From Actinomycetota bacterium (lineage in GTDB: Bacteria; Actinomycetota; CADDZG01; WHSQ01): a DNA stretch of 64,000 bases. A program made the translations under genes and the position numbers. The number at the start of each line of letters is the position of its first letter. Position 1 is the stretch's first letter. This document shows positions 1-64,000 of this stretch, piece by piece. The notes under the pieces were generated by a model. It ran no database searches. It worked only from the letters and a program-made list of their open reading frames with translations, and was not told the origin of the DNA. The stretch spans positions 1 through 64,000 of the forward strand of contig WHSV01000007.1 of assembly GCA_009379915.1 (NCBI GenBank), in the 5' to 3' direction.

Positions 1-151
1 AGTGGGGGGTTTCACCAGACAAATCACCACGAGTCGGGAACACCTCGCTACCGAAGCTCCCAGACCGCTTTTCTCCTCACACGCGTTTTCACACGTCGTC
101 GCACGAAGCTGTCTCTGTCAGCACGGGTTAAGGAAAGATAAGGAGAGGAAC

Positions 152-313
152 ATGGCAGCCAAGGCCGAGACCCTCAGGATCACCGTCCGACCCAACACCA
201 GCAAGGGTGCAATCGTCGCTCGCTTCACCATCGCCGCTCGGAATTGGGCGCGCAGGGGCCAGCTCGGCTCGACCTCGACCTCGGAGATGCGGGGTTACAC
301 GGGAGCTCGCTGA
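152..313 (+). CDS. small ORF upstream of SARP gene (53 aa, unrecognised)
   Basis: A 53-codon ORF begins at an ATG placed 3 nt after a strong purine-rich ribosome site (AGGAGAGG, 141-148). The product is basic, with no recognisable domain, signal peptide or membrane segment. It ends 18 nt before the SARP gene, whose own ATG has no visible Shine-Dalgarno sequence, so translation of this ORF could feed the downstream gene. It may be a leader peptide, a tiny regulator or the remnant of a longer gene. Expression is inferred only from the ribosome site. Confidence 0.35.
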   Translation: MAAKAETLRITVRPNTSKGAIVARFTIAARNWARRGQLGSTSTSEMRGYTGAR

Positions 314-331
314 CCGCATAATCGATCCCAC

Positions 332-2161
332 ATGACGCAACTTACGATCCAGCTGCTGGGGCGCCCCAGCCTCGAGCGAGACGGAGCGCCTGCACCTCCC
401 CCTAAGGGGAAGAAGGTGTGGGCGCTGCTCGCGTACCTGATCCGCTCCGAGGCCCCCGTATCGCGTGGGCGCCTTGCCTCGCTGTTGTTCGCCGACGCCG
501 ACGATCCCCTGGGGACGCTGCGCTGGAACCTCGCGGAACTCAGGCGCCTGCTGGGCATGAAAGGCATCCTGCGGGGCGAGCCGATCGAGCTCCACTTGCC
601 CACGGATACCCAGGTAGATCTCGAGCGCGTGATCCACGGAACGTGGCGCCAGGCCATGTCGGTGCCTACGATCGGTGACGCGTTCCTCGAAGGACTGACC
701 TTCCCGACCTGCCCCGCGTTCGAGACGTGGCTTCTCACGGAGCGAAGACATCTCGCGAATGCCTCGGCCGGCGTCATGCGTGAAGCCGCGCTCGGCCGCA
801 TCGCGGCGGGCGCCCCGGCCGACGCCGTGAAGCTCGCGCGCAAACTGGTGGAAGGCGACCCGCTCGACGAGTCCTACCAAGCGCTCTTAATCCGCAGCCT
901 TGCGGCCTCCGGGGATCGTACTGGCGCTAAGGCGCAGCTCGAGGCCTGCCGCGCTCTGTTGATGAAGGAGCTCGGCGTGGAGCCCGGACCCGATGTCCGC
1001 AACGCCGTCGACGCTCCGGCGGCATCTCCGCGGCGCGGGGCGGTGGTTGGTTCCGCCTCGGCACGCGCGCACATGGACGCCGGTGAAGCTGCCATCGCGG
1101 CCGGCCCGGTCGATGCAGGCCTGACTTCTCTGCGGTCTGCCGCAGCCGAAGCGGAGGCCGTGGGCGATGCCTCGCTCGAGGCGCAGGCATTGCTCGCGCT
1201 CGGGTCGTCGTTGATCCATGCGCCGCGCGGGCGTGACGAAGAGGGGTCGGTGGTTCTACACAAGGCGATCGACGTCGCGTCGGAAGCGGGGCTCGACCGG
1301 GTCGTAGCAGGGTCGCGTCGCGAGCTCGGTTACGTCGAGATGCTTGCCGCCCGCTACGATCGCGGCCGCAGGTGGCTGGAACAGGCTCTCGAGGCCGTCG
1401 GCGACGATGTGGCCGAGGAGGCGATGATCCGCGCCGTCTTGGGAGGCTGCTGGTCCGACACGGCTCATTACCCTGAAGCGAAAACGGAGCTCGAGCGATC
1501 GCTCGCCCTCGCCGAGGAGACCGGCGCCGGCAAGCAGATCGCGTTCACGTGCGCGTTCCTGGCGCGCGTTCGGCTTCTCACAGGCGACGTCGACGAGGCT
1601 CGAACCTTGGGTCTTCGGGCGAAGCTCACGGCCGAACAGGAAGGTTGGACCTCGTTCGTCGCGTGGCCCGAAAGCTTCGTCGGCGATTGCTTCCTCGCCG
1701 AGGGTGATCTGGAGGGGGCCGCGGACGCCTATGAACATGCATTCGCGCTCGGTTGCCAGATCGGCGATCCGTGCTGGGAAGGCGTCGGCGCGCGCGGGAT
1801 CGGGCTCGTGAAGGAACGGCGCGGTCTCGTGGACGAGGCAATCGACTGGCTAGACGACGCGCGCACGCGCTGCGTCAGGATCGCCGACGCGTACATGTGG
1901 GTCGAGGCCTACTGCCAGGATGCGCTATGTCAGATCGCGATTGATCACGGTGTGGAGGGCGCGCCGCGATTCGTCGAGGAGCTCGAAGCTAGTGCTGCGT
2001 CGAGGGGAATGCGGGAGTTCGTGGCGAGAGCCCATCTCCATCGCCACCGCCTAGGTGATGAAAAGGCGCTCGATGCCGCCACGGTGCTGGCGGCGAACAT
2101 CGCCAACCCTTCGTTGCACGAAGCCCTGGACGAAGCGCGCCCACTACCAGCGGGTCGCTGA
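332..2161 (+). CDS. SARP/BTAD-family transcriptional regulator with TPR region
   Basis: A 609-aa cytoplasmic DNA-binding activator. Residues ~1-90 form an OmpR-like winged helix typical of SARPs (LLGRPSLERDG, then a KKVWALLAYL segment). Residues ~95-230 look like the bacterial transcriptional activator domain (VDLERVIHG...; DPLDESYQALLIRSLAASGD; ending LGVEPGPDVR). The rest, ~245-600, is alpha-helical Ala/Glu/Leu-rich repeats of TPR type. There is no NB-ARC ATPase motif between these parts, unlike the large AfsR-type proteins. Targets cannot be told from the sequence. The start is the first ATG of the winged-helix domain; it lacks its own SD and follows a small ORF by 18 nt. Confidence 0.85.
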   Translation: MTQLTIQLLGRPSLERDGAPAPPPKGKKVWALLAYLIRSEAPVSRGRLASLLFADADDPLGTLRWNLAELRRLLGMKGILRGEPIELHLPTDTQVDLERVIHGTWRQAMSVPTIGDAFLEGLTFPTCPAFETWLLTERRHLANASAGVMREAALGRIAAGAPADAVKLARKLVEGDPLDESYQALLIRSLAASGDRTGAKAQLEACRALLMKELGVEPGPDVRNAVDAPAASPRRGAVVGSASARAHMDAGEAAIAAGPVDAGLTSLRSAAAEAEAVGDASLEAQALLALGSSLIHAPRGRDEEGSVVLHKAIDVASEAGLDRVVAGSRRELGYVEMLAARYDRGRRWLEQALEAVGDDVAEEAMIRAVLGGCWSDTAHYPEAKTELERSLALAEETGAGKQIAFTCAFLARVRLLTGDVDEARTLGLRAKLTAEQEGWTSFVAWPESFVGDCFLAEGDLEGAADAYEHAFALGCQIGDPCWEGVGARGIGLVKERRGLVDEAIDWLDDARTRCVRIADAYMWVEAYCQDALCQIAIDHGVEGAPRFVEELEASAASRGMREFVARAHLHRHRLGDEKALDAATVLAANIANPSLHEALDEARPLPAGR

Positions 2162-2817
2162 CCTGCCTGAGCGCGTCAAGCTCATGGACCAAGTCTACGC
2201 ATGCCGTCTTCTAGACGTCTTGGAGAGGAGGTGTCGGTTCGATCGCATGATATAGCGACTCACTTTTCTCCGGTTAGAAGTACGTCTCTGGACGCTGATC
2301 AGGTGAAAACCGTCGCACCGACACCGACCCGCAGATCCGCTGCGCGCAAGAAAGTCAAAGCAAGATTGAGACGCCATTGTCATTGAGATACGGCACACGA
2401 CCGAGCATTCCGCTAGAAGTCCAATAGCGAAGCCTTGCGGGGGCAGCAACTGAGCTCAGAACTTTGCGGTTTTCGTTCACGCCGGCAGCTCCACTGCGCT
2501 GCGCGGAGCAGCCCCGCCCGAGGCCCGAGCCTTATCTCACCCGGGCCGCGGCTTTCGCTTCCACCAGATCGAGGTACTCGGTGTCGCCCTCGATGCCTTG
2601 GACGTTTTCAAGACCGTTGTCCAGGTTCCTGATTGGTCCTGTCTGGCCGCCCGTGATTAGGCACCTGATCAGGACATTCGCGGATTCCCTGCCGAGCGAT
2701 GTCAGGTGCAACGGTCTTTTGTCGATCAAACCGTTTCGGGGGACGGTGCTTGTCCAAGGCGCGGACCCCCCGTTGACGTGCATGTTCGCGACCCCGCCGC
2801 GGCGACTCTCCGGGGGT

Positions 2818-2837
2818 TGTCAACGGATTGTCAACGT
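2818..2837. repeat. copy 1 of dispersed repeat TGTCAACGG(A/T)TTGTCAACGT
   Basis: TGTCAACGGATTGTCAACGT contains two direct TTGTCAAC-type units 11 nt apart. A second copy with one mismatch lies at 12289-12308, 137 nt before a tRNA-Ser fragment. Such spaced direct repeats can be arm-type recombinase sites or regulator half-sites; which applies is unknown. Confidence 0.5.
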
Positions 2838-2853
2838 CGCGGGGACCTCTTTT

Positions 2854-2882
2854 TTGACATTCCCCTTCTCTATGTGTACCCT
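2854..2882 (+). promoter_or_regulatory. predicted sigma70-type promoter of the Phd/VapC pair
   Basis: A perfect -35 hexamer TTGACA (2854-2859) is separated by 17 nt from a -10-like TACCCT (2877-2882). The antitoxin start codon is 34 nt further on, with a CGGAGG ribosome site at 2907-2912. The -10 matches only the flanking T-A...T positions of the consensus, so the call rests mainly on the -35 and the spacing. Confidence 0.5.
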
Positions 2883-2916
2883 CGCTGAGGTTAAAAGCGC
2901 CACATTCGGAGGCGAC

Positions 2917-3177
2917 ATGGAAGTAGGGGTACGTGAGCTTAGAAACAATCTCAGTCAATGGATCGCTCGAGCAAAGCGGGGCCAAGAGGTTGTCATCACG
3001 GAGCGCGGAAAGCCTGTGGCGCGCCTGACGCGTGTGGGAGAGAGCCCAGGTCTCGAGAGATTGATAGCCAAGGGAATCGTTTCCCCTCCGACACAACGTA
3101 AGTCGAGGATCCGGTCTCAGGATCTAGTGAAAACCCGCGGCAGCGTCTCGGACCTGGTCAAAGAACAGCGTCGTTGA
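2917..3177 (+). CDS. antitoxin, Phd/YefM-type (type II toxin-antitoxin)
   Basis: An 86-aa antitoxin. Its N-terminal ~50 residues carry the Phd/YefM DNA-binding pattern (VGVRELRNNLSQWIARAKRG, then VVITERGKPVARL), typical of partners of PIN toxins in actinobacteria. The basic, disordered C-terminus (~55-86) is where toxin binding is expected. The ATG at 2917 is chosen because of the CGGAGG site 5 nt upstream; the frame is open further upstream but without family sequence. It overlaps the toxin gene by 4 nt, the usual coupled arrangement. Autorepression by the antitoxin-toxin complex is expected from the family. Confidence 0.85.
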   Translation: MEVGVRELRNNLSQWIARAKRGQEVVITERGKPVARLTRVGESPGLERLIAKGIVSPPTQRKSRIRSQDLVKTRGSVSDLVKEQRR

Positions 3178-3593
3178 ACGCCTATTTCGAGACATCGGCC
3201 TTCTTCAAGTTGCTCATCGATGAAGGCGGCTCCGCCGATGCGCTCGACCTTTGGGAATCGGCAGATCGAGTTACCGCATGCCGAATCATGTACCCGGAGG
3301 CGCGGGCGGCTCTCGCTTCCGCCGCGCGAGCTCAACGCGTCACCGCAACCGAGTTGAAGTGGATCAAATCTCGGCTCGAGACGCGTTGGCGTCAGCTAGA
3401 GATAGTCGAGGTTGATGCTGAGATCGCCGCCGCTTCGGGCGATCTCGCCGAGGTGCATGCTCTTCGAGGATACGACGCGGTGCACCTTGCCTGCGGGGTT
3501 GCCCTGGAGGACGAAAGCCTTGCCTTCGCGACGTGGGACATCGATCTTCGCCAGGCCGCACAGCGGCTAGGGCTTCGGATGGCCCCAGCGTAG
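3174..3593 (+). CDS. PIN-domain ribonuclease toxin (VapC family)
   Basis: A 139-aa PIN-domain protein, the normal VapC length. The family uses a cluster of acidic residues to bind Mg2+ and cut RNA. Visible acidic motifs are YFETSAFFK at the N-terminus, YPEARAAL at ~42, RGYDAVHLA at ~98 and FATWDIDL at ~118. The first acidic position, usually Asp in xxDTSAL, is Glu here, a conservative change that may alter activity. Translation starts at TTG inside the antitoxin stop (TTGA overlap), so the two are co-translated. Confidence 0.85.
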   Translation: MNAYFETSAFFKLLIDEGGSADALDLWESADRVTACRIMYPEARAALASAARAQRVTATELKWIKSRLETRWRQLEIVEVDAEIAAASGDLAEVHALRGYDAVHLACGVALEDESLAFATWDIDLRQAAQRLGLRMAPA

Positions 3594-3925
3594 ATGTGAC
3601 ATCGACGGGGTTCATGAGTTGACATTCTCCTGCCATTCCCATTTCTGGGCCAACGGGGGATGGCACCTGATTGATCGGCACCAGCCGTGGCCTGCGCGGA
3701 TCTGCTGAGAGTCGCTCCCAAAGTTCGCAGGATGTTCCGCTGGCTGCAGATGCCTCTCAAAGAGCGCCAGCGTGATCCCGAGTTAGGGCCCACGGGGTGA
3801 TCCCAGGACGGATCGGGAACGACCCAGGAATCAGGACCGGTCGGTGGCTTGCACCCAACCTGGCCCTTGCGGCGCTCAAACCTCCCGTGCTGAAGTGGGA
3901 AGGTCCACTAGGGAGGGAGGGCTTC
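3594..3925. other. 332-nt intergenic region
   Basis: No recognisable gene. It contains TGACATTC at 3620-3627, one of six intergenic copies of this octamer in the window, preceded by GT to form a TTGACA -35-like element facing the next gene. No convincing -10 follows it. Confidence 0.4.
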
Positions 3926-4219
3926 GTGTACGCGAGAGTGACCGTAGTGCAGGGATCGCCGGACAAGATCGAGCAAGGGATCGGTTCTTTCAATAGTGAA
4001 GTGTTGCCGACGGTGAAAAGTGTTGCCGGCTACAGGGCCGCGTTCCTTCTTGCGGATCGCAAGACGGGCTAGGGTATAGGCATAACTCTGTGGGAGAGTG
4101 AAGATACTCGGCGCCGGGGCGGCGAAGCCGTGGACGCGGCACGCGCCGCAACCATCAAGGCCATGGGTGGAAGTGTTCCTCCAGTGGAGGAATTCGAGGT
4201 CGTCGCCTCCGATCTATAG
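3926..4219 (+). pseudogene. dimeric alpha/beta-barrel (antibiotic monooxygenase-like) gene with in-frame amber stop
   Basis: From a GTG start with a GGGAGGGAGG ribosome site (3911-3920) runs a 97-residue frame typical in length and pattern of ABM/YgiN-like ferredoxin-fold proteins (YARVTVVQGSPDKIEQGI, later GIGITLWESEDT, ending EEFEVVASDL). A single TAG at 4070-4072 (codon 49) interrupts it between GGC and GGT. The frame is otherwise intact and the family sequence continues directly after the stop. It is therefore either a nonsense-mutated pseudogene, a sequencing error or an amber read-through gene; a mutation is the simplest reading. Function of an intact copy: probable small oxygenase or heme/quinone-binding protein, not determinable here. 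Confidence 0.6.
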
Positions 4220-4500
4220 ATCTGCGCGATGGACGCGGCGACGGCGCGGTTGAGTCCGAGTGAATGTTCGATTCGAGACTCTGATGGCCGACTGTCAGAA
4301 TCGCAGGCGCACTGTGGTGCCGGCGCGCCGGAACGGGCGATGCGGTGGTGTATCGAGCGCGCCCACAGCGGAGGCTTCGGCTCGCACTGTGATCGATGCA
4401 TTGAGCGGAGGGGGATTCGCGTAAGAAATGGCCACCAGTGACCGTCCGAGAACTTTCTGTGGACGCTCGACGTTCAGGCCCTCCTGCCGCGCGACGGGTT

Positions 4501-4990
4501 CTAGCCTTGGTGTTTGTGGTTAAGCAGCAGCAACTCGATGAGCGCACGCGTTCGGGCCGCATCGCCATAGAGCGTGCACATTAGCGCCCACAGCGCTTCG
4601 AAGTTCTGAGGGAACTCGCCGCGCTGGCGCACCTAGTGCAGCGGTAGTGAGCCTGAGAACGCGCCCGGCTTGGAGGCGAGCAGCTTGAGTTTGGTCGACC
4701 GTCGGTTGGGACGGCTCCGCGACCTCGAAGCGCTCTCTGGCAGCGGCCTCGAGAACTCGCGCTCGGTCTCGTGGTCGCGCCCGACGGTGGTGACCTTGCC
4801 CTCGATGGTTCGGTTGAGGTCCTTGATGGAGCAGGCGCGCAGGTATGAGTTGAGCTCGTCGTAGCCGGAGAAGCGCGGTACCAGGGTGAGATGGCGTCCG
4901 CGAAACGCCCGCTTGTGGGCGCCATGGATGCCCGTGCAGAACGACGACTCGGACAGGCAGTGCGAGCGGAACGCGACGAAGCGATCGCGC
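4501..4990 (-). pseudogene. degraded IS21-family transposase (IstA-like) remnant
   Basis: On the minus strand, pieces of an IstA-type DDE transposase are spread over different frames. HLTLVPRFSGYDELNSYLRA resembles the segment after the catalytic core. LLASKPGAFSGSLPL and, in another frame, RGEFPQNFEALWALMCTLYG followed by TRALIELLLLNHK resemble the conserved C-terminus. Stops and frame changes between them, and the lack of the DDE core and of an istB gene nearby, show it is dead. Terminal inverted repeats were not found. Family assignment is by recalled C-terminal motifs and is moderate. Confidence 0.5.
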
Positions 4991-5209
4991 TCGACGCGCC
5001 GCCCGCCCGTGAGGATCTACCGCTCGCATTTTCGCGCAGCTCTCATCTCGGCGTTCTCATCAGCTTGTTGTGAGCGGGCACACCAGCGGAAGTCCCCCTG
5101 TGCGGACGCGTTAGTGGAGTGCTCGGGCGCTCGCTACGCTTCGTACCCGCAGGACTTAACTATGGAGCCACTCCTACTCCAAAGAAGCCTTGGTGGCCCC
5201 CGGCTATAT

Positions 5210-5956
5210 TCACCCGCGCTGGGCAGCCCCCACGGCGAGATACTCGTCGAGGACTCGCTCGTTGTTCCGCAGTTCCCCCGCCGGCCCCTCAAACCGGATC
5301 TCACCTCTGTCCAGGACGTAGGCTCGATCGCACAGGCTCAGGGCGAAATCGACCTTCTGCTCGGTCAACAGCACGGCTACATCGGTCGTGACGATTTGCT
5401 CAAGTGCGCGCTGCAGGTCGGCCACGACTACGGGAGCCAGGCCCTCGGTCGGCTCGTCCAGTAGCAGTAGCCCGGGGGCGGTCATCAACCCCCGGGCGAT
5501 CGTCAGCATCTGCTGCTCGCCACCCGAGAGGTTGCCCCCTCGCGCGCGCTGCAGGGTGGCGAGGTTGGGAAACAGCGAGAAGACATCATCCAGCGAAGGG
5601 CCATTGCGCTGGCTCCGCGCCGCCAGGGCCAGGGTGAGGTTCTCGCGCACCGTCAAGGTGGGGAAGATCCTGCGTTCCTCGGGCACGTAGCCGACCCCCG
5701 AACGCGCGATCCGATGCGCGGGCCACTTGCCGACATCGTTCCCGTTTACCTCGATGCGGCCGGCGCGCTGGGGCAGGAGGCCCATGATCGCTCGCAGTGT
5801 CGTCGTCTTCCCGGCGCCGTTACGCCCCAGCATGCAGACGCGTTCCCCCCGCCCGACGCGGAGCGTGATCCCGTGAAGGACCTCGCCGATGTCGTAGCCC
5901 GCGCGCACATCCTGCAGGCTTAGCGTCGGCGCCTGACCGTTCTTCTCTTTGTTCAC
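5210..5956 (-). CDS. livF: branched-chain amino-acid-type ABC transporter ATPase LivF
   Basis: A 248-aa cytoplasmic ATPase, the second nucleotide-binding subunit of a HAAT-family importer. Walker A is GRNGAGKTT (~44), the signature is LSGGEQQMLTIARGLM (~143) and Walker B is LLLLDEPTEGLAP (~166), followed by the LLTEQKVDFAL H-loop region in which Gln stands in the usual His position, common in LivF. The GTG start overlaps the livG stop (GTGA), so it is the last gene of a tightly coupled livKHMGF operon. The natural substrate could be amino acids, amides or aromatic acids; the HAAT family is broad. Confidence 0.93.
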   Translation of the reverse strand: MNKEKNGQAPTLSLQDVRAGYDIGEVLHGITLRVGRGERVCMLGRNGAGKTTTLRAIMGLLPQRAGRIEVNGNDVGKWPAHRIARSGVGYVPEERRIFPTLTVRENLTLALAARSQRNGPSLDDVFSLFPNLATLQRARGGNLSGGEQQMLTIARGLMTAPGLLLLDEPTEGLAPVVVADLQRALEQIVTTDVAVLLTEQKVDFALSLCDRAYVLDRGEIRFEGPAGELRNNERVLDEYLAVGAAQRG

Positions 5957-6711
5957 CGGCTGTCTCCCAGATAGGCGCGACGCACCTCGATGTCTTCGAC
6001 GATCTCTTCGGGAGTGCCGTCGGCGATGATTCCTCCCTGGTGCATTACGACGATTCGCCGGGCGAAGTTCATCACCAGGTCGACGTCATGCTCAGTCAAA
6101 ACCAAGGTGGTGCCGCCGCGCCGGGCGAGCTCGGACAGCAGCTCGACGGTGGCCTGGCGCTCGGACGTGCCCATACCCGCAGTCGGCTCGTCGAGAAGGA
6201 GCAGGCGGGGCTCGAGGGCGAGGGACATGCCCACCTCGACGCGCCGCCGTGTGCCGTGTGCCAGCTCGTCACAGGCGACGTTCGCGTCGTCCCTCAGGTC
6301 GAGCCTGACGAGCAGCTCCTGTACGCGCTCTAGGCTCTCGCGCTCGCGCTCGAGGCTTTGGGTTGAGACCCCGCTGCGCCCGGTGCGTGCCAGCACCGCG
6401 GTGAGCAGGTTCTGCTGGACGGAGAGACCTGGGAACACGCTCGAGACCTGGAAGGTTCGCACCAGACCCATGCGCGCGACCGCGTGCGGAGTCGCCGTCG
6501 TGATGTCGGTCCCGCGGAACCGGACCCGGCCGCGGTCCGCGCGCATCCGGCGCGTGACGAGGTTGAACAGGGTCGTTTTGCCGGCACCGTTCGGTCCGAT
6601 CACGGCGGTCGTCTCACCCTCGCGGATCGCGAGGTCGACGGCATCGACCGCATAAAGTTCGCCGAAATGCTTGGTCAGCCCGGCGGTCTCCAGCAGGGCG
6701 GGCGACCTCAC
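5953..6711 (-). CDS. livG: branched-chain amino-acid-type ABC transporter ATPase LivG
   Basis: A 252-aa ATPase of the same importer. Walker A is GPNGAGKTT (~38) and Walker B is LLLLDEPTAGMG (~175), with the H-loop in LVLTEHDVDLV. The signature is a degenerate ELAHGTRRRVEVGMSLA, as is common in LivG proteins (usual form LSYGxQRR). The family's C-terminal extension is present (IIADGTPEEIVEDIEVRRAYLG). The GTG start overlaps the livM stop by 4 nt, and its stop overlaps livF. It pairs with LivF to power the LivH/LivM channel at the inner face of the membrane. Confidence 0.93.
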   Translation of the reverse strand: MRSPALLETAGLTKHFGELYAVDAVDLAIREGETTAVIGPNGAGKTTLFNLVTRRMRADRGRVRFRGTDITTATPHAVARMGLVRTFQVSSVFPGLSVQQNLLTAVLARTGRSGVSTQSLERERESLERVQELLVRLDLRDDANVACDELAHGTRRRVEVGMSLALEPRLLLLDEPTAGMGTSERQATVELLSELARRGGTTLVLTEHDVDLVMNFARRIVVMHQGGIIADGTPEEIVEDIEVRRAYLGDSR

Positions 6712-7742
6712 CGGCCGGATCCTCGGACTCGCCGGTAGGTGCGGGTCAGTGTCCCGAGGATGCCTCCGGGGAGGAACAGGACCAGCACCAGCAGGATCAC
6801 GCCCATGACCAGTGGCCAGTACACGGTGCGCCCGGTGACGAGGCTCTCGAGCCAGATGAGGACGCCGGTACCGACGGCCGGGCCGAGAAAGAGCGCCTCG
6901 CCGCCTAGGATCGTGCCGAGCACGACTTCGGCCGATGTTGTCCAGTGAGACATCTGTGGATGCGCGACGCGCAGGAACGGCGCGATCAGCCCGCCGGCGA
7001 GCCCCGCCATCGCGCCGGCGATTACGAAGGCCTTGTACCGGTAGCGTCGCACGGGGATCCCGAGGAAGTCGACCCGCTCGGAGTTCTCTCTGATCGCTCG
7101 CAGGACCTGGCCGAACGGTGACGAGCCGACACGTTCCAGCAGCGCGACCCCCAAGACGACGGTGACCAGCGTCACGAAGTAGAAGACTTGGGGATGTCCC
7201 AGCAAGAGCTCACGCCCGGCTACGGATACGCTCCCGAGCTCGTAGAGATTGAAGCCGTCGCTGCCCCCCGTAACCTCGCGGGCCTGGAATACGACCGTGT
7301 AAACCAGCATGCCGAAGGCCAGCGTCAGCAGGCTGAAATAGATCTCGTTGACGCGCACGCAGAAGACCCCGAACAGCGCGGCGAGTAGGGCGCCTCCAAC
7401 CAAGCCGGCGAGTATCCCGGCGGGTAGGGGGAGCTCAGCCTCGACCATGATGAGCGCAGACGCGTACGCGCCTCCCGCGAAGTACGCGGCATGACCGAAG
7501 CTGAGCAGCCCCGTGTAGCCGAACAGCAGGTTGAACGAGCTGGCGAACAGCCCGAAGATCAGGATCTCCGTCAACAACAGGGTCCGGTAGGAACCGGCGA
7601 CGAAGGGAGCGACCGCCAGTGCGGCGACGAGCAGCAACCATGCCAGCGTCCTCGCCCTCGCCGTCCATTTCTGCCTTCGGCCCTCGAGGCGGACGGGACG
7701 GGTGTCCACCGGCCGAGCTGCGGTCCTCTCTCGTGCCTTCAT
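6708..7742 (-). CDS. livM: branched-chain amino-acid-type ABC transporter permease LivM
   Basis: A 344-aa permease with about 8-9 hydrophobic segments from residue ~30 and the conserved LFGYTGLLSFGHAAYFAGGA block (~75-95). The later SPFGQVLRAIRENSERVDFLG (in two parts: SPFGQVLRAIREN, then SERVDFLG) is the cytoplasmic loop that contacts the ATPases. The start is the ATG at 7742, overlapping the livH stop (ATGA); an open frame upstream of it is antisense or shadow sequence without family similarity. The charged N-terminus (~25 residues, Arg-rich) precedes the first membrane helix. Confidence 0.92.
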   Translation of the reverse strand: MKARERTAARPVDTRPVRLEGRRQKWTARARTLAWLLLVAALAVAPFVAGSYRTLLLTEILIFGLFASSFNLLFGYTGLLSFGHAAYFAGGAYASALIMVEAELPLPAGILAGLVGGALLAALFGVFCVRVNEIYFSLLTLAFGMLVYTVVFQAREVTGGSDGFNLYELGSVSVAGRELLLGHPQVFYFVTLVTVVLGVALLERVGSSPFGQVLRAIRENSERVDFLGIPVRRYRYKAFVIAGAMAGLAGGLIAPFLRVAHPQMSHWTTSAEVVLGTILGGEALFLGPAVGTGVLIWLESLVTGRTVYWPLVMGVILLVLVLFLPGGILGTLTRTYRRVRGSGR

Positions 7743-8617
7743 GTTGTAAGTGCCGGTGAGGGAAAGAGACCCCGGGGCCGGATGAGCAGCACGATCGCCA
7801 TGAGGGCGTAGGCAACGGCCATCTCCGAACGTGGGACCAACAGCGGAGCGAACTCGTTGAGGAGTCCGAGCATGAGTGCACCGGTCAGTGCGCCGGGGAA
7901 GCTTCCGAGCCCTCCGACCACCACCACGATGAACGTGAGGATGATGATGTTCTCGCCCATCGACGGCGTTGCGCTTCTCAGAGGTGCGGCCAGGGTCCCG
8001 CCGAGTCCGGCGAGGAGTGAGCCGAGCGCGAACACGGCGCTGAACAGCACGGGCACGTTGACGCCGAGCGCGGAGGCCATGTGCCTGTCGGTGGAGGCGG
8101 CGCGCACCCGCTGCCCGAAGCTCGTCCGCTCGATGAAATACCACAGCGCGGCGGCGACGAGGGGGCCGAGCACGATGATGAACAATCCGTAGATCGGATA
8201 CTCGCGCCCGAAGATCGAGACCGCGCCACTCAGCAATTCGGGACGGGGCGTCGCCTTGATGCCGGTTCCCCAGATCAACCGAACGAGGTCATCGAGTATG
8301 AGAACGAATGCGAAGGTCATCAGCAACTGGACCGCGATGTCGCGCGCATAGATACGGCGCAGGAACAGCACCTCGATGACGGTTCCGATCACCGCTACCG
8401 CGAGCGGAGCGACGACCAGCGCCACCCCGAACGGTACGTCCCACGCCCCGGCCACTTGAAAGGCCGCGTAGGCACCGACCATGTAGAGCGCGCCGTGTGC
8501 AAAGTTGATGACCCCCAGCACACCGAAGATCAGGTTGAGTCCCACCGAGACTAGAAACAGCAGCATCGCAAACGAAATCGCATTGAGAAGGTGAATGACG
8601 AACGACGACGTGCTCAT
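7739..8617 (-). CDS. livH: branched-chain amino-acid-type ABC transporter permease LivH
   Basis: A 292-aa integral membrane permease, normal LivH length, with about eight hydrophobic helices. Family motifs include GVINFAHGALYMVGAYAAF (~35-53), the TSFGQRVRAASTDRHMASAL ATPase-contact loop (~150) and GGLGSFPGALTGALMLGL (~235). It overlaps livM by 4 nt and livK by 4 nt, so the operon is translationally coupled throughout. Together with LivM it forms the transmembrane channel. Confidence 0.93.
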   Translation of the reverse strand: MSTSSFVIHLLNAISFAMLLFLVSVGLNLIFGVLGVINFAHGALYMVGAYAAFQVAGAWDVPFGVALVVAPLAVAVIGTVIEVLFLRRIYARDIAVQLLMTFAFVLILDDLVRLIWGTGIKATPRPELLSGAVSIFGREYPIYGLFIIVLGPLVAAALWYFIERTSFGQRVRAASTDRHMASALGVNVPVLFSAVFALGSLLAGLGGTLAAPLRSATPSMGENIIILTFIVVVVGGLGSFPGALTGALMLGLLNEFAPLLVPRSEMAVAYALMAIVLLIRPRGLFPSPALTT

Positions 8618-9882
8618 TCCATCTCGCAGTTGGTCTCTCCCACGGGTGGCGTGGCCTCATCCGCAGGCGCGTGCACCACCGGGTCGAGGATCATGAAGTC
8701 CTCGTCGGGACTGTCTGCGAGCTTGCCCCACGTCGGCTCGACCAGCGCTTGGTGGTCCTCTGCCCGGATCACCGTGGGACCCTGCGGAGCGTCGAACTCG
8801 ATGCCCTCGAGCGCGTCGATGACGGGGTCGGCTTCGGTGGTGCCGGCCTCCTCCGCGGCGGCGGCCAGCAGCATCACCCCGGTGTAGGCGCACTGAGCGT
8901 TGTAAGAGGGTGGATGGTCGTAGCGTTCCCTGAAGGCGTCGACGAACCTCTGGTTGGTCTCACTATCGATGCCGTCCCACCAGTAGCGCGTGCCGGCCCA
9001 GTAGCCCGTCGGCATCTCGTTGCCGAGGCCCTCGAGCACTTCCATGGCCGCGCCGAGTTGGAAGATCGGCGTGATCTGGTCGAACAATCCGAAGTCCTGT
9101 GCCTGGCGAACGAAGTTGACGAGGTCCGCCCCCCACAGCGAGACGAACAGCCCGTCGGGTCGGGCGTCCAGCGCCTGGTTAATATGTGACGAGAAGTCCT
9201 CGTTGGGGAACGGCGGATAGATTGGGTCGATTACCGAGACCTCGAGATTCCGCTCTTGGAGGTAGCGAGAGAAGAACTCCCAGGTCTCGTAGCCGAACGC
9301 GTAGTCGGGGCCGATCGTGCCCCACGTCTGGAGGTCCGGGTACTCCTCGGCGGCGAGCTGGGCCCCGAGGTAGCAATTCTGCGGCACGTTGACCGAGCAT
9401 CGGAAGACGTAGCGGTTACAGAGCTCACCCGTGATCTCGTTTGACGCCGCGTGCGTAACCATCAGTACCTTGCCGAGTTCCGGAATGGCCGGCACGAGCG
9501 CCTGCGCGGTTCCAGAGGAGTCGAGCCCCATCAAGAAGTCGACGTTTTCCTCCAAAGCGAGGCGGCGTGTCACCTGGAGAACGCTCTCCGCGTCGCCTTC
9601 GTGCTCGAAGAGCATCTCGACCTCGCGCCCCAAGACGCCGCCGTCATCGTTGAGCTCCTCGACGGCCATGTTCGCCCCCTCGCGGGCGAACTCGCCGTAG
9701 GCCGACAGCGCTCCCGAGAGCAGCCACATCCCCCCGATGCGGATGGGCCCGTCTCCGCCCGCGCCTCCACCTCCTCCCCCTTCTGGCTCGCAGGCAGTCA
9801 GCAACGGCCCCATGGCGAGGGCAGCCCCCGCGACACCCACGTCCTTGAGAAAGCCGCGTCGGTCGACGATGCGCTGTGGCAT
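8614..9882 (-). CDS. ABC transporter substrate-binding lipoprotein (LivK-like)
   Basis: A 422-aa extracytoplasmic binding protein of the type I periplasmic-binding fold, the first gene of the liv operon. The N-terminus has a Tat-type DRRGFLKDVG, a hydrophobic stretch and an LLTAC lipobox (Cys ~31), followed by a Gly-rich linker, so it should be exported folded and anchored as a lipoprotein. IRIGGMWLLSGALSAYGEFA is the usual mature start of LivK/AmiC-like proteins. The ATG at 9882 is preferred over one 27 nt upstream because of the AAGGGGG site 8 nt before it. Closest functional class may be urea/amide or branched-chain amino-acid binders; ligand not assignable. Confidence 0.9.
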   Translation of the reverse strand: MPQRIVDRRGFLKDVGVAGAALAMGPLLTACEPEGGGGGGAGGDGPIRIGGMWLLSGALSAYGEFAREGANMAVEELNDDGGVLGREVEMLFEHEGDAESVLQVTRRLALEENVDFLMGLDSSGTAQALVPAIPELGKVLMVTHAASNEITGELCNRYVFRCSVNVPQNCYLGAQLAAEEYPDLQTWGTIGPDYAFGYETWEFFSRYLQERNLEVSVIDPIYPPFPNEDFSSHINQALDARPDGLFVSLWGADLVNFVRQAQDFGLFDQITPIFQLGAAMEVLEGLGNEMPTGYWAGTRYWWDGIDSETNQRFVDAFRERYDHPPSYNAQCAYTGVMLLAAAAEEAGTTEADPVIDALEGIEFDAPQGPTVIRAEDHQALVEPTWGKLADSPDEDFMILDPVVHAPADEATPPVGETNCEME

Positions 9883-10046
9883 GGCGCTTACCCCCTTATG
9901 GATCCCCACATTGGCAGGGTCCCGAATTGCCTCAAAGTTAGCAAACCGGGGCTAAGAGTGAGACGCGGCGACCTCCGGCGTCGTCTCGCTTCACAATGCT
10001 TACGCAACTGCCGCGCACACCAAGAGACACAAGGGGGGCTTCACGT

Positions 10047-10463
10047 ATGGCGTTTGCCCACACGATTCGCGCTCGCTACGGCGAGGTCGACATGCAGGGC
10101 GTTGTATTCAACGCGCACTGGCTGACCTACTTCGACGACTGTGCGACGCGCTTTTTCGACTGGCTCGGCTTTGCGCCCAAGGAAACCTTCGTGAGCGGAG
10201 GAGGCTTTGACTTCATGCTGGTCAAGGCGCTGGTCGAGTGGAAGGGGTCGGCGGGATTCGACGACGAGATCCGAATCGACGTCGCGCCCGCGCGAATCGG
10301 GAACTCGTCGTTCGACCTGCAGTACTCGTCTTCTGTGGACGGGCGCCCCGCGTGCGACGCGAGGGTCACCTACGTCTTGATTGAGCCCGGCACCAGCCGC
10401 TCGCGAGAGATACCAGCCGAACTGCGCTCCAAGCTCGAGGGGTCACGGCCCAGGGCCACGTGA
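10047..10463 (+). CDS. acyl-CoA thioesterase, 4-hydroxybenzoyl-CoA thioesterase/YbgC (hotdog) family
   Basis: A 138-aa single hotdog domain. The N-terminal RARYGEVDMQGVVFNAHWLT is the classic catalytic loop of the 4HBT/YbgC family, with the Asp of DMQGVVF as catalytic residue (usual form DxxGHV/DxMGVVYH). It hydrolyses acyl-CoA thioesters in the cytoplasm. The ATG at 10047 has an AAGGGGGG site 8-15 nt upstream; an earlier ATG in frame adds 17 non-family residues. It is divergent from livK and followed by a convergent acyl-CoA synthetase, suggesting an organic-acid/CoA catabolic neighbourhood. Confidence 0.85.
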   Translation: MAFAHTIRARYGEVDMQGVVFNAHWLTYFDDCATRFFDWLGFAPKETFVSGGGFDFMLVKALVEWKGSAGFDDEIRIDVAPARIGNSSFDLQYSSSVDGRPACDARVTYVLIEPGTSRSREIPAELRSKLEGSRPRAT

Positions 10464-10552
10464 AGCGATGGAGGTACGTGACGGAGCGAGAATGCAGTCA
10501 GGCGCAGCTTTTTCGCCGCCCAAAACGCATGTGTATTTATGGGGCGGGCCAC

Positions 10553-12115
10553 TTAGTGAATGCGCTTGTCGTGTCCTTCCCAGGCCGCCTCTCGCAGCAC
10601 GAATTTCTGGATCTTGCCGGTCGAGGTTTTTGGTAGAGGTCCGAAGGTCACGCTCTTGGGGGCCTTGAAGTGCGCGAGCCGTCCCCGAACGTGCTCGACG
10701 ATCTCCTCTTCGGTGACGCTGTGACCTTCCTTGAGGGTGACGTAGGCCGCCGGAACCTCACCCCATTTCTCGTCGGGGTGGGCGATCACCGCCGCCTCCA
10801 GTACCGCCGGATGGCTCATCACCGCCTGCTCGACCTCGATGGACGCGATGTTCTCGCCGCCGGAGATGACGACGTCCTTGGCGCGGTCTCGCAGCTCGAC
10901 GTAGCCGTCCGGATGCATGACCGCGATGTCGCCGGTACGAAACCACCCATCGGGGACGGCGGCGGCGGTCGCCTCATGGTCGCGGAAATAGCCGAGCATG
11001 AGATCGTTGCCGCGAAGGGCGACCTCACCCATGGTCTCGCCGTCAGCCGGCGCGTCGTTGCCCCGGTCGTCGACCACGCGCATCTGCTCGGCGACGACGT
11101 TGCCGACGCCCTGACGGGCCTTGATCCTGGCTTGCTGCTCCAGCGGCAGCTCGTCCCACTCCGGCCGCCACTCGCACACGGTGATCGGCCCGTAGGTCTC
11201 GGTCAGTCCGTAGAGATGAACGACCTCCATGTTGAGCTCGGCCATGCGGGCGAGCAGCGTGGGAGACGGCGGCGCGCCACCCGTGCAGACCCGGATGGGG
11301 CGCGGGGCGGGTCCCTGCTCAGCGGCGGGGTGATTGGCGATCGAGATGAGCACGGTGGGGGCCGCGTTGAAATGCGTGACGCCCTCCTCGCGGATCGAGC
11401 GCCAGATGATCTCGGGCTCCACCTTGGGCAGACAGAGATGCCGGCCTCCCGCTGCAGTGACCGCCCACGTAAAGCACCAGCCGTTGCAGTGGAACATCGG
11501 CAGGGTCCACAGAAAGACAGTGGCGGGATCAAGGCGCCCGTGAAAGGCCATGGCGAGGGCCTGCAGGTAGGCCCCGCGGTGGTGATACATCACGCCTTTG
11601 GGCTGCCCGGTCGTCCCGCTGGTGTAGTTGACCGAAAGGAGGTCCCGTTCATCCCCCACCGGCAGCAACAGGGGCGTCGCCTCATCCAGCAGAGTCTCGT
11701 ACTCCGTGCTGTCGACCAGGCGAAGGTCGCCGGGGACGAGCTCGCTGACCTTGCGCGCGGTGGGCTCGAGCTCGCCGTCGTACAGCATCGCGCCCGCACC
11801 GGAGTGGTCGACGATGTAGGCGAGCTCCTCGGGTGAGAGGCGCACGTTCAGCGCGACGATAACTCCCCCCGCCATCGGGACCCCGTAGTGCGCCTCGAGC
11901 AGCAGGCGCGTGTTGGGGGCCAACACGGCGACGCGCTCACCGGGCCGGACTCCGAGTGAGCGCAGCGCGCCAGCCAATCTTCGCGCCCGCTCCCAGAACT
12001 CCCCGTAGGTCGAGCGCGTGCCACCGTCGACAACGGCAACGCGGTCGCCGAAGACGAAGGCGGCGCGCTCGAGAAACTTGGTCGGCGTGAGCGGCTCGAA
12101 CGACAGTTCTTGCAT
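10553..12115 (-). CDS. AMP-forming acyl-CoA synthetase (long/medium-chain fatty-acid-CoA ligase-like)
   Basis: A 520-aa ANL-superfamily ligase that activates carboxylates through acyl-AMP to acyl-CoA. The P-loop motif NYTSGTTGQPKGVMYHHRGA (~170-190) and the LYGLTETYGP motif (~300) are present. The hinge and catalytic parts are WFRTGDIAVMHPDGYVELRD (~390), DVVISGGENIAS, and the catalytic Lys in KTSTGKIQKFVLR (~505). TLPMFHCNGWCFTW is typical of the medium/long-chain group often annotated as acyl-CoA synthetase for dicarboxylic or short-branched acids. The exact substrate is open. It converges on the thioesterase gene. Confidence 0.9.
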   Translation of the reverse strand: MQELSFEPLTPTKFLERAAFVFGDRVAVVDGGTRSTYGEFWERARRLAGALRSLGVRPGERVAVLAPNTRLLLEAHYGVPMAGGVIVALNVRLSPEELAYIVDHSGAGAMLYDGELEPTARKVSELVPGDLRLVDSTEYETLLDEATPLLLPVGDERDLLSVNYTSGTTGQPKGVMYHHRGAYLQALAMAFHGRLDPATVFLWTLPMFHCNGWCFTWAVTAAGGRHLCLPKVEPEIIWRSIREEGVTHFNAAPTVLISIANHPAAEQGPAPRPIRVCTGGAPPSPTLLARMAELNMEVVHLYGLTETYGPITVCEWRPEWDELPLEQQARIKARQGVGNVVAEQMRVVDDRGNDAPADGETMGEVALRGNDLMLGYFRDHEATAAAVPDGWFRTGDIAVMHPDGYVELRDRAKDVVISGGENIASIEVEQAVMSHPAVLEAAVIAHPDEKWGEVPAAYVTLKEGHSVTEEEIVEHVRGRLAHFKAPKSVTFGPLPKTSTGKIQKFVLREAAWEGHDKRIH

Positions 12116-12288
12116 TTCAGACCCCCCGCACCATATAGAGAGCGGCTCTTTTCAGAAAAGTATCGCTTCGAGTGGACCTCACCAGCGCGACGGTGTGCCG
12201 CGACGCACCCGGGAGTGCGGTGGGTGAAGGGTGCATTTACTCGATGGAACAAGCGTCCAGGCAGGCTGCCGATGCCGGCAGGCGACCT

Positions 12289-12308
12289 GTCAACGGTTTG
12301 TCAACGTA
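12289..12308. repeat. copy 2 of dispersed repeat TGTCAACGG(A/T)TTGTCAACGT
   Basis: TGTCAACGGTTTGTCAACGT differs at one position from 2818-2837. It lies between the acyl-CoA synthetase promoter and the tRNA-Ser fragment, in a stretch with no recognisable gene (12116-12425). Confidence 0.5.
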
Positions 12309-12425
12309 CGAACCAGGACGGGACCGGATTGATCAGGTCCACTCAGGAAGTTGCGTTGTTGCTGACCTGCACAGGATCGAATCGGATCGGAGTAGTCAGA
12401 ACCAGTTAGGACGCTGGACCACACA

Positions 12426-12478
12426 CTTGAAAACCGTTGTCCGAAAGGACTTGTGGGTTCGAGTCCCACGCCCTCCGC
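12426..12478 (+). repeat. 3' fragment of tRNA-Ser(TGA), probable attachment-site scar (copy 1)
   Basis: The sequence begins at the anticodon loop CTTGAAA (anticodon TGA), runs through a 3' anticodon stem ACCGT, a long variable arm (GTCCGAAAGGAC), an intact T arm (GTGGGTTCGAGTCCCAC) and the acceptor 3' strand GCCCTCC plus discriminator G. No D arm or 5' acceptor strand lies upstream, so it cannot make a tRNA. Starting exactly at the anticodon loop is typical of tRNA-targeting integrase att cores. Its first 28 nt recur exactly at 20921. Antisense reading gives the familiar spurious peptide PFGQRFS. Confidence 0.8.
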
Positions 12479-12552
12479 AAAACACTCGTTGACCTGCGAG
12501 TTCGCGATGTCGGGGTTGCTGTTCCCTTCCAGCAGAACAACAGTCGCGGAAA

Positions 12553-12568
12553 CCGTTGTCGCAGGTCC
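12553..12568. repeat. direct repeat, copy 1 (CCGTTGTCGCAGGTCC)
   Basis: A 16-nt exact match to 13310-13325, with weaker similarity over ~120 nt on its right side: both copies carry a CCTTTTG(G/C)CAACC(C/T)GCG block about 97 nt downstream. The two copies bracket the broken VOC gene and the methyltransferase fragment. Confidence 0.5.
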
Positions 12569-12708
12569 TAGGCCTTCCTGACTCGTCCTATCGGATCGGT
12601 GTTCGTCGGGAGATCGGCCCCCAAAACCGCGAGAAGCGAGGATCGTCAACCTTTTGGCAACCCGCGGCGGCCGCAGGGCGGGGCTAGACAATTTCGGTAT
12701 GACCCCAC

Positions 12709-13080
12709 TCACAGACTCTGCTCGATCGCGAGGATGTTGCCCTCGCTGTCCTTGAACCAGCCCATTTTCGAGGCGGCGACCGTCGCCACACCTTGGCGTC
12801 GGTCTTGAGATCCGGGAAGTCGTAGTGCTCGAACGCCACACCGCGGCTCGCCAGGTCATCGACGACAGCGTCGATGTCATCCACGATGATGGTGGTGGCC
12901 GTTGCCTGGTTCGTCCCTGCGAACTCGCTCGGGTAAAGGTCCCAGCGTCCCCCCGGTCCGGTAGATCAGTCCCTCCGGGAACTCCTCCTCAGGCGTCACG
13001 CCGAGTTTGTCCCGGTACCACTCCTTCGCTCGCTCCAGGTCGGCCGCCGGCAGCGACGGACACATCGGAAAGTCAAGCAT
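12709..13080 (-). pseudogene. VOC/glyoxalase-fold protein gene with two compensating single-base shifts
   Basis: Reading three frames in turn gives one complete 123-aa VOC-family protein: LPAADLERAKEWYRDKLGV at the start, then TNQATATTIIVDDIDAVVDD, RGVAFEHYDFPDLKTDAKG and finally MGWFKDSEGNILAIEQSL before TGA at 12709-12711. One extra base is present in the G run near 12952-12957 and one base is missing near 12795-12800, also in a G run, so the frame is restored. VOC proteins of this size act as glyoxalase-like, bleomycin-resistance-like or unknown metalloproteins. Homopolymer location makes assembly error as likely as genuine decay. Confidence 0.65.
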
Positions 13081-13095
13081 GGTTCGACTCCTTAC

Positions 13096-13293
13096 TCATC
13101 GCTTCCGTGCGGTGATTACGTGGCCCTCGATAGGAATCTCAGCTTTGCCGTCGTCGGTGCAGAACCGCCCGAGCGCGGCGCGTGAGTCCTCGAGGATCCT
13201 GCCGTAGACGTCGTCGTCGATCCGCTCGATCAGCGGCAATGGGTCCCTGACCAGCACTTTCGCGATTCCCGGGGCGTGCTCTCCTCTAGTCAT
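13096..13293 (-). pseudogene. C-terminal fragment, probably of a SAM-dependent methyltransferase
   Basis: A 65-codon frame ending IPIEGHVITARKR. Its pattern, a run of charged helix (ERIDDDVYGRILEDSRAALG) followed by a final beta strand ending in VTAR, resembles the C-terminus of class I methyltransferases, but the SAM-binding part is absent. The stop lies 15 nt upstream of the VOC gene start, on the same strand, so the two may have formed an operon. Could also be a short gene of unknown function. Confidence 0.3.
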
Positions 13294-13309
13294 GCAACTG
13301 TCCGGAGGA

Positions 13310-13325
13310 CCGTTGTCGCAGGTCC
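13310..13325. repeat. direct repeat, copy 2 (CCGTTGTCGCAGGTCC)
   Basis: Exact 16-nt copy of 12553-12568, 757 nt away, in the same orientation and followed by similar diverged sequence. It lies between the methyltransferase fragment and the TPR-LuxR gene. Confidence 0.5.
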
Positions 13326-13565
13326 CGCCTGTGCGCAGTTGTCAGATCGGGAGGCTTTGGACCGCCTGGAAGGACGACCGCAAGCCTAACCGGCCGCGAT
13401 TTGCCACCCCTTTTGCCAACCTGCGACGCCAATCGGCCAATTCCTAGGAGGGGTGGCCCGGCGACTCCGGCAGTCTCGTTCGCCCACGTCGGGCCGGCCT
13501 CGGCTGAACTCCACCTGCATGCGGTCTTGAGTAGGCAAGAGCCGAGGGCTGAAGATAGAAGTCCA

Positions 13566-15197
13566 ATGAACACCGACGACCCGCTCCATCGAGGTAGGGA
13601 GTCTTTCTCCCGACAGGCGTGGAGAGATGCGTTCGCCCAGCTATCGGCCGCGGACACGGAGTCGGCGCTCGAGCCAGCCGACCTCGAACTCCTGGCGGTG
13701 GCCGCCGTAATGGTCGGCGAGGACGAAGCGGCCGTCGACACGGGCGCGCGAGCGCACCAGGAATACCTTCGTCTTGGCAATCCGGCGCGTGCTGCCCGTG
13801 CCGCATTCTGGCTCGGGATGCTCCTGCTCGACAAAGGTGAGATGGCCCGCGGCAGCGGGTGGCTCGGTCGAGCCCGGCGGATACTTGACGACGCGCAGGA
13901 GGACTGCGTTGAGCAAGGCTATGTTCTCGTACCTGTGGCCATCCAGACTCTGTACGACGGCGACCTCGCGACTGCGCACGCCACCTTCGATCGGGCGGCC
14001 CAGATCGGAGACCGCTTCCGCGACCCAGACCTAATGACCATGTCTCGGCTGGGACTGGGCAAAGCCCTGATTGGCATGGGAGAGATCGTCGAGGGGGTGG
14101 CCTGCCTGGATGAGGCGATGGTGGCGGTTACCGCGGGTGAAGTGTCCCCGATCGTGGTTGGCATCGCCTACTGCGGCGTGATCGACGCATGCAAACAGAT
14201 CTTCGATCTTCGCCGGGCGCAGGAGTGGACGGCGGCGCTGAGTCATTGGTGTAACGCCCAACCCGATATGGTTCCGTTCCGAGGCCAGTGCCTGGTCAAT
14301 CGAGCCGAGATCATGCAGCTGCATGGTGCATGGCCGGATGCGGTGACCGAGGCCCAACGAGCGTGCGAATCGGTCGCCCGCCAGCCACAGGTTGCCGGCT
14401 CTGCCTACTATCAGCTCGCCGAACTCCAGCGCCTGCGCGGCAACTTCGCCGCCGCCGAGGAGGGATACCGCCAGGCCGGCGATTGGGGAAAGAACCCGCA
14501 GCCTGGCCTGGCACTGCTCCGGCTCGCCCAGGGACACGTCGAGGCGGCGGCGGCGGCGATCCGTCGGGTGGTGGACGAGGCCAAGGACAGTGTGACCCGG
14601 ACCCAGCTCCTTCCCGCGTACATCGAGATCACGCTGGCCGCACACGACATCCAAACAGCACGCGAGGCCACCGACGAGCTAATGCAGATCACAGCCGACG
14701 TCGACGCTCCGCTCCTGCTCGCGGTTGCCGCGTACGCCGAGGGAGCCGTCCTGCTCGCCGAGGAAGACCCGCGAGCTGCGCTTGACGCGCTGCAGGGCGC
14801 CCGGAAGCGGTGGCAAGAACTCGAAGCGCCGTACGAAGCCGCCAGGGCCCGGGCCCTCATCGGACTCGCCTTGCGGGAACTCGGCGACCAGGACAGTGCA
14901 GCGATGGAGCTGGACGCGGCGCGACGGGGGTGGGAGAAGCTGGGCGCCGCGCCGGACCTCGCCCGGGTGGAGAGGCTGTCCGGGGGAGCTGCGTCCAAGG
15001 GCACAGGCGGGCTCACGCAGCGCGAGGCGGAGGTACTACGCCTCGTCGCGGCGGGGAAGACCAACCGGGCGATCGCAGACGAGCTCGTCATCAGTGAGAA
15101 GACCGTGGCTCGTCACGTGAGCAACATCTTCACGAAGCTTGAACTGTCGTCCCGGTCGGCGGCCACCGCGTACGCCTACGAGCACAACCTCGTCTAA
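13566..15197 (+). CDS. TPR-repeat transcriptional regulator with LuxR-type HTH
   Basis: A 543-aa protein. Residues ~1-470 are helical TPR-like repeats and ~480-543 form a LuxR/GerE helix-turn-helix ([20 protein letters not shown], then [20 protein letters not shown]). No P-loop ATPase domain of the MalT/LAL class is present. The N-terminal repeat block clearly resembles that of the cyclase protein at 21234 (both keep an xEWR-like W, LLxxAD, PxDLExL pattern and similar lengths), so the two share one sensor module with different outputs. ATG 13566 starts at the point where the paralogue's homology starts; the frame is open further upstream. No obvious SD. Confidence 0.82.
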
Positions 15198-15349
15198 CCG
15201 CGCCTACACAGAAATACCCACGTCGCCCGCGGAGCCGATTTGGATGGTTCTCCCGATGCGTGAGCTAACGGCTCGCATCTACCTTCCACACTGTGAGCCA
15301 ACCACTCCGGCTGGGGAATCGTGGGGAACCGATTGAAGGGAGACTGGGG

Positions 15350-16483
15350 ATGCACGGCACCAACGGTACAGAGCGGGTCGAGACCGTCATCATCGGCGGG
15401 GGACAGGCAGGTCTATCCGTTGGATATCATCTGGCGCAGCGCGGTCGGCCGTTCGTGATCCTGGACGCCAACGGGCGGATCGGCGACTCATGGCGTAAAC
15501 GGTGGGACTCGCTCCGAGTGTTTACCCCCGCGCGCTACAACGGGTTGCCGGGCTGGGCGTTCCCCGCGCCGGCCCGATCGTTTCCCACCAAGGACGAGGT
15601 GGCCGACTACCTCGAGGCCTACGCAGCTCGGTTCGAACTTCCCGTCCGAACGGGGGTCCATGTGGAGGGGGTCTCCAAGAAGGGAAACCGGTACATCATT
15701 ACGGCCGGCGACCGATTCGAGGCCGACCACGTGGTCGTGGCGACGGGCGCCTATCACACCCCGAGGGTCCCTGCTTTCGACCGCGAGCTCGATTCGAGGA
15801 TCGTGCAGATGCATTCCAGTGAGTACCGGAACCCCTCCCAGCTGCGGGAGGGCGGTGTCCTGGTCGTCGGAGCCGGCAACTCGGGGGCCGAGATCGCGCT
15901 CGAAGCGTCTCATGGTCATCAGACGTGGCTGGCCGGCAGGGACACAGGCCAGGAGCCAACTCGACCTGGGAGCGTGCCGGACCGGCTGCTCGTTCCTGCT
16001 ATCTGGTTCATGGCCACGCGCGTGCTCACCGTGAAAACGCCGATGGGGCGGGCGGTGAAGCGAAAGTTCCGCGATCGAGGCATCCCGCTCGCTCGAGTTA
16101 CGCGGAAAGTCATCGTCGCAGCGGGGATCGAGCGAGTGCCCAGAATGGCAGGCGTGCGGAACGGCCTGCCGCTGCTGGACGACGGTCGCGTCCTTGATGT
16201 GGAGAACGTGATCTGGTGCACGGGGTTCGTGCCGGACTTCCGGTGGATACAACTTTCCATCTTTGACGAGGACGGCCACCCGATGCACGAGCGCGGCGTC
16301 GTTGAATCGGAGCCCGGTTTGTACTTCGTGGGAATGTTCTTTCAGTACGCGCTGTCCTCGATTCTGATCGGAGGGGCGGGTAGGGACGCCGAGTACATCG
16401 CGAACCACATCGCATGGCGGCCGGCGGCCATCGGCGGCCCCGACGAACCGGTGCAAACCCAGATTCTTGGCAGCGAAAGATGA
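15350..16483 (+). CDS. FAD/NAD(P)-dependent flavin monooxygenase-like oxidoreductase
   Basis: A 377-aa flavoprotein of the FMO/Trk-type oxidoreductase family. The FAD-binding motif VIIGGGQAGLSVGYHLAQRG is at ~11-30, RIGDSWRKRWDSLRVFTPAR follows, and the second Rossmann motif VLVVGAGNSGAEIALE for NAD(P)H is at ~163. ATGAYHTPRVP corresponds to the family's ATG motif. The FMO signature FxGxxxHxxxY appears only loosely (MHSSEY). It would hydroxylate or Baeyer-Villiger oxidise a small organic substrate in the cytoplasm. Start ATG 15350 has GAAGGGAG 8 nt upstream. Its stop overlaps the hydrolase gene (ATGA), so both act together. Confidence 0.85.
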   Translation: MHGTNGTERVETVIIGGGQAGLSVGYHLAQRGRPFVILDANGRIGDSWRKRWDSLRVFTPARYNGLPGWAFPAPARSFPTKDEVADYLEAYAARFELPVRTGVHVEGVSKKGNRYIITAGDRFEADHVVVATGAYHTPRVPAFDRELDSRIVQMHSSEYRNPSQLREGGVLVVGAGNSGAEIALEASHGHQTWLAGRDTGQEPTRPGSVPDRLLVPAIWFMATRVLTVKTPMGRAVKRKFRDRGIPLARVTRKVIVAAGIERVPRMAGVRNGLPLLDDGRVLDVENVIWCTGFVPDFRWIQLSIFDEDGHPMHERGVVESEPGLYFVGMFFQYALSSILIGGAGRDAEYIANHIAWRPAAIGGPDEPVQTQILGSER

Positions 16484-17382
16484 GTAGGCAACTCGAAGTG
16501 AAGGATCCCGCTCGTCTTTCCGATGGAGACGAAGCCCGTGGGCGGCTCCTGGCCGACCTCCCGGTCACCGAGCGGCGGCTTCGGTTGGCGGGGGCATCCA
16601 CCACGCTCCTCGAGGGCGGCGAGGGCCCGCCGATGGTCCTGCTCCACGGCGGCACCGATTCGGGTGGGGTCTCATGGGCACCCTTGATCGCCCGGCTATC
16701 CGAGAGCGCGCGCGTCGTCGTGCCCGACCTCCCGGGCCTCGGAGAATCCGAGCCCGTTGTCGAGATGAATGAGGTGGTGTTCTCCGATTGGCTTGCCGAG
16801 GTCGTTCGGATGACGTGCGAGGAGAAGCCGACTCTTCTCACGCACTCGCTCCTCGGCAGCTTGGCAGCCCGGTTCGCGATTCACCACGGCGAACTGCTGC
16901 GCCGGCTCGTCCTGATCGGTGTCCCCGGGGTCGGGCCCTACCACATGCCCCTCAGCCTGCTGATGACGGCGATTCGGTTCGACCTCAGGCCGTCCGAGCG
17001 AGGCGGCGCCCGGTTCGCCGATTGGGCCTTCCTCGACCCCATTCGGACTCGCCATCGGGATCCCGAGTGGTTCGACGCTTTCATGGCCTACGAGATGTCC
17101 CGGGGGATGGTCCCGCACGTCAGGCGCACGATGCGGCAGCTGATCAAGGCGTGCACGAAGCAGATTCCGGATGCTGATCTGCGGCGTATCGACGTCCCGA
17201 CGGCGCTGGTCTGGGGCCGGGCGGACCGGATGGTTCGGCTCCAAATCGCCGAGCTCGCGAGCGCGAGGTTCGGCTGGCCCCTGCAGGTGATCGAGGACGC
17301 CGGCCACGTGCCCATGGTCGAGCAGCCCGAATCCTTCGTGCGCGCGCTGCGCGCTGCGTTCGTCTACGGAGAGCCGCGATGA
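16480..17382 (+). CDS. alpha/beta hydrolase
   Basis: A 300-aa alpha/beta-hydrolase fold protein. The oxyanion segment is MVLLHGGTD (~48), the nucleophile elbow is THSLLGSLAARF (~122; a G-x-S-x-G variant with Thr before His), the acid is probably in WGRADRMV (~245) and the His is in DAGHVPMVEQPE (~275). It starts at the ATG overlapping the monooxygenase stop by 4 nt. A Baeyer-Villiger-type oxidase followed by an esterase/lactonase is a common catabolic pairing, but the substrate is not shown by the sequence. Confidence 0.85.
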   Translation: MSRQLEVKDPARLSDGDEARGRLLADLPVTERRLRLAGASTTLLEGGEGPPMVLLHGGTDSGGVSWAPLIARLSESARVVVPDLPGLGESEPVVEMNEVVFSDWLAEVVRMTCEEKPTLLTHSLLGSLAARFAIHHGELLRRLVLIGVPGVGPYHMPLSLLMTAIRFDLRPSERGGARFADWAFLDPIRTRHRDPEWFDAFMAYEMSRGMVPHVRRTMRQLIKACTKQIPDADLRRIDVPTALVWGRADRMVRLQIAELASARFGWPLQVIEDAGHVPMVEQPESFVRALRAAFVYGEPR

Positions 17383-17596
17383 AAGGATCCCTATCTCTCA
17401 GCGATAGAGCGCGCGCGAACGAACTCCGACGCCGGAAATACGCGAAGGAGTCTCAGAACTACGACAAAGGAAATGGATTTTTGGGAGATGGCACAAACCT
17501 CACCTGTGGATGCGTGCCAGGCTAATTGCTCGAGTCGACGCTGGGGCGACCAGACTGCGCCTCGGCGCCGGCCGAGGTTGCAGCCGCATGCTGTCC

Positions 17597-18652
17597 TCAG
17601 TTCCGGCGGGGCTCCAGCGAGTGAGGATCTAGCCCTCGCGTCGCGGGGCCGTGCACGACCGCGCCGTCGAATCGGTAGCGCGAGCCGTGACAGGGACAGT
17701 CCCACGTCTTGTCCCCGTCGTTCCAGTCGACCGTGCAACCCATGTGAGCGCAGCGCGGAGACAATGCGTGTACGGTGCCGTCGATGTCGATGTAGACAGC
17801 GAGCTTGTTCCCATTGACATCAACGACTCCCCCGTGTCCGGGGGCCAGGTCCTCCAACGTGCGGCCCACGGTCTTTGCGATAAGCAGATCTCTCGGTGCG
17901 CGATGAGCGAGTTCGGCCGGCACTGAGCTCATGACGTATCGGCGTGCGCCCACTATGCCCTTGTTGCCGACGATCATCAGGTCGCCGCGTTCCTCTTCGG
18001 CAGCTTCGATCAGCATGTCTGCGGGTTTGCCACGGACGATCCGCGTGCTGTAAGGGACCCAGTCTGGCTTGCCTGCCGCCGCCCGCTCGAGCACGATCGA
18101 TCCGACAAGCTCATCACCGGCGACATAGACGACGCTTACGTGGATCTCGAACATCATTCCGAGATCGAACGCCTTGCGCACCGCCTCGCTCGCGGTCGGG
18201 GTACCATCGGTCCCCACGACGATCCTGCGGTAGACACGCTGGTCGGCCGTCTTCCTCACCTTTCGACGCGTGCGCACGATGAGCACGTCGCAGGGCGCCG
18301 AGTGTGCGGCACGCTCTGCGACCCCACCGAGCCGCAGCCGACGCGCCCTGCCCATTCCGACGTCGCCCACCGCGATGAGGTCGGCCCCGACGCGCCCAGC
18401 AACGTGTGCGAGTGTCTCGCCGGGCTCGCCGGCGCGTACCTCAGTCTCAGCGGTGACTCCGTAGCGCTCGGCGGAAGCGCGGGCCTTCGCGAGTATTCGC
18501 AGCGCATCGACCCGCGAGACCCCGCCGGGCAAGCTCGCACACGTAATCACAAGGTGGGCCCCGACCGTTTTTGCAAACCGAACCGCCTTCTGTTGCGCGC
18601 GGTAGGAGGTTGCCGACCCATCGGTACCGATAACTATCGTCCTGTATCCCAT
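17597..18652 (-). CDS. UspA-UspA-Rieske [2Fe-2S] three-domain fusion
   Basis: A 351-aa soluble protein with two universal-stress domains and a C-terminal Rieske domain. Usp1 (~1-130) has GTDGS near the start and an ATP-type GDVGMGRARRLRLGGVAE. Usp2 (~143-272) has VVGTDGTPTASEA and GNKGIVGARRYVMSS. The Rieske part (~275-351) has CAHMGC (Cys301, His303) and CPCHGS (Cys319, His322) as cluster ligands. Cys306 and Cys321 occupy the disulphide positions of high-potential bc1/b6f-type Rieske proteins. No signal or membrane helix is seen. It follows the cupredoxin gene by 6 nt. A stress- or nucleotide-responsive electron-transfer protein is an inference. Confidence 0.88.
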   Translation of the reverse strand: MGYRTIVIGTDGSATSYRAQQKAVRFAKTVGAHLVITCASLPGGVSRVDALRILAKARASAERYGVTAETEVRAGEPGETLAHVAGRVGADLIAVGDVGMGRARRLRLGGVAERAAHSAPCDVLIVRTRRKVRKTADQRVYRRIVVGTDGTPTASEAVRKAFDLGMMFEIHVSVVYVAGDELVGSIVLERAAAGKPDWVPYSTRIVRGKPADMLIEAAEEERGDLMIVGNKGIVGARRYVMSSVPAELAHRAPRDLLIAKTVGRTLEDLAPGHGGVVDVNGNKLAVYIDIDGTVHALSPRCAHMGCTVDWNDGDKTWDCPCHGSRYRFDGAVVHGPATRGLDPHSLEPRRN

Positions 18653-18658
18653 GCTCGC

Positions 18659-19444
18659 TCAGCGGGCCACAAGCGTGCCGGTCATCTGCTGGGGATGCAC
18701 ATCACACACGAACTGATAGCTCCCCGCAGCGAGTGCTGGGATCGCGTATTCGATGACGCGCGGTCCGGTGAAGACTTCGCCTGTGAACAGCGGCTCGCCG
18801 TCGCGGCGGTAGATCGACACGTTGTGGGCAACTGATGAGTCGTTGGAAAAACGAAGCGTAAGACGTTCGTCGGCAGGCGCCGTCAAGCGGCGAACGCCGA
18901 ACGACAGTTCTGAGGCCTCGAGCGCGACCTCCGGTCCGCCGCCCGTGGTCTGCCCTGGAACGGCAGGGGCCATTCCGAGCGTCGGTTTGAAGAGCATTAG
19001 ATAAAGGATCACGGCCAAGCCAGCGAATCCGATGCCGGCGATGGACAGTGGTTGGGGAGCCTTCAACAGCTTCTCGAATTGCTCCGGCGTCACGGCGCGT
19101 GATCCTTCGGCCAGGGCCAGGGCCACCAATCGGATGCGGTGATAGTAAGGGCGCGCAAGCGCGTACATCGCGACGGTGACGGCCGCCAGCGTCCCCAGCG
19201 ATGCCCAGATCCAGCCATATCCCCACAACCCTCCATCGAACGCGGCGACGATTCCGCCGAGGAGTAGCACCGCCAGCGATACGTAGAAGGCGGTTATCGT
19301 TGAACTGGAAATCTCCAACAGGGTTACAGCACGGGCCGGGTCTCGCTCGGCACGCAGGCGAAACGTCACGGCCATCGAGACCCCGTGGGAGACGAGCAGG
19401 CCGAAGACCCCTGCAATGTGAACGAAAACCCACCACTGATACAC
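18659..19444 (-). CDS. membrane protein with C-terminal type I copper (cupredoxin) domain
   Basis: A 261-aa protein. Four hydrophobic segments at ~5-28, ~47-70, ~75-98 and ~135-155 form an N-terminal membrane domain, followed by a Gly/Thr linker and a plastocyanin-like domain (~170-261). Copper ligands are visible: His207 (VAHNVS), Cys247, His250 and Met254 in CDVHPQQM, the classic C-x2-H-x3-M pattern. The copper domain should face outside the membrane. First gene of a two-gene operon with the UspA-Rieske fusion, so the operon encodes two one-electron metal centres on probable opposite sides of the membrane. An electron partner (cytochrome) is not encoded nearby. Confidence 0.85.
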   Translation of the reverse strand: MYQWWVFVHIAGVFGLLVSHGVSMAVTFRLRAERDPARAVTLLEISSSTITAFYVSLAVLLLGGIVAAFDGGLWGYGWIWASLGTLAAVTVAMYALARPYYHRIRLVALALAEGSRAVTPEQFEKLLKAPQPLSIAGIGFAGLAVILYLMLFKPTLGMAPAVPGQTTGGGPEVALEASELSFGVRRLTAPADERLTLRFSNDSSVAHNVSIYRRDGEPLFTGEVFTGPRVIEYAIPALAAGSYQFVCDVHPQQMTGTLVAR

Positions 19445-20228
19445 GCGTCATCTCCCCCCTTGAATCCGACAGCCTGACATTCTGCCTGAAGTTGGCTGGG
19501 GCGAAATCACGAGCCCAGCATAATTTCCAAATAGGTCCACGAACTGATCGTGGTCCTTCAATGTCGACCGCTTCTCTTTTGTGCTCAGCTGATCGCGGGG
19601 ATCGCAGGAAACCAACGCGCGTTAGCTGCCGCGATACAGCGAGGCAACTGGCTCTGGGAGCCAGCCGTTTGTTGAATGGTCCCCATCCGTCCTTAAGGCA
19701 TCATCCTCAAACGAGATCCGTCGCTAGCCTGTTTATCAAGCGGAAGATTCCGCAGGGATCGCAGGCGCCCAACAGATTTTACAGAACTACCAAGAGCTGG
19801 ACATCGGCGATGGAAAGGCAGCTGTCTTACAAAGACGGTTGATCGCCATCAAGTAGAGAGCTCATATCCGACGAGGTAAGGCATGTGCGAACCATCGCGA
19901 CCGTCGATTTTGTCGGGCCTTTATCGATGAAAGTGACGTTCATGCGCGTCGAGATCGTCCCGGGAACATACGATTTCATCGAGCCGTCCTCCCAATTGAA
20001 GCGAGCCGTGTGGCCGAGCTTCGAAGTCCGCAGCGACATACGGCGAAAGTGGAGATGGGGTGGACGGACTTATCGGGGTACCCAATTCGGTTCGGAGGAG
20101 TCGCTTAAAGCCGCTGCTGGGAGGGGAAGCTGCGTCACGATTGAACCAATCTGAAGCGATGAGTTCGGCCCGCCCTGACAGTCGGTATACGTGACGCCGA
20201 AGGCTCTGCCGATCAAGAGGAGGGCAGC
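19445..20228. other. 784-nt intergenic region
   Basis: No recognisable gene on either strand; the open frames here have no family features. It holds TGACATTC at 19475-19482 and an imperfect inverted repeat (AGGTCCACGA at 19533-19542, TCGTGGTCCT at 19548-19557, one mismatch, 5-nt loop) that could be an operator or a weak hairpin for the cupredoxin operon promoter region. Confidence 0.4.
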
Positions 20229-20777
20229 ATGACAACGATCGTGGAAGCGAAGAACCTCGCCGACCTCTATGACCTCCCGCCGGTCGACTGGGCCGCAGTA
20301 ACGGCCCCGCTCGACCGAGGCGTGACCCAGGCGCCCGAGACCGGCGGGCCGGATCGCCACACGACCTGGCTCACCACGATCAACGCCGACGGATCCCCAC
20401 ACGTCACGGGGGTCGGCGCGTTGTGGGTCGACGGCACATTCTGGTTCGTGACGGGCGAGCGCACCCGCAAGGGGCGCAATCTCGCCCGCGACCCGCGCTG
20501 CACGATCGCCGTCTCGATGCGCGAGTCCGATCTCGTCCTCGAGGGAGACGCGCAACAGGTCACCGATCCTCCAATCGTTGCTGCCATGGCTGAACGGTGG
20601 GCCGCAGGGGGCTGGGCCTGCCGGGTGGACGAGACGGGCCGGGCACTCACTGCCGAGTACAGCGCGCCCTCAGCCGGACCGCCGCCGTGGTTCGTCTACC
20701 GCATCACCCCGCGGTCAGCGACCGCGCTGTCGACCATCGAGCCCGGCGGTGCGACCCGGTGGCGATTTCAAATCTGA
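20229..20777 (+). CDS. pyridoxamine 5'-phosphate oxidase-fold protein (FMN/F420-type)
   Basis: A 182-aa split-barrel flavin-binding protein. TTWLTTINADGSPHVTGVGA (~45-64) is the usual first strand pair, LWVDGTFWFVTGERTRKGRN and RDPRCTIAVSM follow; the pattern fits PPOX-class proteins of actinobacteria that use FMN or F420. The ATG has an AAGAGGAGGG site 6-15 nt upstream. It stands alone between two non-coding stretches. Likely redox substrate unknown. Confidence 0.82.
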   Translation: MTTIVEAKNLADLYDLPPVDWAAVTAPLDRGVTQAPETGGPDRHTTWLTTINADGSPHVTGVGALWVDGTFWFVTGERTRKGRNLARDPRCTIAVSMRESDLVLEGDAQQVTDPPIVAAMAERWAAGGWACRVDETGRALTAEYSAPSAGPPPWFVYRITPRSATALSTIEPGGATRWRFQI

Positions 20778-21233
20778 TCGAAAATTGCCATTCTTTGACA
20801 TTCCTAATTAGAGAAATGCCGGGAGGAAGAGGGATTAGTTGTGAGGAACTCCTTGATCTGACTTCCGACCACGGAGACCCGGGTGAGCGCCAGGCACGAT
20901 CCGGGACCGTGTTGCGCGGGCTTGAAAACCGTTGTCCGAAAGGACTTGGGGTCCGAGTCCCTCGCCCTCCGCTATGTGTCCTCCGCAAGGATCACGATGC
21001 AATCCAGATTCCGGGTAAGAACGACTCTTCATGACACGCGACTGCAAAAAGGCCATTGAATCGCCCGTATCGGGGTCGAAGAAGTAGAGTCCCAGCGACT
21101 TCGTGAAAGCGCTTCGAGAGATCCTGCCCCAAGCGCGGTTGAACGACTTTCGCAAACTCCTTCGCGATAGTGCGTTGTTGAAGCGGACCCAGGGTGCGAG
21201 AATTGCCCGCACCTAATAGAAACGGGGTCATCG
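20778..21233. other. 456-nt intergenic region containing the second tRNA-Ser fragment
   Basis: Apart from the tRNA-Ser 3' fragment (20921-20971) and TGACATTC at 20796-20803, I see no gene. Minus-strand frames here encode the spurious PFGQRFS peptide (antisense to the tRNA fragment) or unrecognised sequence. Confidence 0.45.
20921..20971 (+). repeat. 3' fragment of tRNA-Ser(TGA), probable attachment-site scar (copy 2)
   Basis: The first 28 nt, from the anticodon loop CTTGAAA through the variable arm, are identical to 12426-12453. The T arm is damaged (GGGGTCCGAGTCCCTC instead of the paired GTGGGTTCGAGTCCCAC) and the acceptor strand GCCCTCCGC is kept. As in copy 1, similarity stops abruptly upstream of the anticodon loop. 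The two fragments are in direct orientation 8,495 nt apart. Confidence 0.78.
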
Positions 21234-23201
21234 ATGAGCCAAGTGATCGAACGCTCTCCGCTGGAGGCGGGGAGGCAAGCCGTCGTTAAGCACGAATGGC
21301 GGGAAGGCTTCGATTTCTTGAGTGAAGCCGACAAAACAGGTGATCTCGGACCGGAGGACCTCGAGATGCTGGGGGAGGCAGCTTGGTGGAGCGGCCGGCT
21401 CGAGGACTGCATCTCGGCCCGCCAGCGATCATTCTCGGGATACTTGGAGTCCGGCCGCCCTCGAGCGGCAGCCACGATCGCGCTCGCGTTGTTTGACGAC
21501 TACGACGCCAAGAGGGCCGGCTCGATAGCCGACAGTTGGTTCAACCGGGCAGAGGGGCTCCTGCAATCTGAAGCGGAGAGCGTCGAGCACGGTCACCTCG
21601 CGGTCCAACGGGCTCGCAAGTCGCTGATGAACGGTGATCTCGAACAAGCGAAGCTGTCCGCAGAGAAGGCGCTCGAGCTGGGCATGAGCTTCGGCGATCG
21701 CGACCTTCAGGCGTTCGGCCTTCTTCTGGGCGGCAACATCCTGGTGAATCAAGGCGACGCCGAGGGAGGGTTGAAGATGCTCGACGAGGCCACGATCGCG
21801 GCGGTGGGGGGAGAGCTGAATCCCCACACCGCAGGTGTCGTCTACTGCCTCGCCATCGCAACGACCGCGCAGATGGCGGACTACGATCGCGCCGGACAGT
21901 GGACGGAGGCCTCCACGCGCTGGTGCGAGCGTCAGTCGATCTCGGGGTTTCCGGGCATCTGCCGGGTGCATCGCGCCGAGATCATGCGGCTTCGGGGTTC
22001 GTGGCTGGAGGCCGAACAGGAAGCGCGTCGAGCGCTGACCGAGCTCCAGAACTTCAACCTGGAGTTCGCCGCGGCGGGCTTCTACGAGGTCGGCGAGATC
22101 CGGCTGCGAATAGGCGATTTGGATGGAGCCCAAGACGCGTTCAGACAGGCGCACGAGTTGGGCCATGAGCCGCAACCGGGACTGGCCCTTCTCCGACTTG
22201 CCGAGGGCCAGTCGCAGGTGGCCTTCTCGTCCCTCAAGAGGGCCCTCGAAGAGCCGATGGCACGGCTCGATCGGGCGCGGCTACTCCCGGGAATGGTGGA
22301 GATCGCCATCGCCGCGGGAGAGATGTCCACGGCGCGCGCCTCCGTCGAGGAACTCAAGACCATCATCGAGATCTACGACAGCAACGCACTAAAGGCGTCT
22401 TATCTCTGTTCACTGGGGGCCTTGCAGCTGGCAGACGGGGATGCTGCGCGCGCGGCGAAGACGCTGAAGCAGAGTTGGAGACTGTGGGCTCAGGGTGATC
22501 TCCCCTATGAGGCCGCCAGAGCGCGCCTCGCCTACGGGGCGGCACTGCGAACCGAAGGCGACGAGGAGGCTGCGCTCCTTGAGATCGGCGCGGCGAGAGC
22601 CGCATTCCGCAAGTTGGGAGCGGAGCTCGATGTCCGGCGCGCGATGGACATGCTGGGCGAGGAGGTCTCCGAGTCGTTGGCCATAGCGTCCGCTCCCGGC
22701 GCGCGCATGGTCAAGTCGTTCATGTTCACCGACATAGTTGGATCGACGAAGCTTGCCGAAGCGATGGGTGAGAAGCAATGGAGCAAGTTGCTCGCGTGGC
22801 ACGATCGAGCTCTGCGAGGTCTGTTCGAGAAGCACGGCGGTGAAGAGGTCAAGCACCTGGGTGATGGCTTCTTCGTTGCGTTCGACGATCCCAGCGATGC
22901 CGTCGAATGCGCGGTAGAGATTCAGCGAAGGCTGGACGAACACAGCGAGACCGCCGGCTTCGCCCCAGACGTCCGCATCGGCCTGCATCACACCGAAGCA
23001 ACTCGAAAGGGCAATGACTACGAGGGCAAAGGTGTGCACGAGGCAGCGCGCGTCGGAGCCATCGCCGGCGCGGGAGAGATCATCGCGTCGGAGCACGTCA
23101 TCAACAAGGCCGCTACGCGCTTCCCCGTCTCGGAATTCCGTGCCGTGAGCGTTAACGGCCTCTCCGAGCCGATCAAGGTGGCGTCGATAGATCCTCGCTG
23201 A
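21234..23201 (+). CDS. TPR-repeat protein with C-terminal class III adenylate/guanylate cyclase domain
   Basis: A 655-aa protein. Residues ~1-475 are TPR-like helices homologous to the LuxR-type protein at 13566. Residues ~490-655 form a class III nucleotidyl cyclase domain: FMFTDIVGSTKLAEAMGEKQ carries the first metal Asp, HLGDGFFVAFDDP the second metal Asp, and VRIGLHHTEATRKGNDYEGK plus VHEAARVGAIAGAGEI the remaining core. Such stand-alone cytoplasmic cyclases make cAMP (or cGMP) in response to signals sensed by the attached module. ATG 21234 is the first codon of the shared TPR block; only a weak ACGGGG precedes it. Confidence 0.85.
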   Translation: MSQVIERSPLEAGRQAVVKHEWREGFDFLSEADKTGDLGPEDLEMLGEAAWWSGRLEDCISARQRSFSGYLESGRPRAAATIALALFDDYDAKRAGSIADSWFNRAEGLLQSEAESVEHGHLAVQRARKSLMNGDLEQAKLSAEKALELGMSFGDRDLQAFGLLLGGNILVNQGDAEGGLKMLDEATIAAVGGELNPHTAGVVYCLAIATTAQMADYDRAGQWTEASTRWCERQSISGFPGICRVHRAEIMRLRGSWLEAEQEARRALTELQNFNLEFAAAGFYEVGEIRLRIGDLDGAQDAFRQAHELGHEPQPGLALLRLAEGQSQVAFSSLKRALEEPMARLDRARLLPGMVEIAIAAGEMSTARASVEELKTIIEIYDSNALKASYLCSLGALQLADGDAARAAKTLKQSWRLWAQGDLPYEAARARLAYGAALRTEGDEEAALLEIGAARAAFRKLGAELDVRRAMDMLGEEVSESLAIASAPGARMVKSFMFTDIVGSTKLAEAMGEKQWSKLLAWHDRALRGLFEKHGGEEVKHLGDGFFVAFDDPSDAVECAVEIQRRLDEHSETAGFAPDVRIGLHHTEATRKGNDYEGKGVHEAARVGAIAGAGEIIASEHVINKAATRFPVSEFRAVSVNGLSEPIKVASIDPR

Positions 23202-23207
23202 TCGGGG

Positions 23208-23858
23208 CTATGCGCGCCGATCGAGGAGGGTCGAGTGACCAACGTGCGTTAGCAGCCACTCGTTGAGTGGCTTGGAGAGTCGAAAGAACTCAGCAACACG
23301 AGACTTGACCCGTCGCGTGCCAAGCCATCCTCCCGGCGGCCACTCCCGCCACGCGATCAGGCCCTTGAATCGAAGGAGCTCGATCCTGGGATGATCCTTC
23401 GGGTACCCTCTCGGCGCGGTCTTCAGAACTTCATGTCCGGTGACCTCGAGTCCGGCTGCCCTGGCGCTTGCCACGAGGTCAACCAGCTTGTCGCCAGGAC
23501 GATCCTCCCCCACGGTCACTCGATAGCGTTCGAGCTGATCCGCGGCCATGTGCCACATGCCGCAACCCGCCCCCAGTCCGTCGGCGGAAAGCTGTACGTA
23601 GCCGGCGCCGATCACGGCAGCAATATTGGTCTTGTAGGGAGACTTGTCGGAGCTAAAGCGGATGTCTCGATACGGTCGAAAGATCCGGCCCTCGCCCCAC
23701 TCCGGCGCGAGCTCTTTCAGCAGCTCCTCCATTGGGGCGCGGACCGTCTCGTCGTACACATCCCTGTTTTGCTGCCAGTAGACCTTGGAGTTGTCGGCCT
23801 CGAGTCCTTCGAAGAACTCGAGGGCTTCGGCCGGCCAGCCATGAAACGTCATCGTCAC
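23208..23858 (-). CDS. DUF2461 family protein
   Basis: A 216-aa protein of the DUF2461/TIGR02453 family, whose biochemical role is unknown. Family features are the N-terminal FEGLEADNSKVYWQQNRDVY (aromatic, Asn-rich), IFRPYRDIRFSSDKSPYKTN in the middle and the final RVAEFFRLSKPLNEWL. Length matches the family. No signal or membrane segment. It converges on the cyclase gene with 6 nt between stops. Confidence 0.85.
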   Translation of the reverse strand: MTMTFHGWPAEALEFFEGLEADNSKVYWQQNRDVYDETVRAPMEELLKELAPEWGEGRIFRPYRDIRFSSDKSPYKTNIAAVIGAGYVQLSADGLGAGCGMWHMAADQLERYRVTVGEDRPGDKLVDLVASARAAGLEVTGHEVLKTAPRGYPKDHPRIELLRFKGLIAWREWPPGGWLGTRRVKSRVAEFFRLSKPLNEWLLTHVGHSTLLDRRA

Positions 23859-24371
23859 GACCTCCGCGCTTCAGAAGAGGTCAGAGCCTATCCGAGAAGC
23901 TGCCGGCCGCGGCCGCCGCACCGCGGACCTCCCTCGATGCCTGTATGCACCGCTGCGGGTCGACTCGGAGCACGACATCAGGGGTCGAGGACCGCGAGGA
24001 GCGCTCGAAGTCACCGCCGGGTCGGTGCGCTAACGCAGCCGCTCGGTAAGGAAGTCCTCCCGTGTTCGATGGCCTGCCGCCCGCTCGGGAGCGAGATTCG
24101 CACCGGCCCGGAATGAGCGGGCGGCCTTGCCGGGGGGCCCGACCGGCAGGATCAGCCGGTGCCGGTGCCGGTGACCCGCCCATAGATATCCGCGGATCAG
24201 CTCGGCCACCCCGTACAGCCTGGCCGGAGCGAGCCGCAAATGGGGGATCCAGCCTCCCATCATGGGGAATTACCGACACCACGCACAGAGCTGTTCCTGG
24301 CGACGTAACCGTAGGGCTGCTCCTCTTCCATGCCGCCGCACGCTGCGCGAGAGAACGACACTCACTCGTTC
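23859..24371. other. ~510-nt region without a supported gene
   Basis: Long GC-rich frames on both strands are composition effects (Arg/Gly/Ser/Pro-rich, no domain). A 77-codon minus-strand frame (24030-24263) cannot be assigned. Nothing regulatory stands out. Confidence 0.4.
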
Positions 24372-25018
24372 TCAATATGAGGGAATGTAATTCCGCACCA
24401 CCGGCAATAACGCCAGGCCCACGATTGCCAACCAACCGCAGGCAACGACTACCCGGATGAGCCTTACGTCGCGCCTTCCTACTGCGAGGAGGGGCAACAG
24501 CGCCAGAGCGGCGGTGGGGAGTGCAACGACGACGGCGTACGACCAGCCCTCTCTCGAAAAGGCGACGACCTCGGGCCTCGACCATGCGATCGGTAGTGCC
24601 AGGCAAACGTTTCCCACGAGCCCGCGCTTGTGTGCGACCGCCGCGGCGACCCCGAGCACCACACCTACCGGTCCAGCCAGCAGTAGCCACGATGGCTTCA
24701 CGCCACCCGTCGGCCAGTCACCGACTCGCGTATCGCGAATGTGGCGTGGTACGACAGCAGCCACACGAAAAGGTAGGGGGCCATCGTGGCGATCCCGAGT
24801 CCGCTTGCCGCGCGAAGCGAAGTGCTCCGCCGCCTCGCCCAGATCGCAAAGAGGAAGCCGAGTGTCAGCCATGAAGCGGTTGCACCCCCCAGAGCCATGA
24901 CTGGACCGCCGATCTGTCTAAGGAACTGTGCGGTGATGCCGAGGACCAGACCAGCGAGCGCGCCGAGGGCCAAGATGCGCGCCGTAGAGCTCGGACGTGC
25001 CGGTCGATCCGGTGACAT
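24372..25018 (-). pseudogene. multi-pass membrane protein gene, apparently frameshifted
   Basis: Two overlapping minus-strand frames each encode half of a hydrophobic protein. The first (from ATG 25018) gives helices ILALGALAGLVLGITAQFL, ASWLTLGFLFAIWA and MAPYLFVWLLSY, then quickly hits a stop after RESVTGRRVA. The second frame continues at about 24727 with GDWPTGGVKPSWLLLAGPVG and further helices to RNYIPSY at 24372. Joining them near 24725-24735 gives a ~215-aa protein with about seven membrane helices, resembling DUF6518-like membrane proteins of actinobacteria. No function is known to me. Two separate small genes are less likely because the second half has no own start at the junction. 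Confidence 0.5.
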
Positions 25019-25309
25019 CCCCCGAGCATGCCCGTTCTCATCTACCTCTGTCGGCGCGGCTGCGCGCCGAAGCAGCCGTTCCTTGTGACGCAACCGTAGG
25101 GGACGGGGTCCCACGCATGCATTTCATCCTCGCGGTGTTTGGCTAATCGCGATAGGGGGTTTTGTGGGTTCCGCAGCCGGGCCTCAGGTCGCCGGCGTCC
25201 AGAAGCGGGAATGCCATGTCGAGTTGCGGAGCGGACCGCCGTTCGGCGCGGTAGACACGGTGAGTATCAGGTCGGCTGGTTGAAGCCCACGACCCCAAGC
25301 CACTTGGCT

Positions 25310-26185
25310 CTAAGGGACTTTCGCGTGATGCGCCGCCGCGAAGTCATGGACGAACGCAGCAAGGTTTGTCGGTGTTATCCCGTACATTCTTGCGAGCTCC
25401 GTCATGTCCAACGGCGAGTCGTACGTCTCCAGCGCAACGAGAAGGGAGGTCGCGAACTCGGGCAGGGTGGGGATTGACTCACCTACATCGACCATATGAA
25501 TAGGCACCTCTTTGCCCAGCTCGTGGCTGAATGCATGAACGATGTCGCGCCACGAGACGGGTTCGGGACCACCAACGGCGAGTGTGCGGGACTCAGATTC
25601 GTGCCGGGTCGCCGCCACTACGGCGTAGGCAGCAACATCGCGCATCGCGACGAACGAGTGGCACCGACTCCCTTCGCCCACCAGTGTGACGGGCCGATCC
25701 TCGAGGACGGGTACCCCGACCACCAGGGGCACCAATCTGTCCATGAACACGTCTGGCTGGAGAATCGTCCAGCTCATCGACGAGTGCCGCAGTTCTTCTT
25801 CTGTCGTCGCCTTGGCTCGCAAGAGCGGCATCTGACTGTCCGAGGAGGCTCCTAGCGCAGAGACAAATACGAAGCGACCTACGCCTGCTTTGTCTGCCGC
25901 CCGAACGAGGTTGCGGTTCCCCTTGAGGTCTACGGACTCGATGGTGTCGTCACCACCTCGAGCGGTGGCGGTCGCCGTAGTTACGACGGCGTCGACACCC
26001 AGACATGCTGCTTCCAGCGAAGACGGGTTCTTTAAGTCGCCGAAGGCCGGCTCTGCCCCAACTTCCACGAGAACTTCGTAGTTCGATGCCGATCTCACAA
26101 GAACCCTTACTGCAACACCTTTATCGAGCAGCTTCCGTATGATGAGACTCCCGAGCTCACCCGTCGCTCCGACTACAAGGATCAT
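25310..26185 (-). CDS. NAD(P)-binding NmrA/SDR-family protein
   Basis: A 291-aa atypical short-chain dehydrogenase. The dinucleotide motif is MILVVGATGELGSLIIRKLL at the N-terminus (GxxGxxG), FVFVSALGASSDSQMPLLRA is the typical NmrA-like central part, and WTILQPDVFMDRLVPLVVGV the substrate region. It lacks the Tyr-x3-Lys of classic SDRs, consistent with NmrA/HSCARG-type NADP sensors or quinone reductases. It lies on the minus strand next to a SnoaL-like gene, 81 nt apart, possibly in one operon controlled by the divergent TetR regulator. Confidence 0.82.
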   Translation of the reverse strand: MILVVGATGELGSLIIRKLLDKGVAVRVLVRSASNYEVLVEVGAEPAFGDLKNPSSLEAACLGVDAVVTTATATARGGDDTIESVDLKGNRNLVRAADKAGVGRFVFVSALGASSDSQMPLLRAKATTEEELRHSSMSWTILQPDVFMDRLVPLVVGVPVLEDRPVTLVGEGSRCHSFVAMRDVAAYAVVAATRHESESRTLAVGGPEPVSWRDIVHAFSHELGKEVPIHMVDVGESIPTLPEFATSLLVALETYDSPLDMTELARMYGITPTNLAAFVHDFAAAHHAKVP

Positions 26186-26266
26186 GACCTCTCCTTCCCG
26201 CTGCAGGGCGGCTCGCCCCTAGTGCGCCGCGGCTAGAGACCGCGCCTATCTCGATCCGGTCCATGG

Positions 26267-26707
26267 CTATGTGTCGCGATCGCTGCTACGGATGACACGG
26301 TTTACTGCGGCGTCTACGTCCCCGCTCGTTTCTTCGACCGGCTCTAGGTAGAAACGAGCCGATCGGATGACGTCTTCGCCCACCGCGAAGATCACAACCC
26401 CTCGCATGAGAAAGGACGCTCCGTCGATTTTCGAGCCGGACATCTCCAGCTCCACCCAGGCGCGTTCTCCGTCGACCACGCTGCTGACAACGCGTGCGGT
26501 GACATCTGGGATGGAGGCGAATATCTGAGCCCAGTTTTTCTTCACCTGGGCGTTTCCTCGGAAGCTCCTCTCCGGATGCGAAGGGGTTTCGTTGACGTAG
26601 TCGGCGTCGAAGGAGGCCGCGAGTTTCTCGAGCTGGTGTTCATTCACCGCCTGAAGCATGGCGTCGACGGTGATCCGAGGGTCACGTTCGCTTGCGATTG
26701 GTCCCAT
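26267..26707 (-). CDS. SnoaL/NTF2-like protein
   Basis: A 146-aa alpha+beta cone-fold protein. MLQAVNEHQLEKLAASFDAD, HPERSFRGNAQVKKNWAQIF and AWVELEMSGSKIDG are typical of SnoaL-like polyketide-cyclase/limonene-epoxide-hydrolase relatives. Catalytic residues vary widely in this fold, so no reaction is proposed. Its start is 43 nt from the nearest TetR-gene ATG and they share a promoter region with direct repeats. Confidence 0.75.
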   Translation of the reverse strand: MGPIASERDPRITVDAMLQAVNEHQLEKLAASFDADYVNETPSHPERSFRGNAQVKKNWAQIFASIPDVTARVVSSVVDGERAWVELEMSGSKIDGASFLMRGVVIFAVGEDVIRSARFYLEPVEETSGDVDAAVNRVIRSSDRDT

Positions 26708-26724
26708 CAGTAACTCAGATGACC

Positions 26725-26744
26725 TTCATTCTGACATTCATTCT
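26725..26744. promoter_or_regulatory. direct repeats TTCATTCT, candidate TetR operator
   Basis: TTCATTCT occurs at 26725-26732 and again at 26737-26744, 12 nt apart, between the divergent SnoaL and TetR genes and just before the TetR ATGs. The position suits a repressor site. TetR proteins usually bind inverted repeats, so this is a tentative call. Confidence 0.35.
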
Positions 26745-26762
26745 AGTAGTATGGAGCGAATT

Positions 26763-27404
26763 ATGCAGAAGGTCAAGCCCAAGCGCTCTTACAGATCGCC
26801 AATGCGTCAGGCTCAGGCGCAGCGGACGCGTGATCTCATAATCGAAACGGCCGAGCGCCTGTTCTTGGAGCATGGATACGGGGCCACGACGGTCGCCGCG
26901 ATCGCCGCCGATGCGGGTGTCTCGGTGGACGCGATCTATAAGGGCTTCGGGGGGAAACCAGGGCTTGTTCGAGCGATCTACGACAGCGGCTTGAAGGGAC
27001 TTGGTCCGATCCCTGCTTATCAGCGCTCCGACGAGATGCGCACGCGCGAGAAGGATCCTGTCACGATCCTGCGGAAGTGGGGGGAGCTTACCGCCGAGGT
27101 CGCCTCGACGCTCACTCCGATCCGCTTGTTGATGAGGGCCGCTGCCGCCGACGACGCTGAGGTCGCCGCCGTTTTGGAAGAAAGTAACGCGGATCGACTC
27201 AAGCGGATGCGACAGAACGCGCGGTTCTTGGACCAGCGCGGTTACTTACGTGAGGGGATCGATGTCAAACAGGCGACGGACATCTTGTGGACCTGCAGCT
27301 CGGCGGAGCTCTACGAGCTCTTCGTTCTACAGCGGGGGTGGTCGTCACGCCGTTTCGCCCGGTTCGTCTCAGACTTGATGATCTCGTCCTTGTTGCCGAG
27401 CTAG
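26763..27404 (+). CDS. TetR-family transcriptional repressor
   Basis: A 213-aa regulator. The N-terminal helix-turn-helix reads RTRDLIIETAERLFLEHGYG then TTVAAIAADAGVSVDAIYKG, followed by a helical ligand domain with GGKPGLVRAIYDSG. ATG 26763 is preferred because GGAGCG precedes it at the right distance; an ATG at 26751 is also possible. It is divergent from the SnoaL gene and probably represses it and itself. The inducer is unknown. Confidence 0.85.
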   Translation: MQKVKPKRSYRSPMRQAQAQRTRDLIIETAERLFLEHGYGATTVAAIAADAGVSVDAIYKGFGGKPGLVRAIYDSGLKGLGPIPAYQRSDEMRTREKDPVTILRKWGELTAEVASTLTPIRLLMRAAAADDAEVAAVLEESNADRLKRMRQNARFLDQRGYLREGIDVKQATDILWTCSSAELYELFVLQRGWSSRRFARFVSDLMISSLLPS

Positions 27405-27599
27405 ACGCAGAGGACCTGAACGGTGCACTATTGGGTGGGAACCTTGGCCCTGGTTCACCCTCAGCTGGCCGCTGTAGCAGTTAACGGCGGCGAGCGCGAG
27501 CGCGCCGTTGCCTTCGTGCATCGCCTGCACCCGGGCGACCGGGATGGCGCGGCCCTCTTCGATGAGGTCGGATCCCAAGTGCTGGGGTGGAGGGTGACC

Positions 27600-28763
27600 T
27601 CAGTGGGTCAGTGCGTTGTAAATCCCGAGCACCTCGCCGGCGATGCTTGACCATTCGAACCGTTTGGAACGGCGCCGCCCCTCGTTGCTCAACCTCTGTG
27701 CAACCTCAGGGTTCCTCAGCAGTCGATTGATGGCACCGGCAAGACTCGCGGTGTCATTGGGCGGAACAAGCGATCCACTGCGGTCATCCTCCACGATCTC
27801 AGGGATGCCGCCGGTATCCGACGCGACGATGGGAAGTCCGGCTCGCATCGCCTCGAGCAACACAGAGCCGAGCTCTTCATAGAGGGACGGCAGCGCGAAG
27901 ACATCGGCATGCGAGAGGTAAGCAGGGATCTCATGGTGCGGAACGAAACCCGTGAGATGCACCCGCCCGCCCAGGCCGGCGTTGGCGATCTCCTGCTCGA
28001 TGATCGGGCGCTCTGGACCGTCGCCGACGATCACGATCTCGGCCCGTTCATCGATCAAGCGCGCGGCGCGGACAAGAGTGAGCGGGTTCTTCTGAGGTGC
28101 AAGTCGACCGACGAACAGAACCCGAGGCCTGCGAAACTCTGGAAGCGGGTCACCACGAACTCCGTCGAAGAGCGAGCCGTTGACGCCGGGGGGAATGACA
28201 TGAACTCGGTCTCCAGTGACGCCTCGGCCTTTTAACAGAGATTGCATACGCGATGTGAGCACGATGACCGCTCCAGCCCGCCTCAGCCCAACCGGTTCGA
28301 TCCGAGTTCCGAGCACCTTCACCACTCGCTGAGACCAATCGGTCGGGACGAACGTGTGAGCAACGCTGCAGTGAAACGTGATAGCCATCGGAACACGCGC
28401 GATGCGCTGCGCCAGAAGACCGAGTGGGATCGTCGCCAGGTCCTCGCCCTGGTGCACGTGGATGAGGTCCACCTGCGGCGCGACCTTCAGGACGTGGCGA
28501 AGCGCGGCGACGCCGTAGAGCTGGCGCCAGCGCCGCACCGGAATCCCGACCCGCCGGACCTCGACGTGGGGTGACCGTTGGAGCGCGGCGACGCCGGGTC
28601 GGTGAGCCGTTATGACCGTCTGACGAACGGCACCGGCCGCCAGGGCGCGCGTCAGTTCCCCGGTGTGGTTCTGCATGCCGCCGATCGCGTCGAACATAGC
28701 CAGCCGATCAAGGTCGATGTGAGAGGGCACCTCGAAAACGGAGCACAATCGCAGAACATGCAT
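27600..28763 (-). CDS. GT4-family glycosyltransferase
   Basis: A 387-aa retaining glycosyltransferase with a GT-B fold. The donor-binding half has RPRVLFVGRLAPQKNPLTLV (~215), HLTGFVPHHEIPAYLSHADV (~280) and the E-x7-E segment LYEELGSVLLEAMRAGLPIV (~310), followed by ASDTGGIPEIVEDDRSG. The acceptor half contains DAIGGMQNHTGELTRALA and DLIHVHQGEDLA. It acts at the cytoplasmic side on a nucleotide-sugar donor. Start ATG 28763 has GTGAAGG upstream; a longer open frame upstream is not family sequence. Separated from the next GT gene by a VOC gene on the other strand. Confidence 0.87.
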   Translation of the reverse strand: MHVLRLCSVFEVPSHIDLDRLAMFDAIGGMQNHTGELTRALAAGAVRQTVITAHRPGVAALQRSPHVEVRRVGIPVRRWRQLYGVAALRHVLKVAPQVDLIHVHQGEDLATIPLGLLAQRIARVPMAITFHCSVAHTFVPTDWSQRVVKVLGTRIEPVGLRRAGAVIVLTSRMQSLLKGRGVTGDRVHVIPPGVNGSLFDGVRGDPLPEFRRPRVLFVGRLAPQKNPLTLVRAARLIDERAEIVIVGDGPERPIIEQEIANAGLGGRVHLTGFVPHHEIPAYLSHADVFALPSLYEELGSVLLEAMRAGLPIVASDTGGIPEIVEDDRSGSLVPPNDTASLAGAINRLLRNPEVAQRLSNEGRRRSKRFEWSSIAGEVLGIYNALTH

Positions 28764-28977
28764 CGCAACCTTCACCTGACCTCTGCGGACACCGGCCTGG
28801 AGACTACCTCCGCCGTGCCCGCAAATCCCCCGCGACTGCGTGCAAGGAATCGAAGAGGCGTTGGCCTCCGAAACGACCGACATGACCGAGCGTCCGGGCA
28901 GATGAGGCGCTTTTCGTCGTCCCGATCGGTGGGAATAGACAGTTCGACGGTGGTCACAACTGAGCTTAGGAGATGGG

Positions 28978-29331
28978 ATGGAAGTCACGGGCCTTTCTTG
29001 GGTTGGCACACGGACCGAGCACTTCGATGAGATGGTTAGATTCCTCGGGGAAGTGTTGGGGATCGAACGAGATGATGAACAGCCTGGGTTTGTCTCGTTC
29101 AAGACGCCGCGCGGAGACAAGGTCGAGGTCTTTGACACGAGTGTCTCCGACCATGACTTCATGACTACTGGCCCTTCGGTGGGCTTTGGCGTCTCGGACA
29201 TTGACGAAGCCCGTTCGGAGCTGGAAGCAGCGGGGATCGAATTCATGGAACCCACTCAGCGAGAGGGCGACTTCCGCTGGGCGCACTTCCGCGGTCCCGA
29301 CGGCAACATCTACGAGATCACCTCGTCGTAG
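28978..29331 (+). CDS. VOC/glyoxalase-fold protein
   Basis: A 117-aa protein with one vicinal-oxygen-chelate domain pair. GLSWVGTRTEHFDEMVRFLG, FVSFKTPRGDKVEVFD, VGFGVSDIDEARSELEAAGI and HFRGPDGNIYEITSS follow the two beta-alpha-beta3 modules. The metal-ligand Glu of the last strand (NIYEI) is present and the His of HFRGPDG is another candidate ligand. Function within the family is open. It starts at an ATG with GGAG nearby and its 3' end overlaps the convergent glycosyltransferase gene by 14 nt. Confidence 0.82.
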   Translation: MEVTGLSWVGTRTEHFDEMVRFLGEVLGIERDDEQPGFVSFKTPRGDKVEVFDTSVSDHDFMTTGPSVGFGVSDIDEARSELEAAGIEFMEPTQREGDFRWAHFRGPDGNIYEITSS

Positions 29332-30379
29332 GTCTCACCAGAGCGCGTAGCTCGGAGAAGAATAGGGCGGCGCTTTCCTCCCACGTAGGAAAGGAGTCGG
29401 CGCGCTCTCTGGCGGAACGCGACATCCGGCTGCGCAGTTGCTCGTCCTCACACAGTTTCCCGAGTGCTGCCGCGAGCCCGGCGAGGTCCCCGGGTTCGAG
29501 AATGAAGCCGTCTCTCTCATTCCTTGCGAGATGGGGGAGGTTACCCGCGTTCCATCCCACCACCGGAAGGCCGGCCGCCATTGCTTCGCCGTAGACCGTC
29601 CCATAGGGCTCCAGCCTGCTCGGCAGAACGAACGCGTCTGCGGCCGCGTACATGAGGGCGACCTGTTCGGAGGTAAGGGGGCCGTGACATACCACCCTTT
29701 CGGTGAGGTCCCCCCGCGCCAGGAGCTCCCTTACCCGCGCTGCATATCGCGAATCGGCGTTCTCGTCGCCCACCAGATGGAGCGTACAGAGCGACTCCGG
29801 AAGGGTAGTGAAGGCGCGCAGAAGTTCCACGATGCCCTTGCGCCCGATCCAGTTGGCGACGCAAAGCAAGGCCGCTTCACGGCCTCGCCTGAGATCGAGC
29901 GCAGACTCCTTCATCATCCCGACGTCTCGGCCGGGCGCCACGACCACGATCTTGGCCGTCTCGATGCCGCATGCCGTTAACTCGTCGACCAAGCTCTCGC
30001 TGGCCACCATGATCCGGTCGCAGCGCCTGTAGGCGACTAGGTCGAGATTGCGCTGAAGCGCACTTCGGACGAAGCCATGGTCGATACCTCCTGGGCGTTG
30101 GTGAACCATTGCCGCGAGCGGGCGAAGCTGATTCCACAGCCATGGAGCGGCGAAAGCTGTGGCAATGCTGTCCAGAACCACGACATCGGGGCGCTGTCGA
30201 CGAAGGTGGCGCGACACTGTGCGTCCGGCGAGAGCCGGCAATGGAAAGGCTCGCTCCGGGAAAGAGACGAAGGACACTGACGCTTCGTGGGCGGCCGCAA
30301 CCTCCGCCATGCGGCGGTGGTAGAGGTAACCGCCCGTGAGCGTAGCGGGATCACCGAGGGTGACGAGAGAGATGCGCAT
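29318..30379 (-). CDS. GT4-family glycosyltransferase
   Basis: A 353-aa GT-B glycosyltransferase. N-terminal MRISLVTLGDPATLTGGYLY is the acceptor-binding start; the C-terminal half has LLCVANWIGRKGIVELLRAF (~178), VVCHGPLTSEQVALMYAAAD and the donor-site EPYGTVYGEAMAAGLPVVGW (~265) with the E-x7-E residues. No membrane helix. Its ATG shares two bases with the ATG of the divergent glycosyltransferase gene at 30378, so the pair has no intergenic space. Probable role is in decorating a metabolite or glycolipid made by the neighbouring genes; this is inference. Confidence 0.87.
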   Translation of the reverse strand: MRISLVTLGDPATLTGGYLYHRRMAEVAAAHEASVSFVSFPERAFPLPALAGRTVSRHLRRQRPDVVVLDSIATAFAAPWLWNQLRPLAAMVHQRPGGIDHGFVRSALQRNLDLVAYRRCDRIMVASESLVDELTACGIETAKIVVVAPGRDVGMMKESALDLRRGREAALLCVANWIGRKGIVELLRAFTTLPESLCTLHLVGDENADSRYAARVRELLARGDLTERVVCHGPLTSEQVALMYAAADAFVLPSRLEPYGTVYGEAMAAGLPVVGWNAGNLPHLARNERDGFILEPGDLAGLAAALGKLCEDEQLRSRMSRSARERADSFPTWEESAALFFSELRALVRPTTR

Positions 30380-31475
30380 GAGGGTGACTCACTTGGTCCC
30401 GACGATGTTCGGAGACGATGGGCTCTTCGGCGGCGGTGAGCGCTATCCCCTCGAGCTGGCGAGGACTCTCTCGCGCCACGTCGACTGCCGGTTGGTCACG
30501 TTCGGCTCCAATCGGCGAACGATTATCGATCCATCCGGCCTCGAGATAGTCATCTTGAGGCGGCTGGCTGAGGCGCGAGGGCATATCGCTCAGCCGATCG
30601 CTACGGGGATTGCCCGCGCCACTCGTCAAGCCGACCTCGTTCACGTTCACCAAATGAGGAGCGCTCCGGCCCGGATCATGGCGCTCGTCGGGGCGATTCG
30701 CCGACAGCCCGTCGTGGTGACGGATCACGGGCTGGGAGGCGGTGGCTGGATGGGGCTTCTCCCTCGTTTGTTCAGTGCCTTCCTCACCGTCTCTCGCTAT
30801 TCGGCCGAGACTTTGCGAGCACCCGAGTTCAAGTCGTGGGTGATCTACGGGGGCGCGGATCCGAATCTCTTCAGCCCGAGCATAGGAGCACGCTCGGGCC
30901 TTCTCTTTGTCGGGCGGATCACTCCGCACAAGGGCATCGAGCGGCTCATACACGCCCTCCCCGATGATTTGCCCCTCGAGGTCGTGGGAACGACCGGGCA
31001 CGACCGGCAACCCCACGAGCGTGAGTATCCTGCCTTGTTGCGCCGGCTCTCGGAGGGCAAGCGGGTCAAGTTCTCCGGCCGGGTCGATGACGATCAGTTG
31101 CCCGAGCTGTACCGGCGCGCCCATGCCCTCGTCCTGCCCTCGGTCCACGACACCTGTTACGGAAGGAAGGTCGGGATCTCCGAGCTCCTGGGGCTCTCGG
31201 CGATCGAGGCGATGGCCTCGGGGACTCCCGTCATCTGCAGCCGGGTCGGCGGTCTGCCGGAAGTGGTGATCGACGGGCAGACGGGCTTCGTGGTCGAACC
31301 GGGCGACATACGAGGCCTGAGGAGCGCGATCGAGAGAATCGTTGGGGTTCCTGCGTGCGCCGAAAGGATGGGCCGAGCGGCTCGGGAGCGCGTCCTGAGT
31401 CATTTCACTTGGGAGGCATGCGCCCAACGCTGTCTCGCAGCCTACGAGTCGGTATTGGGCGGGGGGGCCGCGTAG
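30378..31475 (+). CDS. GT4-family glycosyltransferase
   Basis: A 365-aa GT-B protein (two residues longer if the ATG at 30372 is used). MRVTHLVPTMFGDDGLFGGG and GERYPLELARTLSRH form the acceptor side, LLFVGRITPHKGIERLIHAL (~175) and VKFSGRVDDDQLPELYRRAH the donor side, and GLSAIEAMASGTPVICSRVG the E-x7-E region. It is transcribed away from the GT4 gene at 29318 and runs 34 nt into the convergent pterin-synthase gene. Both overlaps suggest a compact, coevolved cluster. Confidence 0.87.
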   Translation: MRVTHLVPTMFGDDGLFGGGERYPLELARTLSRHVDCRLVTFGSNRRTIIDPSGLEIVILRRLAEARGHIAQPIATGIARATRQADLVHVHQMRSAPARIMALVGAIRRQPVVVTDHGLGGGGWMGLLPRLFSAFLTVSRYSAETLRAPEFKSWVIYGGADPNLFSPSIGARSGLLFVGRITPHKGIERLIHALPDDLPLEVVGTTGHDRQPHEREYPALLRRLSEGKRVKFSGRVDDDQLPELYRRAHALVLPSVHDTCYGRKVGISELLGLSAIEAMASGTPVICSRVGGLPEVVIDGQTGFVVEPGDIRGLRSAIERIVGVPACAERMGRAARERVLSHFTWEACAQRCLAAYESVLGGGAA

Positions 31476-31837
31476 CCCCCAAAGGCGACGGGCGATTCCC
31501 AGACCCGAACCGACAGCATCTCGACCTCGCCGGCAGTCAGCCTGTGAGCCACCTCGTCGTGACTCCATCGAGCGAGCACCTCGACGGTGACGGCCTCCTC
31601 TTCGGGCGGGCGCATTACCTCGAGGTTCTTTCCCTCCACGATCTTCACCGTGTCGCGCAGGGCCTGCTCCAGATCGTCGAGATCGCACACCATTCCACGG
31701 GTGTCGAGGTGACCGCGCGAGGCTACGACTTCCAGCCGGTAGTCGTGCTCGTGGAGCTCGCCCTCGGGTCCCTTTACGCCGGGCATGACGTGCCAGGCCT
31801 TGAAGGTGGTGGACAACCCGACTTCGAACACGCTCAC
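31442..31837 (-). CDS. 6-pyruvoyl-tetrahydropterin synthase/QueD-family protein, catalytic Cys replaced by Glu
   Basis: A 131-aa T-fold protein. His16 (FKAWHVMPG), His29 and His31 (ELHEHDYRLEV) match the zinc triad, and the C-terminal RVWESPVAFGGY carries the substrate-anchoring Glu. In QueD-type enzymes a Cys lies four residues before the first His of HxH; here that position is Glu25. A Cys-to-Glu change is known from PTPS-III-type enzymes that cleave dihydroneopterin derivatives differently, so chemistry other than QueD's is likely. It overlaps the MDR gene by 4 nt, and the cluster supplies a GTP cyclohydrolase II, not I, so the substrate is uncertain. Confidence 0.8.
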   Translation of the reverse strand: MSVFEVGLSTTFKAWHVMPGVKGPEGELHEHDYRLEVVASRGHLDTRGMVCDLDDLEQALRDTVKIVEGKNLEVMRPPEEEAVTVEVLARWSHDEVAHRLTAGEVEMLSVRVWESPVAFGGYAAPPPNTDS

Positions 31838-32832
31838 ACCTCCTGGTAGCCGATTGCTGCGTGGATCAAGCCGTCACTTGGAGAATCCACCGCGCTAAAC
31901 GCGGTCGAGACCTGCGACAACGGGAACTCGTGAGTGGCCAGTCGTTGCAACGGAAGCTCTCTCATGAGGTTTAGAGCCGTTTCCAGGCGGCGTTTCCTCG
32001 TCCACGCGGGGGTAAGCCGTGCCGGAATGGTCGATACCTGCGTGCTCCTAAGCGTCAAGCGGCGGCGATGGAAGGCCGCTCCGAGCGGCAGAGACACCGG
32101 TTTGGTTCCAAACCAAGATGCCACCAGGACCATGCCCTCGTGCGCCGTCAGCTCGAGAACGGCGGAGAGGGCGGCGGGACTGCCACTGGCCTCGACGACG
32201 AGGGGCACACCTCGTCCTTCGGTTAGATCGGCGACCTGTGCCGGCAGCTCCGCAGGGTCGACGCTCGAAACCGAGAACGACTCGGCAACATCTCTACGCC
32301 AGGGAAGAGGATCCGATCCGAGTACGGCCGCGCCGGCTAGACCCAGCAAGGCTCCCGCGAGGATGCCGACGGCTCCCAATCCGAGGACGACCACCTGCTG
32401 GTGTGCGACGGGGCCCGCGTCGAGCGAGATTTGAAGGGCTGTTTCGACAAGGGGCAGCAACGTGGCGAGGCGCGGCTCGAGGCCCTCCACCTCGATTATT
32501 TCGGTTCCCTCGGCTACAACGTGCGCTTGATGTGGGTGGAAACAGAACACCGTGGATCCCGGGCTGAGAAAGCAGCTCGATTCCTCGATCCTTCCGACGA
32601 CGCTGTAGCCGTACCGAAAGGGCCATGAGAAGGTCCCAGAGAGAGCACCGAGGGTCTCGTCCAGGGGCAAGGCGGGATCGATTTCACCGCGGTAGGCCAG
32701 CATTTCCGTCCCACCAGAGATTCCAGAGTAAAGAGTGCGTACCAACGCTTGTCCCTCGGTCGGAGAGGTGAGCTCGATGTCGATCAGCTCCACCGTCCTG
32801 GGGGCGCTGAACTGGACCGCAGTTGTTAGCAC
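31834..32832 (-). CDS. MDR-superfamily oxidoreductase lacking the zinc-ligand Cys
   Basis: A 332-aa medium-chain dehydrogenase/reductase. The Rossmann motif is VVLGLGAVGILAGALLGLAG (~147), and VVEASGSPAALSAVLELTAH follows. The usual catalytic-zinc segment C-G-(T/S)-D is replaced by SGISGGTEMLAY, and no structural-zinc Cys cluster is present, so it is probably a zinc-independent reductase of the BchC/QOR-like kind. It is co-translated with the pterin-synthase homologue downstream and divergent from the RibA-RibD gene (72 nt between), which places it in the same pathway. Confidence 0.8.
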   Translation of the reverse strand: MLTTAVQFSAPRTVELIDIELTSPTEGQALVRTLYSGISGGTEMLAYRGEIDPALPLDETLGALSGTFSWPFRYGYSVVGRIEESSCFLSPGSTVFCFHPHQAHVVAEGTEIIEVEGLEPRLATLLPLVETALQISLDAGPVAHQQVVVLGLGAVGILAGALLGLAGAAVLGSDPLPWRRDVAESFSVSSVDPAELPAQVADLTEGRGVPLVVEASGSPAALSAVLELTAHEGMVLVASWFGTKPVSLPLGAAFHRRRLTLRSTQVSTIPARLTPAWTRKRRLETALNLMRELPLQRLATHEFPLSQVSTAFSAVDSPSDGLIHAAIGYQEV

Positions 32833-32904
32833 CTCTCGAACCTAACCGACGCCTGAACCGGAAATAGTTTCAAGCTTTATGGTGGCGGGAAAGCGAGGCG
32901 TGTG

Positions 32905-34284
32905 ATGGTCAACGAAGAAGCGCGTGTTCCCCTGCCCACTCCCTTCGGACCCTTTGTTGCTCGAGCATTTGAGTGCGCATCGGGAAACGTTTACCTAGCC
33001 ATGACGAAGGGACGTTTGGACATCGGGCCCATCCTCACGCGCGTTCATTCGGAGTGCCTGACGGGCGATGTCTTCGGTTCCCTCCGGTGCGACTGTGGTG
33101 TCCAGCTCCGGGAAGCACTAAGGGGCATCGCCGCCGAAGGTAGGGGCGTGCTCATATACGCGACCGGCCACGAGGGACGCGGCATTGGCCTGGTAAACAA
33201 GTTGCGCTCTTACATGGATCAGGATCAGGGCTCGGACACCGTCGATGCCAATCTCCACTTGGGACTGCCGGTCGACGGGCGCAGCTACGAGGATGCCGCC
33301 GGCGTGCTTGCGGCGTTGGGGGTCGGAAGCATCAAGCTGATGACCAACAACCCCGAGAAGGTAGCGGCGTTGGGGCGCCACGGGATCATCGTCGACGAGG
33401 TTCAACCCTTGACGGTGGCTCCTCACACTCGCAACTCCGCCTACCTGAGCACGAAGCGCAACCGACTCGGTCACAACGGCTCACTCGTTTCTCCGCCGAC
33501 AGTCGATACGACTCCGGTTGATGTCCGTAAACTGCTCGGCCCCGTTAGACCGAGGCACGACAGACCCTACGTTGTCGTCAAGTATGCGCAGAGTCTCGAT
33601 GGGCGCATAGCGACGTCGACGGGAGACTCTCAATGGATCAGTTCGGAGGCGGAGCGCATGGTGTCTCACTCGATGCGAGCGCATTGCGACGCCGTCATGG
33701 CCGGCATCGGGACTGTCATAAACGACGATCCCCAGTTGACCGTTCGGCTTGTGCCCGGATCGTCCCCGATCCGAGTCGTCCTGGATTCGACGCTGCGTCT
33801 CTCAGCCGAGGCGAAGGTCGTTTCTGAGGAGGGCGCCACCATTGTCATAACCACGGACCGCTCGGAGATACAAAGACGTCGAGAGTTGATGACGAAGGGC
33901 GCTGAAATAGCAGTCCTCGCCCAGAGAGATGGGTTGGTGGATTTGGGCGAGGCGCTGGGCTATCTCCGAAGACGAGGGATCGAATCGTTGTTGGTCGAGG
34001 GCGGAGCGAAGGTGATCACTTCATTTCTCGGATCCCGCGGGCTGGCCGATCGCTTGGTCGTATCGATCGCGCCCAGAGTTATGGGGTTGGGAACCGAGGC
34101 GGTTGGTGACCTGGGCATCTCCGAAGTGTCTTCGAGTCTTGTCTTGAGCGACCCCATCGTTCACTTGGTCGGCCGGGATGTCGTGCTGGGGGCCGATCTC
34201 AGGGATAGGTCCGAGGGTGGCGCCGGCGGGACATTGCTGTTGGAGGAACAGAATGAGCGTCTGCCCGACACGACATCTGGTTGA
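32905..34284 (+). CDS. GTP cyclohydrolase II-RibD reductase-domain fusion
   Basis: A 459-aa fusion. Residues ~1-195 are GCH II: zinc Cys in HSECLTGD...LRCDCG (Cys51, Cys62, Cys64), EGRGIGLVNKLRSYMDQDQG with the Tyr that in E. coli RibA (Tyr105) completes formyl removal, and the Arg of VDGRSYED. Residues ~215-435 are a RibD C-terminal reductase: VVKYAQSLDGRIATSTGDSQ, WISSEAERMVSHSMRAHCDA, AGIGTVINDDPQL, LLVEGGAKVITSFL. RibB and the RibD deaminase domain are absent. Expected product: 2,5-diamino-6-ribitylamino-pyrimidinone phosphate without deamination. Start ATG 32905 has GAGG 6 nt upstream. Confidence 0.88.
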   Translation: MVNEEARVPLPTPFGPFVARAFECASGNVYLAMTKGRLDIGPILTRVHSECLTGDVFGSLRCDCGVQLREALRGIAAEGRGVLIYATGHEGRGIGLVNKLRSYMDQDQGSDTVDANLHLGLPVDGRSYEDAAGVLAALGVGSIKLMTNNPEKVAALGRHGIIVDEVQPLTVAPHTRNSAYLSTKRNRLGHNGSLVSPPTVDTTPVDVRKLLGPVRPRHDRPYVVVKYAQSLDGRIATSTGDSQWISSEAERMVSHSMRAHCDAVMAGIGTVINDDPQLTVRLVPGSSPIRVVLDSTLRLSAEAKVVSEEGATIVITTDRSEIQRRRELMTKGAEIAVLAQRDGLVDLGEALGYLRRRGIESLLVEGGAKVITSFLGSRGLADRLVVSIAPRVMGLGTEAVGDLGISEVSSSLVLSDPIVHLVGRDVVLGADLRDRSEGGAGGTLLLEEQNERLPDTTSG

Positions 34285-34411
34285 GCTGCCAGCCTGCTCT
34301 CGGTGATGAGGGTCTTATCCGAGCTCGGGCCGCATCACTTTCTGGAATCCGAGCAGGTATCCACACGTTGATCTATGTACCGGCAGCCACTAAAGAGGTC
34401 AGGAGAGTGAT

Positions 34412-34652
34412 TTGACAAACGACGATGCGGTGATGGGATCGAACACTGGCACACGAAGAGCACGCACTTCGGGAGGCTGAGAGCCGGCGCTCACTGTCGG
34501 AAGACGAAAGAGAACGACTCGTCTGGCTCGAGCAGAGGCTCGATCAATGCTGGGACCTGTTACGACAACGGCGAGCGCTGATCGAGGCGGGCCGCGATCC
34601 CGAAGATGCCTCCGTTCGCGGTGTCAGCACCGTCGAGCACTACCAACAGTAG
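34412..34652 (+). pseudogene. DUF2630 protein gene with a frameshift near its start
   Basis: A TTG start with AGGAGAG 6 nt upstream begins LTNDDAVMG, then the frame must shift by one base between about 34436 and 34445 to continue LAHEEHALREAESRRSLSED, ERERLVWLEQRLDQCWDLLR, QRRALIEAGRDPEDASVRGV and STVEHYQQ before TAG. The second part is a textbook DUF2630 sequence (small helical actinobacterial protein, about 80 aa, function unknown). The lesion is next to a GGG run, so an assembly indel is possible. Confidence 0.65.
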
Positions 34653-34665
34653 GCAGGGAGGCGAA

Positions 34666-35031
34666 TCACACCGAGCTTCCCTCAAGGGTGAGCCCTGCCT
34701 CCACCCAATCGAGCAACCCGCCCCCGTAACGGCGAACATTGCAATAGCAGTGCTCGACCAGCGCCCGGTAAAGGGCAACGCTGGAGAGACAGTCGACGTT
34801 CGAGCAATAGACGATGATCTCGTCATTTTTCTGGAGCGATGAATAGAGATCGTCCGGATCGTCGAAATGTAGCGAGCCCGGTATGTGCTTCGCGTCGAAG
34901 GCCCATCGATTGAGGGCCATCACCAGCTTGACGGGTTCGCCACTGTCGAGCTTGGTTATCAGCTCCTCCCGGTCGTTAGTCACGACCGGCTCCTGGCCAA
35001 GCATCGCGTAAGGATGCGGTTGATCGCTCAC
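34666..35031 (-). CDS. rhodanese-like domain protein
   Basis: A 121-aa single rhodanese domain. The active-site loop is IIVYCSNVDCLSSVALYRAL, with Cys of YCSN as the probable persulphide-carrying residue, and KHIPGSLHFDDPDDL is the usual substrate-side motif. The loop lacks the CRxGxR arginines of thiosulphate sulphurtransferases, so a different sulphur acceptor or a regulatory role is likely. It overlaps the LLM oxidoreductase gene by 4 nt and is the last gene of a three-gene operon. Confidence 0.8.
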   Translation of the reverse strand: MSDQPHPYAMLGQEPVVTNDREELITKLDSGEPVKLVMALNRWAFDAKHIPGSLHFDDPDDLYSSLQKNDEIIVYCSNVDCLSSVALYRALVEHCYCNVRRYGGGLLDWVEAGLTLEGSSV

Positions 35032-35924
35032 GGCACGCGATGCCTCGCCACAGCGCCACGAACCTCGGGCGCTACCTCCTCGGCAAAGCGTCGAAGCTGC
35101 GTAGTGGGTTCCGCCGCCGGCCAGAAGATGAATGCGTCCATCCCCAACTCGACCGCCAGACGAGTGAGCTGATCGGCCCAGTACGAGGCGGGACCCTCCA
35201 GGAATCCCCCGCGGTCGCCATCGGTGATCGTCCCCGAGACGTTGTAGATGCGGCGAACCTCACTCGGTTTACGCCCGGCGGACTCCGCAGCTGCATCGAT
35301 GCGGTCGTGCAGTTCCGGAAGCCGCTCGGGCGGCATGAAGCCGGACGACGGGATCCAGCCGTCGGCCAGGCGTCCGATCAGATTCAGCATGCGCGGGCCG
35401 GCGGCGCCGATCCAGATACCGATGTCATGGGCCGGGATGGGCCCGGAATGAACACCCTTCAGACGATAGTGGCGGCCCTCGAAGCGCAGGTTTCTCTCGC
35501 CACTCCACAGGAGACGGATTACTTCGATCGCCTCGGCCAGCGAGTCGACCGCTTCTCGGCGCTTTCTGCGAGGGCCACCCATACCCTCGATCGCGTCCCA
35601 GAAGCTCCCCGCACCGAGGCCGAGCTCGAACCGGCCGCCGCTGATCCTGTCGATCGACGCCGCCGCCTTGGCCATGACCGACGGGTGCCGCAGTGGAAGA
35701 TTGGCGACATCGGGAAAGAACCGCACGCGCTGAGTGCGCGCCGCGAGATCGGAGATGAGCGAGAACGTGTCGAAGAAGCGCCGCTGGTAGGGGTGGTCCT
35801 GAATGCCGATGAGGTCCAGACCTGTCTCATCCGCGATCCGAGTTTGCTCAACGATGGTTGGGTAGTCATCCGCGTTCGGTGCGGGGAAGTATCCGAACTC
35901 GACGTCCCGGCGGTAGTCCATCAA
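35028..35924 (-). CDS. LLM-class flavin/F420-dependent oxidoreductase
   Basis: A 298-aa TIM-barrel luciferase-like oxidoreductase. VEFGYFPAPNADDYPTIVEQ, GLDLIGIQDHPYQRRFFDT, RISGGRFELGLGAGSFWDAI and IGIWIGAAGPRMLNLIGRLA are typical, and the pattern fits the F420-dependent reductases common in actinobacteria more than bacterial luciferase. It overlaps both neighbouring genes by 4 nt (DUF5519 upstream, rhodanese downstream), so the three are produced together. Substrate not identifiable. Confidence 0.85.
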   Translation of the reverse strand: MMDYRRDVEFGYFPAPNADDYPTIVEQTRIADETGLDLIGIQDHPYQRRFFDTFSLISDLAARTQRVRFFPDVANLPLRHPSVMAKAAASIDRISGGRFELGLGAGSFWDAIEGMGGPRRKRREAVDSLAEAIEVIRLLWSGERNLRFEGRHYRLKGVHSGPIPAHDIGIWIGAAGPRMLNLIGRLADGWIPSSGFMPPERLPELHDRIDAAAESAGRKPSEVRRIYNVSGTITDGDRGGFLEGPASYWADQLTRLAVELGMDAFIFWPAAEPTTQLRRFAEEVAPEVRGAVARHRVP

Positions 35925-36268
35925 GGGACTTCTTCCGGCAGTCCATCACGAGCGCGGATGCGGTCGTAGTTGAGGCGCATCAACTCGATCACGTCGCGGA
36001 TGTCTGCGTCGTCCTCGATCCTGCGGGCAGCAAAGCCGGGCTTGCCTGGAAATACCGGATGATCGACGACTCGACCCTCGGTCCTCAACCTCAGTCCTAG
36101 CTTCTTGGGGAAAGAGAAGTGTGCGCCAAGGTCACCGTGCAGGTGACCGAGTTCCCGGCCACCAAACCTGAAACCGAACTCTCCACGAGGCCCTGGGCCC
36201 GCCTCGACTCCCGGCCACGAGCCGACTTCCTCGGTGATCTGCTGGCTCGCCGTGGCCGACTGTGTCAT
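35921..36268 (-). CDS. DUF5519/luciferase-domain family protein
   Basis: A 115-aa protein. SWPGVEAGPGPRGEFGFRFG, GRELGHLHGDLGAHFSFPKK and the final VIELMRLNYDRIRARDG fit the small family annotated as luciferase domain or DUF5519, whose role is not established; the HLHGD motif is its hallmark. ATG 36268 is chosen for the GAGGAAG site upstream; an upstream frame extension of 16 residues is unrelated. First gene of the operon, next to a 9-bp-arm inverted repeat. Confidence 0.7.
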   Translation of the reverse strand: MTQSATASQQITEEVGSWPGVEAGPGPRGEFGFRFGGRELGHLHGDLGAHFSFPKKLGLRLRTEGRVVDHPVFPGKPGFAARRIEDDADIRDVIELMRLNYDRIRARDGLPEEVP

Positions 36269-36290
36269 TAGAGACTTCCTCAGTTCACCA

Positions 36291-36313
36291 GGGTCACGTG
36301 AGCTACGTGACCC
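36291..36313. promoter_or_regulatory. perfect inverted repeat upstream of DUF5519-LLM-rhodanese operon
   Basis: Arms GGGTCACGT (36291-36299) and ACGTGACCC (36305-36313) are perfectly complementary around the 5-nt GAGCT. The centre is 34 nt upstream of the DUF5519 start codon, the place of a promoter or leader, so it may be a regulator binding site for the operon. No T run follows on either side, which speaks against a terminator. Confidence 0.5.
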
Positions 36314-36555
36314 CAATATCCAGCGACATAAACGTAAGGTGCAACGCGCGGCGCAACCGCTTGTATTCCGGCGGCCACGGCCCGCTCGAGTTCGTGACTA
36401 CTCGTAGTCGCCGTACTGGCCAAGCGTTACCGCCGCGTCCGCCGGGCCCTGGATGTGACTCCGTTCTTGTGTGACCGGCATTGCCAGACGGCCTCCCATC
36501 GGGTCGTGCTGCTGAACCCTTCCTTCACCAAGTCGATCCGACTTGTTGCTCAATC

Positions 36556-37050
36556 TCATGAAGCATTCAGGGGAGGCAGAGGCGATCCCTCACCGTCGAG
36601 AACCGCCTGCAATGCCGTCGCCAAATGCTCGAGCTCGGTGCGGCTCAAGTGGTTCAGGAAATGCTCTCGCAGCCCCTGCAGATGAACGTTCGTGGCTTTG
36701 CGCAGGACGGCCCGGCCCTCGGAGGTGAGTGTCGCGAGATAGCCGCGCTTGTCGCCTTCGAAGACGCAGCGCTCTACGAGCCCCTTGCGCTCGAGCTGAT
36801 CGACCGCCCGGGTCACGCCGCTGGGCGAGAGGACGACTCGTGACGCCAGATCCGACATCCGCAGGCCACGCTCGCCGGCGAGGCGGAGCCACGTGAGGAC
36901 CTCGAACTGATTGAGACTGAGGCCCAGTGCGCCGGCCAATTCCCGGTCGAGGGTGGGGACGACCGCGGAGTAGGCGTAAAGGAACGCTCGCCAGGCACGG
37001 AACTCGAGCTCATCATGCCGCCTTTCGACTCGCTGCTTCGTCATGGGCAT
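36556..37050 (-). CDS. MarR-family transcriptional regulator
   Basis: A 164-aa winged-helix regulator. Helices at ~20-50 precede LSLNQFEVLTWLRLAGERGL, then LRMSDLASRVVLSPSGVTRA (recognition helix) and VDQLERKGLVERCVFEGDKR for the wing. ATG 37050, or the Met two codons later, is the start. A perfect palindrome CTTGCAGCTGCAAG sits 23 nt upstream, strongly suggesting autoregulation. The nearest other genes do not share this promoter region, so wider targets are unknown. Confidence 0.85.
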   Translation of the reverse strand: MPMTKQRVERRHDELEFRAWRAFLYAYSAVVPTLDRELAGALGLSLNQFEVLTWLRLAGERGLRMSDLASRVVLSPSGVTRAVDQLERKGLVERCVFEGDKRGYLATLTSEGRAVLRKATNVHLQGLREHFLNHLSRTELEHLATALQAVLDGEGSPLPPLNAS

Positions 37051-37072
37051 GAGTCTACCTGCGGGATAGTTG

Positions 37073-37086
37073 CTTGCAGCTGCAAG
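37073..37086. promoter_or_regulatory. MarR operator candidate, perfect palindrome
   Basis: CTTGCAGCTGCAAG is a 14-bp perfect palindrome, matching the general form of MarR operators (TTGC-N-GCAA). It lies 23-36 nt upstream of the MarR start codon, where it would cover the -10 region or the transcription start. Confidence 0.65.
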
Positions 37087-37491
37087 TTTCTACACTTGAT
37101 CGAACACTTGCTCGCCCGCGGAACTCATCGCTCGCTTGCGTCACCTTTCGGGAGGTTGCCCGGCCGCTGCCACCGCCCACGGTGTTAAGGGGGTCGTCTC
37201 AGACCAACGGGTGGAGGGCGGTCATTCTCAGGCCTACCGTTTCAATCTGAGCATCGTGTCGTCGCGATCGCCCTTGCGCTGGTCCGGCGACTCATCGCCT
37301 TCGAGCCACGGTTCGAGTACAGATCCGACCAAAGAAGATCAGCCCGTGTGCCGAAGCTCAGAGCCGAAATACGTGAGCTCGACCTGCAAGGAGAACGCGG
37401 ATGAGCCCTTGTTTGAAACTGCCTCGGCGCGCTCCCGAGGGTCCGGCAAAGAGTAAGCTGGGCTTCAACACACCTCGAATCTGGGGGCTGG
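37087..37491. other. 405-nt intergenic region
   Basis: No recognisable gene; the open frames are Ser/Arg-rich with no domain. It separates the MarR gene (leftward) from the membrane-protein gene (rightward) and should contain both promoters. Confidence 0.4.
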
Positions 37492-37959
37492 ATGATGGCC
37501 ACAACACAAGACCGCCAGCGGCAATCCGAGCGTCTCGAGGAGCTCTGGAGGCGGCCCTCCGCCGAGCTCGAGCGCACTCGGGTCGATCCTCTTCCATCCC
37601 AGCGAAAGGCTTCTCGAGAGTCCCGAAATTGGTCGCACTTACTGCTCGTCGCGTGGGTTGCGAGCGTGGCCGCTCTCTACATCTTCGAACCGAGCCCCAC
37701 GGATCCGGCGGCGACCCCGCTGTGGGGAACGATCGTGCTTCTCGCGTTCACCTACGCACTGTTCGCCTCGATTGTCGGGTTGGCCGGCCGCCGCCCCTGG
37801 GGGCTGGGCGCTTCCGCGCTCACGGGAGGCCTCGGCATGGTCATCGCGGGGGCCTGTGCTGCCACGGGCCATCACGCCGGTGCCTGGTGGATCGTCGAGG
37901 GCCTGGCCTTCACCGGCCTGGCCGCCGGCAGCCTCACCGCTCTGCGCGCGCGTCGCTGA
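37492..37959 (+). CDS. small membrane protein of unknown function
   Basis: A 155-aa protein. The N-terminal ~45 residues are charged and probably cytoplasmic (RLEELWRRPSAELERTRVDP). Four hydrophobic helices follow: SHLLLVAWVASVAALYIF, LWGTIVLLAFTYALFASIVG, GASALTGGLGMVIAGACAAT and AWWIVEGLAFTGLAAGSLTA. I do not recognise a family. A GGGGG stretch lies 4-9 nt before the ATG pair at 37492/37495. It is followed after 76 nt by the endonuclease V-like gene on the same strand. Confidence 0.6.
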   Translation: MMATTQDRQRQSERLEELWRRPSAELERTRVDPLPSQRKASRESRNWSHLLLVAWVASVAALYIFEPSPTDPAATPLWGTIVLLAFTYALFASIVGLAGRRPWGLGASALTGGLGMVIAGACAATGHHAGAWWIVEGLAFTGLAAGSLTALRARR

Positions 37960-38035
37960 CGAACTACGAGCGGACTGCCGCTGGTCAATCCCAGCGAGAG
38001 ACCGCTCCGGGCGAGTTCTGCTCAGATTTCCGCTG

Positions 38036-38728
38036 ATGTGGTGGCCGGACGCCGTGGAGGATCTCGTTGCAGTCCAGCAACGGCTCGCGGTTGAGAACAT
38101 GGAGTTCTGGCGGCCTCCGGATCCCGTTACTTTCGGTGCGTGCTGGGTTTGTTTCGAGCGCGGCCTTACCGGCCGAGGGGCGCCGGGGGACAGGGCCTGG
38201 GCCGTGGCGATATCCATGCGGCATCGCGAGCTGCTTGCCACCGCGGTGCTGGCCGGTGCGGCCGAAGGGGCCTATCAACCGGGGCTGATGGCCCTGCGCG
38301 AGGGGCCCCTTCTCGAGGGTTCCGTGCGAGCGCTCGGTTCGACGCCGGATCTGGTGCTGGTGAACGCAACGGGTCGCGACCATCCTCGGCGAGCGGGCCT
38401 CGCGCTTCACCTCGGTGCGGTCTTGGATCTTCCCACCGTCGGCGTGACCCACCGTCCCCTAATAGCCGAAGGCCGCCTTCCGGGCGCCACGCGCGGGGCG
38501 ACCTCTCCTTTAGCGATCGATGGCGATGTCGTGGCGGCGTGGCTCCGGAGCCGCGCCGGAGTCCGGCCCGTCGTGGTTCATCCCGGGTGGCGAACCGATG
38601 TTGAGACCGCGGTCGAGCTTGTCGGGCGCAGTCTTGAGTGTGCCCGCACGCCCGAACCGTTGCGCCGCGCACGCCGACTCGCCCGGCTGGCGCGCGCGGG
38701 ACTAGTTCCTGCAAAGCGTGGCGGGTGA
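38036..38728 (+). CDS. endonuclease V-like protein with degenerate active site
   Basis: A 230-aa protein with the length and order of motifs of endonuclease V, which nicks DNA or RNA near inosine. YQPGLMALREGPLLEG (Glu89), PDLVLVNATGRDHPRRAGLA and DLPTVGVTHRPL match the family. Catalytic residues known from Thermotoga maritima EndoV are altered: the GVDxS Asp is Cys36 in FGACWVC, Asp110 is Asn110 in LVNATG, and Lys139 is His139 in GVTHR. Only Glu89 and His116 remain. It is therefore probably not a nuclease of the usual kind but may still bind nucleic acid. The start is the first ATG before the family sequence. Confidence 0.75.
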   Translation: MWWPDAVEDLVAVQQRLAVENMEFWRPPDPVTFGACWVCFERGLTGRGAPGDRAWAVAISMRHRELLATAVLAGAAEGAYQPGLMALREGPLLEGSVRALGSTPDLVLVNATGRDHPRRAGLALHLGAVLDLPTVGVTHRPLIAEGRLPGATRGATSPLAIDGDVVAAWLRSRAGVRPVVVHPGWRTDVETAVELVGRSLECARTPEPLRRARRLARLARAGLVPAKRGG

Positions 38729-39151
38729 GCATGGTCCCGCCACTCCCGAGCTAGAGGAGGTGAGTTGCTGAGACGAGGAACTCAGCGCCACCGGAGACCC
38801 CGGGTTATGGGGCCGTCATAGCTTGCACGCGATCCGAGAGTGGGCCACGGGCCCTTTGACCACCTGACTCTGGCGGACCGTCCGATCGCTAGATCCGTGT
38901 GCTGCCTCTTCAGAGTCGGTTGGCTGGAACGCTTTCAGTTCCTTGGGAGCCCGGATATCTCAACGAAGACCGTCTCGAATCGCTTGCGCGATCTTCACTA
39001 GCGGAGTGTGGCCGACATGAATCCAGAACCCTCTAAACGTGCTTGCAAAATTCTCAAGATTTTCGTACCGACGCGGGAATACGAGCGGATCCCTCCGACG
39101 TTGCACCGCCGCGAGAATGACGGAATCATCGCCGAAAGGAGATGATCGGCC
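38729..39151. other. 423-nt intergenic region
   Basis: No recognisable gene. The right end has an AAGGAGATG ribosome site for hsp20. I see no HrcA CIRCE element (TTAGCACTC-N9-GAGTGCTAA) or HAIR repeat, so heat regulation of hsp20 is not visible here. Confidence 0.4.
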
Positions 39152-39709
39152 ATGCTCATGAGGTTCGACCCGTGGCGTGAGTTCGACCGTCTGACGCGGG
39201 ACCTGTTCAACGGGAGCGTCCGCACCAGCCTGCTCATGGACGCCTACCGTAAGGACGACGAGTTCGTTATCCACTTCGACCTTCCTGGGATCGACTCGGA
39301 CTTGGTCGACCTCACCGTCGACGAGAACGTCCTGATGGTCCGGGCCGAGCGGCGGGCCGAGACGACCGAGGGTGTCGAGGTTCTCGTCTCGGAACGCCCG
39401 CGGGGCACCTACGTGCGACGCATCTTCCTGGGTGAGGCGATCGACGCCGACAAGCTCAGCGCGCGCTACGACAACGGCGTGCTGACCGTCGTCGCGCCAA
39501 TCTCCGAGTCTGCCGAGCCTCGGAAGATCGAGATCGCGGCAGGCAACGGCACTCCTAATCACGCTGCCAGGGCGGGATGGGCATCATCCCGCCGGTCGCA
39601 TGGTCAGACGCCCAGCTTGCGTAAGTATGGCAATCATTGGCGTCGTGACTGCGGCCATCGTTGCCGTGCACCGCCCGAACGGTTTCTTCGTCGCCGACAA
39701 CGGAGTTGA
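39152..39709 (+). CDS. Hsp20/alpha-crystallin small heat-shock protein, possibly over-extended at its 3' end
   Basis: A cytoplasmic ATP-independent chaperone. The alpha-crystallin domain spans ~30-130: YRKDDEFVIHFDLPGIDSDL, VDLTVDENVLMVRAERRAE, SERPRGTYVRRIFLGEAIDA and DNGVLTVVAPISESAEPRKI. Typical members end soon after PRKIEI; here the frame continues for ~50 unusual Arg/His/Ser-rich residues through a strong hairpin at 39571-39593. A stop (TAA at 39556-39558) exists in another frame, so a lost stop or single-base shift near 39545-39555 is likely and the natural protein is probably ~138 aa. Start at ATG 39152 or 39158. Confidence 0.8.
   Translation: MLMRFDPWREFDRLTRDLFNGSVRTSLLMDAYRKDDEFVIHFDLPGIDSDLVDLTVDENVLMVRAERRAETTEGVEVLVSERPRGTYVRRIFLGEAIDADKLSARYDNGVLTVVAPISESAEPRKIEIAAGNGTPNHAARAGWASSRRSHGQTPSLRKYGNHWRRDCGHRCRAPPERFLRRRQRS
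39571..39593 (+). terminator. hairpin at the 3' end of hsp20
   Basis: Perfect 9-bp stem GGCGGGATG / CATCCCGCC with loop GGCAT. It falls inside the unusual C-terminal extension of the hsp20 frame and lies just after the out-of-frame TAA at 39556. There is no T run, so it would be a weak or factor-assisted terminator, as common in high-GC genomes. Confidence 0.5.
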
Positions 39710-39821
39710 GCATTCTACTCCGCTGGATCGGCGACAACCGTGAGGTCCACTTCTGACGAAGTCTCCGAGACAGGCCGTCCGGCGCGTCGAGGAAGAGTCG
39801 CGCGCGGAACCAGTCCACCAC

Positions 39822-41012
39822 TTAGTCCGGAAGTTGCGGCACCTCGGGGCCCTGGTTTCGCCCAAGGTGCACGGCCCGGGTGATCGCAGCCGTTCCGAAC
39901 CGATCGCGCAGACTATCGAGCGCTGTGTCGAGGGCGTCGAGTTGGTGACGATCGAACGGCAGCGCCAGCTGGATGGCGCCGTCGTTGCACAGGTTGGTGA
40001 GCGACACTCCCACCAGCGTGATGCCCTGCCTTTGGATCATGGGAGTGGCCTCCCTCAGCAACGTCCTCGACGTGGCGAGGATCGTCTCGGTCTGTGCGGT
40101 TGCCTCGGACAGCGTGCGCGACCGCGTCGCTCGCGAGAGGTCGTCGAATCGCAACCGAAGCACGACGGTCCGGCATACTCGATGCGCCGCGCGCAGCCGG
40201 CGGGCGAGGCGGTCGACGAGAGCGACGAGGACCGCGTCAACGGAGGCGGCCGACTTCGGTTTGCGGCCGATGGATCGCTGGGCTCCCATCGAGCGTCGGC
40301 GGCGGCCGATCTGGACGGGGCGAGGATCGCGATTGTGTGCGAGGGCGTGGAGGTGCCGACCGACCGCCACTCCAAGCATCCGAACCAGCGTTTTCTCGCC
40401 GAGCTCGGCGACCTGAGCAACGGTCCTGATCCCCTCCCTGCGAAGCTTTCCTGAGGTGACGGCTCCCACCCCCCAGAGCCGTTCGATGGGGAGCGGATGA
40501 AGAAATGCCAGCTCGCGGTCCGGCGGCACCACGAGCAGACCGTCGGGCTTTGCTACGGCGCTGGCCACCTTCGCGAGGAACTTGGTCCTCGCTACGCCGA
40601 CCGAGATGGGCAGGCCGACCCGATCGAGCACCTCGCGTCGCAATCGCTCGGCGATGTCCGTCGGCGAACCCGATAGGCGCCACAGTCCGCCCACGTCGAG
40701 GAAGGCCTCGTCGATCGACAACCCCTCGACCAGTGCCGACGTCTGGTCGAAGACCTCGAACAGCGCCTTGCTCGCCTCGGAATAAGCAGACATACGAGGC
40801 GATACCACGACCGCGTCGGGGCACAACCGACGCGCCCGTGCGCCGGCCATCGCGGTGCGGACGCCATGGACCTTGGCCTCGTAACTCGCCGCCAGCACCA
40901 CTCCTGCCCCGACGATGACCGGGCGGCCGCGCAGCCGCGCATCGTCTCGCTGCTCGACCGACGCGTAGAACGCGTCCACGTCGGCGTGCAGGATAGAAGC
41001 CGTGTGTCTCAT
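39822..41012 (-). CDS. dinB: DNA polymerase IV (Y-family translesion polymerase)
   Basis: A 396-aa error-prone polymerase that extends DNA past damaged bases. Catalytic carboxylates are Asp11 (ILHADVDAFYASVE) and Asp101-Glu102 (LSIDEAFLDV). The thumb/HhH region GLPISVGVARTKFLAKVASA and LWGVGAVTSGKLRREGI is present, and a little-finger domain ends with GAIQLALPFDRH, whose QLALPF resembles a beta-clamp-binding motif. Promoter control by LexA is strongly indicated by a CGAAC-N4-GTTCG box that touches its start codon. Confidence 0.93.
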   Translation of the reverse strand: MRHTASILHADVDAFYASVEQRDDARLRGRPVIVGAGVVLAASYEAKVHGVRTAMAGARARRLCPDAVVVSPRMSAYSEASKALFEVFDQTSALVEGLSIDEAFLDVGGLWRLSGSPTDIAERLRREVLDRVGLPISVGVARTKFLAKVASAVAKPDGLLVVPPDRELAFLHPLPIERLWGVGAVTSGKLRREGIRTVAQVAELGEKTLVRMLGVAVGRHLHALAHNRDPRPVQIGRRRRSMGAQRSIGRKPKSAASVDAVLVALVDRLARRLRAAHRVCRTVVLRLRFDDLSRATRSRTLSEATAQTETILATSRTLLREATPMIQRQGITLVGVSLTNLCNDGAIQLALPFDRHQLDALDTALDSLRDRFGTAAITRAVHLGRNQGPEVPQLPD

Positions 41013-41026
41013 CGAACATATGTTCG
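41013..41026. promoter_or_regulatory. LexA (SOS) box of dinB
   Basis: CGAACATATGTTCG is a perfect palindrome matching the Gram-positive LexA consensus CGAAC-N4-GTTCG at all ten defined positions. It is directly adjacent to the dinB ATG (41012-41010), so bound LexA would cover the start codon, and the transcript must either be leaderless or begin within the box. Confidence 0.88.
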
Positions 41027-41129
41027 CATACGACCGAAGGACAAGCGAGGGCGAAGATCTCAGAGAGGACGCTCGTCACCGAGATGACCAGAGCACGAAC
41101 TCATTTTTGCGCAAGGCGGGCTGAGCGCC

Positions 41130-41714
41130 TCAGCGCGATGAAGGCGACTGCCCCTCGGCGTCGAGCCCGAGCGCGTCGCACGCCGCGTCCACGGACGCAG
41201 CCCGGAGCACCGGCGTGGGGAAATTGGTCATGATCACGCAGCGGCTGAGACCGCCCACCGCCGCGACCGCGCGGATCCGCTGGGCGTCGGTCGCATTCGG
41301 ACCGGTCAGCAACTCTTGAAGCCGCTCGAGCCAGCGAACCGACGCCGCCTCGATGTCGACGTAGGCGAACGCGCTGGCGTCGCGCAGCAACGCCATGAAC
41401 AGTGGTTTGTGCGGGACGAGCAGGTCGAAAAAAGACTCCAGGAGTTCGCGCGTGCCGCTGGCGCTCGCGGCGGCCTCGGCAATGAATCGATCTGTGTCGT
41501 CGATGAGCGGCTGGACGATGCTTCGAATCAGCTCCGCCTTGGACGGGAAGTGGTAGTAGAGCGCGGCCTTCGTGACGCCGAGCTGGTCGGCGATCTCGCG
41601 CAGGCTCGTCTGGGCAAACCCACCGGCGATGAACAGCTCGAGCGCGGCGGCCTGGATGCGGGCACGTGTGTCGGTGGTCCGGCCGTCGCGCCGTGCGGCC
41701 TCCGTCTCACTCAC
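41130..41714 (-). CDS. TetR-family repressor, divergent from an ABC exporter
   Basis: A 194-aa regulator. The HTH reads RIQAAALELFIAGGFAQTSL then REIADQLGVTKAALYYHFPS, followed by a helical ligand-binding part. The GTG at 41714 with AAGGGAG 8 nt upstream starts the protein; the longer open frame before it is not family sequence. It is divergently transcribed from the ABC exporter genes across a ~150-nt region (41715-41867) and most likely represses them, being relieved by an exported compound. I could not pick out a clear palindrome in that region. Confidence 0.87.
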   Translation of the reverse strand: MSETEAARRDGRTTDTRARIQAAALELFIAGGFAQTSLREIADQLGVTKAALYYHFPSKAELIRSIVQPLIDDTDRFIAEAAASASGTRELLESFFDLLVPHKPLFMALLRDASAFAYVDIEAASVRWLERLQELLTGPNATDAQRIRAVAAVGGLSRCVIMTNFPTPVLRAASVDAACDALGLDAEGQSPSSR

Positions 41715-41867
41715 AGCGCGGCTCCCTTCTGGCGAACGTCCGGTGATCGTATCAGATTTACTTGACGGCCGGTTAGCTTTCCCCCTATTCTCTGTCCTCA
41801 TAGGGATCAAAAAGGGCATAGATCGCGGGCCTGTCGGGCCCGCCTTTTAGCGGAAGTGAGTGGTGCA

Positions 41868-42787
<920 letters not shown>

Positions 42788-42791
<4 letters not shown>

Positions 42792-44383
42792 CCTCGCTCA
42801 CCGGCACCACCCGGCTGATTCGGTTCATCTTGCGGCGCGACCGCGTCCGCCTGTCGGTATGGGTGCTGGCGATCGCCTTATCCGTGCTGGGATCGGTCGC
42901 CAGCTTCGCCGAGACCTACCCCACGGCCGCCGACCGCCAGACCCGCGCCGAGGTGCTCGACAACCCGGCGGGACAGCTGTTCATAGGACCCGGGTACGGG
43001 TCTGATAACTACACCTACGGCGCCATGACCGCCAACGAAATGCTGCCCCTGGCGGCCGTCGCCGTCGCGCTAATGAGCATCTTCCTCGTCGTCCGCCACA
43101 CCCGCGCCGAGGAGGAGAATGAGCGCGCCGAGCTGGTGCGGGCGGCCCCCGTGGGCAGGCTCGCGCCCCTGACCGCGACGCTCACGGTCGCGGTAGGCGC
43201 ACAGCTCGGGTTGGCCGCCCTGCTCACGATCGGTCTTCCGGCCAGCCTCGAAGGACTATCCACTACAGGATCGCTCGCCTTCTCCACGGCGCTCGCCGGT
43301 GTCGGAGTCGTCTTCGCGGGGCTTGCCGCAGTCGCGGCCCAGCTCACCGTCGCTGCCCGCGGTGCAATCGGTATCGCCTCCATGGCGGTGGGTGGCGCCT
43401 ACCTGGTGCGGTCCGTCGGCGACATGAATGACACCGCCTTGAAGTGGGTCTCGCCATTTGGATGGGCGACCGAGATGAGAGCGTACGTCGACGAGCGGTG
43501 GTGGCCTTTTCTCCTGTCGGTCGCACTCGCGGCCGGGGCAGTTGCGGTCGCGGTGGCCATCAACCGACAACGGGACGTCGGATTCGGAATCATCGCCGAG
43601 CGTCCGGGTCCGCCGAGGGCCGCCCGCGCGCTCGGCAGCCCGTTCGGGCTGGCGCTACGGCTGCAGCGAGCGACCCTTTCTTGGTGGGGCGTCTCGTTCT
43701 TCGTTTTGGGTCTTCTCTATGGTGGAATCGCCCAGGAGGCCGCCAGCCTCTACGAAGACATCGACGCGCTCGAGGACTATCTGGTCCGCATCGGCGCGGC
43801 CGACCCCGCCGACCAATACCTTGCCCTGACGGCGTCGGTCTCGGCACTCATGGCAGCCGGGTACGTCATCCAGTCGGTGTTGCGCGCCCGCTCCGAGGAG
43901 GCCGCGCTGCGCGCCGAGCCCATGCTGGCCACCCCGGTCGGCCGGCACCGCTGGCTCGGCAGTCACCTGATGATGGCGCTGGGTGGAAGCATCGTGCTGC
44001 TGCTGGCGTTCGGGCTCGGTACCGGCATCGCGCGGGTGATCAGCACGGGAGATGCGGGGGAGCTGCCCCGATTGATCGGCGCAGCGCTGGCCTACGCACC
44101 CGCTCTGTGGGTATTCGGCGGCCTGGCGGCGGCGCTCTTCGGGCTCGTTCCCCGGGAGGCCGCCGCGGCGTGGGGAGTCTTGGCCGTGATCGCCTTCATC
44201 GGATTTCTCGGGCCCATCCTCCAGCTGCCCGACTGGTCCTACGATCTCTCGCCGCTCGAGCACGTCCCCACGCTCCCGGTGGCCGATTTCAGCGTGGCTC
44301 CGGAGCTGGTCCTCACCGCGGTAGCGGCGGCGCTGGTGGGCTTGGGCCTGGTGGCGTTCCGGCGGAGGGATCTTCAGACCTGA
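42788..44383 (+). CDS. ABC exporter permease (ABC-2 type, two-halves)
   Basis: A 531-aa membrane permease with about twelve hydrophobic segments in two similar halves (~20-250 and ~285-531). Such duplicated ABC-2 permeases with a single ATPase are found in antibiotic/polyketide exporters (TipA/NatB-like group). [20 protein letters not shown] and [20 protein letters not shown], one in each half, show the internal repeat. It forms a regulated export module with the ATPase and the divergent TetR. Exported substrate unknown; toxic hydrophobic compounds are the usual. Confidence 0.85.
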
Positions 44384-44722
44384 TAGCGGGATACGGACCG
44401 GCGAGGAATTGCAGGTAACAGACTTTCCTGCTGCGCTCGTCAAGAAGCTCGTGAAAGCGGGATCGAGGAGATCGAGACACGTAACTCGTAGACGATGATG
44501 ACGCTAACGGGCTGATTTCCGAGGTCGTTCGCGCAACCGCAGGCTGCGCTTCGATCCTCCCCGATCGGTCTCGCTCTGCTCGCTGCGACCTCGGTCCGCT
44601 GGGACGTCCCGATCCAAAGCCCGGACCTCGATCCCACGAGGTCCACGCTCGACGGATTGTTCGGTTCGTCGACGCTGCGTTTTGCCGACCGAATCCGCCA
44701 ACGGCCAGTCGAGCGCGTCGCG
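44384..44722. other. 339-nt intergenic region between convergent genes
   Basis: No recognisable gene. A short inverted repeat GCAGG ... CCTGC at ~44410-44430, just after the permease stop, could be a weak terminator. The rest encodes only composition-driven frames. Confidence 0.35.
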
Positions 44723-45532
44723 TCAACGACGGCCATCCCCCCAGAGCGGCGATCCTGGACGTCGCGCTTCGATCGCGCGGTCCTGCCCGTCGCCGTCCCG
44801 GTGCACGCGAATCTCCGAGAGGCCGACGTCCGCCAGGGTCGTTGCCACTTCGCCCGCCTGGTCGCCGCCGAGCTCCAGGAGCGCGCTGCCACCGGGGCGG
44901 AGCCAGCGCGCGGCTGCTTCGGCCGCCCGGACGAGCACCGTCGTTCCGCGCCGTCCTCCGTCGAGCGCGCGACGGGGCTCGTTGGCGAGCGCATCTCGCG
45001 GCAGGAGGTGGAGCTCCTCGGTGGGCACGTAGGGGACCACGGCCGTCATGACGTCGACGCGCCCGCGCAACGACGGTGACAACGGCTCGTCGAGGTTGCC
45101 CACGAAGGCACTGACGCCGTTCCGGCGTGCACACGCGACGGCCACCGGGTCGACGTCGGTGGCCACCACGGTGGCCGCCGGATGGGCCGAGCCGAGGACG
45201 ACGGCCACCGCCCCACTGCCGGTGCACAGGTCGACGGCGATCCCGACGTCCGGCAGGAGAGAGACTGCCCGGCGTGCCAGCGCTTGCGTGTGCGGCCTGG
45301 GCACGAACACCCCGGGGTCGACGCTCACACGAACGCCGCAGAAGCGCATCGACCCGGTGATCCAGGCCAGCGGCTTCCCGTGCAGCCGGTGAGCGATCAG
45401 CTCTTCGATCGGTCCGACGCCCTCGCTCGATGCCCTAAGCAGCGCGTCGGCCTCCGCACCGGGAGCGACGAAACCACCCTCCGCCAGTGCGTGGAGGACG
45501 CGCATTCGTTCCTCACTCGTCGGCTCGTTCAT
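44723..45532 (-). CDS. PrmC/HemK-like N5-glutamine methyltransferase, NPPY motif changed
   Basis: A 269-aa class I methyltransferase. The N-terminal helical part (~1-70) ends in KPLAWITGSMRFCGVRVSVD and PGVFVPRPHTQALARRAVSL, a PrmC hallmark; the SAM motif is IAVDLCTGSGAVAVVLGSAH (~105). Family members acting on release-factor or ribosomal-protein Gln have NPPY; in a common actinobacterial branch it reads NxPYVP. Here it is AVVPYVPTEELHLLP, with Val at the Asn position. That residue hydrogen-bonds the target amide, so Gln methylation is doubtful. ATG 45532 has GAGGTG upstream. Confidence 0.8.
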   Translation of the reverse strand: MNEPTSEERMRVLHALAEGGFVAPGAEADALLRASSEGVGPIEELIAHRLHGKPLAWITGSMRFCGVRVSVDPGVFVPRPHTQALARRAVSLLPDVGIAVDLCTGSGAVAVVLGSAHPAATVVATDVDPVAVACARRNGVSAFVGNLDEPLSPSLRGRVDVMTAVVPYVPTEELHLLPRDALANEPRRALDGGRRGTTVLVRAAEAAARWLRPGGSALLELGGDQAGEVATTLADVGLSEIRVHRDGDGQDRAIEARRPGSPLWGDGRR

Positions 45533-46285
45533 GTTCCGATTCACCTCGCGCCCTTGCTTCAGACCGATCGCCATCTGAAAGGTGTCGATAGTCCTTCGGC
45601 GTGGTAGGTCCAGGTTGACCTACGTCTCTTCCACTTTGACATTCCTTTTTCAACCGAGGAGTCAGCAGCATCTTTGACAGGCTGATCCGCTTGCACCAGA
45701 AGGCTTTGAGTTCGTCGGCCTTTTCGCGGGTCGGCGACCTTCCCGTGAGCCCGCCCGAGCGGCTTCCGATGACTGGCTTTTTCAAGCCGGCCGTCATCGC
45801 GATCATCGTCGGAGTCCTGGATGTGACGAATGAACAGGTTGTCGAGCCGAGCGGTTTTAGCCGGTTGCGGTACGCGCTACGAATCGGTCAACGAACTCCA
45901 GCACCGACGGATGATTCGGGCTGATGAGGTGGCCGCCATCCACCAAGGCCGTTTCGCAGTCCGGAAGTGCGTTTGCCAGCGGTACCGAGATAGGTCGCAG
46001 GAGAAATCGCCGCCAATGGCTCGGCCAAACGGACCTGCTGTTGTGGAGGAGACGCCATGGGACAAGTGTCTCCCCCCACGTGCTCGGAGTAAATACGGCG
46101 ACAGCGTGACCAACGGCCAGTAGGCGCGCATGCCGCAGTGTACGAATGCGAAACCGGAGTCGCTTCCGTACCGCAAGTCTGGCGCTCTTGCGTACTCTCG
46201 AGGGTACAAAGAGCGAGGAGGCGTCGTCGCAAGAGGTGGACTGTGGTTCTTCCGCAGCCCTGAGCGACTCGAGGAGGAGATCTGG
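45533..46285. other. 753-nt intergenic region with one gene remnant
   Basis: Holds TGACATTC at 45637-45644 and a minus-strand hydrolase remnant (45857-46100). The right end has the AGGAGGAGA ribosome site of the next gene. No other gene is supported. Confidence 0.4.
45857..46100 (-). pseudogene. C-terminal remnant of an alpha/beta hydrolase
   Basis: On the minus strand, LANALPDCETALVDGGHLIS followed by PNHPSVLEFVDRFVARTATG is the usual C-terminal His-containing end of an alpha/beta hydrolase (GGH as catalytic His). Upstream sequence in another frame (GDTCPMASPPQQQVRLAEPL) may be the degraded preceding part with the catalytic Asp. No nucleophile elbow or start remains, so it is a decayed gene. 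Confidence 0.45.
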
Positions 46286-47176
46286 GTGAAAGTGCTCGTG
46301 ACGGGTGCGAACGGCAAAGTGGGAGGGGCAACAGTCGCGGCCCTGCTCGAGCGCGGTCACGAGGTGCGCTCAACCGACCTACGGCGGGGGGTGTTCGAGC
46401 GTCCGGAACCAGGCGCGCCCGAGTACATCCAGGCCGATCTAACAGACGCGGGAGAGGCCTACGCCGTGTCGCGCGATATGGACGCAATCGTCCATCCGGC
46501 CGCCATCCCCGAGCCGACACACAACTCCCCGCACGTCGTCTTCAAGAACAACCTGATGGCCACGTTCAACATGATCGAGGCCGCCATCCGACTCGGGGCT
46601 ACGCGCTTCGTCAATATCTCGAGTGAGACCGTTCCCGGCTTCTTCTTTCCCGAGCGAGAGTTCCTCGCCGACTACATTCCGATCGACGAAGTGCACCCGA
46701 TCAGGCCGCAGGATCCGTACGCTCTGTCCAAGTACTTCGGTGAGTTGCTGATGGATGCTGCGATTCGACGTTCCGACATTCGGTGCATCTCCATTCGTCC
46801 GTCGTGGGTTCAGCATGAGGGCAACTACGAACGCAATCTAGGTCCGCACATCCGTGACGAATCGCTGCCGAGCCCCAGTTTCTGGAGCTACATCGACCTC
46901 TACGATCTGGCCGACGCTCTCTGCCTGGCAGCTGAATCGAATCTCGAAGGACACGAGGTGTTCTACATCGCCTCTCCGGACAACGCGGGCGGACGCGACC
47001 TCGCTCAGATGGTCAAGGCGCACCACGGCGACAAGGTCGAGGTTCGCTCTCTGGCGCGGCCGGACGCCAGTGGCACCTCGTCCGCTAAAGCGGAGCGGAT
47101 GCTCGGCTACTCACCAACGCGATCGTGGCGTGATTACCTCGACGACGAAGGCCGGCTCAAGCCCAATGTCGGCTGA
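46286..47176 (+). CDS. NAD-dependent epimerase/dehydratase-family sugar oxidoreductase
   Basis: A 296-aa extended SDR. The NAD motif is VLVTGANGKVGGATVAALLE (GxxGxxG), IVHPAAIPEPTHNSPHVVFK leads the substrate site, and the catalytic YALSK (Tyr-x3-Lys) is at ~150 in DPYALSKYFGELLMDAA. RPSWVQHEGNYERNLG and YIASPDNAGGRDL are typical of a group linked with sugar catabolism (uronate-dehydrogenase-like). GTG 46286 has a near-perfect AGGAGGAGA at 46272-46280. It starts the run epimerase-MDR-FAH on the plus strand, with a candidate GntR operator before the next gene. Confidence 0.85.
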   Translation: MKVLVTGANGKVGGATVAALLERGHEVRSTDLRRGVFERPEPGAPEYIQADLTDAGEAYAVSRDMDAIVHPAAIPEPTHNSPHVVFKNNLMATFNMIEAAIRLGATRFVNISSETVPGFFFPEREFLADYIPIDEVHPIRPQDPYALSKYFGELLMDAAIRRSDIRCISIRPSWVQHEGNYERNLGPHIRDESLPSPSFWSYIDLYDLADALCLAAESNLEGHEVFYIASPDNAGGRDLAQMVKAHHGDKVEVRSLARPDASGTSSAKAERMLGYSPTRSWRDYLDDEGRLKPNVG

Positions 47177-47200
47177 TCCTCTATAGTTTGAGCCCGGTGC

Positions 47201-47215
47201 AGTGTGCCGAACACT
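47201..47215. promoter_or_regulatory. candidate GntR operator (site 1, weak)
   Basis: AGTGTGCCGAACACT, or AGTGTTCGGCACACT on the other strand, matches 12 of 15 positions of ACTGTTCGGAACAGT found elsewhere in the sugar locus. It lies 48 nt upstream of the MDR dehydrogenase start. Confidence 0.45.
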
Positions 47216-47262
47216 GGAACGATCCGCGACCCGGCACCCGTATTTCGGGAGAGGGGACGGCA

Positions 47263-48312
47263 ATGAAGGCGATCGTGATCGACGGCCCCAATCAGATCGA
47301 GCTTCGCGACGTCGAGAAACCCGTCTGCGGCCCCGGCGACGTGCTCATCAAGAGCGCCAAGGCGGGCCTGTGCCGCACCGATCTCGAGCTTCTCAACGGT
47401 GAGGTGCCGGACGAATGGGTCAGTTACCCGCTGATTCCAGGTCATGAGTGGGGTGGCACGGTGGCGGAGGTCGGCACCGACGTGACCGAGCTCGCCGTCG
47501 GAGATCGCGTGGTGAGCGAGGGAATGATCCCGTGCAACCGCTGCAAGCGGTGCAAAGAGGGCGCCACCAACCTGTGCGAGAACTACGATCAGCTCGGCTT
47601 CACCCGCCCTGGAGGCTGCGGCGAGTATGTGGTCGCGCCGAGACACGTCGTGCAGCGTTTGCCACGGGACGTTTCGTTCGAGTCCGCCGTTTTGGTCGAG
47701 CCCGCGGCGGTCGTTCTACATGTGATCTCGCGTGTGATGCCGCTACCCGGAGAGGCGGTCGGTGTGGTTGGGATCGGCACGCTCGGCTCCATCGCCGTGC
47801 AGATACTCAGGCTGTTCGGTCCGCGCGCGCTCATTGCCTACGGAATTCGCACCGAGGAGCTGGACTTCGCCCGGAAGATGGGAGCGACCCACACGGTCAA
47901 CGTCGCGGAGCAGGATGCGGAGGAGACGACACACAAGATCCTGGGCGAGGGGGTTGACGTGATCGTGGAGACGGCGGGGTCACCCCAAGCCGTCAGGACC
48001 GCGCTCGACACCGTGCGCGGCGGCGGGAGGGTAGGTGTTCTCGGAATCGCGGGCGAGTCCGCTCGACTCGAAATCCCCTCCGACTACTTTGTTGCGAAGG
48101 ATGCCGCTGTTGTCGGTGCGTTCTCGTATACGACTTCAATCTGGAGCCGGGTCCTTGGTCTGGTCAACAACGGACTGGTTAACTTCGATCCGATCGTCAC
48201 TCACCGGTTCGCGACCCGGGATTTCTCCAAGGCTTACGAGTTGATGGACAACCGCGGAACAGAGGCCGTAGCCAAGATCGTGCTCGAGCACGACCAGTCG
48301 ATCTCCGCCTGA
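47263..48312 (+). CDS. zinc-dependent MDR sugar-alcohol/sugar dehydrogenase
   Basis: A 349-aa medium-chain dehydrogenase. The catalytic zinc Cys is in AGLCRTDLELL (~38) with HEW (~62), and a structural-zinc group is in PCNRCKRCKEGATNLC (four Cys, ~90-105). The Rossmann motif is VGVVGIGTLGSIAVQILRLF (~165). Patterns fit sorbitol/threonine or aldose dehydrogenases acting on free sugars. Start ATG 47263 has GAGAGGGGACGG just upstream; an open frame before it is unrelated. It precedes the FAH gene by 3 nt and could oxidise the aldose to its lactone. Confidence 0.87.
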   Translation: MKAIVIDGPNQIELRDVEKPVCGPGDVLIKSAKAGLCRTDLELLNGEVPDEWVSYPLIPGHEWGGTVAEVGTDVTELAVGDRVVSEGMIPCNRCKRCKEGATNLCENYDQLGFTRPGGCGEYVVAPRHVVQRLPRDVSFESAVLVEPAAVVLHVISRVMPLPGEAVGVVGIGTLGSIAVQILRLFGPRALIAYGIRTEELDFARKMGATHTVNVAEQDAEETTHKILGEGVDVIVETAGSPQAVRTALDTVRGGGRVGVLGIAGESARLEIPSDYFVAKDAAVVGAFSYTTSIWSRVLGLVNNGLVNFDPIVTHRFATRDFSKAYELMDNRGTEAVAKIVLEHDQSISA

Positions 48313-48315
48313 CCG

Positions 48316-49233
48316 GTGCGCCTCTGCGCGGTCTGGAATCCGGAAGACCACCGGCGCGCTCTGTGCGTTGCCGATGACGACGGCGTTTTTCCGGTTGCTC
48401 GTTTCGGCGATGTGGCAGAGCTGCTGACGAGCCACTTGGGCCCTCTCGAGGCTGCGGTCGCGGCGGCGGGCGTCTCATCGGACTCTCTGGGACGTTATGA
48501 CGACCTGACGAAGATCGAACCCGGCTCGGACGTTCTGCGTCTGGTGGCGCCGGTGGTGCCGGCCGAGGTCTGGGCGGCAGGCGTGACCTACGAACGCAGT
48601 CGCGACGCGCGCGTGCACGAGTCCAGTGAGAAGGACATCTACGAGCGCGTCTACGAGGCGGAACGCCCAGAGCTGTTCTTCAAATCGACAGGCGCGCGCA
48701 TCATGGGACCCGGGGCGCCCGTGGGTCTGCGGGCAGACTCGGAGTGGCAGATACCGGAGCCCGAGATCGCGCTCGTGCTCGACGGGGCGGGCGAGGTGGT
48801 CGGTTACACCCTGGGCAACGACATGAGCAGCAGGGATATCGAGGGGCAGAATCCGCTCTATCTGGGACAGGCGAAGATCTTCGCCGGTTCCTGCGCGATC
48901 GGCCCATCCGTCGTGTCGACTAAGGCTGTCGAGGACCCGTACTCTCTCGAAATCGAAATGCACATCGTGCGCGCCGGCCAGACCATCTTTACGGGATCGA
49001 CGAGCACAGCCCGGCTTCGCAAGCGGTTCGACGTTCTCGCGGCCTACCTGCAACGAGACAACTGGATCGCGCCGGGGACGGTGCTGCTGACCGGCACGGG
49101 GATCGTGCCGCCGGACGACTTCACGCTTCAGCCGGGTGACGTAGTCGAGATCTCGAGCGACCCCATTGGAGTGCTGCGCAATCGCTGTGAGCCGGCCGAG
49201 GGGCTTGCCCCGCCGCCGGCCTGGACGTCCTGA
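48316..49233 (+). CDS. FAH-family 2-keto-3-deoxy-sugar-acid dehydratase (KdaD/AraD1-like)
   Basis: A 305-aa fumarylacetoacetate-hydrolase-fold enzyme. The acidic metal-binding motif is EPEIALVLDGAGEVVGYTLG (Glu-x-Glu plus Asp) with NDMSSRDIEGQNPLYLGQAK. ELFFKSTGARIMGPGAPVGL resembles the archaeal/bacterial dehydratases that turn 2-keto-3-deoxy-arabinonate/xylonate into 2-oxoglutarate semialdehyde. GTG start 3 nt after the MDR stop. With IlvD and the aldehyde dehydrogenase it completes a Weimberg-type route to 2-oxoglutarate, an inference from context. Confidence 0.8.
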   Translation: MRLCAVWNPEDHRRALCVADDDGVFPVARFGDVAELLTSHLGPLEAAVAAAGVSSDSLGRYDDLTKIEPGSDVLRLVAPVVPAEVWAAGVTYERSRDARVHESSEKDIYERVYEAERPELFFKSTGARIMGPGAPVGLRADSEWQIPEPEIALVLDGAGEVVGYTLGNDMSSRDIEGQNPLYLGQAKIFAGSCAIGPSVVSTKAVEDPYSLEIEMHIVRAGQTIFTGSTSTARLRKRFDVLAAYLQRDNWIAPGTVLLTGTGIVPPDDFTLQPGDVVEISSDPIGVLRNRCEPAEGLAPPPAWTS

Positions 49234-49275
49234 AAACCGGCCAGACACTCGTCTGTCTGCCTCACGTGGATGGAG

Positions 49276-49309
49276 TGTGAGTGGGTATCTCGCGCGACAC
49301 CCACTCACA
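49276..49309. terminator. bidirectional hairpin between FAH and mutarotase genes
   Basis: Perfect 10-bp stem TGTGAGTGGG (49276-49285) / CCCACTCACA (49300-49309) with a 14-nt loop. It lies between the convergent stops at 49233 and 49322, as expected for a shared terminator. Confidence 0.75.
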
Positions 49310-49321
49310 ACCCAAGTGTCT

Positions 49322-50518
49322 CTACTTCGAGAACTTGTAGATCGTCGTTGTCTCGTACACCTGGCCGGGTCGCAGCACGGTCGATGGGAAGTTCGGTTGG
49401 TTGGGAGAATCCGGATAATGCTGTGTCTCGAGAGCAAAGCCGTCGGTCTGGCGGTACACCTTGCCGCTGGTACCGACGAGCGTCCCATCGAGGAAGTTGC
49501 CCGAGTAGAACTGGATACCCGGTTCCGTCGTTAGGATTCTGAGGCTGCGTCCACTCGTCGGCTCGCGCACCTCCGCCGCCAAGATCATGGTCTCGTCGTC
49601 GGGACTCGGACGGTCGAGCACGAAGTTGTGGTCGTAACCCCGGCCGATCACTATCTGCTCGTGGCTGTCACGGATGCGCTTGCCGATCGGCTTCGACCGG
49701 GTGAAGTCGAACGGTGTGTCGTCCACAGGCGCGATCTCGCCGGTCGGGATCAATGTCGGGTCGACCGGCGTGTAGTTGTCGGCGTTGAGTTTCAGCCTGT
49801 GGTCCTCGATTGTGCCTGAACCCTCGCCGGCGAGGTTGAAGTATGCGTGATTGGTCAGGTTCACTATGGTCGGCGCACTCGTCGTTGCGTGGTAGTCCAT
49901 GCGGATCTCGTTCTTGTTGGTCAAGGTGTAGACGACCTCGGTTTCGAGCGTGCCGGGATAGCCTTCCTCTCCGTCAGGACTGGTGTAGGTGAGCTCGAGA
50001 CCCACGCTCTTCTTATCCAGAACCTCGGTCGCGGCCCACACTCGCTTGTCGAACCCCTCGATGCCGCCGTGCAAATGGTTAGGAGGATTGTTCGTTGCAA
50101 GCGCGTACTCGACGCCGTCGAGGGTGAACTTGCCTTCGGCGATCCGGTTGGCGTAGCGACCTGTGATCGAGCCGAAGTAGGGGCTCGACGTCACATAGTC
50201 ATCGAGGTTGTCGAAGCCGAGAGTGACGTTGGCCACGCGGCCTCTGCGATCGGGGACCTCGATCGACTGGATGATGCCGCCGTAAGTAATGATCTTGACT
50301 TTCATCCCGCGCGAGTTTGTCAGTGTGTAGAGGTCGACCGCCTGGCCGTCCACGGTTCCGAAGGCTTCTTTGGAGATGCTTGGTGGAGGCGGCTTCTTTG
50401 CGGCACTCGTGTTCGGCTCTGCGCCGGCGAACCCGACGGCAGCGCCGGTCAGCAGGAGAGCTGAGCCGAGAAGCGTCGCGACGCGGCCAGATCCCCGTTG
50501 CTGTAAGAGTCGAGGCAT
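49322..50518 (-). CDS. galM: secreted aldose 1-epimerase (mutarotase)
   Basis: A 398-aa enzyme interconverting alpha and beta anomers of aldoses. The N-terminus has a signal peptide (Arg start, [20 protein letters not shown]), so the enzyme works outside the cytoplasm, less common than the cytoplasmic type. Catalytic-region motifs include [35 protein letters not shown] (His) and [20 protein letters not shown] (His), and Glu near [14 protein letters not shown]. It stands alone on the minus strand but fits the neighbouring sugar locus by supplying the right anomer to the importer or dehydrogenase. Confidence 0.88.
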
Positions 50519-50697
50519 TGGTTATCTCCTATTGTTGGTGGTGAGCCCGCCGATCGCCGTCGATCGAACAAGTCTGTTTCCCGTCGGTTATGGCCTTGCG
50601 AGACTCGTTCGGTTGGTCGGCGGGCTTCGGCATCCTCGCCCGAGCCCGCCGCGGTTCGAAAACATCGCTCCCGCGCGCGACGATCCCGGTCCGTCCA

Positions 50698-52143
50698 CTA
50701 CGCAGGGTCCAGGTAGATGGTCTTTGTCTGGGTGTAGAACTCGATCGCGGCGCGACCCTGCTCGTGCGGCCCGTAACCGCTGCCCGACAGCCCCCCGAAG
50801 GGCACGTGGACTTCGGCGCCGGCAGTCTGCGAGTTGACGTGCACGATGCCGGCCTTCACTTGTTCTATGAACTTCTTCGCACTGTCGAGATCGCGCGTGA
50901 AGATCGCTGCAGAGAGGTCGTAGGAGGTGGCATTGGCGCGTTCGATTGCTTCCTCGTCATCGTCGACCGGCCAGACCGCGACGTTGGGACCGAATATCTC
51001 CTCACATGCGAACTCCGAGTCGTGCGGGAGATCGGTGAACACCGCGGGACCCATGTAGCAGCCCTTCGCGTACTCGCCCTCGGTGAGCCGCTTGCCCCCG
51101 CAATGAAGTTTGCCCTGCTTCTCGGCGCGCTCCAGAGCTTCCAGCACACCCGTGAGCTGGACTTCGTTGACGAGCGGCCCCATCTCCGTGCTTTCGTCGA
51201 GACCGTAGCCAACATTCATGCCGCTGGCCTTGACAACGAGTTTCTCGGTGAACGAGTCGTAGAGGTCGCGCGCGACGTAGACGCGCCTGGTCGCGGTGCA
51301 CTTTTGTCCCGCGGAGGCGAAGGCTCCCAGCGCGACGGCCGCGACGGCCGAGTCCAGAGCCGCGTCGGAACGAACGATGACCGGGTTGTGGCCCCCCATC
51401 TCGAGCTGCACGCGCTTCGCCGAGCGGGACGCCTTTTCGAGGATGCCGCGCCCCGTCTCAGTGGAGCCGGTGAAGGAGATGGCATCGACGCCGTCGTGCT
51501 CGACCATGGCGGCTCCAACCTCGGTGCCGCGCCCGATCACAACGTTGATGACACCGGGAGGGATTCCCGCCTTGTCGAGTGCCTCGATTAGACGAAGTCC
51601 GGTGAGGGCCGCGTCGTCGGCCAGCTTCAGCACCGCGGTGTTGCCAAAGATCAGTGCGGGTGCGAGTTTCCATGTTGGGATCGCCGCAGGGAAGTTCCAG
51701 GGAGTGATGATTCCGATCACGCCAACAGGGCTGCGGCGCGTGAACAACCACGTTTGAGCCTGATCGGAGGCATATTGCTGCCCGAAGGGGCGGTGGGCCT
51801 CACCGGCGAAGAAGCGGAGAATCGCGGCCGCCCGAGCCGACTCGACGCGCGCCTCGGTCAACGGTTTACCCATCTCGCGCGTCATCAGGCGTCCCCAGTC
51901 GTCGGTGCTGGCTTCGAGATGGTCCGCGGCCTCGCGCAACACTCGGGCGCGGGCACTCGCCGCCAAGTCCGCCCAGCCCGAAGCAGCCCGACGCGCCGCC
52001 TGAACGGCAGCGTCGACCTCGGCCGCCCCCGAGCGCGCAAGCCGGCCGATAACCTCACCGTTGCCGGGGTCTGTGTCATCGATGGTGTTGCCGGGATCCA
52101 CCCATTGGCCATCGATGAAGTTCCGTGCGGTCGGGGTGGTCAT
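50698..52143 (-). CDS. NAD(P)-dependent aldehyde dehydrogenase (2-oxoglutarate-semialdehyde type candidate)
   Basis: A 481-aa ALDH-superfamily enzyme. Asn150 in TPWNFPAAIPTWKLAPAL, Glu248 in VQLEMGGHNP and the nucleophile Cys282 in GQKCTATRR are all present. It is the usual length. Members beside KdaD-type dehydratases oxidise 2-oxoglutarate semialdehyde; glycolaldehyde or lactaldehyde oxidation is also possible if the aldolase route operates. It lies 3 nt downstream of the U32-like gene in one minus-strand operon whose promoter carries the strongest GntR operator copy. Confidence 0.87.
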   Translation of the reverse strand: MTTPTARNFIDGQWVDPGNTIDDTDPGNGEVIGRLARSGAAEVDAAVQAARRAASGWADLAASARARVLREAADHLEASTDDWGRLMTREMGKPLTEARVESARAAAILRFFAGEAHRPFGQQYASDQAQTWLFTRRSPVGVIGIITPWNFPAAIPTWKLAPALIFGNTAVLKLADDAALTGLRLIEALDKAGIPPGVINVVIGRGTEVGAAMVEHDGVDAISFTGSTETGRGILEKASRSAKRVQLEMGGHNPVIVRSDAALDSAVAAVALGAFASAGQKCTATRRVYVARDLYDSFTEKLVVKASGMNVGYGLDESTEMGPLVNEVQLTGVLEALERAEKQGKLHCGGKRLTEGEYAKGCYMGPAVFTDLPHDSEFACEEIFGPNVAVWPVDDDEEAIERANATSYDLSAAIFTRDLDSAKKFIEQVKAGIVHVNSQTAGAEVHVPFGGLSGSGYGPHEQGRAAIEFYTQTKTIYLDPA

Positions 52144-52146
52144 CGG

Positions 52147-53076
52147 TTACACCTCCGGGATCGCGAGATCCTTGGGTCGAGAGTCCATCGGTTGCTGGGT
52201 CAGTTCGGGATCGAGCTCTTCAATGAGACGCAGGCACAGCTCGGCGCGGCGCACCCGCTCGCGACCCAGCCACACGGCGGTGTCCTCGACGTGCATGCCC
52301 GTCGGATAGATGCCCGGTGAGCTGCGGACGCCCAATTTCACGTACATGGGAGCGGCGGCCCTGATCATCTGTGGCACCTCGTAGAACCGGACGAACCCGC
52401 CCTGATCGTCGGGGACTTCAACGTAGACGTCCAAAGGTGGAGCCACCGCGGTGCGGATCTCCCCAAGTTGGTCTACCGAGAGATCGGTCGCGACGTTGAT
52501 CGTGCCCGCTCCAAGCTCCTCGAGGGTGCGAGCGGTTGCGGGATTGGCCACCGGGAGCAACACCGAGCTCTTGAACAGCAGGTTGGGCGGGAGGTCACCA
52601 TTGGCGCGTGCTCTGTTCAGCACCGCGAGAACGCCGACGTCGGCGACGAGCAGGCTCCGAATACCCAGCTCGCAGGCTCGTCTGGCCTCGGCCAGACAGG
52701 CAGCGAGGTCGGCATTCCCGCGAGCCGAACCGGAGTGCGCGTTCGTGACCAACGCCTGGCCCCCCGGCGCCCACGCGCCGCGAGGACCAAGAAAGAGGCT
52801 GATCTCTATCGCGTGCTCTGCACCGATATGAGCCATCTCCGTGATCTCGTCGTCGGTGAGCATCATGACCCCGCTGCCCTGAGATACACGCTGCACGGCG
52901 ACGCCCCGCTTTTGGGCTTCATCGACCACCGCGCGCAGAACCGCCGGTCCCTCGGTACTGGGGATCTCGATGCGGTAGCGCGCTCCGTCCGAAAAGCGCT
53001 CCGGCGATTCTCCCGCCCCGGGATCCCAGTCGTAGCCCGTCGCTGCGAGTAACAGGCGAAGGTCCTCGAACGTCAC
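52147..53076 (-). CDS. TIM-barrel protein resembling U32 peptidase-like domains, unknown function
   Basis: A 309-aa cytoplasmic protein from a GTG start. LVTNAHSGSARGNADLAACL, ARRACELGIRSLLVADVGVL and AGTINVATDLSVDQLGEIRT suggest a beta/alpha barrel of the U32-peptidase-like superfamily, which also contains non-peptidase enzymes; no peptidase signature is evident. First gene of the operon with the aldehyde dehydrogenase and divergent from the sugar importer, so a sugar-catabolic or quality-control role is inferred. I know of no assigned function for this subgroup. Confidence 0.55.
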   Translation of the reverse strand: MTFEDLRLLLAATGYDWDPGAGESPERFSDGARYRIEIPSTEGPAVLRAVVDEAQKRGVAVQRVSQGSGVMMLTDDEITEMAHIGAEHAIEISLFLGPRGAWAPGGQALVTNAHSGSARGNADLAACLAEARRACELGIRSLLVADVGVLAVLNRARANGDLPPNLLFKSSVLLPVANPATARTLEELGAGTINVATDLSVDQLGEIRTAVAPPLDVYVEVPDDQGGFVRFYEVPQMIRAAAPMYVKLGVRSSPGIYPTGMHVEDTAVWLGRERVRRAELCLRLIEELDPELTQQPMDSRPKDLAIPEV

Positions 53077-53150
53077 GACGCTTTACCCGTCACGTTGTGC
53101 CCCCCGATTGCCAGCTAGGAAACACGGCCGCTAAGGCCGCGTGGACAAAC

Positions 53151-53165
53151 ACTGTTCGGAACAGT
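53151..53165. promoter_or_regulatory. GntR operator (site 2, perfect palindrome)
   Basis: ACTGTTCGGAACAGT is perfectly symmetrical around G53158. It lies between the divergent U32-like gene (start 53076) and the sugar-binding-protein gene (start 53255), so it can control both operons. Confidence 0.75.
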
Positions 53166-53254
53166 ATAACTGTCGAGAGTAGAGCTGCCGTGGGCACCGT
53201 CCGAGGGTGGGCCTTGGTCGGGGGCGTCTCTACCGGGTGGAGGGAGGACCCGAG

Positions 53255-54367
53255 GTGGGCAAGGAAGACTTCGCTCCGTTGGGAATTTCGGACAGCAGGT
53301 TCAGCCGGCGTGATTTGTTACGCCGGGCCGCCGTCGGAGGCGCGGTGGCGACTATTCCGTTCCTCGCCGCCGCTTGCGACGAGGACGAGGGCGGCGGTGG
53401 CAGCGGAGACGCATCCGCGAGCGCCGGCAACTTCCCCGAGACCCCCGATTACAATTTCGTGTTCGTCAATCACGTGACGACCAACCCCTTCTTCGTTCCG
53501 ACTATCTACGGCCTGCAGGACGCGGCCGCGCTGCTCGGCATCCCCGAGCCTCAGTGGACGGGTTCGGAGACCTCGGACGTCGGAGAGATGGTCGATGCCA
53601 TGAACACGGCTGTTTCCGGGGACGCCGATGGAATCGCGGTATCCGTCGTGGACACCGAAGCGTTCTCGGGCCCCATCCAGGACGCCCTCGACGCGGGCAT
53701 CCCCGTGGTCAGCTACAACGCCGACGGCACCGGCCTTGGCTCCACCCCCCGCCTCGCCTACGTCGGCCAGGACCTGTATGGATCCGGTTTCGAGATGGGA
53801 AACCGCATCGTCGAGCTCGTGGGGGAGGGGCCGGTGGTGTTGTTCATCGCCACCCCGGGACAGCTCAACATTCAGCCGCGGATCGACGGTGCCGCCGATG
53901 CGATCAAGGAGTCGGGTGCGCCCATCGAGTTCGAGCAGATCACGACCGGTCCCGAGCTCCCCGAGGAGCTGTCGGCCATCGAGGCCTATTACAACGGCCA
54001 CAAGGACGTTAAGGGCATGTTCGCGGTCGACGCCGGGAGCACTCAGGGCACCGCCCAGATCATGGAGAAGTTCGACCTCGCCGCCGCGGGTGTGAAGGCG
54101 GGAGGTTATGACTTGTTGCCGGAAACTCTGCAGCTGATCGAGGGGGGCCATATGGACTTCACGATCGACCAGCAGCCCTACCTGCAGGGTTTCTACCCCG
54201 TGTTCCAGTTGTTCGTCTACAAGATCTCCGGAGGACTGAGTGGTGTCGCGGAGACCAACACGGGCCTGCTGTTCGTAACGGCGGACAATGTGGCCGGCTA
54301 CCTCGAGACGGCATCTCGCTTCGAGGGCGATGCCGAAGAACAGAAGATCCTCGAGCCTGCTACGTAA
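53255..54367 (+). CDS. sugar ABC transporter substrate-binding lipoprotein
   Basis: A 370-aa RbsB/XylF-like type I binding protein. The Tat-like SRRDLLRRAAVGGAVATIP is followed by FLAAACDEDEGGGG, a lipobox with Cys ~41 and a Gly-rich tether. The mature part has YNFVFVNHVTTNPFFVPTIY and GIPVVSYNADGTGLGSTPRL. GTG 53255 with AGGGAGG 7-8 nt upstream is the start. The pattern matches pentose or deoxysugar binding proteins. First gene of the importer operon; the next gene begins 17 nt later. Confidence 0.88.
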   Translation: MGKEDFAPLGISDSRFSRRDLLRRAAVGGAVATIPFLAAACDEDEGGGGSGDASASAGNFPETPDYNFVFVNHVTTNPFFVPTIYGLQDAAALLGIPEPQWTGSETSDVGEMVDAMNTAVSGDADGIAVSVVDTEAFSGPIQDALDAGIPVVSYNADGTGLGSTPRLAYVGQDLYGSGFEMGNRIVELVGEGPVVLFIATPGQLNIQPRIDGAADAIKESGAPIEFEQITTGPELPEELSAIEAYYNGHKDVKGMFAVDAGSTQGTAQIMEKFDLAAAGVKAGGYDLLPETLQLIEGGHMDFTIDQQPYLQGFYPVFQLFVYKISGGLSGVAETNTGLLFVTADNVAGYLETASRFEGDAEEQKILEPAT

Positions 54368-54384
54368 GAAAGCGTCGGGACCGA

Positions 54385-55410
54385 ATGGCCAAGCAAGCCA
54401 CGGACGAGATCTCGACGGCTGATCGGGTAGACGCAGGGGGCCCCAGGACGGACGGTGTCGCTCGCCTTGCGACCGCGCTCTGGCGGCGGCGCGAGGCGAG
54501 CATCGCCTTGGTCGCAATTCTCCTGCTTCTCTACTTCCAGTCGTCCAACGACGCCTTTTTGTCGCAGGGCAACATCAGGGGCCTCGCCCAGTCCGGATAT
54601 GCCACCGCGATAATCGCGTGCGGGCTCGTGATGCTGTTGATCTGCGGTGAGATCGACCTCTCCGTGGGCTCCGTGATGGGCTTCGCGCCCATCATCGTCT
54701 ATCTTGCCGACCAGGAATTCGTCTTCCCCATCGCCGTCGTCGTCGCGCTGCTGGTGACGTCACTCGTGGGCCTTCTCAATGGCGTCATCACCGTGTACCT
54801 GAGGGTGCCTTCGTTCGTGACGACGCTGGGAACGCTGTTTCTGCTAACTGGTTTGAACGTCACGCTCACCGACGGTTTCCCCAAACCCGCACCTGAGGAA
54901 AGCGGCCTCACGCGGATACTCGGAGGCGGGGCCTTTTCGGGCATCGCCTGGGCTCTCATCATCGTCGTCTTGATGCACTTGTTGCTGACGCGCACGCGCT
55001 GGGGACTGCACACCTTTGCGGTGGGAGGCAACTTGGTCGGAGCATCCGAGGCGGGCGTGCGCGTCAACCGCGTAAAGATCGGCAACTTCATGTTGTGCAG
55101 CGCGCTCGGCGGCTTCGCCGGCATCATGGAGGCCATCCGGATCAACTCGGTAGATCCTCTGGCCGGTGGGCCGAACGTCATGTTCCTGGCGGTGTCGGCC
55201 GCGGTCATCGGCGGGACTGCGCTGGCGGGTGGCGCCGGAACGATCATCGGAGCGTTCTTCGGCACCGCGGTGCTGGCCATCCTGCGGAACGGATTCACGC
55301 TGCAGGGTGTGAGCGCGAACACGTTCAATATCATTCTGGGCATCTCGATCCTCGTCGCCATGACGCTGAACGTCTATGTCGGACGCCTGCGCCGTTCGGG
55401 AAAGACTTGA
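54385..55410 (+). CDS. sugar ABC transporter permease (RbsC/AraH family)
   Basis: A 341-aa permease with about nine to ten membrane helices after a charged ~40-residue N-terminus. GEIDLSVGSVMGFAPIIVYL is the family's conserved GGIDLSVG block, GGNLVGASEAGVRVNRVKIG the ATPase-contact loop, and SAAVIGGTALAGGAGTIIGA the late Gly-rich helix. One permease gene per system is normal here (homodimer). It lies between the binding protein and ATPase genes. Confidence 0.9.
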   Translation: MAKQATDEISTADRVDAGGPRTDGVARLATALWRRREASIALVAILLLLYFQSSNDAFLSQGNIRGLAQSGYATAIIACGLVMLLICGEIDLSVGSVMGFAPIIVYLADQEFVFPIAVVVALLVTSLVGLLNGVITVYLRVPSFVTTLGTLFLLTGLNVTLTDGFPKPAPEESGLTRILGGGAFSGIAWALIIVVLMHLLLTRTRWGLHTFAVGGNLVGASEAGVRVNRVKIGNFMLCSALGGFAGIMEAIRINSVDPLAGGPNVMFLAVSAAVIGGTALAGGAGTIIGAFFGTAVLAILRNGFTLQGVSANTFNIILGISILVAMTLNVYVGRLRRSGKT

Positions 55411-55411
55411 C

Positions 55412-56188
<777 letters not shown>

Positions 56189-56194
56189 GTCGTG

Positions 56195-57103
56195 TCAGCG
56201 CACGGGCATGCCCGGCATGTTCACATGAGAGCGGACCGAGGCTCCGAGCTCGGTCATGAAGTCCGGATAAGGACCGAGCTTCTTGTCCGCGTGCTGGGTG
56301 AGCTCCCACAGGTCCGTGGTGCCGCTGCGTAGAGCTTCGCGAACCGTTTCGTGCAGCTCGTAGGTGTAGGCAAGCCCCTTCTCGAGCCACTCGATCGCCT
56401 TGTCGCCCTCCATGACGTCGTAATGCGCGGTCAGCAGAACGCTGGGCTTGAGCGAGATGAGCCGCCGGATCGTGTTCTGGTACGCGGTCGCGTCGTAGTA
56501 GCGGGGCGGTATCAACAGCTCGCCCGCTCGTGAGTAGATTCCTCTCTCGAGAACCGCGTCGAGGATGATGGCCGCCCCGCTGCGCGGGTCCCATATGCCG
56601 AGGTGACCGAGGCTGTGACCGGGGAGATGCATGACCTCGACCCGCCACTCGGGGCCGAGCCCCATGGTTTCACCTCCGCGCAGCCCGAAGTCCACCGGAC
56701 AGTCGCCGCCCAGGTCCTCCAACATCGAAGCGCGCTCCTCGTCATCTGGCCGGGGAAAACCGAAGACGGCGTGCCATCCGTAGTTCTCGTTCACCATCGC
56801 GGTGTTGCTCTCGATCCACGGCCGGTCGAGTTCGTGACACCAGAGGCGGGCGCGCGGGTTCAGTTTCCTGAGCTGGCGGTCTCCTCCACAGTGATCGAGG
56901 TCGGCGTGGCTCACGATCACGTCGTCGACGGCCTCGATGGAGGAACCGACGCCCTCGAGATAGGGGGCTATGACGTCCTCGGGCGTCGGCCCGATGCCCG
57001 TGTCGACGAGGAGCCGGCGGTCCGGTCCGTCGAAGTAGTACTGGCACATGATGCGAGGACCGATGTCGGACTGGATGCGATAGATGCCCGGAACAACCTC
57101 CAT
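56195..57103 (-). CDS. MBL-fold metallo-hydrolase
   Basis: A 302-aa metallo-beta-lactamase-fold hydrolase. The metal motif is IVSHADLDHCGGD (H-x-D-x-D-H in place of HxHxDH), with the later His in LPGHSLGHLGIWD, Asp in AAIILDAVLERGIY and His in LLTAHYDVMEG. The Ala/Asp replacement in the first motif is seen in some lactonase-like members. In this locus the natural guess is opening of a sugar lactone before dehydration by IlvD, but the sequence does not prove it. It is divergent from IlvD with an operator between. Confidence 0.8.
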   Translation of the reverse strand: MEVVPGIYRIQSDIGPRIMCQYYFDGPDRRLLVDTGIGPTPEDVIAPYLEGVGSSIEAVDDVIVSHADLDHCGGDRQLRKLNPRARLWCHELDRPWIESNTAMVNENYGWHAVFGFPRPDDEERASMLEDLGGDCPVDFGLRGGETMGLGPEWRVEVMHLPGHSLGHLGIWDPRSGAAIILDAVLERGIYSRAGELLIPPRYYDATAYQNTIRRLISLKPSVLLTAHYDVMEGDKAIEWLEKGLAYTYELHETVREALRSGTTDLWELTQHADKKLGPYPDFMTELGASVRSHVNMPGMPVR

Positions 57104-57123
57104 GCAGTCCTCCCTTCCGGTCC

Positions 57124-57138
57124 ACTGTTCGGAGCAGT
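57124..57138. promoter_or_regulatory. GntR operator (site 3)
   Basis: ACTGTTCGGAGCAGT differs from the perfect palindrome at one position. It lies 20 nt upstream of the MBL hydrolase start (57103) and about 140 nt upstream of IlvD (57279). Confidence 0.72.
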
Positions 57139-57278
57139 ATCATAGCGCCGCGATGTGGCTCCTGAGGCTGTGCTCGAGATGACTTCGTGCTCCGCCGGGG
57201 GGGCAGGACTACCGGGGAGGTAGTCGACCACGCCTCCCTCGAACGGCAGCGCGCCGACGACGAGACGGAGGGAGCGAC

Positions 57279-59009
57279 ATGGTAGGTGAGGGTGGGAACG
57301 GCTACCGGAGCCGGGACTGGTTCGAAGGGACCGATCTCGACGCCTTCTTGCACCGCTCCTGGCTGAAGACCGAGGGATTCACCGACGAGGCCTACGAGGG
57401 CAGGCCCGTCATCGGCATCTGCAACAGCTGGAGTGAGGTGGTCAACTGCAACGCGCATCTGCGCGATCTGGCCGAGGCGGTCAAGCGGGGCGTCCTCCAG
57501 GCCGGAGGCTTCCCGCTCGAATTCCCCGTCATGTCGCTCGGCGAGTCGCTGATGAAGCCGACGACGATGCTCTACCGGAACCTCATGGCGATGGACGTCG
57601 AGGAGAACGTCCGCTCGTATCCGCTGGACGGAGTCGTGCTGCTCACCGGGTGCGACAAGACCACGCCGGCCAGCATCATGGGAGCGGCAAGCGCGAACGT
57701 GCCGGCCATCGTCGTAACCGGTGGTCCTATGCTCAACGGGAAGTGGCGGGACCTCAACCTCGGCTCCTGCACGGACTGCTGGCACTTTCACGAGGAGCTG
57801 CGCGCCGGGCGTATCGACCACACCGAGTGGAAGCAAATCGAGGCTTCGATCTCCCGCAGCGCGGGCCACTGCATGACGATGGGCACGGCGTCCACCATGG
57901 CTTGCGTGACGGAGGGTCTCGGCATGACGCTGCCGGGGGCCGCGGCCATTCCGGCGGTGGACTCTCGTCGCAAAGCCGCCTCGGAGATGGCGGGCCGCAA
58001 GATCGTCGAGCTCGTCAACAAGAACATCCGCCCGGCGGACATCATCACCCGCGAGGCGTTGGAGAACGCGACCAGGGTGCTCCACGCCATCAGCGGTTCG
58101 ACCAACGGGATCCTCCATCTGCTCGCGATTGCAGGCCGCGTCGGTGTCGAGCTCCCTATGACCCTTTTCGACGAGCTGTCGGAGACGACGCCGTGGCTCG
58201 TGAACCTCAAACCGTCCGGTGAGTACTTGATGGAGGACTTCTATTACGCCGGTGGATTGCCTGCGGTGATGGCCCAGATCTCCGATCTGCTGCACACCGA
58301 CGCGCTGACCGTTTCGGCGCACACGGTCGCCGAGAACCTCGAGGGCGCCGAGATCGTCAACCCCGACGTGATCGCGCCGCGCGCCAACCCGTTGTCCGCG
58401 GGCGGGAGCCTGGTCGTTCTGTATGGCAATCTCTGTCCCGACGGTGCCGTGCTCAAACGCTCGGCGTCCGATCCCAAGCTTCTTCAGCACGAGGGAACCG
58501 CGGTCGTTTTCGAGGACGTCTACGACATGAACGAACGCCTCGAAGACCCCGACCTCGATGTGACCGGGGACAGCGTGCTGGTGCTGAGAAACGGCGGGCC
58601 GGTCGGTGCTCCGGGCATGCCCGAATGGGGTCACCTCCCGATTCCAGCGAAGCTCCTCAAGGAGGGTGTCGAGGACATGGTGCGTATCAGTGACGCCCGC
58701 ATGAGTGGGACGTCGTACGGCGCGGTGGTGCTGCACGTCGCGCCGGAGTCGGCCGTCGGGGGCCCACTGGCGCTCGTCAAGACCGGGGATCGGATCCGTC
58801 TCGACGTCGCCAAGCGCCGCCTCGACATGCTGGTCGAGGACGCGGAGATAGAGGCCCGGCGCTCAGCCTGGACGCCACCGGAGAAGCTCGACAAGCGAGG
58901 TTACCGGCGCTTGTACGAGGACAACGTACTTCAGGCGAACGAGGGCTGCGACTTCGGTTTTCTCAAAGGTCGCTCACCCGTCATCGAGCGCTCGCGCACA
59001 TACGGATAG
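57279..59009 (+). CDS. sugar-acid dehydratase, IlvD/Edd family
   Basis: A 576-aa iron-sulphur dehydratase that removes water from aldonic acids to give 2-keto-3-deoxy acids. Cluster ligands are probably Cys57 (SEVVNCNAHL), Cys125 (LTGCDKTTPAS) and Cys198 (SAGHCMTMGTAS), with the carbamylated-Lys position following CDK. NEGCDFGFLKG at the C-terminus is a mark of the arabinonate/xylonate/gluconate-dehydratase branch rather than of dihydroxyacid dehydratase in valine synthesis. ATG preceded by AGGGAGCGAC. Central enzyme of the sugar-acid locus. Confidence 0.88.
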   Translation: MVGEGGNGYRSRDWFEGTDLDAFLHRSWLKTEGFTDEAYEGRPVIGICNSWSEVVNCNAHLRDLAEAVKRGVLQAGGFPLEFPVMSLGESLMKPTTMLYRNLMAMDVEENVRSYPLDGVVLLTGCDKTTPASIMGAASANVPAIVVTGGPMLNGKWRDLNLGSCTDCWHFHEELRAGRIDHTEWKQIEASISRSAGHCMTMGTASTMACVTEGLGMTLPGAAAIPAVDSRRKAASEMAGRKIVELVNKNIRPADIITREALENATRVLHAISGSTNGILHLLAIAGRVGVELPMTLFDELSETTPWLVNLKPSGEYLMEDFYYAGGLPAVMAQISDLLHTDALTVSAHTVAENLEGAEIVNPDVIAPRANPLSAGGSLVVLYGNLCPDGAVLKRSASDPKLLQHEGTAVVFEDVYDMNERLEDPDLDVTGDSVLVLRNGGPVGAPGMPEWGHLPIPAKLLKEGVEDMVRISDARMSGTSYGAVVLHVAPESAVGGPLALVKTGDRIRLDVAKRRLDMLVEDAEIEARRSAWTPPEKLDKRGYRRLYEDNVLQANEGCDFGFLKGRSPVIERSRTYG

Positions 59010-59040
59010 CTCCCCGATTCGGTTTTAGAGATTGGGGAGC
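59009..59040. terminator. bidirectional hairpin between IlvD and SDR genes
   Basis: Stem GCTCCCCGAT (59009-59018) / ATTGGGGAGC (59031-59040), ten pairs including one G-U, with a 12-nt loop. It lies directly after the IlvD stop (its last base is the first stem base) and before the convergent SDR stop at 59048. Confidence 0.72.
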
Positions 59041-59047
59041 CGCGTCC

Positions 59048-59806
59048 TCAGTGGAGGTACCAACCACCGTCCACGAGCAGGGTCTGACCGGTGACGAAGC
59101 TGCTCAGCTCGCTCGCGAAGAACAGGACTGCATTGCCGATGTCGGCGGGCTCCCCTTTTCGTTTGATCGCCTGGCTGTCCATGACGCTCTGATCCAGCTT
59201 CGGGATGTCACGCCCGGGGAGGAAATACGCCCTCGTCGGAAATGCTCCCGGCGCAATGGAGTTCACCCGGATGGACTCGGGACCGCATTCCCGTGCCAGC
59301 GCTCGGGTCAATCCGACGACCGCTCCCTTGGATGAAACATAGTGAAGGAACTCGTCGGCGCCGACAAAAAAGGTGATCGATGAGATGTTGATGATCGATC
59401 CACCGCCGCGCTCGAGCATCTGCGGGCGGATCGCCTTGGAGCACAGGAAATAGCCTTTGACGTTCACCGAGAAGACGAAGTCCCATTCCTTCTCACTGAT
59501 CTCGTGCCACGGACCGTTCGGATACACGCCCGCGTTGTTGACCAGGATGTCGGTACCTCCGAAGGCGGCCGTAGCCTCGGCCGCCATCGCCTCGACTTGG
59601 TCCAACTTCGAAATGTCCACTTCCACTGCGGTGGCTTCGCCGCCCCCGCCTCGGATCATGGCCGAGGTCTCGTCGAGACCCTCCGGATCCAGCCCCGCGG
59701 CGACCACGGAGACGCCGCTGCGTCCCAGCGCCAGCGCAGCAGCGCGCCCGAGCCCGGACGACGCCCCGGTGACGATGGCGGTCTTCCCCTCGAGGTTCAA
59801 GCTCAT
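59048..59806 (-). CDS. SDR-family sugar/3-oxoacyl dehydrogenase
   Basis: A 252-aa classical short-chain dehydrogenase. TAIVTGASSGLGRAAALALG (cofactor), ILVNNAGVYPNGPWHEISEK (NNAG), the catalytic Ser in INISSITFFVGADEF, Tyr and Lys in HYVSSKGAVVGL, and a C-terminal TGQTLLVDGG are all present. In pentose or deoxysugar loci such enzymes oxidise the aldose at C1. ATG 59806 has AAAGGAA 5 nt upstream. Divergent from the GntR gene with two operator copies between. Confidence 0.85.
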   Translation of the reverse strand: MSLNLEGKTAIVTGASSGLGRAAALALGRSGVSVVAAGLDPEGLDETSAMIRGGGGEATAVEVDISKLDQVEAMAAEATAAFGGTDILVNNAGVYPNGPWHEISEKEWDFVFSVNVKGYFLCSKAIRPQMLERGGGSIINISSITFFVGADEFLHYVSSKGAVVGLTRALARECGPESIRVNSIAPGAFPTRAYFLPGRDIPKLDQSVMDSQAIKRKGEPADIGNAVLFFASELSSFVTGQTLLVDGGWYLH

Positions 59807-59845
59807 CGATTTCCTTTCGAACGAAGACGTCCGGCCAAGGGGGAA

Positions 59846-59860
59846 ACTGTTCCGAACACC
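59846..59860. promoter_or_regulatory. GntR operator (site 4)
   Basis: ACTGTTCCGAACACC keeps the left arm exactly and 5 of 7 positions of the right arm. It lies 40 nt upstream of the SDR start codon. Confidence 0.6.
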
Positions 59861-59915
59861 GACACGCCTACCATCGATATGGGGGAATCGCATGCTAAGC
59901 TCCAGGAACACGATG

Positions 59916-59926
59916 TGTTCGGAACA
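59916..59926. promoter_or_regulatory. GntR operator (site 5), core palindrome at the repressor promoter
   Basis: TGTTCGGAACA is the perfect 11-bp core of the other sites. It ends 9 nt before the GntR ATG, where bound repressor would block its own expression. Confidence 0.68.
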
Positions 59927-59935
59927 TTGGATCAT

Positions 59936-60685
59936 ATGCCGCGCTCCCTAGAGCCCCTCAAGAGGGCCAACCTCCCATCCAGCATCGCGGACCGCATTAG
60001 GCGCCAGATCGGCAGCGGTCAACTCAAGCCGGGCGAACAACTCCCCGGCCACCGTGAGCTGGCCACGATGTTTTCGGTCAGCGTGGGGTCGGTGCGAGAG
60101 GCAATCAGCATGCTCGTGAGCGAGGGGCTCATCGCTACGAGAGCTGGTCATGGCACTTTCGTAGCCGAGAGCTCCGAACACATACCGACGATTTGGTCGG
60201 GAAGCCCACTGGACCGCGGCAAGGTGGAGGAGCTCATCGACGCCCGCGAAGTACTCGAGGGTGCGATTGCAGCCATGGCGGCGGAGCGCGCCACCTCCGA
60301 GCAGATCGAGAAGCTCAGATCGATCATCGAACGCATGCAGGAGGCCCACAGCGACGCTGCGACCTTCCTGGCCGCCGACGTCGAGCTGCACCTTCTGCTG
60401 GCAGAAGCCGCCAACAACCGATACTTGCTCAAGGCAATGGGCGGGATTCGATCGATGTTGCGACGGGACCTCGAGCTCGGAGCCGAGTTGAGCATCCGCC
60501 GGGTCGGCGACCTGCAATTCGCGGTGGACGAGCACCGCCGGGTCGTGGAATCGATCGCGGCACGTGATCCCGAGGGCGCCCGCGCGGCCATGATCAATGT
60601 GATCGGCCACAACCGCGAGTTCGTGCTCGGCATGTACGCCCATGTCTCCACGAGCGCCACCCAGGGCAGCATCTCTGCTGAATGA
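59936..60685 (+). CDS. GntR/FadR-family transcriptional repressor
   Basis: A 249-aa regulator. The N-terminal winged helix reads PSSIADRIRRQIGSGQLKPG then EQLPGHRELATMFSVSVGSV and REAISMLVSEGLIATRAGHG. The C-terminal ~150 residues are an FCD ligand-binding domain with ELIDAREVLEGAIAAMAAER and ADVELHLLLAEAANNRYLLK. Such proteins sense sugar acids and release DNA on binding. ATG 59936 follows the core operator by 9 nt. It overlaps the kinase gene by 4 nt. It is the obvious owner of the five operator copies. Confidence 0.88.
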   Translation: MPRSLEPLKRANLPSSIADRIRRQIGSGQLKPGEQLPGHRELATMFSVSVGSVREAISMLVSEGLIATRAGHGTFVAESSEHIPTIWSGSPLDRGKVEELIDAREVLEGAIAAMAAERATSEQIEKLRSIIERMQEAHSDAATFLAADVELHLLLAEAANNRYLLKAMGGIRSMLRRDLELGAELSIRRVGDLQFAVDEHRRVVESIAARDPEGARAAMINVIGHNREFVLGMYAHVSTSATQGSISAE

Positions 60686-61674
60686 CCACTGCTGCGAAAC
60701 CTCGGGTTCTGACCGTGGGGGAGACCATGGCCCTGCTCGACCCCACAACCCAAGGCCCGATCGCATCTGGAATGGAGTTCTCCCTACGGCTTGCGGGGGC
60801 CGAGTCGAACTTCGCGATTGCGCTCAGGCGACTGGGCGTCTCGGTCACCTGGGTGTCGCGCCTGGGTGCTGATGCTCTCGGCGATGTCCTCTTTCATGGG
60901 CTCGAAAACGAGGGACTCGACCTCTCCTGTGTGCGGCGTGATGACGCTCCGACCGGTCTGTTCTTCAAATGGCGATCGGGGGGAAAGAGCAGCGTGCTCT
61001 ACTACCGCAAGGGGTCGGCGGCGTCGCACCTGGAACCCACCGACGTGCCCGACGAGGCGCTCGAAGGCGCGGCTCTCGTCCACCTCACTGGGATCACCTT
61101 GGCGCTCAGCGAATCCGCTCGGAGTACCGTCGTCGAGGTGGCACGCCGGGCACGAACGCGGGGCATCCCGGTGGTCTTCGACCCGAACTACCGCCCTGCG
61201 TTGTGGTCGGGCCCGGACGAAGCGGCGAAGGCGCACGAGGAGGTGCTCGGCTTCGTGGACTGGTACCTGTGCGGATTGGAGGAGGGCAACCTGCTGTGGG
61301 GAACTTCGGACGAATCGGCGCTCTTCGACGCGTTGAGCCGCAAAGGGCTCCGCGCGGTGGTGCGCGTCGGTCGAGAGGGTGCGCTCGTCCACGACGGGGC
61401 CACGGTGACCACGGTGGCACCGGACCACCTAGAGCAGGTGCAAGACGAGGTGGGAGCCGGCGACGCGTTCGCCGCAGGCTTCGCTTACGGGCTCCTCAAC
61501 GAGTGGGAACCCACCGACTGTGCGCGCGCCGGAAACACCATTGCGGCGAGAGCGCTGCGCGGTACAGGCGATTGGGAGACGCTGCCGTACCTTGCGGAGA
61601 TCGAGGACGACCTCACCCCGCGACGCAACCTCGGCCGAACCGAAGAGCACAGCGACGGGACGCGCAATGGATGA
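60682..61674 (+). CDS. PfkB-family 2-keto-3-deoxygluconate-type kinase
   Basis: A 330-aa ribokinase-fold sugar kinase. VLTVGETMALLDPTTQGP and RLAGAESNFAIALRRLGVSV form the N-terminal part; the PfkB second motif and catalytic Asp are in DEVGAGDAFAAGFAYGLLNE (GAGD). The pattern fits KDG kinases, which phosphorylate 2-keto-3-deoxy acids for a KDPG-type split. No KDPG aldolase is in this window. It is co-translated with the GntR gene. Confidence 0.85.
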   Translation: MTTAAKPRVLTVGETMALLDPTTQGPIASGMEFSLRLAGAESNFAIALRRLGVSVTWVSRLGADALGDVLFHGLENEGLDLSCVRRDDAPTGLFFKWRSGGKSSVLYYRKGSAASHLEPTDVPDEALEGAALVHLTGITLALSESARSTVVEVARRARTRGIPVVFDPNYRPALWSGPDEAAKAHEEVLGFVDWYLCGLEEGNLLWGTSDESALFDALSRKGLRAVVRVGREGALVHDGATVTTVAPDHLEQVQDEVGAGDAFAAGFAYGLLNEWEPTDCARAGNTIAARALRGTGDWETLPYLAEIEDDLTPRRNLGRTEEHSDGTRNG

Positions 61675-61695
61675 GCAGCAGGGGGTCATGAGCAC

Positions 61696-62709
61696 ATGAG
61701 GAAGATGAGACTCGGTTCCAACGGCCCGGTGATCACCACCGTCGGCTTCGGCGCGTGGGCAATCGGAGGGCCGTGGAAATTCGGCTGGGGTCCCGTCGAC
61801 GACGACGAATCGGTCGATGCGATCCGTCACGCGGTCGATTTGGGCATCAACTGGATCGACACTGCGGCGGTCTACGGACTCGGCCATTCCGAGGAAGTGG
61901 TGGGGCGCGCGATCGAGCCGTTCGATGTTGGAGATGAAGTACTCGTTTTCACGAAATGCGGACGCAGCTGGTACGGATCCGAGAAGGGTGAGGAGATCGT
62001 CAACGACCTGCGTCCGGAGTCCATCAGGTTCGAATGCGAGCAGAGCCTGAAGCGGCTGGGACTCGAGCGCATCGACCTCTACCAGTTCCACTGGCCGGAC
62101 TTTGCGACCGGCACCGAGGTCGAGGACTCCTGGACGACCATGCAGGAGCTCGTCGATGAAGGCAAGGCGCGCTGGCTCGGCGTCTCTAACTTCAGCACCG
62201 GATTGCTCGAGCGCTGTGAGTCGTTGCGACACGTCGACTCCTTGCAGCCCCCGCTCAGCATGCTTAACCGAGCCGCGCGCAACGACGTCATTCCCTGGTG
62301 CCATGAAAACGGCACGGGAGTGATCGTGTATTCGTCGATGCAATCCGGGCTTCTTACCGGCGCCTTTGATCGCGAGCGCGTCGAATCACTGGCGAAGGAC
62401 GACTGGCGACGGGCCACCGCACCGTTCCAGGAACCCAAATTCTCTCAGAACCTCGCTCTGGTCGATCGACTGCGGGGGATCGCGGATGCCATCGGATGCA
62501 ACCTCGCGGAGCTTGCGATTGCCTGGACCTACACGGTTGATGGAGTCACGGCCGCGATCGTCGGCGCAAGACGACCGGAACAAATCGATGGATGGATCGG
62601 AGCATCGGACCTCGAGCTATCGAGCGAAGTGATCGAGGAGATCGAACGGATCATCCAAGAGACCGGGGCCGGAACGGACGAACCGCCGACTCAGGTGGCT
62701 CGCCGCTAA
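61696..62709 (+). CDS. aldo/keto reductase
   Basis: A 337-aa NADP-type reductase with a TIM barrel. The tetrad is visible: Asp in NWIDTAAVYGLGHSEE, Tyr in the same segment, Lys in VLVFTKCGRSWYG, and His in YQFHWPDFATG. ITTVGFGAWAIGG is the family start, and AWTYTVDGVTAAIVGARRPE the cofactor part. Such AKRs in sugar loci oxidise or reduce aldoses (L-fucose/galactose dehydrogenase-like). ATG with a GGGGG stretch upstream, 21 nt after the kinase stop. Confidence 0.87.
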   Translation: MRKMRLGSNGPVITTVGFGAWAIGGPWKFGWGPVDDDESVDAIRHAVDLGINWIDTAAVYGLGHSEEVVGRAIEPFDVGDEVLVFTKCGRSWYGSEKGEEIVNDLRPESIRFECEQSLKRLGLERIDLYQFHWPDFATGTEVEDSWTTMQELVDEGKARWLGVSNFSTGLLERCESLRHVDSLQPPLSMLNRAARNDVIPWCHENGTGVIVYSSMQSGLLTGAFDRERVESLAKDDWRRATAPFQEPKFSQNLALVDRLRGIADAIGCNLAELAIAWTYTVDGVTAAIVGARRPEQIDGWIGASDLELSSEVIEEIERIIQETGAGTDEPPTQVARR

Positions 62710-62768
62710 CCCCACAACCGAAAGCGAAGCCGGCTTACCCGGCGACGCAAAGAGCGAGGTCGCGGCCA

Positions 62769-63620
62769 TCAACCGAGCGGGGCGCGCAACCGAGCCGAAT
62801 AGGCGATGCCCCTGGCACTCAAGCGGCGCGCGACGGCTCGCTTGAGCCCCGACAGAGCCGGCCCTCTCGAGACCTCGGCTCGCACGCGCGCGATCTCCTC
62901 CTGAAGCGATTTGGCTTCCACCTGATCGTCCTCGATGAAAGCCCTCTTCAGCGAGGCCAGGAGATCGGGCCGGAGATTGGCGAGGGCGGAGACCGAACCC
63001 GAGGCTCCGGCCTGCAGTGCATCCAGAACCATGGCGTCCGAGCCCATGAACACCGCGAAATCGACCGGGTCGACGATATCCCGGGCGATCTCCAGGTACT
63101 CGAGATGACGTTCGAAGGACTTGGTCGAGTCTTTGACGCCGGCAAGCCCTTCGCCGGCCAGGGTCCGAACGACGCCGGGGCTCAGATCGTTTCCGGTCCT
63201 GCTCGGGATTGTGTAGGCGTAAACCGGCATGCGGGTCGAGGCCATGAGAGTCGTGTAGTGGGCGATCACCTGACGATCTTCGACGGCGTAGTAGTACGGC
63301 AAGCATGCGACGAGCGCGGTTGCACCCGCGTCCGTTGCCTGGCGGCCGAGTCGCACCGTCTCACCGGTGGCCGCGCGCCCGACGTGCGCCAGCACCGGCA
63401 CCCGCGCTGCCGCCGTTTCCACGACGGTTCCGATCACGGCCGTGACTTCGTCTTCGCCGAGGAGTGGGCCTTCGCCGCTCGTCCCGCACGGCATGAGGCC
63501 GTCGATACCCTCGGAAATGAGGTCGTCCACGTGGGCCCGAAGGGCCTCGTGTTCGACTTCTCCACGGTCGTCGAATGGGGTGAGAAGAGCCGTCACGATC
63601 GAGATCCGTTCCGAAGGCAT
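62769..63620 (-). CDS. DHDPS/NAL-family aldolase (KDG/KDP-type candidate)
   Basis: A 283-aa Schiff-base TIM-barrel lyase. GLMPCGTSGEGPLLGEDEV has the pyruvate-carboxylate-binding GTSGE, Tyr136 is in YAYTIPSRTG, and Schiff-base Lys163 is in GVKDSTKSFE. In this context it should split or form 2-keto-3-deoxy acids to pyruvate plus an aldehyde, an alternative to the FAH-type dehydratase. It converges on the aldo/keto-reductase gene with 59 nt between. Confidence 0.84.
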   Translation of the reverse strand: MPSERISIVTALLTPFDDRGEVEHEALRAHVDDLISEGIDGLMPCGTSGEGPLLGEDEVTAVIGTVVETAAARVPVLAHVGRAATGETVRLGRQATDAGATALVACLPYYYAVEDRQVIAHYTTLMASTRMPVYAYTIPSRTGNDLSPGVVRTLAGEGLAGVKDSTKSFERHLEYLEIARDIVDPVDFAVFMGSDAMVLDALQAGASGSVSALANLRPDLLASLKRAFIEDDQVEAKSLQEEIARVRAEVSRGPALSGLKRAVARRLSARGIAYSARLRAPLG

Positions 63621-64000
63621 GACTCGGCCCTACTTGCCCTCGTCGTCCGTCGCGCGGCGAGGGTGCGCCCCGGTCACGAATCGGCGGTTCTCATCGAGGG
63701 TTCTGTCTCCCATTCAGGATGTCTTCCTCTCGCCAGGTTGGTGGTGGCATCTCTCCACATTCCCGCTTGCCGTTGTCGCACTCGGCATCAAACTCGACCA
63801 AGTCGCACGCTAAGAAGATAGCGTGGCGCGCTTAGGCGCCGCTCACTTGGCAGCTGCGCCCAGGGGCTGCGTTTCGTTGCCGATCCGCCCCCCACGGGAG
63901 CAGCCGGAGGCGGAAGTCGGTCACAAGAGAGATCGACTTCATCGCGCGTGCGATCTCCGCTGTCACGACCACCTCCCCCACTTCCCGACGAAGGAGCAGT
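63621..64000. other. 380-nt terminal region without a supported gene
   Basis: Upstream of the aldolase gene to the window end. I see no ORF with family features, no RNA gene and no copy of the ACTGTTC palindrome. It may hold the aldolase promoter and the end or start of a gene beyond the window. Confidence 0.35.

Follow-up and report, generated by a model that had tools for sequence, protein, structure and literature searches.

What a Rieske iron–sulphur domain does on a tandem universal stress protein (Usp), encoded beside a membrane protein that ends in a copper domain, is the question raised by a locus in a 64,000-nucleotide stretch of DNA from an Actinomycetota bacterium (hereafter the window), which belongs to a 3.39 Mb assembly of 158 contigs. 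The assembly is placed in the Actinomycetota by its WhiB genes, a family essentially confined to this phylum. A gene on the reverse strand (17597..18652, ATG at 18652 and TGA at 17597) encodes a protein of 351 amino acids comprising a first Usp domain (residues ~3–127), a second Usp domain (~141–261) and a Rieske domain (~267–341), the profile match of the last, a [2Fe-2S] domain, lying at 17630..17854 on the same strand. Pfam assigns Usp (2.2e-39; 135.6 bits against a cut-off of 24) and Rieske (1.8e-14) to this reading frame, both over the curated cut-offs, and the Rieske domain has the cluster ligands Cys301, His303, Cys319 and His322, the disulphide pair Cys306–Cys321 and the potential-tuning residues Ser324 and Tyr326. 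Six nucleotides upstream (spacer GCGAGC), a second reverse-strand gene (18659..19444, GTG at 19444 and TGA at 18659) encodes a protein of 261 amino acids, in which a DUF2269-like four-helix membrane domain (18980..19444, reverse strand) is followed by a C-terminal cupredoxin domain (18662..18964, reverse strand) with the type-1 copper ligands His207, Cys247, His250 and Met254. Here the match to Cupredoxin_1 (4.2e-11) is over the cut-off, and that to DUF2269 (2.1e-5) is just under it (25.1 bits versus 28). The AlphaFold2 model of the Usp-Usp-Rieske protein (mean pLDDT 84) resembles tandem Usp proteins and Rieske domains, and that of the membrane protein (mean pLDDT 93.7) resembles blue copper proteins, Brucella FtrB among them, in a fold search of the PDB, where matches to the copper domain, including auracyanin and amicyanin, dominate the top 50. 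Reading frames, strand, coordinates, spacer, helices and metal-binding residues are all present as given in a preliminary description of the locus, and both genes probably form one operon, as that description had also proposed from the sequence.

A chance fusion or a misassembly in the window is excluded, because the same architecture recurs in 32 other loci. In a homologue search with the protein against 81 relatives and then with a profile against 397 genomes of the phylum, 33 copies of the Usp-Usp-Rieske gene were detected in seven families, a count that takes in the window's copy and one truncated at the end of its contig, and all 33 members match Usp; the architecture is therefore not confined to the window, which the preliminary description had left as a possibility. 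A full copy is lacking from all of the other 15 genomes in the family to which the window belongs, and the nearest relatives of the window protein are found in a sister family (64% identity, genome G020), so that loss or transfer is likely. No plasmid record covering 80% of the Usp-Usp-Rieske protein was found, and a pattern scan of genome contigs gave a single match, a Rieske domain in a Bacillales MAG. The literature was searched for the architecture and for its components, and no account of a Usp-Usp-Rieske module emerged. The gene module is thus real, it recurs, and the papers covered do not describe it.

The constant partner in this module is the DUF2269-like membrane domain and not the cupredoxin, since an adjacent gene for a DUF2269-type four-helix protein is visible in 31 of the 33 copies, whereas a cupredoxin is fused to this protein at only 15 of the 33 loci. 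The cupredoxin is thereby ruled out as an obligate partner, and its constant adjacency, which the preliminary description had considered, does not hold. The DUF2269-type gene is either located upstream in the same operon or is a convergent neighbour 2–53 nt away. The count of 31 takes in one locus where the tail of the gene is seen at a contig end (G237a) and another where the cupredoxin part lies at a contig end (G257). In G179a the upstream side is cut by a contig end and the neighbour is unreadable, and the only true exception to this near-obligate neighbourhood is G150b, in which a gene for a DUF2231 membrane protein lies directly downstream. Setting aside the module pair and the antisense frames over it, no other gene family occurs at more than 7 of these loci. 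In the phylogenetic tree, a clade of 16 copies (support 100/99) contains all 15 fused-cupredoxin copies, which are always codirectional with the Usp-Usp-Rieske gene where the gene order is readable; the 17 copies outside this clade are without a cupredoxin or unreadable in this respect. A pairing of DUF2231 with Rieske is seen directly downstream of one Usp-Usp-Rieske copy (L117:5699-6307), and a DUF2231-Rieske fusion is encoded near the module in G020 (L040:10810-11664).

The Rieske domain was initially called bc1-type. As regards the ligands and the disulphide this is borne out, Cys301, His303, Cys306, Cys319, Cys321 and His322, and Ser324 with them, being kept in all 32 aligned sequences that reach the domain; two cysteine and two histidine ligands together with the disulphide pair characterize high-potential Rieske proteins. 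Position 326 is tyrosine, as usual in the operon copies, or phenylalanine, as usual in the convergent copies; tyrosine at this position raises the potential of a Rieske cluster. As a term for the kind of protein, bc1-type is loose. A bc1/b6f Rieske subunit (complex III) is ruled out by the NCBIfam scores (b6f, 58.8 versus a cut-off of 154; QcrA, 23.3 versus 275), by the Usp domains that replace the N-terminal membrane anchor and by the lack of a recurring cytochrome b gene nearby. Its closest kin are Rieske domains at the C-terminus of FAD-dependent oxidoreductases of ~500 amino acids (about 46–61% identity over about 60–85 residues), enzymes that are presumably relatives of Bacillus subtilis YhfW itself, a link that we draw from the domain order. 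These enzymes share with the module a Rieske domain of a closely similar type, with C-x-H-x-x-C and C-P-C-H-G-S-R-Y/F motifs, that is tied to a cytoplasmic flavin enzyme, although in them the flavin part, different in kind, lies at the N-terminus and Usp domains are absent. The domain is a Rieske of the cytoplasmic YhfW C-terminal type, YhfW/b6f-like, and not a bc1 subunit. YhfW has no assigned function (PMC7317962).

A candidate electron donor appears in the neighbourhood. A flavoprotein NAD(P)H reductase is encoded in 12 of the 16 copies of the cupredoxin clade and was identified in none of the 17 others (Fisher p 5e-6, a value that serves as a guide only, since the sequences are related, their kinship is uncorrected and flank lengths differ). 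In six copies (G267, G297, G287, G257, G101 and G179, the fusion in G287 being cut by a contig end), the C-terminus of the Rieske domain is fused to Pyr_redox_2 and Reductase_C domains, and in three others (G150, G189 and G218) a separate adjacent gene encodes a ferredoxin reductase homologous to the fused ones. Both the fused and the adjacent reductases are of the type that serves dioxygenase ferredoxins (BphA4/HcaD/AndAa). In G022, G018 and G020, whose proteins are closest to that of the window, the gene directly downstream is instead of the Si-specific NAD(P)+ transhydrogenase (SthA) type; it reaches 480.7 bits in G022 (cut-off 465), is intact in G018 and is similar in sequence and frame-broken in the assembly of G020 (L040:6663-8070). 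That the reductase occurs as a fusion, as a separate gene or exchanged for another class of flavoprotein points to the same biochemical need. No reductase is visible in the operon of the window, and no Reductase_C protein was found in its genome. Two further candidates for the donor in the window genome were rejected: an FAD gene at 15293-16483, which lies on the opposite strand from the module and is of the Pyr_redox_3/monooxygenase type, and transhydrogenase-like proteins, which are only 30–33% identical to the G022 gene. Within the clade that has reductases, a conserved protein of 78 amino acids is encoded close to the module (L119:7922-8158, L122:7747-7983 and L118:7844-8080), the L122 copy being without a Pfam match.

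The class of these reductases suggests that the Rieske protein might be the soluble ferredoxin of an oxygenase, as in BphA4–BphA3-like systems, with the membrane gene as a mere neighbour. The module relatives do resemble BphA4/HcaD-type systems in that a Rieske protein has an NAD(P)H-FAD reductase fused to it or encoded next to it. They differ in that the Rieske domain, with the extra disulphide cysteines of high-potential proteins, is on a Usp scaffold, that a membrane partner is adjacent in 31 of the 33 copies and that no oxygenase family recurs nearby, and we consider such a role very unlikely. The preliminary description had suggested an undescribed redox-signalling or respiratory-bypass module; of this, the recurrence of the module and its operon are supported, and the fused and neighbouring reductases speak for a role in electron transfer, while its pairing with the cupredoxin as a fixed element was not sustained.

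The membrane partner belongs with DUF2269 (PF10027) in that the module proteins show a profile-profile match of 99.6% to other DUF2269 proteins and have a conserved histidine in helix 1, and 24 of 29 module members match Pfam DUF2269 at E <= 0.1. Lysine plus arginine per sequence amounts to 4.9 in loop 1 and 5.8 in loop 3, versus 0.4 in the N-terminus, 0.7 in loop 2 and 1.0 in the segment after helix 4, and from the positive charge of loops 1 and 3 both termini, and with them the cupredoxin, are predicted to be outside. The Usp-Usp-Rieske protein is predicted to be inside, because its first Usp domain starts at once and leaves no room for a signal or anchor. In the alignment of the module DUF2269 proteins, His20, Ser46 and Trp78 are invariant and Arg31 and Glu33 nearly so, and with the predicted topology the conserved Arg31, Glu33, Ser46 and Tyr54 are on or near the cytoplasmic side. 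His9, in helix 1 like His20, is common to the wider DUF2269 family, to which the module subfamily adds the His20-Gly-x-Ser motif, R-x-E and, in 15 copies, the cupredoxin. Among the sequences aligned, His20-Gly-x-Ser marks the module subfamily, G029 C164 having a similar His-Gly.

A membrane domain with both termini outside and a C-terminal electron carrier outside is also seen in the membrane urate oxidase PuuD (DUF989 and cytochrome c), for which oxidation on the cytoplasmic side has been proposed and a weak similarity between DUF989 and DUF2269 (E 0.15) reported (PMC4562309). PuuD has haem in place of copper and no Rieske partner. Homology of DUF2269 to PuuD is unsupported by profile comparison (probability 0.6–13%, not significant), and PuuD is accordingly kept as an analogy only.

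All four copper ligands are kept in 14 of the 14 fused cupredoxins aligned, methionine included, as in electron carriers. This argues against copper or iron handling, in which the cupredoxin would collect or deliver metal at the membrane with metal-reducing electrons supplied by the reductase–Rieske chain. Such a function would fit the resemblance of the cupredoxin model to FtrB, among others, and, in G022 and G018, the separate DUF2269 and cupredoxin genes that are divergent from the gene for cytochrome oxidase subunit I, an enzyme to which copper has to be delivered. Among the genes around the module, transporters or chaperones for metals do not recur, and we regard this reading as improbable. 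At two loci, in two relatives (L172:106-5068 and L173:3686-8666), a second DUF2269 gene is followed by a separate gene for a lipoprotein-like cupredoxin and one for a many-helix protein without a Pfam match, the group being divergent from the cytochrome oxidase subunit I gene.

Most of these parts fit an NAD(P)H-fed electron relay from the cytoplasm to the cell exterior, which we propose tentatively, at somewhat short of an even chance. A cytoplasmic flavoprotein, in six relatives one polypeptide with the Usp-Usp-Rieske protein, would oxidize NAD(P)H and reduce the high-potential-type Rieske cluster on the tandem Usp protein. The Rieske domain would then dock on the DUF2269-like four-helix protein from the cytoplasmic side, and through this protein the electron would cross the membrane, perhaps by way of a haem or metal at His9/His20, and in the clade of the window the fused type-1 copper domain outside would take it and pass it to a respiratory acceptor. 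Transfer across the DUF2269 domain, by way of a candidate cofactor site, is the weakest step of this mechanism; to our knowledge, a pair of histidines on a single helix does not correspond to any recognized haem site. Further support comes from the occurrence of this Rieske subtype at the end of FAD oxidoreductases and from the DUF2269 and cupredoxin genes beside cytochrome oxidase subunit I in two relatives. The relay is weakened by the confinement of the reductases to a single clade, by the missing reductase in the operon of the window and by the 17 of 33 copies in which neither a cupredoxin nor a reductase was identified. If the relay operates, the reductase-fusion protein would be expected to oxidize NAD(P)H and, on its own, to pass the electrons to the cluster that it carries.

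The same parts would serve electron flow in the inward direction, in which the cupredoxin would be reduced by a donor outside and electrons passing through the relay would reduce NAD(P)+ in the cytoplasm. Cupredoxins do serve ferrous iron oxidisers. The step from a high-potential Rieske centre to NAD(P)+ would nevertheless be steeply uphill, and nothing in the locus appears to couple it to the membrane potential, so that this direction is hardly to be expected.

The tandem Usp part of the proposed export relay may bring adenine nucleotides into play. ATP, AMP and cyclic nucleotides are common ligands of Usp folds. The nucleotide motif G-x2-G-x9-G-S/T ends in G-G in domain 1 of the window protein and in S-S in domain 2, where most relatives have G-S, and the loop residues Asp11 and Asp149 are present in the window. 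The module resembles known tandem Usp proteins (Rv2623 and TTHA0350) and the cAMP-binding Usp proteins Rv1636 and MSMEG_3811 in its two Usp folds with putative nucleotide motifs that are largely kept, and differs from them in its redox domain. Among the sequences that match the Usp domains best are the mycobacterial Rv1636 and MSMEG_3811, both of which bind cAMP (PMC11107214). The name of stress sensor given to the protein in the preliminary description had been drawn from the Usp fold alone and is unsupported as stated. Genes for class III cyclases adjoin the module in G022, G018 and G046, and genes for cNMP-binding-domain proteins adjoin several copies, a neighbourhood that is merely suggestive of nucleotide control because cyclase genes are common in this phylum.

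These cAMP-binding matches and neighbouring genes would also suit the main rival to the relay, redox sensing. In this case, the module would be a redox- and nucleotide-responsive regulator, in which the Rieske domain reports the cytoplasmic redox state, the Usp domains sense an adenine nucleotide and the membrane protein serves for anchoring or takes part in signalling, with no electrons crossing the membrane; retention of the Usp-Usp-Rieske gene where the cupredoxin is absent is in keeping with this. On the other hand, fusion of the Rieske domain to an NAD(P)H reductase dedicated to it fits catalytic electron supply better than sensing, an external type-1 copper domain has no obvious sensing role and no output domain was found, and we consider a regulator possible but rather unlikely.

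As a further part of the relay, the tandem Usp would bind an adenine nucleotide, whether ATP, AMP or cAMP, and act on the relay as a gate or a tether. Taken to its full extent, the proposal would be an adenine-nucleotide-gated, cytochrome-free export of electrons across the membrane, from NAD(P)H through FAD, the Usp-tethered Rieske centre and DUF2269 as the conduit to type-1 copper, bypassing complexes I and III; this complete form we hold to be doubtful, at about one chance in four. If it were true, DUF2269, a widespread family without an assigned function, would acquire its first one as a transmembrane electron conduit, universal stress proteins would act directly on electron flow and not via unknown partners, and bacteria known mainly from genomes would have a route from NAD(P)H to copper that avoids quinones.

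Small proteins with a cyclic-nucleotide-binding domain adjoin the module in several genomes (L122:7183-7701, L123:1106-1540, L047 and L127). The module of the window is flanked by two regulators with similar N-terminal regions, both encoded on the forward strand (21234-23201 and 13401-15197), one of which ends in a class III cyclase domain and the other in a LuxR-type HTH.

Follow-up and report, generated by a model that had tools for sequence, protein, structure and literature searches.

What does a bacterium make with a GTP cyclohydrolase II (GCH II) fused to a RibD-type reductase and encoded among genes for a PTPS-like T-fold protein, an MDR dehydrogenase, and two glycosyltransferases? The question is raised by a five-gene locus in a 64,000-nucleotide stretch of Actinomycetota DNA (contig WHSV01000007.1; the window hereafter). 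The RibA-RibD_C fusion (32902 to 34284, forward strand, 460 aa) matches PF00925 (6.3e-56) and PF01872 (2e-48), and Pfam and a residue check place its GCH II domain at residues 7 to 167 (32920 to 33402) and its RibD_C reductase domain at residues 222 to 408 (33565 to 34125). A divergent intergenic region of 69 bases (32833 to 32901), the presumed site of both promoters, in which a promoter scan found no sigma-70 consensus, separates it from the MDR gene (31834 to 32832, reverse strand, 332 aa; PF00107, 4.8e-14). The MDR gene overlaps that of the PTPS-like protein (31442 to 31837, reverse strand, 131 aa; PF01242, 2.6e-21) by exactly 4 bases, and the latter overlaps GT4-B tail to tail by exactly 34 bases. 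GT4-B (30378 to 31475, forward strand, ∼365 aa from its conserved start; PF00534, 6.6e-33) is followed outward by GT4-A (29318 to 30379, reverse strand, 353 aa; PF00534, 9.6e-28), a retaining glycosyltransferase with the EX7E motif EPYGTVYGE and the one that belongs to the conserved core. A preliminary description of this DNA had listed the same genes, domains, and overlaps, all of which we recovered, and had called the two GT4 genes head-to-head; they are, and their start codons in fact overlap by two bases within a CATG (30377 to 30380), a shared-base arrangement found in nine other loci too. The GT4-B start at 30378 was inferred from homologues, the open reading frame list giving 30336. A third GT4 gene nearby (27600 to 28775) is not conserved, and a luciferase-like protein is encoded next door to the cluster.

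The five genes are bound into one conserved cluster, as had been suggested from the overlaps. The PTPS-like protein and the fusion occur in the same 6 of 61 related genomes and are adjacent every time, a co-occurrence with a chance of 1 in 5.6e7 under random placement if phylogeny is ignored. The gene set and order are alike in these relatives, which have no flanking genes in common, and GT4-A orthologues (46 to 58% identical) occupy the same place in five relatives. A genome search for the fusion beside PTPS, MDR, and GT4 genes, which the preliminary description had proposed, revealed a recurring neighborhood: 25 actinomycetotal loci, about half of them with GT4-B, and a wider set that groups RibD_C, MDR, PTPS, and GT4 genes, from Chloroflexota, Rubrobacter, deltaproteobacteria, and haloarchaea. 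In all these loci the MDR, PTPS, and GT4 genes are accompanied by RibD_C, a GTP cyclohydrolase, or both, and most of the wider loci include a GTA-type glycosyltransferase gene; the five-gene set has held together across many bacteria and partly in haloarchaea. PTPS was not detected in two otherwise complete loci (L063 and L064), nor was the GCH II domain in L082. Two pairs of loci (L079/L187 and L082/L188) are the same contigs and four pairs of housekeeping RibA are likewise identical, so raw locus, tree, and residue counts are slightly high; distinct numbers are used where this is important. Overlapping antisense reading frame groups in the neighborhood comparison were artefacts and were dropped. 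By tblastn, the window contains no CDP-alcohol phosphatidyltransferase, methyltransferase, LPG-TM protein, or creatininase; CDP-OH-PT is found near five other fusion-clade loci (L066, L073, L078, L083, and L084), with methyltransferase and LPG-TM in some.

The preliminary description had held that the cluster does not simply serve riboflavin biosynthesis, and had named a lone ribA/ribD in the genome or an unconserved neighborhood as evidence to the contrary. We found a complete riboflavin operon on contig C46 (RibD with deaminase, RibE, RibBA, and RibH), so the fusion is not the housekeeping copy, and neither a riboflavin synthase nor a lumazine synthase lies beside the cluster. GCH I is encoded elsewhere in the host genome, and all 33 cluster-bearing genomes checked have GCH I (FolE) or FolE2; these carriers therefore do not depend on the cluster as their sole source of pterins, and a role as a GCH I replacement for folate was ruled out.

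We then examined the fusion. Its GCH II domain keeps the zinc ligands Cys54, Cys65, and Cys67 as well as Arg49, Glu92, Arg94, Asp126, Arg128, and Lys154 (E. coli positions), the Arg90 equivalent being Thr88, and Tyr104 aligns with E. coli Tyr105, as previously noted. The domain is predicted, with good support, to yield 2,5-diamino-6-ribosylaminopyrimidinone 5′-phosphate (DAROPP). The fusion has no deaminase domain, which agrees with the earlier reading. The fusion forms a clade of its own in both trees, and the cluster RibD_C domains fall outside the bacterial RibD clade (FastTree, 0.972; ultrafast bootstrap, 99; two archaeal references, position of the root not known). Lys227 occupies the substrate-selecting position of BsRibG Lys151, where Lys favors the deaminated substrate AROPP (PMC3631187). 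Lys is present there in 21 of 26 distinct fusion-clade sequences, whereas 37 of the 39 cluster RibD_C domains outside this clade carry S, H, T, A, or C.

The first enzyme of the cluster varies: Tyr-type GCH II, GCH III in haloarchaea, whose loci contain no RibD_C, or, on two Streptomyces plasmids, a GCH II of the Met type with a creatininase encoded next to it. A Met/Tyr switch at the Tyr105 position sets the product of GCH II, and an ArfB-type deformylase step follows FAPy. SCO6655 reportedly forms FAPy; with this activity and a deformylase of that type, all three routes would then end at DAROPP. Published work has shown that GCH III forms FAPy. Archaeal riboflavin synthesis runs via the same ribitylamino compound as the product of the RibD_C step (PMC3631187). 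Because GCH II can be replaced by GCH III or by Met-type GCH II with creatininase, and because most of the reductases outside the fusion clade have no Lys, the ribitylamino intermediate is supported for the family. The product named in the preliminary description, 2,5-diamino-6-ribitylaminopyrimidinone phosphate, stands at this level and is uncertain for the protein of this locus: its Lys227 favors a deaminated substrate, yet the cluster has no deaminase, and this residue counts against the assignment.

In the PTPS-like protein, Glu25 (codon at 31763 to 31765, reverse strand) aligns with Cys27 of E. coli QueD, so that Glu indeed stands in place of the catalytic Cys. The zinc ligands His16, His29, and His31 are kept, the pterin-anchoring Glu110 of QueD is kept as Glu114, and the Asp70/His71 dyad is lost. 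Across the loci, the zinc His residues and Glu110 are conserved in nearly all and Cys27 is replaced in every one. The structural model (pLDDT 94.9) has its highest TM-score (0.85) to PDB 3d7j (SCO6650), also the best PDB match by profile (1.2e-17). In the tree, Glu-type PTPS sequences form a separate clade with the haloarchaeal clade as sister. The protein may be non-catalytic in some clusters, since SCO6650 is reportedly without zinc and its Streptomyces relatives have one zinc His fewer. The MDR dehydrogenase has Ser39 for the zinc Cys, a loss already noted, and its His-Glu ligand pair is replaced as well, by Tyr-Ser within GYS in the alignments. Its model (pLDDT 95.1) shares the fold of dehydrogenases acting on threonine, butanediol, sorbitol, and arabinitol, the catalytic zinc ligands of these polyol and threonine dehydrogenases being absent from it, and its best NCBIfam match, BchC, scores 84.6 bits, far under the cut-off of 291 bits.

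We propose, tentatively and with not quite even confidence, that this is a dedicated cluster through which GTP is channeled not into riboflavin or folate but into a ribitylaminopyrimidine or pterin that becomes glycosylated. The GCH II domain would turn GTP into DAROPP and formate (step 1), and the fused RibD_C would reduce it with NADPH, without deamination, to the ribitylamino compound (step 2). These two steps, together with a non-riboflavin glycoside as the outcome, are probable. The zinc-less MDR, given its polyol dehydrogenase fold, might then oxidize the ribityl C2′ hydroxyl to a ketone (step 3), giving the 1-deoxy-ribulosylamine that GTP cyclohydrolase I obtains by an Amadori shift; the RibD_C and MDR pair would stand in for this rearrangement, C1′ being reduced and C2′ reoxidized. 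The 5-amino group could close on the ketone, aided by the zinc T-fold PTPS-like protein, whose conserved Glu would hold the 2-amino-4-oxo ring, to give 7,8-dihydroneopterin monophosphate or a relative (step 4); Glu25 is possibly the base for ring closure or for a later side-chain step. Ring closure by steps 3 and 4 is somewhat unlikely on present evidence. The conserved GT4 genes suggest that one or two enzymes attach a sugar (step 5), although their sequence features identify neither the sugar nor the acceptor, and in extended clusters the product is perhaps methylated and lipid anchored (methyltransferase, CDP-alcohol phosphatidyltransferase, and LPG-synthase-type membrane protein). The full sequence, that is, a pterin route without GCH I in which GCH II opens the ring of GTP and releases formate and a RibD-type reductase and a zinc-less MDR jointly replace the Amadori step before T-fold closure, glycosylation, and sometimes a lipid tether, is unlikely to hold in every part; if true, it would be a second chemical way from GTP to pterins. 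A pterin product fits with FolB (dihydroneopterin aldolase), encoded next to RibD_C in 19 loci. FolB accompanies Ala-type PTPS in 19 of 31 distinct loci and Glu-type PTPS in 0 of 44; as the two types form separate clades, this association may reflect one or two events and is a lead only.

The same genes could instead make a pyrimidine as the endpoint, with MDR oxidizing another hydroxyl of the ribitylamino compound, PTPS binding or isomerizing it, GT4 glycosylating the ribityl chain, and no pterin ring being formed. The loss of the catalytic Cys, Asp, and His of PTPS in all loci and the GCH I or FolE2 of every genome checked argue for this outcome, but the zinc ligands and pterin-anchoring Glu retained in nearly all loci outside Streptomyces and the 19 FolB neighbors argue against it, and we consider it rather unlikely. 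Improbable, too, is a role in which the cluster provides riboflavin or F420 synthesis with additional 5-amino-6-ribitylaminouracil, the housekeeping deaminase working after GCH II and before the fused reductase: Lys227 is the AROPP-type residue (PMC3631187), an unpublished remark ties PTPS-IV to F420 (PMC5041015), and the neighboring luciferase-like protein would be in keeping, yet the rib operon on C46 is complete, most cluster reductases outside the fusion clade have no such Lys, haloarchaeal and Streptomyces versions get to DAROPP through other enzymes, and MDR, PTPS, and GT4 have no role known in either pathway. Relatives of the PTPS-like protein bear database names such as 6-carboxytetrahydropterin synthase, which would make it QueD (queuosine), or else PTPS-II (biopterin) or PTPS-III (folate), among incidental neighbors. 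Such an identity is very improbable: the local sequence PEGELHEHDY gives the motif ExxxHEH, which fits none of CxxxHGH (QueD), CxxxxxHGH (PTPS-II), and ExxHGH (PTPS-III) (PMC5041015), the score against the NCBIfam QueD model is 39 bits for a cut-off of 89, and the gene is linked to MDR and GT4 in several phyla. A queuosine role was set aside because of this motif and, weakly, because of genome content (one QueC-like match of 26 bits, in a 455-aa frame), and a PTPS-III folate bypass because of the different position of the Glu; if the pterin reading holds, many of the queuosine-related database names would also need correcting. That polysaccharide-type glycosyltransferase genes landed by chance beside a duplicated rib gene, GT4 genes being common and a third lying nearby, was ruled out as extremely improbable by a set and order conserved amid unrelated flanks, a core that spans phyla, and the lack of conservation of that third gene.

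The association of these genes has precedents that the preliminary description had missed. The PTPS-IV subfamily of COG0720 (cluster-node 62, 561 sequences, signature FGPAQ) has PF00925 and PF01872 in its neighborhood according to the accessible text of PMC5445326, in which MDR and GT4 go unmentioned. Both domains are near PTPS at our locus as well, but its PTPS has GPEGE, not FGPAQ. A literature search, with most subscription papers outside its reach, returned nothing on the cluster as such beyond PMC5445326 and PMC5041015. Like PTPS-III (Plasmodium PTPS, folate bypass; PMC2229834), the locus protein has Glu for the active-site Cys on a zinc T-fold; the PTPS-III Glu lies at −3 of HxH, whereas here Glu is at −4 like the QueD Cys, with Gly at −3 and HEH for HGH, and the gene is linked to GCH II rather than to folate genes. 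The fusion shares domains and catalytic residues with RibA, RibD, and the archaeal and fungal DAROPP reductase (ArfC/RIB7), but differs from RibA and RibD in being fused, deaminase-free, in clades of its own, without RibE or RibH, and additional to a full rib operon, and from the DAROPP reductases, which have no Lys151 equivalent, in its Lys227.

The closest known system is that of Streptomyces coelicolor SCO6650 (PTPS homologue, PDB 3d7j) and SCO6655 (GCH II homologue), a type that we looked at in the S. fungicidicus p1 and S. globisporus plasmid clusters. These have in common with our locus the MDR-PTPS-GT4 core plus a GCH II. They differ by Met at the Tyr105 position, a creatininase, unfused genes, a PTPS with FGPAQ and one zinc His lost, and an additional CDP-alcohol phosphatidyltransferase, methyltransferase, and membrane protein, whereas the locus has a Tyr-type GCH II fused to RibD_C, a Glu-type PTPS with its zinc ligands (26% identical to the Streptomyces protein), and a second GT4. 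The locus is a variant of a neighborhood already known but without an assigned function. This five-gene version is compact, with GCH II and reductase in a single protein, and its reconstitution may be feasible. The SCO6650 crystal structure and the SCO6655 assay were reportedly obtained years ago, with no purpose found; the comparison places both proteins within one pathway, haloarchaea included, and names its shared early intermediate.

The preliminary description placed five open reading frames in this region, and our search returned all five at the same positions with the same Pfam domains. The plus-strand gene at 32902-34284 encodes a GTP cyclohydrolase II (GCH II) domain followed by a RibD reductase domain (RibD_C), and the Pfam search found no deaminase domain in it. 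The MDR gene (31834-32832) and the gene for the PTPS-like protein (31442-31837), both on the minus strand, overlap by 4 bases as described, as do the tails of GT4-B and the PTPS gene by 34 bases. Once aligned with its relatives, GT4-B starts at 30378, and its start codon has CATG (30377-30380) in common with that of the divergent GT4-A (29318-30379, minus strand), an arrangement also seen in 9 of the 14 other loci with divergent GT4 genes (L051, L052, L053, L063, L064, L069, L072, L080, and L081; ten in all with the window). Each promoter or ribosome site would thus lie inside the opposite gene, or the mRNAs would be leaderless. A third GT4 gene (27600-28775, minus strand; PF00534, 3.7e-45) lies near, but outside, the conserved cluster. 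Adjoining the fusion are rhodanese-like and luciferase-like monooxygenase genes that overlap by four bases (34666-35924, minus strand), a pair not found in the other loci.

The same genome carries a complete riboflavin operon on contig C46 (RibD with deaminase, RibE, RibBA, and RibH) and GCH I on contig C11, showing that the cluster is not housekeeping. With a second ribA/ribD set present and the neighborhood conserved, the earlier claim of a cluster not devoted to riboflavin holds. Of 61 related genomes, 6 carried the PTPS orthologue, and precisely these 6 also carried the full-length fusion, always next to it; the flanking genes varied. When 84,980 species genomes were scanned with an MDR alignment, 25 loci turned up in Actinomycetota; these were 49-59% identical, and nearly every one also had the fusion, PTPS, and GT4. 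Loci at a greater distance came from Chloroflexota, Rubrobacter, haloarchaea, deltaproteobacteria, and Spirochaetales; most of them retained MDR-PTPS-GT4, and in many, RibD_C, a GTP cyclohydrolase, or both were present as well. In L063 (5005-6989) and L064 (4980-6964), about 2 kb of other sequence separates the fusion from MDR, and PTPS was not detectable in these otherwise complete fusion-type loci. An EryCIII/UDPGT-type glycosyltransferase (L055, 6503-7780, minus strand) lies beside a cluster without GT4-B and possibly replaces the second glycosyltransferase.

We then analyzed the protein sequences and predicted structures. Every GCH II residue checked is retained, the equivalent of E. coli Tyr105 among them. 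Only Arg90 is changed throughout the clade: nearly all fusion-clade members have Thr instead (Thr88 in the window, codon 33163-33165), and the others have Ala, Asn, or Ser; about half of the housekeeping copies keep Arg. Almost all cluster loci retain the three PTPS zinc ligands, which in QueD numbering are His16, His31, and His33, together with Glu110, which anchors the pterin. In all 26 distinct sequences of the fusion clade, Glu takes the place of the catalytic Cys27; elsewhere the replacement is either Glu or Ala. The Asp70-His71 dyad is lost across cluster loci. In MDR alignments, the catalytic zinc Cys is replaced by Ser and the His-Glu pair by Tyr-Ser. AlphaFold models of the PTPS-like protein and MDR were confident (pLDDT 95), and a fold search matched MDR to threonine, butanediol, sorbitol, and similar dehydrogenases.

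The GTP-opening enzyme is interchangeable. On two Streptomyces plasmids, the cluster GCH II has Met at the Tyr105 position and adjoins a divergent creatininase (L146, 12756-14249; L189, 12558-14071); Tyr is present in all other GCH II sequences compared, from clusters and housekeeping genes alike. The Streptomyces coelicolor GCH II homologue SCO6655, with Met, reportedly stops at FAPy, the formylated intermediate before 2,5-diamino-6-ribosylaminopyrimidinone 5'-phosphate (DAROPP), and the archaeal FAPy deformylase ArfB, known or predicted, is a creatininase-family protein. The Streptomyces pair is probably a FAPy-forming GCH II and its deformylase. Several haloarchaeal clusters carry GCH III (Pfam GCH_III; "GTP cyclohydrolase IIa" in annotated plasmids), two of them with a creatininase nearby, and the GCH III product is FAPy according to Graham 2002 (cited in PMC8305020). 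All three routes converge on DAROPP. On the way to riboflavin, DAROPP is reduced to the ribityl compound in archaea but deaminated first in bacteria (PMC3631187); since the archaeal route reduces DAROPP anyway, this would explain a reductase in bacterial but not haloarchaeal clusters.

In trees, the cluster reductases fall outside bacterial RibD (FastTree 0.972; ultrafast bootstrap 99), with two archaeal reference reductases in between, the root not being known; the fusion GCH II domains form a clade of their own. Lys151 is the BsRibG residue presumed to select for the deaminated substrate; T35K in RIB7 swaps the preference (PMC3631187). Lys occupies this position in 2/39 cluster reductases outside the fusion clade and in 21/26 distinct fusion-clade sequences, including that of the window, so a ribityl-diaminopyrimidinone is our best guess for the predicted intermediate rather than a result.

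GCH II, RibD_C, a polyol-type dehydrogenase, and a pterin-binding T-fold could be combined into one scheme, in which C1' reduction and then C2' oxidation would let the 5-amino group close onto the ketone, giving 7,8-dihydroneopterin monophosphate. FolB adjoins RibD_C in 19 loci (L056, L057, L091-L094, L096, L098, L103, L106, L109, L114, L117, L118, L127, L128, L130, L139, and L142), which would fit this scheme. FolB accompanies only Ala-type PTPS (19/31 versus 0/44 distinct Glu-type loci, uncorrected for phylogeny), an association qualified by the two types being separate clades in the tree. GCH I or FolE2, present in 33/33 cluster-bearing genomes examined, counts against the dihydroneopterin scheme. 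A pathway with a glycosylated ribitylaminopyrimidine as its end product is only slightly less likely. In Rubrobacter-type loci (L056, L057, L092, L094, L103, L109, L128, and similar), a PlsC-like acyltransferase adjoins FolB and RibD_C. Extended clusters carry a CDP-alcohol phosphatidyltransferase, a methyltransferase, and an LPG-synthase-type membrane protein, suggesting that in those lineages the product is linked to the membrane.

The cluster belongs to an already known, functionally orphan gene neighborhood. The PTPS-IV subfamily (signature FGPAQ) is linked with PF00925 and PF01872 in a network paper (PMC5445326) and was termed F420-related in an unpublished remark (PMC5041015). The window PTPS is best matched by the S. 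coelicolor homologue SCO6650 (structure 3d7j) in profile search and structure comparison, the latter by top TM-score of the model. It fails the motif tests of PTPS-I, PTPS-III, and PTPS-IV and sits in a separate Glu-type clade. As far as our searches show, the new elements are the fusion, a Glu-type PTPS that has zinc ligands, the presence of a second GT4, the swap among three systems for opening GTP, and the comparison across the family.
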